Positions 1 to 36,050 of a DNA stretch of 36,050 bases are shown in pieces. Position 1 is the first letter of the stretch. Each line of letters starts with the position of its first letter. The translations under genes and the position numbers were made by a program. This DNA comes from a virus. The DNA is taken from positions 1 to 36,050 of the IMG/VR virus record IMGVR_UViG_3300043786_000856; one strand, written 5' to 3'. The notes under the pieces are model-generated. The model was not told the origin of the DNA. It saw only the letters and a program-made list of their open reading frames with translations, and ran no database searches.

Positions 1-6
1 TCTTGC

Positions 7-53
7 GGTGGTGGTGGTGGTGGTGGTGGTGGTGGTGGTGGTGGTGGTGGTGG
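7..53. repeat. GGT trinucleotide tract (15 copies)
   Basis: A pure GGT microsatellite of 15 copies plus GG, starting after TCTTGC. On the minus strand it is (ACC)n and begins two bases after the stop codon of the repressor gene, so it forms the 3' untranslated part of the repressor mRNA. That mRNA then runs, across the circular join, into the terminator at 35892-35916. The same tract occurs at 35925-35962 with only 12 copies, so its length is variable or badly resolved by assembly. Confidence 0.95.
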
Positions 54-371
54 CTACGCGGCCAGCTCGCGCGCCGCGTCTCTCAGTTTCTCAAATTTAG
101 CCGCGTCTTGCCTTGTTAAATGTCCGACTGGCGGGTTCATCGGGTCCAGTCCGACAATCAAAAGATGCCACGGCTCCAGTCCAAAACAGTCGGCAACCTT
201 TTCCAATACGTCTAAACCGACGGAAGTCTGTTGCTCTTTGATGCGAGTTGCGCTCCCAGGGCCAATCTTGGCTTCTCGAGCCAATTTCGACAGGTTCTCG
301 CGCCCGTAGTGGTGCTGCATCAGGGCCAGCACATTTGTCCACAGGACGGTTTTGGGATCAGCGGGACTCAT
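54..371 (-). CDS. CI-like phage repressor, short HTH form
   Basis: About 105 residues. The N-terminal two thirds form an XRE-type helix-turn-helix (NLSKLAREAKIG, then the recognition helix around GSATRIKEQ), followed by a short charged tail. There is no C-terminal S24/LexA-type peptidase domain, so RecA-stimulated self-cleavage is unlikely. The gene lies divergent from the Cro-like gene and between PR and PL, both with matching operators, which is the position of a lysogeny repressor. The start is uncertain: ATG at 371 gives the HTH core; an in-frame ATG at 401 (115 aa) overlaps OR2. Neither has a clear Shine-Dalgarno. The frame stays open upstream to 542 antisense to cro, which is taken as shadow. 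Confidence 0.8.
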   Translation of the reverse strand: MSPADPKTVLWTNVLALMQHHYGRENLSKLAREAKIGPGSATRIKEQQTSVGLDVLEKVADCFGLEPWHLLIVGLDPMNPPVGHLTRQDAAKFEKLRDAARELAA

Positions 372-393
372 GAGCACAGCGTAGCCGCGCCAC

Positions 394-411
394 CCTTCCA
401 TGTGCGGTTGA
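394..411. promoter_or_regulatory. OR2, imperfect operator
   Basis: An 18-bp site matching the 8-2-8 dyad of OR1 at 5 of 8 positions in each half. Its centre lies exactly 23 bp upstream of OR1. It overlaps the PR -35 box by 4 bp and the region just upstream of the repressor gene, so it could repress PR and regulate repressor transcription. Confidence 0.6.
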
Positions 412-436
412 CAGAGCCTACCGACTTCGGTAGGGT
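408..436 (+). promoter_or_regulatory. PR, rightward early promoter
   Basis: TTGACA at 408-413 (6/6) and TAGGGT at 431-436, spacing 17 bp. The expected transcription start is about 443-444, which coincides with the ATG of the Cro-like gene, predicting a leaderless mRNA. The spacer and -10 are covered by OR1. Confidence 0.8.
417..434. promoter_or_regulatory. OR1, perfect 18-bp palindromic operator
   Basis: Perfect dyad CCTACCGA-CT-TCGGTAGG. The half-site recurs in both operators of PL at the other end of the window. Overlap with the PR spacer and -10 means a bound repressor would block RNA polymerase. Confidence 0.85.
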
Positions 437-443
437 TCACCGC

Positions 444-638
444 ATGGATCTGATCGACACACTCTATTGGCTGCGGGGCATGCCGACCCGTGAGCTGCGG
501 CGCGTCGCCGCTGGCAGCGGCGTCTCGTTCTACACGCTCCACAAGATTTCCAAGGGCGTCACCGCTGACCCTGGCGTGTGGACGCTACAGCGGGTCGCGA
601 CATACCGGGCGTCGCTCAGACAGCCCGCAGCCGCATGA
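444..638 (+). CDS. Cro-like HTH regulator
   Basis: 64 residues, one helix-turn-helix (TRELRRVAAGSGVSFYTLHK, residues about 15-34). It is the first gene from PR, divergent from the repressor gene, and the size and position of a Cro antirepressor. The ATG at 444 sits at the predicted PR transcription start and has no Shine-Dalgarno, so it is probably translated from a leaderless message. The open frame extends upstream to 231 through the repressor gene and operators, but that part cannot belong to a PR transcript. A terminator follows at 683. Binding to the CCTACCGA sites is inferred from context. Confidence 0.75.
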   Translation: MDLIDTLYWLRGMPTRELRRVAAGSGVSFYTLHKISKGVTADPGVWTLQRVATYRASLRQPAAA

Positions 639-682
639 ACCTCTCCCCCCTCCCGCCTAGCCGCGGGTTTGCCCTGCCCGTG

Positions 683-706
683 AGTCCCCCCGGGTGGGGC
701 TTTTTT
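683..706 (+). terminator. Intrinsic terminator after cro (tR1-like)
   Basis: GC-rich hairpin with C-run and GGGG arms (684-700) followed by six T (701-706) and CTTC. It lies between the Cro-like gene and the replication genes, where lambda has tR1, so read-through or antitermination is needed to express the genes beyond. No N-like gene was recognised. Confidence 0.7.
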
Positions 707-779
707 CTTCTGGACCGTTGGCATGGGGCCGGCGGCGCGATCCCACAAAAAGCTGGGAATAACGACGGGAGAATCAACG

Positions 780-980
780 ATGGACGACGGGTTCATGGTC
801 ATGGCAAGCGACAAGAAGATAGAGAGGATCGACATCAGGGTGTCGGACACGCTGTTCCGCGACTTGGCGCGGATGGCGCATCTGCAGGATCGCAAGGTGT
901 CCGATTACGTGCGGCATGTCGTCGAGCTGCATCTATACGGCGCCGCCAGATTGCCCGGTCGGGACGCTGAGGACCACTGA
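780..980 (+). CDS. Ribbon-helix-helix (CopG/Arc-like) DNA-binding protein
   Basis: 66 residues. A basic N-terminal strand (KIERIDIRVSDTLFRDLARM) followed by two helices (KVSDYVRHVVELHLYG) has the pattern of a ribbon-helix-helix dimer that binds DNA through a two-strand sheet. ATG 780 is preceded by GGGAGA at 767-772, seven bases away, so it is preferred over the upstream in-frame start at 723. First gene after the post-cro terminator, so it may regulate early transcription or the origin; no target is visible. Confidence 0.65.
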   Translation: MDDGFMVMASDKKIERIDIRVSDTLFRDLARMAHLQDRKVSDYVRHVVELHLYGAARLPGRDAEDH

Positions 981-984
981 AATC

Positions 985-1140
985 GTGCCCGACGATTCCC
1001 GCCAAATGACCCGCGACCAGGCGCTGCATGCTGCGCTCGAGGCGCTCAAGGCGCTGCAGGTGATCTGCCGCGACTACGGTGACCTCGAGCTTGCGCGGGT
1101 GGCCATGGAGGCGCGGATGGCGCTGGAGCGGGCGCGATGA
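985..1140 (+). CDS. Small hypothetical helical protein
   Basis: 51 residues from a GTG start at 985, four bases after the preceding stop. An ATG at 1006 would give 44 residues. A GAGG at 969-972 is 12 bases from the GTG, so the start is not settled. The protein is mostly alanine-, leucine- and arginine-rich helix (ALHAALEALKALQ) with no recognised domain. Its stop overlaps the next ATG in an ATGA junction, so it is probably translationally coupled to the nuclease gene. Confidence 0.55.
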   Translation: MPDDSRQMTRDQALHAALEALKALQVICRDYGDLELARVAMEARMALERAR

Positions 1141-1649
1141 AGTCGTTCTTTCAGGAAGGCGCAGCGGAGGCCCGCAACGTGGGCGTGATCGTGGCCGGGT
1201 TTGAGCGGCGCGGCATTCCGGTTGAGACCGAGGTCGAGGTGATGATGCACGGCTTGTCTGGCCGCATCGATGTGGTTGCCGATTTCGACGGCCACGTTTA
1301 CGGCTGGGAGGTCAAGAAGTACGAGTTGGGCGGGCCGCGCCTGCTGGCCGACGGTATCGCCCAAGCGGCGAGCTATGCGAAGGCGAAGGTGTGCAGCGGC
1401 CGCTGGTTCGGGCGCACGTTCGACTTTGTCTTCGTCGGCCCGGCGCCGAATGAGGAAGTGCAGGGCTACTGCTTTGTGCATGCCGAGATGCTGTCGCGCT
1501 ACACGGCGCCGCAGGGCGTTGGCATCTTCGATCAGCGCATGGGCACCTACGCTTTCGGGCAGCCCGCCATTCGGTTCGACAGCGCGGGCTATCGGTTCGT
1601 GCAGAACTTCAACCACGTGCGCAAGCACCGCGCGGTGTTTAGCCGATGA
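1137..1649 (+). CDS. PD-(D/E)XK superfamily nuclease, putative
   Basis: 170 residues. The catalytic pattern is visible as GRIDVVADF (Asp45), a strand turn, then WEVKK (Glu58, Lys60), with Glu32/Glu34 in a preceding strand; this is the D-x(12)-E-x-K core of the restriction-endonuclease-like fold. The family includes recombination and repair nucleases of many phages. It overlaps both neighbours by ATGA junctions and sits directly upstream of the primase-helicase, so a role in replication or recombination is likely. Substrate is unknown. Loss of Asp45 or Lys60 in homologues would argue against catalysis. Confidence 0.6.
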   Translation: MKSFFQEGAAEARNVGVIVAGFERRGIPVETEVEVMMHGLSGRIDVVADFDGHVYGWEVKKYELGGPRLLADGIAQAASYAKAKVCSGRWFGRTFDFVFVGPAPNEEVQGYCFVHAEMLSRYTAPQGVGIFDQRMGTYAFGQPAIRFDSAGYRFVQNFNHVRKHRAVFSR

Positions 1650-3694
1650 CACGCTTCTCCGACATCGCCGCCACGCTGTCGCGCGCGGGTTACCGGCCGA
1701 TCCCGATCAAGCCACGGGACAAAGCGCCGGCAGTCGCTGGGTGGACGGACTATGCGTTCGTCGATGCCGACCGGCAGCGCTTTGCAGATGCCGGCGTTGG
1801 CCTGCTGTGTGGCGAGTTGCGCGCCATCGACATCGACGTGCGTACCGAGGAGGTCAGCACTCGGCTGTCGCAACTGGCCGCACAGATGCTGTGGCCCGGA
1901 TCCAAGGCGCCCCGGCGCATCGGCCAGTGGCCGAAGACGCTGTTCATGGTGCGCTCGGAGTCTGGACCGAAGATGTCGACCGCGCCGTACCTGTTGTCGT
2001 CCGACACTTTCGACAACGACCCGCACAAGGTCGAGATTCTCGGTCAGGGCCAGCAGTTCGTGGCCTACGGCATCCACCCCCACACCGGCCGCGAGTATCA
2101 GTGGAACGGTGCGGGTGAGCCGGTAAGCATCCGGTTTGAGGAGTTGCCCTACGTCGCGCCCGAGCTGCTGCGGCAGTTCGTGCACGAGGCTGAGCAGGTG
2201 CTGGCAGAGTTTGGCACCAGGTGCGGGACGCTGGGACGGCAGCAGAGCGGCACGATGTACCGGCCAGCCGGTGACCTGCGCGGCGATGTCGAGACAGTGC
2301 GCTCTGCGGTGCGGCACATACCCAACAACAACCTGTCGCGCGATGACTGGGTGGTCATGGGCCACGCCATCAAGGGCGCGCTGGGTGAAGACGGCCGCGA
2401 CCTGTGGCTGGAGTGGTCGCGCTCCTGCGACAAGTCGGGCAAGAGCGGCGCCAGCGACACGCCAGAGCGGGCGTGGGAGTCGTTCACGCCGCAGCGCATC
2501 GGTGCCGGCACCATCTACTTCGAGGCCACGCGCAACGGCTGGAAACGCCCGTCCAAGGCGCTGCCTGAGATGCCTGCGGACTGGGACGAGGTGCCGCCGC
2601 CGGAAGTGCCGGCAGAAGTCGCCCAGGCGCCGCGGCGCAACCATCTGGACTGGTCAAAGCTGGCATTGGCCAAGGCACCGAAGTTCGAGTGGATCTGGCA
2701 GGACTGGCTGTCATGGCACCCCACATTGCTGGCCGGCCGCGGCGGCATCGGCAAGAGCCTGTTCGCGCAACAACTGGCCACGGCACTGGCGACGTGTGCC
2801 GACCCTGCCATGCGGCCCAATCGCCCCGTGCGAGTGCTGCTGTGGGCGTGTGAGGATGACCAGGACGAGCTGTGGCGCCGGCAGGAGCGCATCTGCGCGC
2901 ACCTTGGCCTGACCATCGCAGACCTGGGCGACAGTCTGGTCATCGACGCCCGCATGGGCCTCGACAACACGGTCTACACGATGGAGTACGGGCGCCCGAT
3001 GTGGACGCCGCTGATTGGCGAGTTGACGGAGCAGGTGAACGACCTGCAGGCCGATGTGGTGCTGCTCGACAACATCGCGCAGCTCTACGGTGCCAACGAG
3101 AACGAGCGGCACCATGTGACGACCTTCACCAACGGCATCGCCGGCCTCGTTCGTGGCCGCCCGTTCTGTCCCATCTTCCTTGGTCACCCGGCGAAGGCCG
3201 CAGGCTCGGAGTACGCCGGCAGCGGCGCTTGGGAGAACGCCGTGCGCATGCGCTGGCTGCTGTCCGACCGGTTGCCGGACGAGCCGGAGCCGGAGGAGGG
3301 CGAGGTGGACAACGCCATGCGCTTCTTGTGCAAGCGCAAGTCGAATTATTCCATGAAGGACATCGTGCGCCTGCGCATCGACGATGGGGTGCTGAAGCCG
3401 GTCGATGAGCAGGTTGCCGGCGGCGACAGCATCGAGCACCTGTGGGAAACGCGGGCCGAGAACGTGACGCTCGCTGCCCTCGATGCCATCACGCGCATGG
3501 GCAAGACCGCCAGCGAGCAGCCCGGGCCGAGCTACCTGCCGAAGTTGGTGATGGAGTTCGGCTACAACGAGTCGCTGACCAAGGCGCAGGTCGAGCGGGC
3601 GATGCGCCGGCTGCTCAAGGACGGAAAAATCCGCCGCGACGAGGTCGGTCGGTATGCCAACCGGGCGCCGAAGTTCGGTCTGGTGAGGGTCTGA
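1646..3694 (+). CDS. Bifunctional primase-polymerase / RepA-type helicase
   Basis: 682 residues. Residues about 1-190 form a primase-polymerase domain with the metal-binding pair in AIDIDV (Asp62, Asp64) and a later strand VEILGQGQQFVAYGIH. Residues about 215-300 resemble a PriCT linker domain. Residues about 340-560 form a RecA-like AAA_25 helicase with Walker A GRGGIGKS (364-371), ACEDD at 401-405 and Walker B VVLLDN (471-476). The last 60 residues look like a winged helix (SLTKAQVERAMRRLLKDGKIRR), which could bind the adjacent iterons. It should prime and unwind at the phage origin immediately downstream (3699-3955). Overlaps the nuclease gene by ATGA. Confidence 0.85.
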   Translation: MTRFSDIAATLSRAGYRPIPIKPRDKAPAVAGWTDYAFVDADRQRFADAGVGLLCGELRAIDIDVRTEEVSTRLSQLAAQMLWPGSKAPRRIGQWPKTLFMVRSESGPKMSTAPYLLSSDTFDNDPHKVEILGQGQQFVAYGIHPHTGREYQWNGAGEPVSIRFEELPYVAPELLRQFVHEAEQVLAEFGTRCGTLGRQQSGTMYRPAGDLRGDVETVRSAVRHIPNNNLSRDDWVVMGHAIKGALGEDGRDLWLEWSRSCDKSGKSGASDTPERAWESFTPQRIGAGTIYFEATRNGWKRPSKALPEMPADWDEVPPPEVPAEVAQAPRRNHLDWSKLALAKAPKFEWIWQDWLSWHPTLLAGRGGIGKSLFAQQLATALATCADPAMRPNRPVRVLLWACEDDQDELWRRQERICAHLGLTIADLGDSLVIDARMGLDNTVYTMEYGRPMWTPLIGELTEQVNDLQADVVLLDNIAQLYGANENERHHVTTFTNGIAGLVRGRPFCPIFLGHPAKAAGSEYAGSGAWENAVRMRWLLSDRLPDEPEPEEGEVDNAMRFLCKRKSNYSMKDIVRLRIDDGVLKPVDEQVAGGDSIEHLWETRAENVTLAALDAITRMGKTASEQPGPSYLPKLVMEFGYNESLTKAQVERAMRRLLKDGKIRRDEVGRYANRAPKFGLVRV

Positions 3695-3698
3695 TCAT

Positions 3699-3955
3699 GC
3701 TCAAAACAGTGCTCAAAGCCGTGCACAAAACCCGCCGCCGGGCGCACAAAACCTGCACAAAACTGCGCACAAAACTGTGCACAAAACCTGCACAAAACCC
3801 CCTGCACACACCCCCCCTCCCTTTAGGGAGGGGGGTGTGTGCTTTGGGGTGGACTCGGCGGCTTTGTGCAGGGGTTTTGTGCAAACCGGGGTTGGGCTTT
3901 GTGCAGGGTTTTGTGCAGAGAGTTTTGTGCAGGTTTTGTGCAGAGGGTTTTGTGC
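3699..3955. repeat. Candidate replication origin: mirrored iteron arrays
   Basis: Left array: six exact GCACAAAAC copies (3723, 3744, 3755, 3767, 3779, 3790), preceded by variants GCTCAAAAC (3699) and GCTCAAAGC (3711), spaced 11-12 bp with one 21-bp step. Right array: inverted GTTTTGTGC at 3874, 3908, 3922, 3933, 3947 plus GCTTTGTGC variants at 3861 and 3896. A GC-rich hairpin separates them. The arrays follow the helicase gene directly and no coherent coding frame is present; frames translate only to repeats of His-Lys-Thr type. Iterons beside a Rep/helicase gene are typical of origins; origin activity is inferred. Confidence 0.75.
3804..3842. repeat. Central GC-rich hairpin between iteron arrays
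   Basis: Arms GCACACA-C7-TCCC and GGGA-G6-TGTGTGC around a TTTA loop (3822-3825), perfect except for one extra C. It is the symmetry centre of the two opposed iteron arrays. It could extrude as a cruciform or form a priming structure at the origin. No T-tract follows, so a terminator role is less likely. Confidence 0.85.
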
Positions 3956-4186
3956 ATGGGTGAGACGGTGACCGTGACCGTGCAGTCACGCACGGCAGCG
4001 AAGACTCTGCGGGTCCGCGTCGTCGACGGCATGGTGACCCTGCGGCCGTCGGAGGGCGAGCCGATGCGTTGGCCCGCCGAGCTGCTGGACGGGGCGACGC
4101 TGTTCGTGGACGGGGCGACCAGTCTGCCGGCGGATGCGGTGGTGGTGCCGGCGACGCCGGGGGTGTGGGGGAAGGTGAAGCGATGA
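3956..4186 (+). CDS. Hypothetical protein, beta-rich
   Basis: 76 residues, predicted mostly beta strand (VTVTVQSRTAAKTLRVRVVDG) with no recognised domain. ATG 3956 directly abuts the last iteron and is preceded by AGAGGG at 3942-3947, eight bases away. The frame stays open upstream through the iteron field, but that part is repeat-derived and is excluded. Ends in an ATGA junction with the next gene. A bound Rep protein on the last iteron would sit on this gene's ribosome-binding site at the DNA level, so it may be autoregulated. Confidence 0.6.
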   Translation: MGETVTVTVQSRTAAKTLRVRVVDGMVTLRPSEGEPMRWPAELLDGATLFVDGATSLPADAVVVPATPGVWGKVKR

Positions 4187-4638
4187 GCGCTGCCCGCATC
4201 CTGCTGCGCGCGGTCGGCATCCTCGGCCGCGGGGAGGCGATCACCTCGGCGGCGCTGGCCGAGCGCATGCCGTGCTGCAGGACGTCAGCGCAGAAGGTGC
4301 TGATGGCGCTGCGCAAGGAAAAGCTGATCCGCATCGTGGCCTGGGAGCGCTCGGGGCAGGTCTGGATGGCGCGCTATGCCTGGGGCAAGGGCCACGACGT
4401 GGCCAAGCCGCGCGCGCTGACGCGGCACGAGAAGTGGCTGGCGCAGAAGAACGACCCGGCCTATGAGCAGCAGCACAAAGCGGCGACGGCGCGCTACCGG
4501 GAGCGGCAGCGGGCAGCGACGCGGCCACCGCCCAACCTGCTCGAGATCGTCATGCCCACCTTCAGGATGCGGCAGGGCGGCACCGGCATGACAACGCGGG
4601 TGCATCGGCTGAGCAACAAGGAGGACGACGAGGAATGA
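4183..4638 (+). CDS. Winged-helix/HTH-domain hypothetical protein
   Basis: 151 residues. Residues about 5-70 read as a winged helix: ILLRAVGILGRGEAITSAAL, then SAQKVLMALRKEKLIRIVAW, matching a replication-accessory or transcriptional wHTH. The rest is basic and helical (ARYRERQRAATR) and ends in an acidic tail. ATGA overlaps link it to both neighbours. A DNA-binding accessory role in replication or regulation is inferred from the fold and location only. Confidence 0.6.
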   Translation: MSAARILLRAVGILGRGEAITSAALAERMPCCRTSAQKVLMALRKEKLIRIVAWERSGQVWMARYAWGKGHDVAKPRALTRHEKWLAQKNDPAYEQQHKAATARYRERQRAATRPPPNLLEIVMPTFRMRQGGTGMTTRVHRLSNKEDDEE

Positions 4639-5006
4639 GCGCCATGCAACGTCGCAAGGGGCAGACGGGGGAACGCGAGTTCTTTGCCGAGCTGAGCGGC
4701 CGGCTGGGCTACGTGGTGCGGCGCAACGTCGATCAGGCAAGGCGCGGAGGCGCAGACGGCATCGAGGTGCAGGGCTGGGCCATTGAGGTCAAACGACACG
4801 AAACCGGGTGGAGGGAAGCATGGTGGGAGCAGGCAGTGCGGCAGGCAACGGAATCAGACCGGTGGCCGGCGTTGGCGTACCGGGCCTCGAGGCAGCCGTG
4901 GCGCATCCGCGTGTGGCTGGCGTCGTTCAGCGAGATCGGCACCCGCGAGGAGTGGGCCGAGGTGGACCTGGACACGTTTGCTTTGATCGTGCGGGAGAGC
5001 CTGTGA
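4635..5006 (+). CDS. Hjc-like PD-(D/E)XK resolvase/endonuclease
   Basis: 123 residues. KGQTGEREFF (Glu13/Glu15), ADGIEV (Asp41) and AIEVKRHE (Glu51, Lys53) give the E-D-ExK active site of the Holliday-junction-resolvase-like branch of this superfamily. The tail is rich in Trp and Arg. Phages often carry such a resolvase at the end of the replication module, where it cuts branched DNA before packaging. ATGA coupling upstream and GTGA coupling downstream to the Q-like gene. A different structure-specific nuclease activity cannot be excluded. Confidence 0.7.
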   Translation: MSAMQRRKGQTGEREFFAELSGRLGYVVRRNVDQARRGGADGIEVQGWAIEVKRHETGWREAWWEQAVRQATESDRWPALAYRASRQPWRIRVWLASFSEIGTREEWAEVDLDTFALIVRESL

Positions 5007-5332
5007 CCGAGTGGAGCACCGTCGAGCACTGGCTGGCCGAGTGGGCGCGCTGGATGCGCCGGGATGAGGTCGGGCGCGGATATCCGTCCCGAGCGGCAGG
5101 GCTGGCCACGGGCGGGGCCAGCGAGCACTTCGACGACCTGGTGGAGCGGGCGGATTTGATCTCGGTCAGGGCGGTGGATGCAGCGGTGCGCAGCCTGTCG
5201 CACGAGCTGCAGGCGGCGGTGGCGCATGTCTGGTTGGCGGCGGTCTATCGACTGCGCAGGCCGGCGATGGTGGCGTATCAGGAGGCGCTGGGGCTGCTCG
5301 AGATCGAGATGAGGAAGCGGGGGGTGTTGTGA
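5003..5332 (+). CDS. Antitermination protein Q-like late regulator
   Basis: 109 residues from a GTG whose last bases are the preceding stop (GTGA). The N-terminal pattern W-x-x-W-x-x-W-M (WLAEWARWMRRDE), then GYPSRAAG, and a helical C-terminal half (VDAAVRSLSHELQAAVAHVW) resemble the short Q-type antiterminators of lambdoid phages. Position is strong support: it is the last gene before a promoter and terminator pair (5339-5428) and then terminase, exactly the lambda Q-pR'-tR' order. It would modify RNA polymerase at the late promoter so that it reads through tR' into the late operon. The family assignment is by eye. Confidence 0.65.
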   Translation: MTEWSTVEHWLAEWARWMRRDEVGRGYPSRAAGLATGGASEHFDDLVERADLISVRAVDAAVRSLSHELQAAVAHVWLAAVYRLRRPAMVAYQEALGLLEIEMRKRGVL

Positions 5333-5338
5333 TGGCGC

Positions 5339-5367
5339 TTGACAACGAAAGCACCGGGTCCTATTCT
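5339..5367 (+). promoter_or_regulatory. Late promoter (pR'-like)
   Basis: TTGACA at 5339-5344 (6/6) and TATTCT at 5362-5367 (4/6) with 17-bp spacing. It begins six bases after the Q-like stop codon. Predicted start about 5374, giving a leader of about 50 nt that ends at the terminator at 5404-5428. Confidence 0.8.
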
Positions 5368-5403
5368 CCGTCCATCGGGGCCTCGCTCGCCCTGAAAAAA
5401 CGT

Positions 5404-5428
5404 AGCCCGCCCCGTGCGGGCTTTGTCG
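5404..5428 (+). terminator. tR'-like terminator before terminase
   Basis: Perfect 7-bp stem AGCCCGC/GCGGGCT (5404-5410, 5416-5422) with a CCCGT loop and a T-rich tail TTGTCGTTT. It would stop the late transcript soon after initiation unless an antiterminator acts. Confidence 0.8.
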
Positions 5429-5444
5429 TTTCTGGAGGCGACGC

Positions 5445-5789
5445 ATGGATGACATGCACGAGCTTCGCCTCGGTTTCCCGCGCAAGAGCCTGAATGGCCG
5501 CGTTTTCTCACGGACCAGACAGATGACCGGGACCAGATCTCGACGCAACAAGGTCGGCGTCAACCTGCGTGCCGTGGCCGAGGTGCTCGACGAGTACGGC
5601 ATGAACCCGGCCGAGGAAGTCATCCGCCTGATTCGCGAGGATCGTCTTGACGACGAGATGAAGGCGCGGCTGATGATGGAAATGCTCGAGTACGTGCAGC
5701 CGAAGCTGCAGCGCACCGAGTTGACCGGCAAGGATGGCGGGGCGCTGACGGTCGAGATCCTGCGCTTTGCGGATCAGACTGCCGAATAA
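5445..5789 (+). CDS. Terminase small subunit, putative
   Basis: 114 residues: a basic N-terminus (FSRTRQMTGTRSRRNK), a helical centre (EVLDEYGMNPAEEVIRLIRE and MKARLMMEMLEYVQPKLQ) and the C-terminal RTELTGKDGGALTVEI. The ending xxELTGKDGG is common in small terminase-like proteins encoded just before TerL. GGAGG lies 7-8 bases before ATG 5445. It should bind the packaging site and recruit the large subunit. First gene of the late operon; overlaps TerL by 23 bp. Confidence 0.65.
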   Translation: MDDMHELRLGFPRKSLNGRVFSRTRQMTGTRSRRNKVGVNLRAVAEVLDEYGMNPAEEVIRLIREDRLDDEMKARLMMEMLEYVQPKLQRTELTGKDGGALTVEILRFADQTAE

Positions 5790-7128
5790 CTGGGTTCCGC
5801 GGTGGTACCAACGCCCGCTGTGGGACTACCTGGAGCGCGGCGGGCGCACCGCTGTGGCGGTCTGGCACCGCCGGGCGGGCAAGGACGAGGTGGCGCTGCA
5901 CCGCACGGCTGTGGCGGCGCACGAGCGGCCCGGCAACTACTGGCACATGCTGCCCCAGTACGAGCAGGCCCGGAAGGCGATCTGGGACGCGGTCAACCCG
6001 CACACCGGCATCCGGCGCATCGACGAGGCGTTCCCCGCCGAGTTGCGCAAGAGCGTCGACAACCACGGCATGAAGATCACCTTCAAGTCGGGTGCCATCT
6101 GGCAGGTGGTCGGCAGCGACAACTTCAACAGTCTGGTGGGCTCCCCGCCGGTCGGCGTGGTGTACAGCGAGTGGTCGCTGGCCAACCCGGTCGCGCATGC
6201 GTACCTGTCGCCGATCCTGCGGGAGAACCACGGCTGGGCGCTGTGGATCTACACCGCCCGCGGCTACAACCACGGTTTCAGCACGTTCGAGTCGGCCAAG
6301 GCCAACGCCAAGGCGTTCGCACAGCTGCTGACCGTCGATGACACCCAGGTCATCACCCGCGAGGAGCTGGAGGAAGACCGGCGCGAGAAGGTGGCGCTGT
6401 TCGGCCCGGACGGCGGTGACGCGCTATGGCGTCAGGAGTGGTTCAACGACTGGTCGGCGGCCAACGTGCACGCGGTGCTCGGCTCAGCGGTGGAGCGCGC
6501 AGAGCGAGACGGCCGCATCGTGGAGTTTGAGCCGGAGGATGCGCCGGTCTACGTCAGCGGCGACCTCGGGTTTCGCGACACCACCGCCTGGTGGTTCTGG
6601 CAGCCCAAGCGTGGCGGCTTCGACGTCATCGACTACACGCAGGGCATCGGCATGGACGCCGATGACTGGATCGACGCGCTGCGTGAGCGCGGGCACAACA
6701 TCGCCAAGGTGCTGCTGCCGCACGATGCGCGGGTCAAGACGTTCCAGAGCAAGCACTCGGCGCTCGAGCGCTTCGTGAAGGCGTTTGGCACCGACAAGGT
6801 CGCCATCGTCCCGCAGAGCAAGAAGGCCGACCAGATCAACGCGGCCCGCCGCGTGATCGAGCGCTGCCGATTCAACGCGCAGCCGTGCACCGACGGACTG
6901 CTGGGCCTGCGCTCCTGGTCGTTCGGCTGGGACGAAGAAAAGCGCATCCGCAGCAAGGAGCCGCTGCACAACTGGGCCTCGCACCCGGCCGATGCGTTCT
7001 GTTACGGCGCGCAATACCTCGAGGAGTTGGCCGAGCCTGCGCCACCTCCACCGCCGCCCAAGTGGTGGCACGAACAATCGCTCGACGAACTGTGGGCCGA
7101 GACGCCCGCCGCACGCAGGAGAATCTGA
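5767..7128 (+). CDS. Terminase large subunit
   Basis: 453 residues from TTG 5767; no ATG fits better. Packaging ATPase with Walker A-like WHRRAGKD (33-40) and Walker B VGVVYSEW (129-136, Glu135 catalytic), followed by an RNase H-like nuclease domain with YVSGDLGFRDTTAW (first metal-site Asp), LLPHDARV and HPADAFCYG near the C-terminus. It pumps DNA through the portal into the procapsid and cuts it. The PPPPPP linker near residue 425 precedes a short WWHEQSLDELW tail. The divergent Walker A is like that of many podoviral TerLs. Confidence 0.9.
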   Translation: MRIRLPNNWVPRWYQRPLWDYLERGGRTAVAVWHRRAGKDEVALHRTAVAAHERPGNYWHMLPQYEQARKAIWDAVNPHTGIRRIDEAFPAELRKSVDNHGMKITFKSGAIWQVVGSDNFNSLVGSPPVGVVYSEWSLANPVAHAYLSPILRENHGWALWIYTARGYNHGFSTFESAKANAKAFAQLLTVDDTQVITREELEEDRREKVALFGPDGGDALWRQEWFNDWSAANVHAVLGSAVERAERDGRIVEFEPEDAPVYVSGDLGFRDTTAWWFWQPKRGGFDVIDYTQGIGMDADDWIDALRERGHNIAKVLLPHDARVKTFQSKHSALERFVKAFGTDKVAIVPQSKKADQINAARRVIERCRFNAQPCTDGLLGLRSWSFGWDEEKRIRSKEPLHNWASHPADAFCYGAQYLEELAEPAPPPPPPKWWHEQSLDELWAETPAARRRI

Positions 7129-7418
7129 TGCCCACACCAGGACTGCCGCAGCCGAGCGCGGCCACGCCACTGACCTCGACCGGCGTCGTGCGCGGGAAAT
7201 CCGGCTACTACCACGGATACATCGTCACCACCGTGACCGGCGGCGCCGTGACGCTGTACGACAACGCCAGCGCGGCGAGCGGCACGGTCATCGACGTGAT
7301 CCCAACCAGCACCGCTGCCGGCACCCGCGGCGTGCTCGCGCAGCCCGTGCCCGTGAGCAACGGCGTGTATGCGTCGTTTGCGTCCACCGGCACCGTGCTG
7401 TTTCTCCACGACGCCTGA
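7128..7418 (+). CDS. Small beta-rich virion-type protein
   Basis: 96 residues, AGGAG six bases before ATG 7128, which overlaps the TerL stop. Sequence is Gly/Thr/Val-rich (GYYHGYIVTTVTGGAVTLYD, then NGVYASFASTGTVLFLHD) and reads as a compact beta sandwich. No recognised family. Its place in the late operon between TerL and the tailspike suggests a decoration, fibre-anchor or other structural role. Confidence 0.65.
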   Translation: MPTPGLPQPSAATPLTSTGVVRGKSGYYHGYIVTTVTGGAVTLYDNASAASGTVIDVIPTSTAAGTRGVLAQPVPVSNGVYASFASTGTVLFLHDA

Positions 7419-7426
7419 GGTCGACC

Positions 7427-7741
7427 ATGCCCAACTGGAACGGAGCAATCGACTGGACGAGCACCCTGCCGACGGGCTCGAGCCAGACTGCAGTGGTCGG
7501 CTGGCGCAACGTGCCCTCGGGCGGCTGGGTGGCGATGCCCAGCATCTTCCGCCTGCGTCTAATCGGCACCGGAACGGTCACCATCGACTCGCGTGACCGG
7601 CTGGGCACGGTGACCACGGGCGTGGAGACGTTCAGCGCGAGCGGTGCCACCAACCAGATCGAGTTTCCCTATTTGGGCGACGCAGCCACCGAGATGCGCG
7701 CCACGTTCCCGTCGACCCTGACCGTTGAGGTGCTGTCATGA
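7427..7741 (+). CDS. Small beta-rich virion-type protein
   Basis: 104 residues with GAGGT five bases before ATG 7427. Strand-rich (GTGTVTIDSRDRLGTVTTGV, later STLTVEVLS), no signal peptide or membrane segment. Family not recognised. Ends in an ATGA junction with the next gene, so the three small proteins 7128-8094 are probably made together and may form one structure. Confidence 0.6.
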   Translation: MPNWNGAIDWTSTLPTGSSQTAVVGWRNVPSGGWVAMPSIFRLRLIGTGTVTIDSRDRLGTVTTGVETFSASGATNQIEFPYLGDAATEMRATFPSTLTVEVLS

Positions 7742-8094
7742 GTGGCTATCCCGTCAATCTCACCACGCTCATCACGGGCGAGAACCAGTCGCTGGGCGCG
7801 ATGGAGGTCATCGATGGTGTGGGCGAGTACGAGTACGTCAGCACCTCGTCTGCCAGCATCGTGCTGGGTTCAACCGGTGCGGCGGGCGATTACCTCGGCA
7901 AGATGGTGTGCATCGTAGTCTCGTCGGCCTCGTCGCTCACGCGCATCCATGACGGCACGACCACGCTGACGGTGCTGCAGAACGGCACGACGCCGGGCAC
8001 GTATGTAGTGCCGCTGGGCATCAAGTCGACCTCGGGCGGCTGGAGTGTGTCGACCGGGACGACGGGCGTCATCGCGGTGGGGGCGTTTACCTGA
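7738..8094 (+). CDS. Small beta-rich virion-type protein
   Basis: 118 residues, Ser/Thr/Gly-rich with alternating hydrophobics (GKMVCIVVSSASSLTRIHDG, then WSVSTGTTGVIAVGAF). It resembles the small beta-sandwich proteins found beside phage fibres and tailspikes, but no family was identified. Coupled by overlaps to the gene before (ATGA) and to the tailspike after (TGATG). An adaptor role for the tailspike is inference. Confidence 0.6.
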   Translation: MSGYPVNLTTLITGENQSLGAMEVIDGVGEYEYVSTSSASIVLGSTGAAGDYLGKMVCIVVSSASSLTRIHDGTTTLTVLQNGTTPGTYVVPLGIKSTSGGWSVSTGTTGVIAVGAFT

Positions 8095-9416
8095 TGGCGA
8101 CCTTCTACATTGACCCGACGGTGTCAGGGACGGGCACGGGCACGTTCGGCGATCCGTATAAATCGTGGGCGTCTATCGCGTTTTTTGCTGCCGGCAACAC
8201 CTATTTGCAGAAAGCCGGGACGACTTTTTTTGGCACCATCACGGTCAATGTGGGCGGGTCGTCTGAAGCGACACGGGTAATCGTTGGGTCTTATGACCCG
8301 GTGACTGGCGCGGCCACGACTAATAAAGCGTTTATTGACGCCAGCACTTCTGGAAACTTGCGCGGGCTGCGAGTAGCCGGGTCGGTCAATTTCGTGACCG
8401 TTCAAGATCTGGACATCGTTGGCGGCAACGGCGTCGGCATCAGAACCTGCATGGACGCAGGGTCGTCTGGGTCGAAGGCGAACAACCTCAAATGCCTGCG
8501 TCTGCGGCTGCATGATGTGCAGTCCAGCGGCGCCAATGTGTCCGGTGGTCTCAACTTCTACAGCGACGATGCGGTCGTTGAAGACTGCGAAATCTTCAAC
8601 ATTGGTGACGATGGCATGTATGGTGAAGGGCTGCGACCTCGCATCTGGCGCAATCGCATTTACGATGTGTCGCAGAGCAACAACGTCGCGGGCGATCCCA
8701 TTCAGTTGAACGGCAACTGCTCCGGTTTTAGCGTTTGCTACAACGACCTCACGCAGCCAAAATACCTTAAGCAGGTGTTCATTTGCAGCGGAGCGTCTCT
8801 TGGCAGCGGCGGATTGTTCGCTCACAACATCTGCCGTATGCCAACCGGCACCACGGGCAGCGGTTCTGTTAAGAACGTTTTCAACGACCAGCCGGGCGTT
8901 ACGATCCAGGGTAACGTCATCATTGGGGGCGACCACGGCATCTGGCTTGATGGAACGACGCCAGACTGCCGAATAATTTCCAACGTCGTGATGCACGCAT
9001 GGCAAGGCATTGTCAGCAACGGCGGCACGAACGTCATTGCCAACAACACCGTGCTTTACTCAACCGATCAAGGCTTCCGCGTCTTTACCGGCGGCGGCAC
9101 GCCGACCATCACTAATAACATCGCGGCCTATTGCGGTGTCGGCATCGCGGCCATCGGCACGATCACAAAGACGACGAACTGTTACTTCAGCAACACCACT
9201 AATTTCTTGTCGCTTGGCAGCGGCGGGTCGATAGAAGGGTCTGCGGTCACGCAAGATCCGCGAGTGCAATCTGACGGCGGCATCCCGGCATCATCGCCCT
9301 GCGCCACCGCAGGCACCTACGTCTCCGGCGTCACGCTTGCCAACGGGCGGCTGCGGCCCAACTTTGTGCCGATTGGCGCTTACATGGCTGTGTTGCCCCG
9401 CACCGCCCGCACCTGA
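8094..9416 (+). CDS. Right-handed beta-helix tailspike/depolymerase
   Basis: 440 residues. After a short N-terminus (TFYIDPTVSGTGTGTFGDPY, a typical start of pectate-lyase-fold phage proteins) come many short strand-turn coils: FVTVQDLDIVGG, VVEDCEIFNIGDDG, ISNVVMHAWQGIVSNGG, IANNTVLYST, ITNNIAAYCGVGIAAIG. Such beta-helix spikes bind and often cleave host surface polysaccharide. Base composition is clearly more AT-rich than its neighbours, and codon use differs, indicating recent acquisition. Location between terminase and portal rather than next to tail genes is unusual. Catalytic residues cannot be assigned by eye. Confidence 0.75.
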   Translation: MATFYIDPTVSGTGTGTFGDPYKSWASIAFFAAGNTYLQKAGTTFFGTITVNVGGSSEATRVIVGSYDPVTGAATTNKAFIDASTSGNLRGLRVAGSVNFVTVQDLDIVGGNGVGIRTCMDAGSSGSKANNLKCLRLRLHDVQSSGANVSGGLNFYSDDAVVEDCEIFNIGDDGMYGEGLRPRIWRNRIYDVSQSNNVAGDPIQLNGNCSGFSVCYNDLTQPKYLKQVFICSGASLGSGGLFAHNICRMPTGTTGSGSVKNVFNDQPGVTIQGNVIIGGDHGIWLDGTTPDCRIISNVVMHAWQGIVSNGGTNVIANNTVLYSTDQGFRVFTGGGTPTITNNIAAYCGVGIAAIGTITKTTNCYFSNTTNFLSLGSGGSIEGSAVTQDPRVQSDGGIPASSPCATAGTYVSGVTLANGRLRPNFVPIGAYMAVLPRTART

Positions 9417-11635
9417 TGGACCTGCGTCGCATCCTGCGCGAGATCAGCGCCTACGAGCGCACGTTCTCCAAGTGGGAGACGCGCGGGCAGAAGGTCATCA
9501 AGCGCTACACGGGCGAGCAGGTCAAGCAGAACGCGGCGCAGTTCAACGTCCTGTGGGCCAACGTCGAGACGCTGGTGCCGGCCGTGTTCGCACGTGTCCC
9601 GCAGCCAGAGGTGACGCGCCGCTTCAAGGATTCCGACCCGGCCGCTCGCGTGGCTGCGCTGATGCTGGAGCGGGCGCTGGAGTACGAGATCCAGCACTAC
9701 GACGACTACCGCATGGCCATGACGGCGGCGGTGCGGGACCGCTTCCTGCCGGGCCGGGGAATCGCCTGGGTGCGCTACGAGCCGCGGTTCCAGCAGACGC
9801 AGCTGCAGATCAGCGAGGACGCCGAGGAGCGGGTCGAGACCATCGACTACGAGTGCGCACCCTGCGACTACGTGCACTGGAAGGACTTCGGTCACCAGTG
9901 CGCCAGATCGTGGGAGGAGGTCAAATTGGTCTGGCGCAAGGTGTCGCTGGACTACGACGCGCTGGTCGAGCGCTTCGGGCAGGAGGTCGCCGACGGCACG
10001 CCGCTGGATCAGTCGCAGGGCGAGGTGGGCCGCGACGACACGGCAAGCCGGCAGATGGCCAAGGCGACCATCTACGAGGTGTGGGACAAGGAAGACGGCA
10101 AGGTTGTCTGGGTCAGCAAGGGCCGCGAAGAGCCGCTGGACGAGCGCGAAGACCCGCTGGGCCTGCACGACTTCTGGCCCTGCCCGCGGCCGCTGTACGC
10201 GACGGTCACGACCGACAGTCTGGTGCCGATCCCAGACTTCACCGTGTACCAGGACCAGGCCGACGAGCTCGACCTCATCACGCAGCGGATCGGCGGGCTG
10301 GTGCGGGCGTTGAAGGTCACGGGCGTCTACGACGCATCGCAACTGAGCCTGCGCCGGCTGCTTGACGAGGGCACCAACGGCACGATGATCCCGGTGGATT
10401 CGTGGTCGGTGTTCAGCGAGCGCGGCGGCATCAAAGGGATGGTCGACTTCCTGCCGCTGGATCAGGTCGCCAGCGCGCTGCTGGGGCTGTATCAGGCCCG
10501 AGAGAACATCAAGGCGCAGATCTACGAGATCACCGGCATCAGCGACATCATCCGCGGCCAGAGCGCGGCCAGCGAGACGGCGACGGCGCAGGAGATCAAG
10601 GGGCGGTTCGCATCGCTGCGCCTGCGTCGCATGCAGGAGGACGTGGCGCGCTTCGCCAAGGATCTGCTGCGCATCAAGGCCGAGATCATCTGCGCCCACT
10701 TCCAGCCACAGACCATCGCGCTGATGGCGGGCGTGGCGCAGATGCAGGAGCCGCCGGAGGTGATCGCGCAGGCCATGGCCATCTTAAAAAACGAGGATCT
10801 GCGCGGGTTCCGCATCGACATCACTGCCGACAGCCTGACGCAGCTCGACGACGAGGCCGACAAGCAGAGCCGCGTGGAATTCATGGCCGCGACCAGCCAG
10901 TTCCTCGAGCGCACCGTGGCAGCCGCGCAGGCCGCGCCGGAGTTGCTGCCGCTCATGTCCGAGATGCTGCTGTTCGGTGTGCGTGGGTTCAAGGTCGGCC
11001 GCACCGTCGAGGGCGCGTTCGACCGCACTCTGGCCATGCTCAACCAGCCCAAGCCGCCGCAGCCCAACCCGCAGGCCGAGGCCATGCAGGCCGAGATGCA
11101 GTTCCGCGCCGCGCAGATGCAGGCCGGGCAGCAGGCTGAGCAGGCCAAGATGATGATCGAGCGCGAGCGCATGCAGTCGCAGGCGAGTCTTGAGCAGGTC
11201 AAGCTCCAGGCGCAGCAAGCCATCGAGGAGATGCGCCAGCGCAACGCCATGGAGATCGAGGCAATGCGTCAGCAGGCGGAGACCGAGCGCATGGTGCAGA
11301 AGGCCGAGATCGACGCGGCCATCAAGCGCGAACTGGCGCTCATGCAGCAGCAGGCCGAGGAGCAGCGCATGGCCATGGACCGTGCCAACACCGTTGGCGA
11401 GGTGACCAGCGTCGTCGGTGCGGTCTCGCAGCAGTTGCAGCAGATGATGGACGGGCTGGCGGCCGCGTTGAAGGCACCGCGGCGCATCGTGCGCGGCAAG
11501 GACGGTCGCGCCGTGGGCGTCGAGGCCAACGGGCAAATGATGAGCATCGTGCGCGGCATCGACGGCAGGCTCGCGGCACTGGAGGCCATGGAGGCCGAGG
11601 AACACGAAATGGAGACCGACGATGGCGACCGGTGA
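9416..11635 (+). CDS. Portal protein, P22-like
   Basis: 739 residues. An N-terminal clip/stem region (ETLVPAVFARVPQPEVTRRF; ALEYEIQHYDDYRMAMTAAV) is followed by a central part with GISDIIRGQSAASETATAQEIKG-type sequence (residues about 375-400), the hallmark of the long P22-type portals, and a very long Gln/Glu/Met-rich coiled coil at about 555-665, matching the helical barrel that reaches into the capsid. It forms the dodecameric DNA gate, docks TerL during packaging and the tail afterwards. Start overlaps the tailspike stop (TGATG). Confidence 0.85.
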   Translation: MDLRRILREISAYERTFSKWETRGQKVIKRYTGEQVKQNAAQFNVLWANVETLVPAVFARVPQPEVTRRFKDSDPAARVAALMLERALEYEIQHYDDYRMAMTAAVRDRFLPGRGIAWVRYEPRFQQTQLQISEDAEERVETIDYECAPCDYVHWKDFGHQCARSWEEVKLVWRKVSLDYDALVERFGQEVADGTPLDQSQGEVGRDDTASRQMAKATIYEVWDKEDGKVVWVSKGREEPLDEREDPLGLHDFWPCPRPLYATVTTDSLVPIPDFTVYQDQADELDLITQRIGGLVRALKVTGVYDASQLSLRRLLDEGTNGTMIPVDSWSVFSERGGIKGMVDFLPLDQVASALLGLYQARENIKAQIYEITGISDIIRGQSAASETATAQEIKGRFASLRLRRMQEDVARFAKDLLRIKAEIICAHFQPQTIALMAGVAQMQEPPEVIAQAMAILKNEDLRGFRIDITADSLTQLDDEADKQSRVEFMAATSQFLERTVAAAQAAPELLPLMSEMLLFGVRGFKVGRTVEGAFDRTLAMLNQPKPPQPNPQAEAMQAEMQFRAAQMQAGQQAEQAKMMIERERMQSQASLEQVKLQAQQAIEEMRQRNAMEIEAMRQQAETERMVQKAEIDAAIKRELALMQQQAEEQRMAMDRANTVGEVTSVVGAVSQQLQQMMDGLAAALKAPRRIVRGKDGRAVGVEANGQMMSIVRGIDGRLAALEAMEAEEHEMETDDGDR

Positions 11636-12086
11636 CGTCAAATGGTTCGCGCAGACCCTGCTGGACCTGGGCGAAAAGATCCACGACCTGAGCAGCGACA
11701 CGATCAAGCTCGGCCTCATCACCAGCGCGACCACGCCCGCGGTGAGCACCAGTGATCCGCGCTGGGGCAGCGGCGGCGGCACGAACCTGACCACCAACCA
11801 GGTCGCCACCGGCACGAGCTACAGCAGCGGCGGCCCGGCGCTGACCTCGGTCACGTGGACGCTGGTGAGCGACGTGCCCACGCTGCGAGCGGCGAACGTC
11901 ACCATCGCGCAGGACGGCAGCGGGTTCAGCAATGCGCGCTGGGGCATTCTCTACAACGACACGGCGGCCGGCAAGCAGGCGATTGCCTACCTCGACCTCG
12001 GCAGTGATCGCAGCATCGTCGGCGGCACCCTGACCATCGACTGGTCGGGTGCGAATGGCGACATCGTGACGATTACGCAGTCGTAA
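11622..12086 (+). CDS. Hypothetical virion protein
   Basis: 154 residues. Starts with a short helix (VKWFAQTLLDLGEKIHDLSS) then is beta-rich (TIKLGLITSATTPAVS; AANVTIAQDGSGF; GGTLTIDWSGANGDIVTITQ). Similar small proteins sit beside portals and fibres in phages, but I do not recognise the family. It overlaps the portal end by 14 bp and shares its stop with the next start (TAATG). Structural role inferred from operon. Confidence 0.6.
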   Translation: MATGDVKWFAQTLLDLGEKIHDLSSDTIKLGLITSATTPAVSTSDPRWGSGGGTNLTTNQVATGTSYSSGGPALTSVTWTLVSDVPTLRAANVTIAQDGSGFSNARWGILYNDTAAGKQAIAYLDLGSDRSIVGGTLTIDWSGANGDIVTITQS

Positions 12087-13156
12087 TGAGCCTGCATCGC
12101 AACCGCGTCCAGATGACAGTGACGTCGGTCGATGGCGTGACCGGCGAACTGACGCTTGGATCTGCTACCACCGCCTATCAGTCGTTCAGCAGTGCCTACG
12201 GCGCCGACGCCACGGTCGATATCCTGATTACCGAGGGCACCGATTGGGAGGTGGACCGCAACTGCTCCTACGACCACACCAACGGGCTGGTGGATCGCGG
12301 CACCATCGAGGCGTCGTCGAATAGCGGTAGCACGGTCACGTTTACGACGCCTACGGTCAGCGTCATCGCTACGGCAGCGAGCGGAAACAATTGGGGTCTG
12401 AATCAAGTGCAGTCCAACGCCGACGCGGCGGTGACGGGCGTCGTCGGCACGATGCACATCCTGGATATCGGACCATTCACCGCTGATCGTGACTTCACGC
12501 TGCCCGCCACCTGCGCCGTGGGCGACAGGGTTGGGGTGTTTATCAAGACGGGCGACCCGTCTTTTGAGTTGCTGCTGAAGCCTGCTTCCGGCGACACGAT
12601 CAACGGCGGATCTGCTGGTGCGGAATGGTCGCGGCTGTTCATCAGCAACGAGTGCGTGATTTTCCGGTGCATTACGGCTAATGCCGACTGGATTGTCGAG
12701 TATGACGGGCGGATACCTTGTATGGCCCGCATGGGGTTGGAATCAACCATTGCCAATCGTTTTGCAGTAGCGGGAACGTATTACGAAGTCGCATTTGATT
12801 CAGTGCAATACGACAACGCGAGCATGGCAAGCATTGCAAATGAGGATTTCACCATTCGACGCGCCGGAAAATACTTGGTGCAGGCAAGTGTGGTGTCTTC
12901 AGATGCAACCGCAGATCAAGAGGCGTTGACCACGCGAGTGATGATTGGTGGAACAACGACCGCCGTCAGTCGAGCGTTTCGGGCGTCCGGTGCGGCTGCG
13001 TTCAGTCCTTACGGAACCGTAGACGCAATTTTGGAATTTGCTGCTGGAGATGTGGTGTCGTGGGAAGCGCGGTACGGGACGACCGCCAATCTGGATGAGC
13101 ACGGGCAGGCAGGCGGCACCACGAACTACATGTCCCTGCGGGAGTTGATCCCATGA
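12086..13156 (+). CDS. Tail-fibre-like protein with C1q/TNF-like tip
   Basis: 356 residues. Residues 1-100 are a beta-rich attachment region; residues about 100-215 include LDIGPFTADRDFTLPATCAVGDRVGVF, common in phage fibres; residues about 225-356 (YYEVAFDSVQYDNASM, FTIRRAGKYLVQASVVSS, AAGDVVSWEARYG) match the jelly-roll pattern of C1q/TNF-like receptor-binding heads. The tip-encoding DNA (about 12740-13080) is visibly more AT-rich than the first half, suggesting a swapped host-range domain. An assembly-type protein follows directly. Trimer formation and receptor binding are inferred. Confidence 0.65.
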   Translation: MSLHRNRVQMTVTSVDGVTGELTLGSATTAYQSFSSAYGADATVDILITEGTDWEVDRNCSYDHTNGLVDRGTIEASSNSGSTVTFTTPTVSVIATAASGNNWGLNQVQSNADAAVTGVVGTMHILDIGPFTADRDFTLPATCAVGDRVGVFIKTGDPSFELLLKPASGDTINGGSAGAEWSRLFISNECVIFRCITANADWIVEYDGRIPCMARMGLESTIANRFAVAGTYYEVAFDSVQYDNASMASIANEDFTIRRAGKYLVQASVVSSDATADQEALTTRVMIGGTTTAVSRAFRASGAAAFSPYGTVDAILEFAAGDVVSWEARYGTTANLDEHGQAGGTTNYMSLRELIP

Positions 13157-13578
13157 ATCTGACTGCTGTTCTGGTTTCGATGGGGTACACCCTCGACAGT
13201 GATTTTGAAGTCGTGGCGAGCCGTGCGGGCGCACCAACATTGCAATGGCTCTCGACCAAGCCGCCCCCCACCGACGCCGAGATCGCCGCCGCCGCGCTGC
13301 CCGCAGCCAAAGCCGCCAAGAAGCAGCACATCAAAGCCGCCGCTCGCGCCCGCATCCTCGCTCGCTACCCTGAGTGGATGCAGGCCAACCTGACTGCCCG
13401 AGCGGTTGAACTGGTCAGCCTCGGCCAGATCACCGGCCCGGAGTGGGGCCAGATGCAAGCGATTTGGAACTGGATCAAAGACACTCGCGCTCGCTCCGAC
13501 CTGCTGGAATCTGATGTGGACAACTGCACCACCGTCGAGGCGGTCGAGCAACTGACCATTGGCGGGTGGCCTGAGTGA
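13153..13578 (+). CDS. Fibre assembly/XkdW-like protein, putative
   Basis: 141 residues. The sequence KAAARARILARYPEWMQANL followed by ARAVELV and AIWNWIKDTRARSD resembles the C-terminal helical module found in tail-fibre assembly and XkdW-like proteins. N-terminus is a short strand pair ending in LQWLSTKPPPTDAEI. ATGA overlap with the fibre gene supports a chaperone role for that fibre. Without a search the family remains tentative. Confidence 0.5.
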   Translation: MNLTAVLVSMGYTLDSDFEVVASRAGAPTLQWLSTKPPPTDAEIAAAALPAAKAAKKQHIKAAARARILARYPEWMQANLTARAVELVSLGQITGPEWGQMQAIWNWIKDTRARSDLLESDVDNCTTVEAVEQLTIGGWPE

Positions 13579-14216
13579 CATGGGCAGCAGCGCCGTGGGC
13601 TGATCTGCCGTGGGCGGGTCTGCCCGCGGCTGGCACCACGATCACCACCGTCGTCGGTGATGCCACCGCAGCAGGTCAGCAGGCCGGCATCAGCGTCAAC
13701 GTCACCGTCGCGGCCAACACCGGCAACGCGGTGGCAGACGGCCTGCAGGCCGATGTCATCTCCTCCGGCGATGTCCCGACCAACGTCGGCAACGCGGTCG
13801 CCAACGGTCTGCAGGCGACCATCCTGTCGGCCGAGACCATCGTCGCCAACGTCGGCAACGCCGTGGCCGATGGCCTGCAAGCGACGATCACGCAGGCTGA
13901 CGAACTGCCGCTCATCGTCGGCGGGTTCTGGGAGGAGCAGTGGCGGCGCATCCGCGAGCGTGAGCGCAAGCGTCAGGAGCCGCCGCAGGCACTGATCGAG
14001 CGCGTCGAGGAGCAAATTGCCGAGGTCGCACAGGCGCTCGAGGTGCCGCGCCCGGTCACGGTCAACGTCGAGCGGGTGCTGGTGGACCTGCAGCTGCGCG
14101 CGCAGCAGCTTGAACTGGCTGCAGACCGCGTGCGCGTGGTGCGGCGGCTGATTGCCGAGGCTCAGGCCCTGCAGGCCGAGATCGAGGAAGAAGAAGACCT
14201 TCTGATGCTGCTATGA
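13575..14216 (+). CDS. Protein with four 22-residue repeats and coiled coil
   Basis: 213 residues from a GTG overlapping the previous stop. An N-terminal WAAAPWADLPWAGLPAAG segment leads to four consecutive 22-residue units (residues 28-49, 50-71, 72-93, 94-115), three beginning GNAVA(D/N)GLQA and the first the diverged GDATAAGQQA. After GGFWEEQWRRIRERERKR comes a long alpha-helical coiled coil rich in Ala, Leu, Glu and Arg, ending EEEEDLLMLL. The repeats look like a small beta solenoid. Family unknown; lies among fibre genes and before capsid genes, so a virion component is likely. ATGA coupling to the next gene. Confidence 0.65.
   Translation: MTWAAAPWADLPWAGLPAAGTTITTVVGDATAAGQQAGISVNVTVAANTGNAVADGLQADVISSGDVPTNVGNAVANGLQATILSAETIVANVGNAVADGLQATITQADELPLIVGGFWEEQWRRIRERERKRQEPPQALIERVEEQIAEVAQALEVPRPVTVNVERVLVDLQLRAQQLELAADRVRVVRRLIAEAQALQAEIEEEEDLLMLL
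13656..13919 (+). repeat. Four tandem 66-bp in-frame repeats
   Basis: Units start at 13656, 13722, 13788 and 13854 and encode 22 residues each. Units 2-4 share GGCAACGC(G/C)GT at their start and a CTGCA(G/A)GC motif; unit 1 is more diverged. A head-to-tail duplication origin is likely. Confidence 0.85.
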
Positions 14217-14509
14217 GGAAGCGATACGTGCAGGTGGACGGCGACCTGATCGAGGTGACGCCGGAGTTCAGACAGGAGCGCCCGGCCACCGAGGCGCACA
14301 ACATCATCCCCGACATCAACCCGTACCAGAGCATGGCCACCGGCGAGATGATCGGCGGGCGTCGGCAGCACCGCGAGCACCTGCGCCAGCATGGGCTGGT
14401 GGAGATCGGCAACGAGACCGACAAGCTCAGAGCCTGGGGCAGCCGGCCCGGCCGCGTGGACTGGCGCGAGGCGGTGCAGCGTGAGATGGCCAAACGAGGG
14501 CTGCAGTGA
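14213..14509 (+). CDS. Hypothetical protein (late region)
   Basis: 98 residues, charged, no membrane segment. Starts with a strand pair (RKRYVQVDGDLIEVTPEF), then IIPDINPYQSMATGEMIGGRRQHREHLRQHG, a pattern (P-Y-x-S-M-x-T-G-E-x-I-x-G/S-R-x-x-H) seen in small proteins next to phage structural genes, ending in a helix. Function unknown. ATGA junction before and GTGA junction after place it tightly between the repeat protein and the glycosyltransferase. Confidence 0.65.
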   Translation: MRKRYVQVDGDLIEVTPEFRQERPATEAHNIIPDINPYQSMATGEMIGGRRQHREHLRQHGLVEIGNETDKLRAWGSRPGRVDWREAVQREMAKRGLQ

Positions 14510-15162
14510 TCCGCGTGTTTGCCGGGTTCGACCCACGCGAGTCCATCGGCTGGCACGTGTTCGCGCACTCGTTGTTCCGCCACGCCAGCGAGCAAGTGGC
14601 CCTGTCACAGGTGACCGGCGACCAGCGCGACGGCAGCAACGCCTTCATCTACGCGCGCTTCCTCGTGCCGGCGCTGTGCGAGTTCCGCGGCTGGGCATTG
14701 TTCGTCGATGGCGCCGACATGCTGGTGCGCGACGATGTGGCGGCGCTGTGGAAGATGCGCGACGAGCGCTACGCCGTTCAGGTGGTGCAGCACGACTACC
14801 AGACCAGCCACGCCAACAAGTACCGCGGCACGGTGTTGGAGGCGCGGAACGAAGCGTACCCGCGCAAGAACTGGTCGAGCGTGATCCTGTGGAACTGCGC
14901 TCACCCGGCGAACGCGCACCTGACGCGCAGTTTCGTCGCCCAGGCCGGCGGTGCCTACCTGCACAGGTTTGAGTGGCTGGACAACCACGAGATCGGCGGC
15001 CTGCCCAAAGCGTGGAACGTGCTGGTCGGTGAGCAGGACACGGACGCGGCGCTCGCCCATTTCACCTACGGCCTGCCGTGCTGGCCGCAGTACGCCGATG
15101 TGCCCTACGCCGACGAGTGGCGTCGGGAATTGCAGCGCGTGACGCAAAGCGGTGTCGCCTGA
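14506..15162 (+). CDS. GT8-like glycosyltransferase
   Basis: 218 residues from a GTG overlapping the previous stop. Nucleotide-sugar GT-A features: RVFAGFDPRESIGWHVFAHS at the N-terminus, AFIYARF (46-52), then ALFVDGADM with the metal-binding D68-G-A-D71, and a C-terminal ALAHFTYGLPCW His motif typical of retaining GT8-type enzymes. It should transfer a sugar to an unknown acceptor. It lies in the late operon just before scaffold and capsid; with the transferases at 18560-21091 it may modify virion proteins or the host surface. A terminator-like hairpin follows. Confidence 0.7.
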   Translation: MIRVFAGFDPRESIGWHVFAHSLFRHASEQVALSQVTGDQRDGSNAFIYARFLVPALCEFRGWALFVDGADMLVRDDVAALWKMRDERYAVQVVQHDYQTSHANKYRGTVLEARNEAYPRKNWSSVILWNCAHPANAHLTRSFVAQAGGAYLHRFEWLDNHEIGGLPKAWNVLVGEQDTDAALAHFTYGLPCWPQYADVPYADEWRRELQRVTQSGVA

Positions 15163-15189
15163 CAGGCGTCGCCATCATCAACTACAGGG

Positions 15190-15209
15190 GGCGCTTCGGC
15201 GCCTTTTTT
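15190..15209 (+). terminator. UUCG-loop hairpin with T6, abutting scaffold start
   Basis: GGCGC-TTCG-GCGCC (15190-15203) followed by TTTTTT (15204-15209), one base before the scaffold ATG. It looks like an intrinsic terminator, but must be passed by late transcripts. An AGGG at 15186-15189 upstream would be about 7 bases from the ATG if the hairpin is looped out, so it may instead shape the ribosome-binding site. Confidence 0.75.
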
Positions 15210-15210
15210 C

Positions 15211-16203
15211 ATGCCCGATATTCGTGAGGCCATCGAGGCCGCATTTCCTGAGGTCGAGCCGCAGCAGGACGCCGCGCCCGTCACCGAGTCCGCACCACCC
15301 GAGCAACTTGCGGAACCTGCCGCAGAACCGCAGCCCGTCGCGGAACGCCCGCGCGACGAGCACGGACGTTTCGCGCCGAAGCAGGAAGCAGCAGCGCAGG
15401 AATCGAAGCCGGTAGAGGCAACGCCGGCCGTCGAGGCGCCGGCACCGCCGAAGTCCTGGCGCAAGGATTACCACGAGCACTGGTCGAAGCTGGACCCGTC
15501 GCTGCAGCAGTACATGCACGAGCGCGAGGAGCAGTTCTACCGCGGCGTGGGCACGTACAAGCAGCAGGCGGAGGTGGCGCAGCAGTTCATGGAGGCCGCC
15601 CGGCCCTACGAGGCCGTGTTCCGCGCCAACGGCGTGACGCCCGTGCAGGCGTTTCAGGCGCTGGCCAATGCCGACTACACGCTGCGCACGGCCGACCCGG
15701 CGACGAAGGCGAACATGTTCGCGCAGCTCGCGCAGCAGTACGGCGTGGACCTGGGGCAGGTGGCCAACCCGCCGCAGGTCGACCCGGCGATGCAGCAGAT
15801 CAACGGCACGGTGCAGCAGCTACAGCAGGCACTGCGCCAGCAGCAGCAGATGTACGAGGAATTGCAACGGTCGATGCTGGAACCCCAGATCCAGCAGCAC
15901 GCGACGAAACCCCACTTCGACGAGTTGCGACCGACGATGGCGCAGCTGCTCCAAAGCGGCCTTGCGCAAACCCTGGAGGATGCCTATGACAAGGCCCTCC
16001 GCATGACGCCGCACTGGGAGGAGCAACAGGCGCAACAACGCCAAGCTCAGGAACAGCAGCGGCTGCAGGAAGCGGCACAGGTGGCGGCGAGAGCCAAGGC
16101 CCGGGCCGTGCAGGTCCACGGCAGTCCATCGACAGCTCTGCCAGAGACCAAGCGAGATCTGCGCTCGGTGCTTGAGGGCGCATTCAACGAACACCTTCGA
16201 TAG
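15211..16203 (+). CDS. Scaffolding protein
   Basis: 330 residues, directly before the capsid gene. Residues 1-80 are Pro/Ala/Glu-rich and disordered (ERPRDEHGRFAPKQEAAAQE is a frequent signature in such scaffolds); then SWRKDYHEHWSKLDPSLQQY, a helical body, and a strongly Gln-rich coiled coil (about 195-225 and 270-300). Basic C-terminus. It should guide coat assembly and leave the procapsid. No canonical Shine-Dalgarno is adjacent to ATG 15211 because a terminator-like hairpin occupies the space. The stop codon overlaps the AGGAG of the capsid gene. Confidence 0.8.
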   Translation: MPDIREAIEAAFPEVEPQQDAAPVTESAPPEQLAEPAAEPQPVAERPRDEHGRFAPKQEAAAQESKPVEATPAVEAPAPPKSWRKDYHEHWSKLDPSLQQYMHEREEQFYRGVGTYKQQAEVAQQFMEAARPYEAVFRANGVTPVQAFQALANADYTLRTADPATKANMFAQLAQQYGVDLGQVANPPQVDPAMQQINGTVQQLQQALRQQQQMYEELQRSMLEPQIQQHATKPHFDELRPTMAQLLQSGLAQTLEDAYDKALRMTPHWEEQQAQQRQAQEQQRLQEAAQVAARAKARAVQVHGSPSTALPETKRDLRSVLEGAFNEHLR

Positions 16204-16212
16204 GAGCGAGCC

Positions 16213-18039
16213 ATGGCCTTTGCCAACTCGAGCTATTCGGACATCCTCGCTTAACCAACGTGCTATAGATCACCTTCGGTGATCTTGTTGTATTTCTTCC
16301 GGTTCAAGGCCACCGGGAGATACTGAAGGTTCCAAGGAACATGAAGCCCGGTGACGGGGCGACCATCAATTTTTCCTTTCAGAGGAATGATGTGGTCAAC
16401 TTCGTGTCCCTCCGGGCATGCAGCGTAAATCTTGAGGATGTCATCAAGATCTACCCATGACGGGCATCGCTCCTTGATGTCATGCCAGCGGTTGTGCTTT
16501 CTGGCAGGGCAAAACGGATCGGACGCCCATTTCCGGCGACGCTCAGCGTTGAGTCTTTCCTTTTCGCGGTCGTACATGCGTTTTCTTTGAGCCGCGATAG
16601 CTTCTCTGTAGGCAGGATCGGTTGCGTACTTCTTACGCCTCCATGCGTTTTGAGCTTCTTGATATTTGCCAACATACAAATGCTTTCGAGATTTGTTGTC
16701 GGCAAGTGAGCAGGGCTTGCACAGGCGGCTGATGCTTGTCAGCTTCTTGTAAAACTCAGAACGATCCTTTTCTATCTGGCAAGCGGGACAGACTTTTCGT
16801 TGCTTTGGCTTCGGACCTTTCATTGCGACATTATAGCAACCAAGGCGAGTTTAAACAGGGTGAATTCGGTGAAAACCCAGACCGGGCAACGCCGAGCCAA
16901 GCCGCATATGTAGGCATACAGCCGAGGGATGCGGAAGGTGTAACGATCAGACTCCGAGCGAAAGCGGTAATGAGTCCACGAGCGCCCTGCCCCGCGCAAG
17001 CGGGTGATGACATGATCTGAGCTATGCAGGAATGCATAGAAGCACGGGATAAAGAGCCTGTGCGATAACACGACTGACGACGATTGAATCTCGTAGCCGA
17101 GAATTGGCCGACAACGTAACGAACAACAACGCACTCCTCTACAAGCTGCGCGAGCGCGGCAATGTGCGTCCCGTCAGCGGCGGCAGCGTGATCCTTGAGG
17201 AGATCATGTACACCGATGCCGCCACGACCAACGTCAACAGCTACAGCGGGTACGAGGCGCTGAACATTCAGCCCAACAGCCCGATCAGCGCCGCGCAGTT
17301 CAATCTGAAACAGTACGCAGCGGCGGTGACGATCAGCGGTCTGGAGTTGCTGCAGAACTCCGGCCGCGAACGCATGATCGACCTGATGGAAGCGCGGCTG
17401 AAAGTGGCCGAAGCGCAGCTGATGAACCGCATCGCCACCGACATCTACGGTGACGGCACGGGCAACGGCGGCAAGAACATCGACGGTCTGGCCGCGGCTG
17501 TCAGCACCAGCACGACCGGCACGTACGGTGGCATCTCGCGCAGCACCTGGTCGTTCTGGCAGAACCAGCAGTTCGACTTCACCACCGACGGTGGCGGCGC
17601 CGTGTCTGCGACCAACATCCAGAACTACCTCAACCGTGCGACCGCGCTGGCCATTCGTAATGCCGACGCACCCGACCTGATCGTGTTCGACAACGTGCTG
17701 TGGGGCTTCTTCACCAGCAGCATGCAGGCGATCCAGCGGGTCACGAACGAGAAGATGGCCGGGTTGGGCTTTGCCAGCATGAAGTACTACGGCGGCGGCG
17801 TCGCGGCCGACGTGGTGCTCGACGGCGGTCTGACCGGTGGCGACACGCACGTGCCCAGCACCACGGGCTTCCTGCTGAACACGAAGTACCTGAACTTCCG
17901 GCCGCACCGGGATCGCAACTTCGTGCCCATCGGCGGCGAGCGTCAGTCGGTCAACCAGGATGCCATCGTCAAGCTCATCGGCTGGGCGGGCAACCTCACC
18001 TGTTCTTCTCCGCGCCTGCAAGTGCGGATGAAGGACTAA
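16213..18039 (+). CDS. Major capsid protein, split by a group I intron
   Basis: Exon 1 is 16213-16251 (13 codons, starting MAFANSSYSDILA; AGGAG six bases upstream), exon 2 is 17077-18039. Joined, they give 333 residues reading ILA-TTIESRSRELADNVT across the junction, which restores the usual N-terminus of this coat family; features include GNVRPVSGGSVILEEIMY and SYSGYE. Without splicing, translation stops at the TAA right after Ala13. Splice rules fit group I introns: exon 1 ends in T, intron ends in G. Residues about 60-330 are the HK97-type coat body. Follows scaffold, precedes a decoration-like gene. Confidence 0.88.
16263..16823 (-). CDS. HNH homing endonuclease, antisense within the intron
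   Basis: 186 residues. Two CxxC pairs near the N-terminus (CPACQ at about 13-17, then CKPC at about 36-39) form a zinc-ribbon-like element; a long basic helical stretch (RRKKYATDPAYREAIAAQRK) follows; the C-terminus holds the HNH signature EVDHIIPLKG with HVPWNLQYLPVALNRKKYN. It should cut intronless capsid alleles to spread the intron. GC content is much lower than the phage. It is transcribed opposite to the intron and late operon, from its own extended -10 promoter. It fills the P1 loop almost exactly, its stop overlapping one stem arm and its promoter the other. Confidence 0.88.
   Translation of the reverse strand: MKGPKPKQRKVCPACQIEKDRSEFYKKLTSISRLCKPCSLADNKSRKHLYVGKYQEAQNAWRRKKYATDPAYREAIAAQRKRMYDREKERLNAERRRKWASDPFCPARKHNRWHDIKERCPSWVDLDDILKIYAACPEGHEVDHIIPLKGKIDGRPVTGLHVPWNLQYLPVALNRKKYNKITEGDL
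16830..16838 (-). promoter_or_regulatory. Extended -10 promoter of the HNH gene
   Basis: On the minus strand TGC-TATAAT (16838-16830), a perfect -10 with a TGn extension and no good -35. Six bases separate it from ATG 16823, so the first transcribed base should be the A of the start codon (leaderless). Confidence 0.7.
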
Positions 18040-18050
18040 AGGAGGCGACC

Positions 18051-18560
18051 ATGGGATTCTCTGTCGGAAGTCTTATCGGGGCCGCGAACGTCAACGACAC
18101 CGATGCCAACACGCTCAACGGCGTGTCGGTGCCGCCCGCGTTCGCGCTAGGCACCACGGTGCCGCTCAACGACGGTGGCCACGCCATCTACGTCAAGGCG
18201 CTGTCGGAACTGTCTGCCTTTGCCTGCTGCGCGGTCTACGCAGACGGCACGGCGCAGATGATGACGACCAACGCATCTGCGACCAGCAAGCGTGTCGCTT
18301 GGGCACAGGTGTCCGTGCCCTCGGGACACTGCGCGTGGCTGCAGGTGGGCGGCACGTTCCGCGGGAACTTGCTCGCGAACTGTGACGACAACGTGCCGCT
18401 CTACACCACGACCACGCCGGGCGCGCTGGATGACGCCACCGTGTCTGGCGGTCTTGTGGGCGGCGTCATCAGCACCGTCACCATCAGCAACGCAACCGCT
18501 GTCACGCTGCTCGGGGCTTACGCGCCGTTCATCGTGTCAGGCAACCCGGTCAGCGCCTGA
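18051..18560 (+). CDS. Putative capsid decoration/structural protein
   Basis: 169 residues with a strong AAAGGAGG five to six bases before ATG 18051. Gly/Ala/Thr/Val-rich beta protein (GSLIGAANVNDTDANTLNGV; VAWAQVSVPSGHCAWLQVGG). No membrane segment. It lies immediately after the major capsid gene, where decoration or head-stabilising proteins are usual, but the sequence family is not recognised. Its stop overlaps the start of the next gene (TGATG), which begins the transferase cassette. Confidence 0.6.
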   Translation: MGFSVGSLIGAANVNDTDANTLNGVSVPPAFALGTTVPLNDGGHAIYVKALSELSAFACCAVYADGTAQMMTTNASATSKRVAWAQVSVPSGHCAWLQVGGTFRGNLLANCDDNVPLYTTTTPGALDDATVSGGLVGGVISTVTISNATAVTLLGAYAPFIVSGNPVSA

Positions 18561-19327
18561 TGCAACTCCTCAACCTGCAGGGCATCGGCGCATACGGCTC
18601 GGACGAGGAGCTGCGCTCCAACATCGTGTCCGCCCTTGCCCGCGGGTTGCCGGAGGTCAGTGTCGGTCCCGTTGTCCACGATGGCACCTTCGTCATCGTG
18701 GGCAGCGGGCCGTCGCTGCCGCAGTTCGTGGAGGACATCCGCCGCGAGCAGCAGCAGGGCAGGACCATTTGCGCCGTCAAGGGCGCATACGACTACCTCG
18801 TCGAGCGCGGCATCGTGCCCGACGCCTACTTCAACCTCGAGGCCCGTCTGCGCGCATTGAAGTCGCCGCAGCAGGCCACGCTGTTCCTGCTGGCCAGCCG
18901 CTGCAGTCCCGAGCAGTTCGACCAGTTGCAGGGCAAGCAGGTGCAGATGTTCCACACCTGGGATGGCAAGGAGCCGGTGCCAGAGTTGAAAGGCCGACCG
19001 CTGCTGACCGGTGGCAGCACCTCCGGCCTGCGTGCGATCACCGTGGGCTACGCCTGGGGCTTCCGGCGCTTCAGCATGTACGGCTTCGACTCGTGCATCA
19101 CCGACGACAACGTCAAGCGCGTGACCGGCGAGGCGGTGGAGCCGCACAAGACGCTGCAGGTCCGATGTGGCGACCGCTGGTTCAAGACCAACGGTGCCAT
19201 GGCCCTGCAGGCACAGGATTTCCGCGATCTGCTGGCGCTGATCCGCGGAGTGGAATTTACCGTCCACGGCGACGGGCTGCTCGCAGCCATCCATCGTGAG
19301 TGGACCAAGATGAGGGCAGCAGCGTAG
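18560..19327 (+). CDS. DUF115/MptE-like glycosyltransferase-family protein
   Basis: 255 residues. FVIVGSGPSLPQFVEDI (about 44-60) is the nucleotide-binding start of the DUF115 (motility-associated factor/6-hydroxymethylpterin pyrophosphokinase-like) fold; ICAVKGAYDYLVERGIVPDAYF and GGSTSGLRAITVGYAWGFRR, then FSMYGFDS, are its later conserved blocks. Members are linked to glycosylation of flagellin and surface polymers. Here it heads a run of four transferase genes inside the virion operon. The acceptor is unknown; sugar transfer is inferred from family and neighbours. Confidence 0.65.
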   Translation: MQLLNLQGIGAYGSDEELRSNIVSALARGLPEVSVGPVVHDGTFVIVGSGPSLPQFVEDIRREQQQGRTICAVKGAYDYLVERGIVPDAYFNLEARLRALKSPQQATLFLLASRCSPEQFDQLQGKQVQMFHTWDGKEPVPELKGRPLLTGGSTSGLRAITVGYAWGFRRFSMYGFDSCITDDNVKRVTGEAVEPHKTLQVRCGDRWFKTNGAMALQAQDFRDLLALIRGVEFTVHGDGLLAAIHREWTKMRAAA

Positions 19328-19875
19328 TGTCGAATCCAAACGATCTGCTGTTCATCAAGCGTCACGCGCACCTGTTTCGCGGTCAGACGCTGGAGATCGG
19401 CAGCAAGAAGCATGGCAAGTGGGGCATGGACCTTGACGGCGTGATCGACAACCGTTTCGGCATCGACATGGAAGCCGGAGACGGGGTCGATCTGGTGCAC
19501 GACATGATGCACCCCATCGGGCGTCAGTTCGACGGCGTCATCTGCTGCAACGTGCTGGAGCACACGGCCAAGCCGTGGGTGGTCGCGCAGAACGTGCTGG
19601 ATGCCTTGCGGCCGGGCGGCGTGTTGATCGCGTCAACGCCGTGGATCTGGCGGCGCCACAACTACCCGAACGATTACTGCCGGTTCTCGTGCGACGGGCT
19701 CAAGGCGCTGTTTGACGGCGTGCGTTGGGTGGACGAGGCGTATGCGTCGACGCATCTTGGGGAATTTCTGACTGACCAGCCGTGGCGCCAAGGATTTGCC
19801 CTGCAAGGGCAAGACGGCACGAAGCGCAGTTGCGGCGTGAGCGAATTGGCCTACGTGTGCGGCATCAAAGAATAG
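19327..19875 (+). CDS. SAM-dependent methyltransferase
   Basis: 182 residues from GTG 19327, which overlaps the previous TAG; an in-frame ATG at 19300 would add nine residues. Class I methyltransferase motifs: TLEIGSKKHGKW (motif I), FGIDMEAGDGVDLVHDM (motif II acidic residue), FDGVICCNVLEHT (motif IV with the LEH signature) and ALRPGGVLIAS. This form commonly methylates small molecules or sugars rather than DNA. It lies between two sugar-transferase-like genes, so modification of a glycan is likely. Confidence 0.7.
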   Translation: MSNPNDLLFIKRHAHLFRGQTLEIGSKKHGKWGMDLDGVIDNRFGIDMEAGDGVDLVHDMMHPIGRQFDGVICCNVLEHTAKPWVVAQNVLDALRPGGVLIASTPWIWRRHNYPNDYCRFSCDGLKALFDGVRWVDEAYASTHLGEFLTDQPWRQGFALQGQDGTKRSCGVSELAYVCGIKE

Positions 19876-19901
19876 CTTTCGTCCACCGCGGTGGGCCGAC
19901 C

Positions 19902-20633
19902 ATGGCGAGCTATCGCCTGCGCACCGAGATCCCGGCCAAGCACCTCGGCGCCAGCATCAACGATGGCGAGGCTGATGTCGTCGTGTTCAGCAAGCCGGTC
20001 AAGGCCGACGTGGACGTGGCCCGGCAGTGCAAGGGCAACGCGGCCGTGGTGGTCGACATCTGCGACCCGCATGACTACAGCGAGATCCTGCAGTACGCCG
20101 ACCGCATCGTGGTAAGCAGCGAGGCACTGCTGGAGCTCCACCCGACGGCGACGGTGATCCCGGACCCGATAGAAGGGCCGGGCGGTGCACCGCATGCGGA
20201 CGCCGAGATGATTGCCTGGATCGGCCACCGGTCCAACCTGCGAGCGCTGGACGACTGGCTGCGCAAGCTGCGCGTGCCCGTGGTGGTGTGCACCAACGAC
20301 ACGCCCGACACGCTGCCGTGGTCGCTCGAGATGCAGGCGTGGGTGTACGAGGCCGCGGGCAAAGTTCTGGTGCCGGCGACGACCCGGTTCAAGAGCGCCA
20401 ACCGCGTCGCCCAAGCCATTCACGAGGGCTGCTTCGTGGTCGCCTCGGACATCCCGGCCTACCGGCCGCTGCGGCAGTGGGCATGGGTGGGCAGCTACCC
20501 GACCGGCATGCGCTGGGCATCGTACCGCGTGGACCTGAACGACATCGTGGAAGACGGGCAGCGACACGTGCGCGAGCACTTTGCCCCGGAACGCATTGGC
20601 GAGCAATGGCGAGACTTCCTCGGCTCCATCTAG
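19902..20633 (+). CDS. GT-B (GT1/GT4-like) glycosyltransferase
   Basis: 243 residues. The first half has VVVFSKPVKADVDVA, AVVVDICDPHDY and ADRIVVSSEALLEL; the second half has VIPDPIEGP, IAWIGHRSNLRAL and KSANRVAQAIHEGCFVVAS-DIPAYRPL, the nucleotide-sugar site of GT-B enzymes. It is shorter than usual for GT-B (about 350-400), so the N-terminal domain is compact. ATG 19902 is chosen; a longer open frame upstream runs antisense-free through the methyltransferase gene and is not supported. Its end overlaps the next gene by 28 bp. Confidence 0.65.
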   Translation: MASYRLRTEIPAKHLGASINDGEADVVVFSKPVKADVDVARQCKGNAAVVVDICDPHDYSEILQYADRIVVSSEALLELHPTATVIPDPIEGPGGAPHADAEMIAWIGHRSNLRALDDWLRKLRVPVVVCTNDTPDTLPWSLEMQAWVYEAAGKVLVPATTRFKSANRVAQAIHEGCFVVASDIPAYRPLRQWAWVGSYPTGMRWASYRVDLNDIVEDGQRHVREHFAPERIGEQWRDFLGSI

Positions 20634-21091
20634 GCTGCGGCCACTACTACTGGCCCGGCTTCATCAACATCGACGCCGATGACAGCGGCGACGTGCAGGC
20701 CGACATCCGGCTGATCGAGGGCTACGAGGCCAGCGAGATCCACGTTATCCACGTGATCGAGCACCTGTACCGCTACGAGGTGCTGGACGTGCTCAAGCGC
20801 TGGCACGCCAACCTGACCAATGGCGGGTTGCTGGTGTTGGAGTGCCCGGACCTCGACAAGGTGCTGGCGCTGGCCAACCGCGACGACCTGATGCGCGGGC
20901 TGTTTGGCGACTACCGCTACCAGTCGGAACTCATGACGCACCGCTGGTGCTATTCCTCGGCCGAACTGGTGGCGCTGTGCCGTCAGGCCGGCTTTTCCAA
21001 CGTGCGGGCGCTGCCGCCCGTGTTTCACAAACAAGGACGCGACATGCGCGTGGAGGCACATGCAGATCATCAATCAGCCCGGCCCGAGTAA
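20606..21091 (+). CDS. SAM-dependent methyltransferase
   Basis: 161 residues. RLHLGCGHYYWPGFINIDAD is motif I plus the post-I acidic residue; HVIHVIEHLYRYEVLDVLKR and LTNGGLLVLECPDL are motifs IV and V; a C-terminal CRQAGFSNVRALP follows. This is the form often found in polysaccharide clusters. It overlaps the glycosyltransferase by 28 bp and the next gene by 32 bp, so it is strongly coupled to both. A good Shine-Dalgarno is not evident before ATG 20606. Confidence 0.7.
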   Translation: MARLPRLHLGCGHYYWPGFINIDADDSGDVQADIRLIEGYEASEIHVIHVIEHLYRYEVLDVLKRWHANLTNGGLLVLECPDLDKVLALANRDDLMRGLFGDYRYQSELMTHRWCYSSAELVALCRQAGFSNVRALPPVFHKQGRDMRVEAHADHQSARPE

Positions 21092-21641
21092 CGGCGACGA
21101 GACCCTGTTCGTCGAGTTCTACATGGCCCCGGTGCGCAACAACCACAAGTCGGAGCAGGCCGGGCGCCCGATCTTCGACGACGTCACCCACGTGCGCATT
21201 CAGGCGCCGGGCGACATGCTGACCGTCGTCGAGCGCGAGGCGTGGGACGGCGACAAGCGCCGCTTCCCGCGGCAGTGGCAGGCATTCGAGGCGCAGCAGG
21301 CCGGGCGCGAGGAGTTGTCCGGCACGCCGATCAGCACGTGGCCGGCGCTGTCGCGCTCCCAGGTCGAGGAGCTGCGCGCGCTCAAGTTCTACACAGTCGA
21401 GCAGATCGCCAACGCTTCCGACCAGCAACTGCAGCGCATCGGTATGGGCGGCTTCGGCCTGCGCACCACGGCCAAGGCGTATCTTGAGAGCGCGACCAAC
21501 TCGGCGCTGGCCCAGCAGCAGGCCACCGAACTGGCCCGGCGCGATCAGCAGATTGCCGAACTGCAGGAGCAGATCGCCCGGCTGGCCAGCGCCGTCGATG
21601 ACAAACGCGGCCCCGGCCGTCCCCGCAAGGAAGCCGCCTGA
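21060..21641 (+). CDS. Hypothetical late protein with helix-hairpin-helix-like segment
   Basis: 193 residues. The first 100 form a beta-rich region (TLFVEFYMAPVRNNHKSEQ; VTHVRIQAPGDMLTVVER). Residues about 105-140 (LSRSQVEELRALKFYTVEQI, then ANASDQQLQRIGMGG) look like helix-hairpin-helix. The C-terminus is a coiled coil (RRDQQIAELQEQIARLASAV) ending in a basic GPGRPRKEAA tail, reminiscent of AT-hook-type DNA binding. Such genes sit between capsid and tail adaptor in related phages. Function unknown; a head-completion or DNA-associated virion role is possible. Confidence 0.65.
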   Translation: MQIINQPGPSNGDETLFVEFYMAPVRNNHKSEQAGRPIFDDVTHVRIQAPGDMLTVVEREAWDGDKRRFPRQWQAFEAQQAGREELSGTPISTWPALSRSQVEELRALKFYTVEQIANASDQQLQRIGMGGFGLRTTAKAYLESATNSALAQQQATELARRDQQIAELQEQIARLASAVDDKRGPGRPRKEAA

Positions 21642-22351
21642 TGGCCACCCTGCTGCAGTTGGTGCAGGACGCGGCCACGGAACTGTCGCTCAACAGTCCG
21701 GCGGTAGTCGTGTCCTCGCAGGACCAGGACGTGCGGCAACTGCTCGCCCTGGCCAACGCAGCAGGGGCTGACCTCGTCAAGGCGTGGGAGTGGCAGTTCC
21801 TGCTCAACGAGTACACGTTCGTCACGACGACCGCGTCGCAGTACGCGCTGCCGTCCGACTACGACCGGCTGGTCAACGACACGCAGTGGGACCGCACCAG
21901 CCGCTGGCCCGGCATCGGCCCGGCCAGCAGCCAGACTTGGGCGTGGCTGAAGGGTCAGATGATCGCCTCGGTGCCGCGCTACCGGTTCCGCATCCTCGGC
22001 AACCAGTTCACCACCTACCCGTCGCCGCGGGTCGGGTTCACCTACAGCTTCGAGTATGTCGGCCGCAACTGGATCGTTGCGGCCGACGGCATCACGTACA
22101 AGTCGCGCTTCACCGCCGACGACGACCAGCACCGCTACGACGACCGGCTCATGGTGGCGCTGCTGAAGTCCAAATACCTCGCCGCCAAGGGGCTGGACTC
22201 GACCATCGTGCAGACCGAGTTCATTGAGCGGCTGGAGTTGTGCAAGAGCCACGATCAGGCCGCGCCTAAGTTGTCGCTCGGACCGCAGATCATCGACCCG
22301 CTGTTGGGTATGCAAAACGTGCCCGACGGCTCCTGGACGCTGACGCCCTGA
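21641..22351 (+). CDS. Head-tail adaptor (P22 gp4-like)
   Basis: 236 residues. Begins with a helical domain (LLQLVQDAATELSLNSPAVV; VRQLLALANAAGADLVKAWE) followed by EWQFLLNEYTF, YALPSDYDRLVNDTQWDR, and FTYSFEYVGRNWIV. The helix bundle followed by W-x-x-L and LPxDYxR strand motifs is typical of tail-accessory proteins that join the portal to the tail hub. Stop/start overlaps with both neighbours place it before the gp10-like gene, as in P22-like phages. Confidence 0.75.
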   Translation: MATLLQLVQDAATELSLNSPAVVVSSQDQDVRQLLALANAAGADLVKAWEWQFLLNEYTFVTTTASQYALPSDYDRLVNDTQWDRTSRWPGIGPASSQTWAWLKGQMIASVPRYRFRILGNQFTTYPSPRVGFTYSFEYVGRNWIVAADGITYKSRFTADDDQHRYDDRLMVALLKSKYLAAKGLDSTIVQTEFIERLELCKSHDQAAPKLSLGPQIIDPLLGMQNVPDGSWTLTP

Positions 22352-23901
22352 TGCTGGCCCTGCCCCGCAAACTGCGCCCGGCCGTCAGCGTCGGGCAGAC
22401 GGTGTCATCACCCATCCAGGGATGGAATGCGCGAGATCCGCTCGCGGCCATGAACCCGGACGAGGCCGTGGTGCTCGACAACTGGTGGCCGACGCCGACC
22501 AGCGTCAACGTGCGCAATGGTGCCGTCAACCACGTCACCGGCATGACCGGGACGCCGCAGTCGCTGATGAGCTACAGCACCCCGGCCGGCACCAAGAAGC
22601 TGTTCGCCGCGACCAACAACAACCTCTACGACGTGACCTCGGCGGGCACGGTCGGCAGCGCAGAGTCGGCCGGGACGATCACCAACGACTACTGGCAGCA
22701 CCTCAACGTCACCACCTCAGGCGGGTCGTACCTGTACATCGTCAACGGGGTCGACAAGCCGCGGCTCTACAACGGCACGACCTGGACCGAGATCGACGGC
22801 GCCAGCACGCCCAGCATCACCAACGTGACGACCACGAACCTGATCCACATCGCCATGTGGAAGAACCGCGTGTGGTTCGTCGAGAAGAACACCCTGAAGG
22901 CGTGGTACCTGCCGACCGGTGCGGTGGGTGGCGCAGCGGCTGCCGTGGACCTGTCGGCGCAGTGCCGGCGCGGTGGATTCCTGATGGCCATCGGCAGCTG
23001 GACCATCGACGCGGGCGACGGCATAGACGACCACCTGGTGTTCGTCACCTCCGAGGGCGAGGTACTGGTCTACAAGGGCACAGACCCCGCCAGTGCAACT
23101 ACGTTTGCACTGGTGGGGCGCTGGGATGTAGGTAGACCCATCGGACGGCGCTGTTTTGGCAAGCTAGCCGGCGACCTGCTGCTGATCTCGACCGACGGCG
23201 TGCTACCGCTGTCGCGCGCGCTGCAGTCCAGCCGGGTCAATCCCCGTGTGGCGCTGACCGACCGCATCCAGCTCGCCATGACCGAGGCCGCGACCCTCTA
23301 CGCCACCGTCACCGGCTGGCAACTGGTGCTGTACCCCGAAAGCAACATGATGCTGCTCAACGTGCCCAACAGCACGACGGTGAGCCAGCAATACGCGATG
23401 AACCTGCTGCACGGCGCGTGGGCGCGGTTCTCGGGCTGGAACGCGGCCTGCTGGGAATACCACAACGGCGAGATCTACTACGCCACCTCGACCAAGGTCG
23501 TGAAAGCCTGGAGCGGTCTGGCGGACATGGGCACCAACATCGCCGCCGACTGCCAGAGCGCCTTCAACTACTTCAACTCCCGCCGGCAGAAGCGCTGGAC
23601 CATGGCCCGGCCCATCGTCGCCAGCACTGGCCGCCCGCCGCTGAGCATCGGCATCAACATCGATTTTCAGGACAACGCCCCGCTCGGCGTGGTCAGCAGC
23701 GCGGCCGTAGCCGGTGGCGGTTGGGACGCAGGCACCTGGGACAGCAGCGTGTGGGGCGGGCAGCAGACCATCTATCGGCAGTGGCAGGGGCTGCGTGGCG
23801 TCGGGTTCACCGCGTCCACCCGGCTGCGCTACGACGGGCAGGGCTACGAAGTCAGCTGGATCTCGACGGACTACGTTTTCGAGCAGGGCGGCATCCTGTA
23901 G
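22351..23901 (+). CDS. Tail hub/nozzle protein (P22 gp10-like)
   Basis: 516 residues, beta-propeller-like throughout. The N-terminal SSPIQGWNARDPLAAMNPDEAVVLDNWWPTP-type segment (22-52) is characteristic of these tail proteins; later blocks include YLYIVNGVDKPRLYNG, MWKNRVWFVEKNTLKAWYLP, ISTDGVLPLSRA and LLHGAWARFSGWNA. It should form the nozzle below the adaptor and carry spikes or needle. TGATG overlap with the adaptor gene. Confidence 0.8.
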   Translation: MLALPRKLRPAVSVGQTVSSPIQGWNARDPLAAMNPDEAVVLDNWWPTPTSVNVRNGAVNHVTGMTGTPQSLMSYSTPAGTKKLFAATNNNLYDVTSAGTVGSAESAGTITNDYWQHLNVTTSGGSYLYIVNGVDKPRLYNGTTWTEIDGASTPSITNVTTTNLIHIAMWKNRVWFVEKNTLKAWYLPTGAVGGAAAAVDLSAQCRRGGFLMAIGSWTIDAGDGIDDHLVFVTSEGEVLVYKGTDPASATTFALVGRWDVGRPIGRRCFGKLAGDLLLISTDGVLPLSRALQSSRVNPRVALTDRIQLAMTEAATLYATVTGWQLVLYPESNMMLLNVPNSTTVSQQYAMNLLHGAWARFSGWNAACWEYHNGEIYYATSTKVVKAWSGLADMGTNIAADCQSAFNYFNSRRQKRWTMARPIVASTGRPPLSIGINIDFQDNAPLGVVSSAAVAGGGWDAGTWDSSVWGGQQTIYRQWQGLRGVGFTASTRLRYDGQGYEVSWISTDYVFEQGGIL

Positions 23902-23910
23902 GAGGGACGC

Positions 23911-24831
23911 ATGGCGAATTTTCTGAAGCGAATCGGCAGTGGTGTGACAGGTGCGCTGAAGGGCACCATCATGGGTCCGGTGGGATCATTTGTAGAGGGC
24001 ACTCGCGGTTTGTTCGACATTGGCAATCCGTTCGACACGCCAGCGCCGCCACAAGCCCCCAATTACAACGACGCCGCCGCGCAGCAGGGCCGCGAGAACC
24101 GATCAACTGCCCTGTTCAACGCCAAGCTGAGCAACCCGTTTTTCAGCAACCCCTATGGCACTCAGCGCATCGACTGGACGGGCCAGCGCACGGGCGACGC
24201 AGCCATCCCGTTCGTGGACACCGAACTGACGCCGCTGGGCCAGCAGGCATGGGACTCGCAGCAGCGGCTCTCTGCCGCCATGGGCACCGCGGCGGAGGGC
24301 AGTCTCGGGCGGGTCAACGAGGCGTTCGCCGGGCCGTTTGAATTCGACAGCAACAACGCCCTGCAGCAGGCCGCGCAGGACAGCATCATGAGCCGGCTCA
24401 CGCCGTTGATGGACCGGCAGGAGGCCGGGCTGCGCACGCAACTCGCTAACCAGGGGCTGGCGCCGGGCGGTGAGGCGTACAGCAACGCGATGACCGACTT
24501 CAACAACGCCCGCAACGACGCGCAGATGCAGGCGGTGCTGCAAGGCATCCGGCTCCAGCCGCAGTTGCTGTCACAGGCGCTCACCATGCGCAACCAGCCG
24601 CTGAACGAGTTCAACGCGCTGCGCACGGGTGCCCAGGTGCAGGCACCGCAGTTCCAGGGCTTCCAGGGTGCTAGCGCCGCCGCCGCGCCGATCTATCAGG
24701 CCAACGCCGACGCGGCCGGGTTTGCCACCGACATCTACAACCAGCAGATGGGCGCGCGCAACGCGCTGCTGTCGGGGCTGTTCAGCCTGGGCGGTGCCGG
24801 GTTGCAGGGCGCAATGATGAGGCCCGTGTGA
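23911..24831 (+). CDS. Putative internal virion/ejection protein
   Basis: 306 residues, GGAGGG before ATG 23911. N-terminus KRIGSGVTGALKGTIMGPVG is amphipathic; the body is Ala/Gln/Asn-rich helix (LQQAAQDSIMSRLTPLMDRQ; LRTQLANQGLAPGGEAYSNA). The pattern of N-terminal glycine-rich helix and long helical part is that of proteins carried in the head and injected with DNA. First of three such genes after the nozzle. No enzyme motif seen. Confidence 0.6.
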   Translation: MANFLKRIGSGVTGALKGTIMGPVGSFVEGTRGLFDIGNPFDTPAPPQAPNYNDAAAQQGRENRSTALFNAKLSNPFFSNPYGTQRIDWTGQRTGDAAIPFVDTELTPLGQQAWDSQQRLSAAMGTAAEGSLGRVNEAFAGPFEFDSNNALQQAAQDSIMSRLTPLMDRQEAGLRTQLANQGLAPGGEAYSNAMTDFNNARNDAQMQAVLQGIRLQPQLLSQALTMRNQPLNEFNALRTGAQVQAPQFQGFQGASAAAAPIYQANADAAGFATDIYNQQMGARNALLSGLFSLGGAGLQGAMMRPV

Positions 24832-26321
24832 TGCAGAACTTCCTCCCCGGCGTGGGCAGCACGCTGCTGCCCGAAGATCCCGAGGCGCTGCGCCTGATGC
24901 GTCAGCGGCAGATGGCCGAGATGCTGATGGCGCAGGGTGCGCAGCCCATCGAGACCAGCAACCGGCAGGCCGGGCGCTTCGTGACTCCCGTCAGCCCGCT
25001 CGAGGGGCTGGCCAAGCTGCTGCAGACCGGCATCGGTGCCTACCAGCAGCGCAAGGTGGACGACCGCATTCAGGAGCTGGGCAGCGGGCGCAGGACGGCG
25101 CTGGCGCGTCTGCTGCGTGGCGAGCCTGCCGTCGGCTCCGTGCCGGCCGAGGAGTTTGAGGTCGACGCCGAGGTCAACCGCACGCCGCCGCCGTTCCAGG
25201 GTGGCAACAACACGCCCGTGTTTGCGCGCGACCCAGCCCGGCAGAACGTCCTCGACGTCGGCGCCCCAACGGTCAACGTGTATGGCAAGCCGCAGCCGCA
25301 GGCAGCACCGCAGCCGGATGACCCGATCACGGCGTACAAGCGTCGGATTGCCGACATGCTCGACACGAACGCCATCTCGGATAAACAGGCGACGCAACTG
25401 CTGATGGGCATCGACCAGTTGCAGGTCCAGCGCGAGATCAACAGGGACAATCCGTTGATCCTGCCCGAGGGCGGCACAGCGGTCGACCGTCGCGGCGAGG
25501 TGATCGCCCGCGGTGCGCCGAAGGACCGCACGTTCACAGCCGGCGGCGTGGTCTACGACCGTCAGACCAACCAGCCCCTCGCGGGCAGGTACACGCAGCG
25601 CGAAGGCGATCAGGAGGTAACGTTCGAGATCCGCAACGGTCAGCCCGTCGAGGTCGCGCGCGGGAAGGCGTTCAATGACCGCGCGCTCGCCAACGTCAAA
25701 GTAGACAACATCATGCCCGGCAACAAGGGCATCAGTGAGGGCGTCAACAAGTCAGTGCAGGCGCGCATCGAGGCCGTCAACTCTGCCGCTGCATCCGCAC
25801 CGACCACCCTGACCAACGTGCGCGAGATGCGTGCGGCACTGGACAGCGGCAAGGTCATGATCGGCCCGACCACCAGTGTGCGCATGGCCCTGCGGCAGAT
25901 CTCGCAAATGATCGGCATCGGGACCGACGACGAGGCGCTGGCGCGCACGCAGGAGGTCATCAGCGGTCTGGCGAAGATCACCCTGGCCAACCGCGAATCC
26001 CTCAGAGGGCAGGGCACCATCACCGACAAGGAAACGGAACTGCTGGAGCGCGCGCAGTCGGGCAACATCGACAAGCTGTCGGTGCCGCAACTGCGGCAGA
26101 TCCTGGATGCTGCCGAGCGCGCCGCCAAGTACCACATCAGCGAGAACGACCGCTATCTTGAGTTGCTCAAGAACAACGCCGACCCGGCCGAGTTCATGCG
26201 CATCGAAGATCCGACCAAGGCGAAACCGACCGGCAAGGGCGAAGCGCTGAACGCCCAAGAGCGCGAAGAGCTGAGAACCAGACTTGAGCAGTTGCGCCGC
26301 CAGCAAGGAGGCCAGCGATGA
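24831..26321 (+). CDS. Putative ejection protein
   Basis: 496 residues. Mixed: helical N-terminus (EALRLMRQRQMAEMLMAQGA), proline-rich linkers near 105-155, a beta section around GGVVYDRQTNQPLAGRYTQR, and a charged helical C-terminal half ending ELRTRLEQLRRQQGG. No lysozyme or protease motif recognised. Coupled by overlaps with both neighbours. By position and composition it is likely injected and helps DNA cross the cell envelope. Confidence 0.6.
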   Translation: MQNFLPGVGSTLLPEDPEALRLMRQRQMAEMLMAQGAQPIETSNRQAGRFVTPVSPLEGLAKLLQTGIGAYQQRKVDDRIQELGSGRRTALARLLRGEPAVGSVPAEEFEVDAEVNRTPPPFQGGNNTPVFARDPARQNVLDVGAPTVNVYGKPQPQAAPQPDDPITAYKRRIADMLDTNAISDKQATQLLMGIDQLQVQREINRDNPLILPEGGTAVDRRGEVIARGAPKDRTFTAGGVVYDRQTNQPLAGRYTQREGDQEVTFEIRNGQPVEVARGKAFNDRALANVKVDNIMPGNKGISEGVNKSVQARIEAVNSAAASAPTTLTNVREMRAALDSGKVMIGPTTSVRMALRQISQMIGIGTDDEALARTQEVISGLAKITLANRESLRGQGTITDKETELLERAQSGNIDKLSVPQLRQILDAAERAAKYHISENDRYLELLKNNADPAEFMRIEDPTKAKPTGKGEALNAQEREELRTRLEQLRRQQGGQR

Positions 26322-28306
26322 CCGACCGCGAATTGCTGGAGGAACTGCGCCGGCTGCAGGCCGAGACCAAGCCGGCCGCGACGACCGATCAGAAGATCCG
26401 CGCATCGACGCCCATGCGGATCGTGCAGGGCGCTCGAGATCCCATCGACGCTGGCGCGCAGCTGTTGCCCAAGGGGCTGCAGGCGGTGACCGGCCTGTTC
26501 GGGCTGGCGCCGAATCCTGTCAGCGAATATTTCGGTGCCGAGGCCCGGCGCGTCACCGGCATGAACAACCAGGCCGAAGCCGACTACCAGGCCGCGCGCG
26601 AGGCGACCGGACAGACCGGCTTTGACGGTGCCCGGGTGGTGGGCAACATCGTCAGCCCGGCCAACCTTGCCGTCGCGCGCGTGCTGCCGCTGGCACCGGG
26701 CTCCACTGCCGGGGCTGCCGCGCGCACGGGTGCGGCCGGTGGCGCGGTCGGCGGCGTGCTGCAGCCGGTTGCCGACTCTGACAACGGCTTCTGGGCCAGC
26801 AAGGCCCTGCAGGGCGGCACAGGCGCGGTCATCGGCGGCGTGCTGGCACCGGTCACCAACGCGCTCGGCAATCGACTGGCGACCGCACTGCGCGGCCGAG
26901 AGCGCATGTCTGCCGACCGGCTGCTGGACATGCCCGAAATCCAGGTGACGCTGAAGCAGGAAGGCATCGACCCGGGCAAGCTCAGCGTAATGCAGCTGGA
27001 GCGGCTGCGCGACATGGCCCAGCAGGCAGCCGACAAGGGGCAGCAACTCGACGTGGTGGCCGCCCTGCGTCAGCAGGACTTCGACGCCCTCGGTGTGCCG
27101 TCTCTGCGCGGGCAGGTCACGCGCGACCCGGCGCAGTTTGCCCGAGAGCGCAACCTGCGCGGCGTTGAGGGCGTCGGCGAGCCCATCATGATGCGGCTCA
27201 ACGAGCAGAACCGCCGGCTGGCGCAACTGCTGCAAGAGCAAGCCAGCGGTGCCACCTCGCCCTACGAGGCCGGGCGCTCGGCAGCCACGCGGCTCAAGGG
27301 CATCGACGAGGCGCTGCAGACGCGCATCAACGCGCTGTACGACGCCGCCCGGGATACGCAGGGACGGTATGCGCCGGTCAACGTCAAGGCGTTCTCGGAG
27401 GCCGCCAACAACGCGCTCGACAGCCAGATGCTCGGTTCATCCCTGCCGACGCCCATCCGCACCCTGCTGAACGACGTCAGCAGCGGCAAGATCCCGCTGG
27501 ACGTCAACAACCTCGTGCAGATGGACAAGGTGCTGAGCGCAGCGCAGCGCGGCGCCAGCAGCGCGGAGGCGCTGGCCATCGGTCAGGTGCGCACGGCGCT
27601 GAACAACGCACCCATCGAGGACGCTGCCGGCTCGGCCGCCAAAGCCGCGTTCGACGTCGCCCGTACCGCCGCCCGGCGCCGGTTTAACCTGCAGGATGCC
27701 GTGCCTGCCCTCAAGGCCGCTGCGGAAGGCGAGATCACGCCAGAGACCTTCGTCCGGCAGTACGTGACCGGCGGCAAGGTCGACGAGGTGCAGCGGCTGA
27801 TGAAACTGCTCGGGCCGGAGGAACAGCAGCAGGCGGCCAAGCAGGTGGCCGACTGGCTGCAGACGCAGGCATTCGGTGCGAACCCGGCGGGCGACGCGCT
27901 GTTCACGCCCTCGAGGTTCCAGACTGCACTGACCAAGCTGGGGCCGGAACGGCTGGAGGCGGTGTTCGGCAAGCAGTCTGCGGATCAACTGCAGCGCATC
28001 GCCCGCGTGGGTGGCTACATCAACCAGACGCCGGGCGCTGCCGCGGTCAACACGTCCAACACTGCCGGCGCCGTGCTCAACCTGCTGCAGCAGATCCCAC
28101 TGATGCGCAGCGCCGTGGGTCCGGCGAAGGCGACCGTGCAGGCCGTGCTGACGCCGCTGGCGCGCTCACAGACGCTTGCGAACGCGATCAATCAGCAGAT
28201 GCCGACGCGCGCGGCCCCACTGACGCCCGAGGCGGCGGCCCAGCTCGCCCGGGCGCTCAGTCTGGCCGGCCCGCTTGGCGGCGCGGCGTTTGCCCCACGC
28301 CTGTAG
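26318..28306 (+). CDS. Putative large ejection protein
   Basis: 662 residues. Contains a Gly/Ala-rich membrane-active stretch (about 110-190: LAPGSTAGAAARTGAAGGAVGGVL; GGTGAVIGGVLAPVTNALG), then long helices (MQLERLRDMAQQAADKGQQL; ALNNAPIEDAAGSAAKAAFD). No transglycosylase Glu motif was found by eye. The largest of the three ejection-type proteins, as in P22 (gp20/gp16) and T7-like phages; probably forms or feeds the trans-envelope channel. ATGA overlap with the previous gene. Confidence 0.65.
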   Translation: MTDRELLEELRRLQAETKPAATTDQKIRASTPMRIVQGARDPIDAGAQLLPKGLQAVTGLFGLAPNPVSEYFGAEARRVTGMNNQAEADYQAAREATGQTGFDGARVVGNIVSPANLAVARVLPLAPGSTAGAAARTGAAGGAVGGVLQPVADSDNGFWASKALQGGTGAVIGGVLAPVTNALGNRLATALRGRERMSADRLLDMPEIQVTLKQEGIDPGKLSVMQLERLRDMAQQAADKGQQLDVVAALRQQDFDALGVPSLRGQVTRDPAQFARERNLRGVEGVGEPIMMRLNEQNRRLAQLLQEQASGATSPYEAGRSAATRLKGIDEALQTRINALYDAARDTQGRYAPVNVKAFSEAANNALDSQMLGSSLPTPIRTLLNDVSSGKIPLDVNNLVQMDKVLSAAQRGASSAEALAIGQVRTALNNAPIEDAAGSAAKAAFDVARTAARRRFNLQDAVPALKAAAEGEITPETFVRQYVTGGKVDEVQRLMKLLGPEEQQQAAKQVADWLQTQAFGANPAGDALFTPSRFQTALTKLGPERLEAVFGKQSADQLQRIARVGGYINQTPGAAAVNTSNTAGAVLNLLQQIPLMRSAVGPAKATVQAVLTPLARSQTLANAINQQMPTRAAPLTPEAAAQLARALSLAGPLGGAAFAPRL

Positions 28307-28372
28307 CAGCAGCGAATACATCACCACGCCGACGGCCGAGGCTGCGGCACGCAAGACAGTTTCCCAATCCAT
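28166..28372 (-). CDS. Possible antisense small membrane protein
   Basis: 68 residues from ATG 28372 on the minus strand, mostly antisense to the 3' end of the 662-aa gene. Residues 6-27 (VLRAAASAVGVVMYSLLLQA) form a hydrophobic segment, followed by a very basic tail. A TGC-TATCCT lies six bases upstream of the ATG, the same layout as the HNH promoter, predicting a leaderless message. GC-rich antisense frames often look coding, so this is tentative. Confidence 0.3.
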   Translation of the reverse strand: MDWETVLRAAASAVGVVMYSLLLQAWGKRRAAKRAGQTERPGELGRRLGRQWGRARRHLLIDRVRKRL

Positions 28373-28403
28373 GCCGACAGGATAGCACCCGTCGGCATTT
28401 GCC
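28371..28403 (+). terminator. Inverted repeat, weak terminator candidate
   Basis: ATGCCGAC (28371-28378) and GTCGGCAT (28391-28398) are perfect 8-bp arms around a 12-nt loop, followed by TTGCCGTTT. It sits in the 112-bp gap between the ejection gene and the fibre gene, and the left arm also overlaps the start codon of the antisense frame. Otherwise that gap shows nothing. Confidence 0.4.
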
Positions 28404-28418
28404 GTTTCAGGAGCCCGC

Positions 28419-29531
28419 ATGGCACGCGACGGATCAGGCACCTATTCCCTCCCGGCCGGTAACCCGGTCGTCACCGGCACGACCATCAGCAGCACTTGGG
28501 CCAACAACACGTTCACCGACGTGGCCAGCGCGCTCACGCAGTCGCTGAGCAAGGACGGTCAGACGACCATGACCGGCAACCAGCCGATGGCTGGCAATCG
28601 CCACACGGGCGTCGGCAACGCCACCGCGCGCGACCAGTATGCCGCGCTCGGGCAGGTGCAGGACAGTGCCGACACCTACCTGACCTCGGTCGCTGGCACC
28701 AACACCATCACCGCCTCGGTGTCCGGGCTGACCGCCTACGCTGCCGGGCAGACGTTCCGTTTCGTCGCGGCTGGCAACAACACGGGCGCGGTGACGATCA
28801 ACATCAACAGCATCGGTGCCAAGGCGGTGACGAAGCAGGGCACGACGGCGCTCGTCAGCGGCGACATCGTCAGCGGCAGCACGGTCACCATCACCTACGA
28901 CGGCACGCAGTTCCAGCTTGATCCGGTGCCCGGCACGCTGGCGCTCACCGCCGTGACAGCGACGACCGTGACAGCGAACACGTCGGTTGTCACGGACACG
29001 ATCAGCGAGAAGACGTCCGCAGCCGGCGTCACCATCGATGGCGTGCTGCTCAAGGACAACGACGTGCAGGCCGACGAGGTCAGGACTGACACCATTACGG
29101 AGAAAACAGCAGCCGCGGGCGTGACGGTCACCAACACCCTCAATTTGGCTGCCGGCAGCGGCAACCTGCGCATCGGCGGCAACATCACGCGATATGAGTC
29201 CAGCGTGCAGTCGATGCCCGCCTCATCTGGCGCGGTCGAGGTCTCGCACGGAGGCCCCAGAAAACCGGATATGTACATGGTCGTTGCTCGCCGCAACTCG
29301 ACGGGTGCGCCGGGCGGGACGGTCGATGCGAGTTACGCCACTGGCGATGAGGTGGCTTTGACAACTGACGTTATTCTTACCGCCACGGCATACAGCACGT
29401 ATGCAAACGCCACCAAACTCGGGTACGTGCAGACCATTGGCGAGCCTCGTATCGCGTTCAAGGATGCGTCGAGCGACGGATATCTGGTCTCCACCTATTG
29501 GGGCATCGTGTTCTACGCACTCTGGTTCTGA
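28419..29531 (+). CDS. Tail fibre protein
   Basis: 370 residues. N-terminal YSLPAGNPVVTGTTISSTWANN, then MTGNQPMAGNRHTGVGNATA and RDQYAALGQVQD, a combination standard in phage tail fibres. Residues about 100-175 form a beta domain (AGQTFRFVAAGNNTGAVTININ). Two related segments (DTISEKTSAAGVTID and DTITEKTAAAGVTVT) make a short duplication. The C-terminal part is the likely receptor tip (residues about 280-370) and more AT-rich than the rest. AGGAG lies 8-9 bases upstream. Second fibre of the phage besides 12086-13156. Confidence 0.8.
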   Translation: MARDGSGTYSLPAGNPVVTGTTISSTWANNTFTDVASALTQSLSKDGQTTMTGNQPMAGNRHTGVGNATARDQYAALGQVQDSADTYLTSVAGTNTITASVSGLTAYAAGQTFRFVAAGNNTGAVTININSIGAKAVTKQGTTALVSGDIVSGSTVTITYDGTQFQLDPVPGTLALTAVTATTVTANTSVVTDTISEKTSAAGVTIDGVLLKDNDVQADEVRTDTITEKTAAAGVTVTNTLNLAAGSGNLRIGGNITRYESSVQSMPASSGAVEVSHGGPRKPDMYMVVARRNSTGAPGGTVDASYATGDEVALTTDVILTATAYSTYANATKLGYVQTIGEPRIAFKDASSDGYLVSTYWGIVFYALWF

Positions 29532-29533
29532 CT

Positions 29534-29776
29534 ATGGCATCCGAACAGTGGACCGTATCCAAGGTCATCAACCTCGGTGACCTCATCACGATCTTCGTCG
29601 CCATGGCCACGCTAGCTGGCGTCTACGCCTCGTTGTCGTCGCGCATCGCGGTCCTTGAGTCTGGCGCACAGCGCGCGATGCAGGACGTGGCCGAGATCAA
29701 GGACACGATGCGAGAGTTGAATCGCAAGCTCGACCAGATGCTGATGAACCAGCGCGAGCAGCAGAGGCAGCATTGA
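29534..29776 (+). CDS. Single-TM protein, holin-like
   Basis: 80 residues from ATG 29534; an upstream in-frame start would overlap the fibre gene. One membrane segment (LGDLITIFVAMATLAGVYASL, residues 14-33 region) then an amphipathic coiled coil (VAEIKDTMRELNRKLDQMLM) and a Gln/Arg tail. Small single-TM plus coiled-coil proteins are common next to lysis genes and are often called holins or holin regulators. First gene of the lysis cassette; the stop overlaps the TTG start of the next gene. Confidence 0.6.
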   Translation: MASEQWTVSKVINLGDLITIFVAMATLAGVYASLSSRIAVLESGAQRAMQDVAEIKDTMRELNRKLDQMLMNQREQQRQH

Positions 29777-30204
29777 TCCTCCGGCTGCGCAGGACCATCG
29801 TCATCGAGGACGTGACGATGGGCGAGTTGTGGATCGATAGCGTGCGCTTCGCTTGGACGCTGGAAGATCCGATCCGCGAGCAGGTCAACGAACAGGGCTG
29901 GTGCTGGCGACCTGAGTTCAAGGTGCCCCAGAACACTGCCATCCCGAGCGGTCGCTACCCGGTTGAGGTGACATGGTCGCATCGCTTCCAGCGGCCGATG
30001 CCGCTCATCGGCGACGTGCCCAACTTCACCGGCATCCGCATCCATGGCGGCAACGACGTGGACGACACCGAAGGCTGCCCGCTCATCGCCCGGCAGCGCG
30101 ATATTTCCAGCGGCCGCATCTGGAACACCGCCGGTCTGCTTGACCGACTGGTGGCCCGCATCGAGGCCGCCCCACACTGCACGATAGAGGTGACCAACCC
30201 ATGA
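29773..30204 (+). CDS. DUF5675-like protein, endolysin candidate
   Basis: 143 residues from TTG 29773, overlapping the previous stop. NTAIPSGRYPVEVTWSHRFQ (54-73) followed by FTGIRIHGGNDVDDTEGCPL (85-104) gives a His91-Gly and Thr99-Glu-Gly-Cys102 arrangement like the H-x-G...S/T-x-GC site of L,D-transpeptidase-type enzymes; this fits the DUF5675 family. No lysozyme, amidase or endopeptidase gene is present elsewhere and this gene lies between two small TM proteins and the spanins, so it is the best endolysin candidate. Activity is unproven. Confidence 0.55.
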   Translation: MILRLRRTIVIEDVTMGELWIDSVRFAWTLEDPIREQVNEQGWCWRPEFKVPQNTAIPSGRYPVEVTWSHRFQRPMPLIGDVPNFTGIRIHGGNDVDDTEGCPLIARQRDISSGRIWNTAGLLDRLVARIEAAPHCTIEVTNP

Positions 30205-30398
30205 ACCTGGATTCCTGGCTGCGCAGCAAGACGATGTGGTTTGCCCTGGCGCTGGAGGTCTTCGGTGCCATCCAGCTTGGCCTGCCCGAGGTGGTCGGGC
30301 AGATCCCAGCCCACGTCTACCCGTGGATCTTCATCGGCGTCGGCGTGGCGGTGCGGCTGCTGCGGGTGGTGACTAGACAACCACTGGTTGACAAGTGA
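30201..30398 (+). CDS. Two-TM holin-like protein
   Basis: 65 residues. Two hydrophobic segments (about 12-28, MWFALALEVFGAIQLGL; about 38-56, HVYPWIFIGVGVAVRLL) separated by a short loop, with a basic C-terminus. Size and topology fit a small class II holin. ATGA overlap before and GTGA overlap after, next to Rz. Which of this and the 80-aa protein is the true holin and which the antiholin cannot be decided here. Confidence 0.65.
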   Translation: MNLDSWLRSKTMWFALALEVFGAIQLGLPEVVGQIPAHVYPWIFIGVGVAVRLLRVVTRQPLVDK

Positions 30399-30814
30399 CG
30401 CTGCCATACCGCCTAGCCTTCGCAGCCGCGTTTCTGGCGGCTTTCTGGTGGTGGGGCTATCAGACACGCGACAAGGCCGCCGAGACCGACATGGCGGCTC
30501 TGAGGGCGGTTGCTGCGGCTGAAAGCGACCGATACCGCAAACTTGAGCAAGAGGTCTCCGATGCCCAGGCTGCCCATCTCACGACGTGGCGCGCTGCTCG
30601 CAGCGATGCTGACGCTGCATGGCTGCGGCTCCGTCAAGAGCGTGCCGGTCGAGTGCCCGCGGTTCCATCCCAGTGCGGAAGCGCTCCAGCCGATCCCCCC
30701 AGTGCCGTGGCGGGATCTGGCGACCTCCTTGCCGCGCTAGAGGCCGGCGAGCGCCTGCAGGCTACGCTGACGCTGTGCCAGACGGAGCTGCGGCAGTGCG
30801 CGGAAATGCGCTGA
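30395..30814 (+). CDS. Rz-like inner-membrane spanin
   Basis: 139 residues from GTG 30395. N-terminal membrane anchor (YRLAFAAAFLAAFWWWGY, 5-22) followed by an Ala-rich periplasmic coiled coil (AAESDRYRKLEQEVSDAQAA) and a Cys-containing C-terminus. It contains a nested gene in another frame with a lipoprotein signal, the classic Rz/Rz1 arrangement. The pair fuses inner and outer membranes in the last step of lysis of a Gram-negative host. Confidence 0.75.
   Translation: MTLPYRLAFAAAFLAAFWWWGYQTRDKAAETDMAALRAVAAAESDRYRKLEQEVSDAQAAHLTTWRAARSDADAAWLRLRQERAGRVPAVPSQCGSAPADPPSAVAGSGDLLAALEAGERLQATLTLCQTELRQCAEMR
30561..30740 (+). CDS. Rz1-like outer-membrane spanin lipoprotein
   Basis: 59 residues, wholly nested in the Rz gene in a different frame. 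ATG 30561 follows GAGGT by about five bases; the open frame further upstream is shadow. Signal sequence RRGALLAAMLTLHGC ends at lipobox Cys22; the mature part of 38 residues is Pro-rich (PRFHPSAEALQPIPPVPWRD), typical of Rz1. It should be lipidated, sorted to the outer membrane and bind Rz. Confidence 0.8.
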   Translation: MPRLPISRRGALLAAMLTLHGCGSVKSVPVECPRFHPSAEALQPIPPVPWRDLATSLPR

Positions 30815-30924
30815 AATTTGGTTCTAAACTCGGATGTCTCCCTAGGGAAAATCCGCGAAAATCACCCTGCCGTTTAGAACCAAAAATCGCGCAAGTGGCG
30901 GATTACTAGGGAAATCTAGACTAA

Positions 30925-30969
30925 TTCGTAATCAGTAGGTCGGACGTTCGATTCGTCTCGCCAGCACCA
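30925..30969 (+). other. attP core: 3' part of tRNA-Thr(CGU)
   Basis: Reads as a tRNA from the anticodon loop to the CCA end: TTCGTAA loop (anticodon CGT), stem TCAGT, variable AGGTC, T arm GGACG-TTCGATT-CGTCT, acceptor strand CGCCAGC and ACCA. The 5' half of the tRNA is absent, and the 5' side of the anticodon stem (ACTAA, 30920-30924) carries a mismatch, so identity probably starts near 30921-30925. Phages that integrate in tRNA genes carry such a 3' fragment to rebuild the gene. Confidence 0.85.
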
Positions 30970-30992
30970 ATAAAATCAACGGCTTGTGTCGG

Positions 30993-31001
30993 TTATCCAC
31001 A
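30993..31001 (+). promoter_or_regulatory. Consensus DnaA box
   Basis: TTATCCACA, a perfect R1-type DnaA box, between attP core and integrase gene. A single copy; function not established. Confidence 0.5.
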
Positions 31002-31033
31002 GGCCATTTTTCAGGGCCGTTCTGAATCCGGTT

Positions 31034-32011
31034 CTAAATTGATCGGCCCGGGGCGACCTTGCGGCCCTTCACCAGCCGGTAGATTTCGGCGGTGGTCGTC
31101 TCGTCAGCATGGCCGGCGCGCTGGCTGGCCACGGTGAGGTCGGGTTCGTCGGTCGTTGCTTTTTTCCTGAGGTCGCGCAGCTGCCAGTCGGCGCCGACCT
31201 GGGCGCGTGCGGCGGCGAACGCATGCTCGAGGCGCCAGATGGTGACGCGCTGTCCGCGCTCGTCGGCCACGAGGAACAGGCTGGCAGGATCTCGAGCGGC
31301 GGCCGCCTCCAGGAATCGCTGCAGCGGGCCTTCCACGGCGATCCTGACGGCCGTGCCGGTCTTGGACTGCCGGAACCACAGGGCACCGTCGCGAACGTCG
31401 CTCAAGCGCGCTCTGAGCACGTCTGACGGGCGCTGCGCGGTCATCAGCATCAGATCCATGGCAGCGGTCACGTAGGCCGGCGCCACGTCGCGCAGGGCGC
31501 GCACCTCCTCGTCGGTCACATAGCGGCTGCGCTTGACCTCTGCGTTGCGCTCGATGCCGGTGGCCGGGTTCGGGGCGCTGGTGTAGTCCTGCGATCTGGC
31601 CCAGTTCCACAAGTGACTGAGCAGCGCGATCTCGCGGTTGCCGGCGGTGCGGGCCGACCGGCGGTCAAGGTATTGTCTGACGTGCACCGGCCGGATCGCC
31701 TGCAGCGGCAGGTGCCCGAAGGCGCCGACCAGCGTCTTGAGCTGCGCCGTCTGATCCTTCTGCGTTTTCGCGGCCTTGCGCGGCAACACCACGCGCGCAT
31801 AGTGGCCGGCCACGACCGAGAACGTCGTCCCGGCGCTGCCCTGTCCCTCCAGTTCCGCCCAGCGGCGCAGTGCATGCGCCTTGTCGCTGCCCAGCGGGAT
31901 CTTGGTCGACCCGGCTTGGTAGTAGAACAGCGTGCGCTCGCCTGACCGGCGGGCGGTCATGTGCGGCGGCAGGTCAGAAAAGGTGGTTTTCGGGCGGCCC
32001 ATCTCCCTCAT
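31034..32011 (-). CDS. int: Tyrosine-recombinase integrase
   Basis: 325 residues. Residues about 62-150 form a SAM-like core-binding domain (KTQKDQTAQLKTLVGAFGHL; VRQYLDRRSARTAGNREIAL). The catalytic domain holds Arg194 (TAQRPSD), Lys217 (SKTG), RDLR at 279-282 with the box II Arg, His301 (RAGHA) and nucleophile Tyr311 (EIYRL). Box II His is replaced by Arg279, a known variation. The N-terminal GRPKTTFSDLPPHMTARRSG is a pattern of phage integrases with a small DNA-binding start. It recombines attP at 30925-30969 with a host tRNA-Thr gene. Last gene of the PL operon; start overlaps the DUF4224-like stop. Confidence 0.92.
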   Translation of the reverse strand: MREMGRPKTTFSDLPPHMTARRSGERTLFYYQAGSTKIPLGSDKAHALRRWAELEGQGSAGTTFSVVAGHYARVVLPRKAAKTQKDQTAQLKTLVGAFGHLPLQAIRPVHVRQYLDRRSARTAGNREIALLSHLWNWARSQDYTSAPNPATGIERNAEVKRSRYVTDEEVRALRDVAPAYVTAAMDLMLMTAQRPSDVLRARLSDVRDGALWFRQSKTGTAVRIAVEGPLQRFLEAAAARDPASLFLVADERGQRVTIWRLEHAFAAARAQVGADWQLRDLRKKATTDEPDLTVASQRAGHADETTTAEIYRLVKGRKVAPGRSI

Positions 32012-32193
32012 GGTACGGCACCCAGCTCCATCTGTTTTTCAGCCGGGCGCGCCGACACCGCATCTCGGGGCACCACGGGCCGGCCCCGGCCGTTGATCCA
32101 GAACAGGATGCCGTGCTGTCGCAGCCAGCGCACCTGCTCGCTGGCGCGCACGTAGCCGGTCAGTTGCTCCAGGTCGTCCTCGGTCAGGAACAT
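32008..32193 (-). CDS. DUF4224-like small protein
   Basis: 61 residues from ATG 32193, with AGGA close upstream. MFLTEDDLEQLTGYVRASEQ and WLRQHGILFWINGRGRPVVPRD match the DUF4224 pattern (LT-x-x-E-L...LTG...Q...L-x-x-x-G-I...G-R-P-V-V), small DNA-binding-like proteins nearly always encoded directly before phage integrases and suspected excisionase-like helpers. Its stop overlaps the integrase ATG, so the two are coupled. The longer open frame to 32436 is shadow. Confidence 0.75.
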   Translation of the reverse strand: MFLTEDDLEQLTGYVRASEQVRWLRQHGILFWINGRGRPVVPRDAVSARPAEKQMELGAVP

Positions 32194-32690
32194 GGTTCCT
32201 CCATGGCCTCGATGCAGTTCGCGGCGTAGGCGTAGTAGTTGTGCATGGGCTTCACGTTCTCGTGCATCTCGCGCAGCATTTTGATGATCCTGGCGCGCTC
32301 GGCTGCGGCGACCAGGGCGGCGAAGCGTGCCGCCTCCTCGTACGTAAACACTACGGTTTGATCGAACGCAGACGCGCCGACTTCCCGCGCCATGCGGATG
32401 ATGTCGCCTTGGGTCATTTCTCCTCCGCTTTCGCAATGGCGGCGCGCCACCATCCGCAGCACTTCGACTTTATCCAGCACCGGGTCGCTGATCCCACCGG
32501 GCCAGCCTAGAGCGGCGGCAAGTTCTCTCGGTGTGATTGACTGCTCCGGCTGCTCCAGCGCTTCGCGGAGGCGCTCAATCTCTCTCGCCGCTGCGTGTTC
32601 CCGTTCTGTTTTTGGCACACGAGAATCCATAAGCTCGCTGATTAGCTGCGAATGCGGCGTTGCTTGTTTGGCTTCGGGTTTCTCATCCAT
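32184..32690 (-). CDS. Hypothetical early protein, coiled coil
   Basis: 168 residues. Charged N-terminus with SQLISELMDSRVPKTEREHA and EIERLREALEQPEQSITPRE, then IIRMAREVGASAFDQTVVFT and a helical ARFAALVAAAERARIIKML. The second part (a short 'I-x-x-MAREVG' block followed by a helix of alanines) is a mosaic module frequent in phage early proteins of unknown function. ATG 32690 lies inside the previous gene; overlaps the DUF4224-like start by 10 bp. Confidence 0.65.
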   Translation of the reverse strand: MDEKPEAKQATPHSQLISELMDSRVPKTEREHAAAREIERLREALEQPEQSITPRELAAALGWPGGISDPVLDKVEVLRMVARRHCESGGEMTQGDIIRMAREVGASAFDQTVVFTYEEAARFAALVAAAERARIIKMLREMHENVKPMHNYYAYAANCIEAMEEPCS

Positions 32691-33117
32691 GGTTATTCTC
32701 CTTCAGCGCGGCCTCGATGGCGCGGGCGCATACGAAGTCCAAATCACCCGGCTCGTGTGGTAACGCTGCGGCGATCTCCGCATCCGTCAGCGACTGCCAC
32801 TCGCGGCTGGGTAAATGGGTGTAGAGGGGCGTGGCCTTTGCGCCCTTGCTTGCGCTCATGGCGTCCATGTACTGCGGTTTCCACACAAGGTGAGGGCCGT
32901 GCGTGGTGCCGTCGTGCTTTATGCCCACATACATCCACGCCGCCGGCTCCTGCTCCGGCTGCTCCAGTAAAGGGCCAAGTACATCAAGTGCCGCCCAAAC
33001 AGGGCGCCATCGCTCGCAGTCATCACAGTGCGGATCGCCGCAATCGTCATCCACATCTAGCACGCAATCATTCAACGCCTCCAGCGCCTGCTGGGCGGCT
33101 TCTCGCAGTGTGGTCAT
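32683..33117 (-). CDS. Hypothetical early protein, mosaic
   Basis: 144 residues from ATG 33117. N-terminal TTLREAAQQALEALNDCVLD and a Cys/Asp-rich piece CGDPHCDDCERW, then LLEQPEQEPAAWMYVGIKHD and TPLYTHLPSREWQSLTDAEI, ending in a short helix. The 'EQPEQEPAAWMYVG...TPLYTHP' module is common in phage mosaic proteins of unknown role. It shares the LEQPEQ segment with the next gene, suggesting shuffled modules. Overlaps neighbours by 4-8 bp. Confidence 0.65.
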   Translation of the reverse strand: MTTLREAAQQALEALNDCVLDVDDDCGDPHCDDCERWRPVWAALDVLGPLLEQPEQEPAAWMYVGIKHDGTTHGPHLVWKPQYMDAMSASKGAKATPLYTHLPSREWQSLTDAEIAAALPHEPGDLDFVCARAIEAALKENNHG

Positions 33118-33269
33118 GCCTCGCCCTCCAGCGCAGCCGTCGCCGATTCCATCGCAGCCAGCACGTCGGCAACGTCGTCGCGCGGGATCACGATGTGGCC
33201 GAAGTCGTTCTCGACCATCGCGGCATCCAGCGTTTTGAGCAGTGCCTTCGTGACATCGATCAGTGTCAT
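33114..33269 (-). CDS. Small hypothetical early protein
   Basis: 51 residues from ATG 33269, with GGAGGG about six bases upstream. Two helices around HIVIPRDDVADVLAAMESAT; acidic. No domain recognised. Its ATG overlaps the stop of the gene before it and its stop overlaps the next ATG, so it belongs to the coupled PL operon. The longer open frame to 33386 is antisense-like shadow and excluded. Confidence 0.6.
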   Translation of the reverse strand: MTLIDVTKALLKTLDAAMVENDFGHIVIPRDDVADVLAAMESATAALEGEA

Positions 33270-33415
33270 TTCTTCCCTCCAAACCATGAGGCCGTGCGCT
33301 TGTCGGCGCATGCCCGACACACGAGCCGCTGTGCCCGGCCCATGCGGATAAGCCGCATCGTTGAGCGCAGGCACAGCGACATGCACTTCGCACAGATCAC
33401 TTTGTCGAGCAGCAT
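33266..33415 (-). CDS. Small zinc-ribbon-like protein
   Basis: 49 residues from ATG 33415, which shares a base with the SSB stop (TGATG). Two Cys pairs, CAKC (residues 9-12) and CRAC near residue 35, set in a basic context (RSTMRLIRMGRAQRLVCRAC), could bind one zinc. Role unknown; its place right after SSB suggests DNA or protein binding in the recombination module. Confidence 0.6.
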   Translation of the reverse strand: MLLDKVICAKCMSLCLRSTMRLIRMGRAQRLVCRACADKRTASWFGGKK

Positions 33416-33822
33416 CAGAACGGGATGTCCGACTCGATGTCGTCGATGCTCATCCGGCGCTGCTGCTGCGGCGCAGGCTTGGCGACGGGCTGCGCTGCTG
33501 CATCCGGCTTGCCGCCGATCAACTGCAGGTCGTTGACCGTGGCCGTCAACGACGCACCCACGGTGCCGTCCTTCTTGGCAAACTCTTTCACCCTCGGGCT
33601 GCCGGCCGTCACCCAGACTTGCTGTCCTTTCAGCAGCAGCGGGGCCAGTTTCTCGGCGCGCTCGCCCCACAGTTCGAACGACACCCACTGCGTGGGGCGC
33701 TCGCCGTTCTCGTCCTTCTTGCCGTAGTTGAAGGCGCCGGAGAAATTCGCTACCGACGTGCCGCCCGGCGAGACCTTGAGCTCGGCATCCCTGCCGAGTC
33801 GAACGATTCCTGTGAGGATCAT
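33415..33822 (-). CDS. ssb: Single-stranded DNA-binding protein
   Basis: 135 residues from ATG 33822. OB-fold sequence: MILTGIVRLGRDAELKVSPG, SVANFSGAFNY, TQWVSFELWGERAEKLAPLL and KGQQVWVTAGSPRVKEFAKK; then a Pro/Gln-rich linker and the acidic tip DDIESDIPF, the conserved SSB tail that recruits partner proteins. It should coat single strands in replication and work with the Sak4-like ATPase encoded just upstream. ATGA overlap with that gene. Confidence 0.9.
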   Translation of the reverse strand: MILTGIVRLGRDAELKVSPGGTSVANFSGAFNYGKKDENGERPTQWVSFELWGERAEKLAPLLLKGQQVWVTAGSPRVKEFAKKDGTVGASLTATVNDLQLIGGKPDAAAQPVAKPAPQQQRRMSIDDIESDIPF

Positions 33823-34775
33823 GCTGCCTCCGCGGTGCGCAGTGATTGCTTGATGAACGAGCGCTGCTTGCTGTCGAGCTGCGACCACACGGCCGTCTTC
33901 TCGTCAGCGTCCTGGATCTCGCTGGTCAGCTGTGCGGCAGCGAGTGCATCCTCGCGGGCGCAGGCGTCGCGCAGCTGGTCGACATACGCGGTGACCATGT
34001 CCACGCGGTCGGCCTGCACCCGATCCATTGCGCCAGCCGTGGGCGTGACGCGGGTGTCGGTCTCGACCTTCGGTGCCTCTGGCTTGAGCGGCTCGCCGGA
34101 GTTGAGCCAGTCCACCAGCATGCGGCCGGTGGCCGGCGTAATGGGCTTGGGGTCGCCTGCAAACAGGCCCGTCCGGTCCTTGCTGGCCGTGGCGTAGTGG
34201 CCGTCGTGCACCAGGTCGAGCACGATGGTGAATTCGTACTCCGCGCCGTCGCGCTGCTCGGCTTTCATCCCCAATTTGACGACTTTCTTGCGGCCGTTCT
34301 CCTCGACCTGCGCGGTGTCGGTCTTGCTGCGCATGGTGGCGATGATGTGCAAGTTGCTGGCCATCAGCTTGTCCAAGAACGCGCGATGCCGCGGGGTGAT
34401 GTCGTTCCAGGCCGACCAACTGTTGCCTTTGTACTTGGCCCTGGCAATCTCATCGACCAGCTCGAGACACCCGCCGATTCCGGACCACTCGTGCGTGATG
34501 CTATCCACGATCAGCGTGTCGTAGCCGGCATGCTCGGCTGCGGTCACGGCCTCGACGAATGCTTCCGGCGTGTAGGGCGGCGCGAGGTCCAGCGAGTCGA
34601 AGTCAGCCACGTCGGCGTACAACGACGCGGAGGCACGTTCTGTGTCGATGACCGCGATGCGGCCGCCCATGCCTTTTGCCATCAGCAGCGCGCTGTAGGT
34701 CTTGCCGCTGCCACTCGGCCCAGTCAGTGCTAGCCGTAGCTTCGCCTGCTTCCTGGTCGCTTTGGTGAATTTCAT
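33819..34775 (-). CDS. Sak4-like RecA-fold recombination ATPase
   Basis: 318 residues from ATG 34775, with GGAG six bases upstream (a TTG at 34805 is a weaker option). Walker A LTGPSGSGKT (17-26), IAVIDTERASAS (40-51), Walker B TLIVDSITHEW (87-97), and an IIATMRSKTDT strand give a RecA-like core of the AAA_24/Sak4 type; the C-terminal third is acidic helix. Sak4 proteins promote single-strand annealing with phage SSB, which is the next gene. Alternative: a related DNA-repair ATPase. Confidence 0.8.
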   Translation of the reverse strand: MKFTKATRKQAKLRLALTGPSGSGKTYSALLMAKGMGGRIAVIDTERASASLYADVADFDSLDLAPPYTPEAFVEAVTAAEHAGYDTLIVDSITHEWSGIGGCLELVDEIARAKYKGNSWSAWNDITPRHRAFLDKLMASNLHIIATMRSKTDTAQVEENGRKKVVKLGMKAEQRDGAEYEFTIVLDLVHDGHYATASKDRTGLFAGDPKPITPATGRMLVDWLNSGEPLKPEAPKVETDTRVTPTAGAMDRVQADRVDMVTAYVDQLRDACAREDALAAAQLTSEIQDADEKTAVWSQLDSKQRSFIKQSLRTAEAA

Positions 34776-34869
34776 TGAGCACTCCATTGAGTTGGTCGAG
34801 TTCAAACTGCTCTTGCATTGCGACTTCCAACAACTGCTGCAACTGCCACCAGTCCGCGCCGTCTGTCAT
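34603..34869 (-). CDS. Small early protein overlapping the Sak4-like gene
   Basis: 88 residues from ATG 34869. The first 38 (ADWWQLQQLLEVAMQEQFEL, then DQLNGVLNEIHQ) read as an amphipathic acidic helix; the rest overlaps the Sak4-like gene in another frame and looks like shadow sequence (Arg/His-rich). The ATG is coupled by ATGA to the previous small gene. The overlap of 173 bp is unusually long, so either a true overprinted tail or an altered frame. Function unknown. Confidence 0.45.
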   Translation of the reverse strand: MTDGADWWQLQQLLEVAMQEQFELDQLNGVLNEIHQSDQEAGEATASTDWAEWQRQDLQRAADGKRHGRPHRGHRHRTCLRVVVRRRG

Positions 34870-34988
34870 GGCGGTGCGATCAGGAAACTGCGGACGATCA
34901 GGAAGGCGGTGGCCGCGACACAGAACCAGAACACCGCGCGGTCACCCGGGTGCGCCCGGTCCCGCTCACCCCAGCGGCGATGTCTCAT
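34866..34988 (-). CDS. Tiny single-TM protein
   Basis: 40 residues. Basic N-terminus (MRHRRWGERDRAHPGDR) followed by one membrane segment, FWFCVAATAFLIVRSFLIA, and a PP end. ATGA junctions on both sides make it part of a chain of coupled tiny genes. No family recognised. Too short to be certain, but the overlap pattern and clean TM argue for it. Confidence 0.55.
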   Translation of the reverse strand: MRHRRWGERDRAHPGDRAVFWFCVAATAFLIVRSFLIAPP

Positions 34989-35104
34989 GGCAGCCACCAT
35001 GCGGCGATCAGCAGGATGTAGAACAGCATTACCGCGATGAACGTCCAGGCCGTCCAGCGGACGTCCATGCGGTCTGTGAGCTCGTCGAACCAGTCGCGGT
35101 CCAT
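34985..35104 (-). CDS. Tiny single-TM protein
   Basis: 39 residues: acidic/amphipathic start MDRDWFDELTDRMDVRW then a membrane segment TFIAVMLFYILLIAAWWL near the C-terminus. Begins one base after the stop of the previous gene and ends in an ATGA junction with the next tiny TM gene. A pair of tiny membrane proteins early in the PL operon could act on the host envelope, for example in exclusion, but this is speculative. Confidence 0.55.
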   Translation of the reverse strand: MDRDWFDELTDRMDVRWTAWTFIAVMLFYILLIAAWWLP

Positions 35105-35105
35105 G

Positions 35106-35414
35106 TCAGCGCTCCGCAAATCGACGGGCGCGTTCTTCCATGTACTTGCTCATGGACAGGCGCAGCTGGCGAACGGCGTTGAGCGTGTGCCACGCCGGGC
35201 CGATCTCCAGCGTCTTGGTGGCGTTCCAGAACTGCTCGTCGGTCTCCAGCGCCTCGGCGTACTTGAGGATGTGCATGACCCACGTGCCCATCATGTAGGG
35301 CTCGGTGATGGCGCTCGTGACCTCATCCTGGTCTTGCATGAGTTCGCGGTGCCAGTAGTTCGTGCTGTGCTCCAGGTCCTGCTCGCGTTCGATCTGCTCG
35401 AGTAAGGTCGTCAT
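35106..35414 (-). CDS. Hypothetical early protein
   Basis: 102 residues, with AGGAG seven bases before ATG 35414. Soluble and helical: TTLLEQIEREQDLEHSTNYW, then MGTWVMHILKYAEALETDEQ and AWHTLNAVRQLRLSMSKYME. No recognised domain. A real gene by its ribosome-binding site and position in the operon. Confidence 0.65.
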   Translation of the reverse strand: MTTLLEQIEREQDLEHSTNYWHRELMQDQDEVTSAITEPYMMGTWVMHILKYAEALETDEQFWNATKTLEIGPAWHTLNAVRQLRLSMSKYMEERARRFAER

Positions 35415-35424
35415 GTCTCGCTCC

Positions 35425-35550
35425 TCAGAACGGTGCCGGCTCTGCGTCGGCGGGATAGGCGGGGCGGGGTGCGGGTCGCGTCGGGACCATCACCCACTTC
35501 CCCCGCCGCTTGATCCAGCGGGGGAAGGGCCATGTGGTCGGGGGGGTCAT
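35425..35550 (-). CDS. Tiny proline-rich protein
   Basis: 41 residues: MTPPTTWPFPRWIKRRGKW then VMVPTRPAPRPAYPADAEP. ATG 35550 overlaps the previous stop (ATGA). Rich in Pro, Trp and Arg, probably unfolded alone. Family unknown. Supported mainly by coupling and by filling the gap between two better genes. Confidence 0.45.
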   Translation of the reverse strand: MTPPTTWPFPRWIKRRGKWVMVPTRPAPRPAYPADAEPAPF

Positions 35551-35798
35551 GAGGTCAACTGCCGGCGCAGTTGCCGCGCTAGCGCGCGGTAGGCGTTGAA
35601 TGTCGCCAACGGCATTGCGTATGGCCCAACGTCAACGCACTCGAGGTCACTGTTGTATTCGGCGTCTGCCAACAGTGCGCGGGCTTCATCGCAAGTTAGG
35701 TGGCACACGCCGACGTTTATTTTTTGGAGCGGCAAATGCTCCGGCAAACGATTGGCGAGGTCGTTGTCGATGGCTTGGCTGATGCGAACAGAAATCAT
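35547..35798 (-). CDS. First PL gene, hypothetical
   Basis: 83 residues from ATG 35798, which has GGGAG seven bases upstream; an in-frame ATG at 35834 would add 12 residues and sits at the predicted PL start. Sequence MISVRISQAIDNDLANRLPE, VCHLTCDEARALLADAEYNS, DVGPYAMPLATFNAYRALAR. No recognised family. As the first gene from a repressor-controlled promoter it should be made immediately on infection, the place of antiterminators or host-takeover proteins. Confidence 0.65.
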   Translation of the reverse strand: MISVRISQAIDNDLANRLPEHLPLQKINVGVCHLTCDEARALLADAEYNSDLECVDVGPYAMPLATFNAYRALARQLRRQLTS

Positions 35799-35840
35799 GT
35801 CTGCGCTCCCAGGTGTCGCCGCGACGTGCGGCATGGGAGA

Positions 35841-35869
35841 ATCCTACCGAGAGCGGTATATCTTGTCAA
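35841..35869 (-). promoter_or_regulatory. PL, leftward early promoter
   Basis: On the minus strand TTGACA (35869-35864, 6/6), 17-bp spacer, TAGGAT (35846-35841, 4/6). Predicted start about 35834. Two operators cover it in the same geometry as at PR. Confidence 0.85.
35843..35860. promoter_or_regulatory. OL1 operator
   Basis: One perfect half-site CCTACCGA, the second half GCGGTATA matching 5/8. Covers the PL spacer and most of the -10. Confidence 0.75.
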
Positions 35870-35883
35870 CCGGATTCGGTAGG
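35866..35883. promoter_or_regulatory. OL2 operator
   Basis: Half TCAACCGG (5/8) and perfect half TCGGTAGG, centre 23 bp from OL1, overlapping the PL -35 by 4 bp. Confidence 0.75.
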
Positions 35884-35891
35884 ATTGGAGC

Positions 35892-35916
35892 AAAAAAAAC
35901 GGGCTCGTGTGGCCCG
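35892..35916 (-). terminator. Terminator of the repressor transcript
   Basis: On the minus strand CGGGC (35916-35912), 7-nt loop, GCCCG (35904-35900), then eight T. It lies downstream of the repressor gene and (ACC)n tract across the circular join and before PL, so it separates repressor and PL transcripts. Confidence 0.85.
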
Positions 35917-35918
35917 GT

Positions 35919-36050
35919 TCTTGCGGTGGTGGTGGTGGTGGTGGTGGTGGTGGTGGTGGTGGCTACGCGGCCAGCTCGCGCGCCGCGTCTCTCAGTTTCT
36001 CAAATTTAGCCGCGTCTTGCCTTGTTAAATGTCCGACTGGCGGGTTCATC
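35919..36050. repeat. Terminal overlap of the circular contig
   Basis: Identical to 1-141 except for the GGT tract (12 copies at 35925-35962 against 15). It repeats the end of the repressor gene and is best read as the overlap of a circular or circularly permuted genome. Confidence 0.95.

Follow-up and report, generated by a model that had tools for sequence, protein, structure and literature searches.

The major head protein of the virus analysed here is encoded in two pieces on the plus strand, and the sequence between them carries an HNH endonuclease gene on the opposite strand. The question raised by this locus is whether these are separate genes or whether a self-splicing intron has been inserted into the capsid gene, with a nuclease gene read against it. 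The window, i.e. the whole stretch of DNA that was analysed, is a 36,050-base virus contig containing structural genes, including those for the head and portal proteins, as well as an integrase gene (31034–32011, minus strand), and the phage is therefore probably temperate. The head, portal, and integrase genes are all present as full-length frames.

The two pieces of the head protein gene are located at 16213–16251 (exon 1, 13 codons, MAFANSSYSDILA) and 17077–18039 (exon 2, assigned to the PHROG 9953 major head protein with an E value of 2.5e-96), and an in-frame TAA lies directly after exon 1, inside the intervening segment. Joining position 16251 to position 17077 generates a single unbroken frame, in which MAFANSSYSDILA is followed by TTIESRSRELADN... 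(TTIESRSRELADNVTNNNALL...). This N-terminus is uninterrupted in ~80 relatives from IMG/VR, which the joined frame fits, and the mismatch with the coat N-terminus that would count against splicing was absent. In addition, two contigs (L002 and L003) are ~98% identical to the window in both flanks and lack exactly bases 16252–17076. The insert is thus an 825-bp plus-strand segment located after codon 13 of the gene; exon 1 ends in U and the insert ends in G (...CGACTG), and the terminal U of exon 1 forms a U.G pair in P1.

A search with the group I model (Rfam RF00028) matched 16795–17039 with 40.7 bits (E 1e-8), although this score is below the gathering score of 50; the core appeared only in this local search, and no match was obtained when the whole window was searched against Rfam at the gathering threshold. 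Using a profile of HNH proteins, nine further contigs (L129–L137) were identified in which a complete intron occupies exactly this codon boundary (the labels L082, L100, and L102 refer to the contigs L129, L135, and L133, respectively, and L138 is cut off). These and the window make up the ten-intron set. All 10 complete introns lie in the same gene at the same codon boundary and have an HNH gene on the antisense strand within the loop of P1, indicating that they form a real family rather than a chance reading of the sequence. Seven of them exceed the Rfam gathering cut-off, the highest core scores being those of L131 and L134. No relatives of the core or of the HNH protein were found in genome collections or plasmids.

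When the 10 introns were aligned from the guide sequence to the 3′ splice site, the P3, P4, P5, P6, P7, and P9 helices and a further 3′ hairpin were recognized, with covariation in eight helices, P3 and P7 among them. In the core, 97.1% of the cells are paired, and compensation on both sides is seen in 25 pairs and 76 cells, compared with means of 14.5 pairs and 22.8 cells in shuffled alignments (none of 500 shuffles was as high as the core); sliding the partners by one to three columns left only 4–9 compensated cells. P3 is formed by 16856–16862 and 16983–16989 (98.6% of cells paired, two pairs compensated). P7 consists of GATCA (16945–16949) and TGATC (17013–17017) in the window and of GACTA and TAGTC in all nine relatives, a difference involving two compensated pairs, and the G-C pair of the guanosine site is the same in the window and the relatives. 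P10 appeared plausible by eye in L130 (TCGTAG/CTACGA), L132, L137, L131, and L136, and was not evident by eye in the window (16834–16843 and 17077–17084). The window intron is among the weaker of the 10, with its Rfam score below gathering, its altered but compensated P7, and a short arm in the extension of P1. Judged from its sequence, 16252–17076 is a group I intron, and its structure and the existence of empty alleles suggest that it is spliced.

All of the positions given in the original prediction were correct, including the P1 pairing of the exon 1 end CTCGCT (16246–16251) with the internal guide sequence GGCGAG (16844–16849), which comprises six positions ending in the U.G pair at the splice site. 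P1 covaries at its outer pair, being CTCGCT/GGCGAG in the window and ATCGCT/GGCGAT in the nine relatives. Every intron-bearing allele (10 of 10) matches its own guide, whereas a fitting hexamer is present in 29 of 80 empty alleles (p 1e-4). The helix had also been predicted to be extended by pairing of GCTATA (16262–16267) with TATAGC (16832–16837). In the window alone, this extension is no better than that of shuffled arms (fraction 0.37–0.47), but the proposal holds for the family: the extension beats shuffles in eight of the nine relatives (fraction at most 0.04; combined p 9e-10) and reaches at least 14 consecutive pairs in L129 and L133. The P1 extension is therefore to be regarded as real for the family, and the window appears to keep it only partly, in an eroded form. 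Across the family, the 3′ arm hardly varies, whereas the 5′ arm has drifted and shows G.U pairs and mismatches; this pattern suggests constraint on the 3′ arm by the likely promoter described below, with the pairing following.

The HNH gene (16263–16823, minus strand) encodes 186 amino acids from ATG to TAG. As predicted, its frame lies between the two P1 arms on the strand opposite to the intron, an arrangement found in all 10 introns; its stop codon (16263–16265) is inside the 5′ arm of the extension, and a −10 box, TATAAT (16830–16835, minus strand), overlaps the 3′ arm. In nine of the 10 introns, no more than 16 bases separate the stop codon from the 5′ splice site, and in three the stop codon overlaps the splice site. 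The sequence TTAA at the 5′ splice site (16251–16254) can provide a stop on both strands, as the in-frame UAA just after exon 1 on the capsid strand and, on the opposite strand, as the HNH stop codon in L129, L132, and L134. In L133 (3300046543_000062), the HNH frame crosses the 5′ splice site and runs antisense through all of exon 1 and the capsid start codon, with its stop at intron position −44.

At its N-terminus, the HNH protein has a CxxC...CxxC zinc ribbon, which is followed by a long helix and, at the C-terminus, by an HNH motif that reads EVDHIIPL...GLHVPWNLQYL...NRKK; EVDHI, N165, N174, and the CxxC pairs are invariant. It was matched by a PHROG endonuclease VII family (E 4e-10), and no significant match in Pfam and no match in a PDB sequence search were obtained. 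An AlphaFold2 model built from 34 sequences had a mean pLDDT of 84.6 and replaced an earlier four-sequence model (pLDDT 57). In structural comparisons, many of the best matches were HNH proteins, but the matches were weak (Foldseek E values of 1 or higher): Hpy99I aligned over the zinc ribbon (Z 5.5, rmsd 2.1, 41 residues), and the C-terminus of the model aligned weakly to several HNH domains. These model-based matches are consistent with an HNH nuclease and are not decisive.

The HNH protein is 55–62% identical to its nine antisense relatives. Among the 10 genes, the first, second, and third codon positions show 0.31, 0.24, and 0.60 differences per site, respectively, and the excess at the third position indicates purifying selection on the antisense frame. 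The central claim of the original prediction, that the P1 loop of a capsid group I intron is filled by an HNH gene in antisense, has the backing of near-identical empty alleles, of ten contigs with the same layout, of covariation in both the core and P1, and of selection on the coding of the antisense frame. When 34 relatives were placed in a tree, the antisense proteins of the capsid introns formed one clade (100/100) with a single label change. The nearest HNH proteins outside this clade are at most ~40% identical over the aligned length, and a recognized group I core was found nearby at only one (L164) of the 20 outside-clade loci that were checked. The G+C content is 50% in the HNH gene (16263–16823), 56% in the intron core, 63% in exon 2, and 65% in the window, and the low value of the HNH gene relative to its flanks is consistent with a foreign origin.

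An extended −10 element, TGCTATAAT, is predicted for the HNH gene at 16830–16838 on the minus strand, with the ATG six bases further on. On the minus strand of the 3′ arm, TATAAT is present in all 10 introns and TGCTATAAT in nine. The spacing between TATAAT and the ATG is exactly six bases in the window, L130, L131, L132, L136, and L137, and is seven bases in L129, nine in L134, and 27 in L133 and L135. Given a −10 element ending at −7, the six-base spacing predicts a message that starts at its own AUG, i.e. a leaderless HNH message, in six introns. Extended −10 promoters need no −35 element. No consensus −35 box, and hence no sigma-70 promoter with such a box, was found for the HNH gene, so that the likely promoter in the P1-extension stem is predicted from the conserved extended −10 element. 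A terminator-like hairpin at 16267–16285 on the plus strand was no better than shuffles. It follows from the layout, as originally noted, that transcripts of the capsid strand would carry antisense RNA to the HNH message. One short stretch might even be used three times on two strands, as an arm of the splice-site helix, as a promoter of the extended −10 type, and as the sequence leading into a leaderless nuclease message, an idea that we put forward tentatively, as somewhat less probable than its opposite.

The exons around the insert also differ from those of empty alleles. Between −7 and +14, and perhaps up to +28 (16245–17104), there are eight or nine silent differences; relative to L002, they are located at −7, −4, −1, +6, +9, +12, +13, +14, and +28 around the junction, and apart from these the window is the same as L002 between about −225 and +216. 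Given a background of 1.8%, the occurrence of eight differences within 21 bp has p 1.7e-9, and all are silent; one of them involves a serine codon, which is TCT in the window and AGT in the empty allele. The intron-bearing L130 shares the base of the window at all eight comparable sites, and L129 does so at seven of nine. The sequence of the empty allele, CTGGCC, would pair poorly with the guide of the window, whereas CTCGCT fits. A second pair of alleles, L133 with the intron and L014 and L038 without it, was found in one metagenome with ~90–93% flank identity. The exon tract is what homing with short co-conversion would leave, and its exon 1 part may in some measure also reflect selection for a P1 that fits.

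Taken as a whole, the locus is very probably a mobile group I intron with an antisense HNH homing gene in its P1 loop, residing in the head gene of a temperate phage. In the capsid pre-mRNA, CUCGCU of exon 1 would pair with the guide GGCGAG to form P1, and the intron would splice itself out to leave an uninterrupted coat mRNA, as its structure and the empty alleles suggest. The HNH gene in the P1 loop would be read from the other strand, using its own extended −10 element overlapping the 3′ arm of the extension, a use to which the conservation of this element points. The nuclease would then cut intron-less capsid alleles, and repair would copy in the intron together with the HNH gene and a short stretch of flanking exon, which would also restore a fitting P1; cutting and repair copying of this kind would account for the exon tract. 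Because of the antisense placement, ribosomes translating the nuclease would never travel along the intron RNA, and the nuclease would be free of waiting for late transcription. Translation of a sense-oriented intron nuclease can hinder intron folding and splicing (Gibb and Edgell, I-TevI, as cited in a review of bacterial group I introns, PMC3984707), and we infer that the antisense strand benefits the intron by easing this conflict between translation and splicing.

Other explanations differ mainly in what the HNH gene does and in whether the copy in the window still works. The weak features of the window intron, namely an Rfam score below gathering, an unusual P7, a missing P10, and an eroded P1 extension, may be read as signs of decay, in which case this copy would splice poorly and the phage or prophage would be defective. 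The changes in P7 are compensated, however; no damage is seen in the HNH frame, in either exon, or in the P1 match with its U.G pair, and the head, portal, and integrase frames are full length, making such decay unlikely. It is also conceivable that the intron splices but that the HNH gene has become a passenger that is transmitted with it and has ceased to drive homing here. Slow shared inheritance would produce the similar levels of divergence seen for the HNH proteins (55–62% identity) and the capsid proteins (59–67% identity). A mere passenger would not be expected to show purifying selection in all 10 introns, strict linkage of the HNH clade to one site, or presence and absence among near-identical alleles together with an exon tract, and we consider this explanation quite improbable.

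A mainly regulatory role, with capsid splicing or late expression controlled by the antisense transcript or by polymerase collision and with cutting of lesser importance, would draw on the complementarity, given by the layout, between the message over the P1 loop and unspliced capsid RNA, and on the likely promoter within the P1 extension. Against this, the predicted leaderless message would not reach the guide sequence or the core, conservation is seen at the protein level, and no evidence of regulation was found, so that such a role is very improbable. That there is no intron at all, and that a free-standing HNH gene with its own promoter merely lies between two separate genes, would agree with the HNH relatives outside the clade, most of which are located away from a recognized group I core. 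This is almost certainly wrong: joining the two pieces restores the frame exactly, near-identical empty alleles exist, and P1 and the P3–P9 helices covary in the 10 introns.

With the mobile intron as the preferred explanation, its closest counterpart is found in mycobacteriophage LittleE (JF937101, genes 13/14), for which splicing of a capsid intron was shown by the protein N-terminus and RT-PCR (PMC3706429). Like the present family, LittleE contains an intron of ~820 bp of the group I type in the major capsid gene of a temperate phage, with an HNH gene on the opposite strand. Unlike in the present family, this HNH gene is 3′ of the core (core L128:1059–1262) and not in P1, it belongs to another family (phrog_5046) with no similarity, and the capsid and the insertion site are also different. 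The bottom-strand gene of LittleE is called LAGLIDADG-like in the text of that paper and HNH in its figure legend, GenBank, and PHROGs. In the S1506 nuclear rDNA introns of Porphyra spiralis, a nuclease gene is located in P1 on the complementary strand, and a P1 extension is present (PMC2585584), but the nuclease is a degenerate His-Cys box protein in algal rRNA genes, with no phage or capsid gene involved. The S956-2 intron of Didymium iridis also carries a nuclease gene antisense to the group I ribozyme (PMC3679873), but in eukaryotic nuclear rDNA, and the likeness considered here is that of antisense orientation. The original description of the antisense P1 insertion as unusual is thus fair, with the qualification that precedents exist in LittleE and red-algal rDNA.

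The HNH genes in the introns of SPO1/SP82, Pf-WMP3, and PhiPA3 are sense-oriented. As in the present family, an essential gene of these phages is interrupted by a group I intron that carries an HNH gene, although the nucleases and introns are different (I-PfoP3I of Pf-WMP3, PMC3428280; gp210 of PhiPA3, PMC11620839). The intron HNH protein gp210 is used in phage competition and damages co-infecting phages (PMC11620839), and by analogy it is a possibility that HNH proteins of the present family do likewise. The nuclease genes of T4 are oriented as their surroundings, with the exception of the free-standing segD (PMC2988022), and a term search of the review of bacterial group I introns (PMC3984707) returned no mention of antisense nuclease genes.

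A scan with the 3′ hairpin of the intron identified 24 contigs with related cores in various genes, and the nuclease genes recognized by eye on them are sense-oriented, except in the present capsid-intron family. Introns in the large terminase genes of Drulisvirus (L092–L095) share ~50 bp of the core with 88–90% identity; they differ in the host gene, and in ZX22 the annotated HNH gene is in the sense direction, downstream of the matched core stretch. In L092–L095 (Drulisvirus and other records), each half of the split terminase gene is annotated as a gene of its own, for a terminase or a maturase. The intron of L164 (2425–3270; Rfam 74 bits) has an HNH gene of the same superfamily (~32% identity) in its P1 loop (GAGGAT/GTCCTC), near the start of a head-protein-like gene, but this HNH gene is sense-oriented and both the insertion site and the head-protein-like gene are others. 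L117, L123, and L127 (IMG/VR 3300033067_000278, 3300037508_000472, and 3300035666_000555) contain a related group I intron at a different site of a related head-protein gene, about a dozen codons further downstream; in this intron, a GIY-YIG-like gene, recognized by eye, lies in the sense direction immediately ahead of P7′. L109 was considered as a second antisense case and rejected, because its antisense endonuclease gene appears to be free-standing, upstream of the gene and outside the intron. This gene is located ~1.5 kb or less upstream of the 3′ end of the intron and encodes zinc-ribbon-like repeats and the motif NSWNSMKQRC...YEPGNVRWA. Within the open-licence literature, the present introns are the first case found in phages of an antisense nuclease gene in P1, here occurring as a family and with a promoter that is likely to lie in the P1 stem.

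LittleE and the present family are unrelated, so the layout in which a phage capsid intron carries its nuclease gene in antisense is a recurring one, and annotation can easily misread it as three separate genes. If the triple use of one stretch is true, a prophage or early phage would make a capsid-targeting nuclease without late transcription, splicing would be undisturbed by ribosomes, and co-infecting relatives without the intron would possibly be harmed. By keeping the nuclease gene antisense in the loop of P1 and, as is likely, its promoter in the stem, this phage family seems to have arrived at a natural solution of the conflict between translation and intron folding, and the ten natural variants and the near-identical empty alleles provide material with which this solution can be tested.
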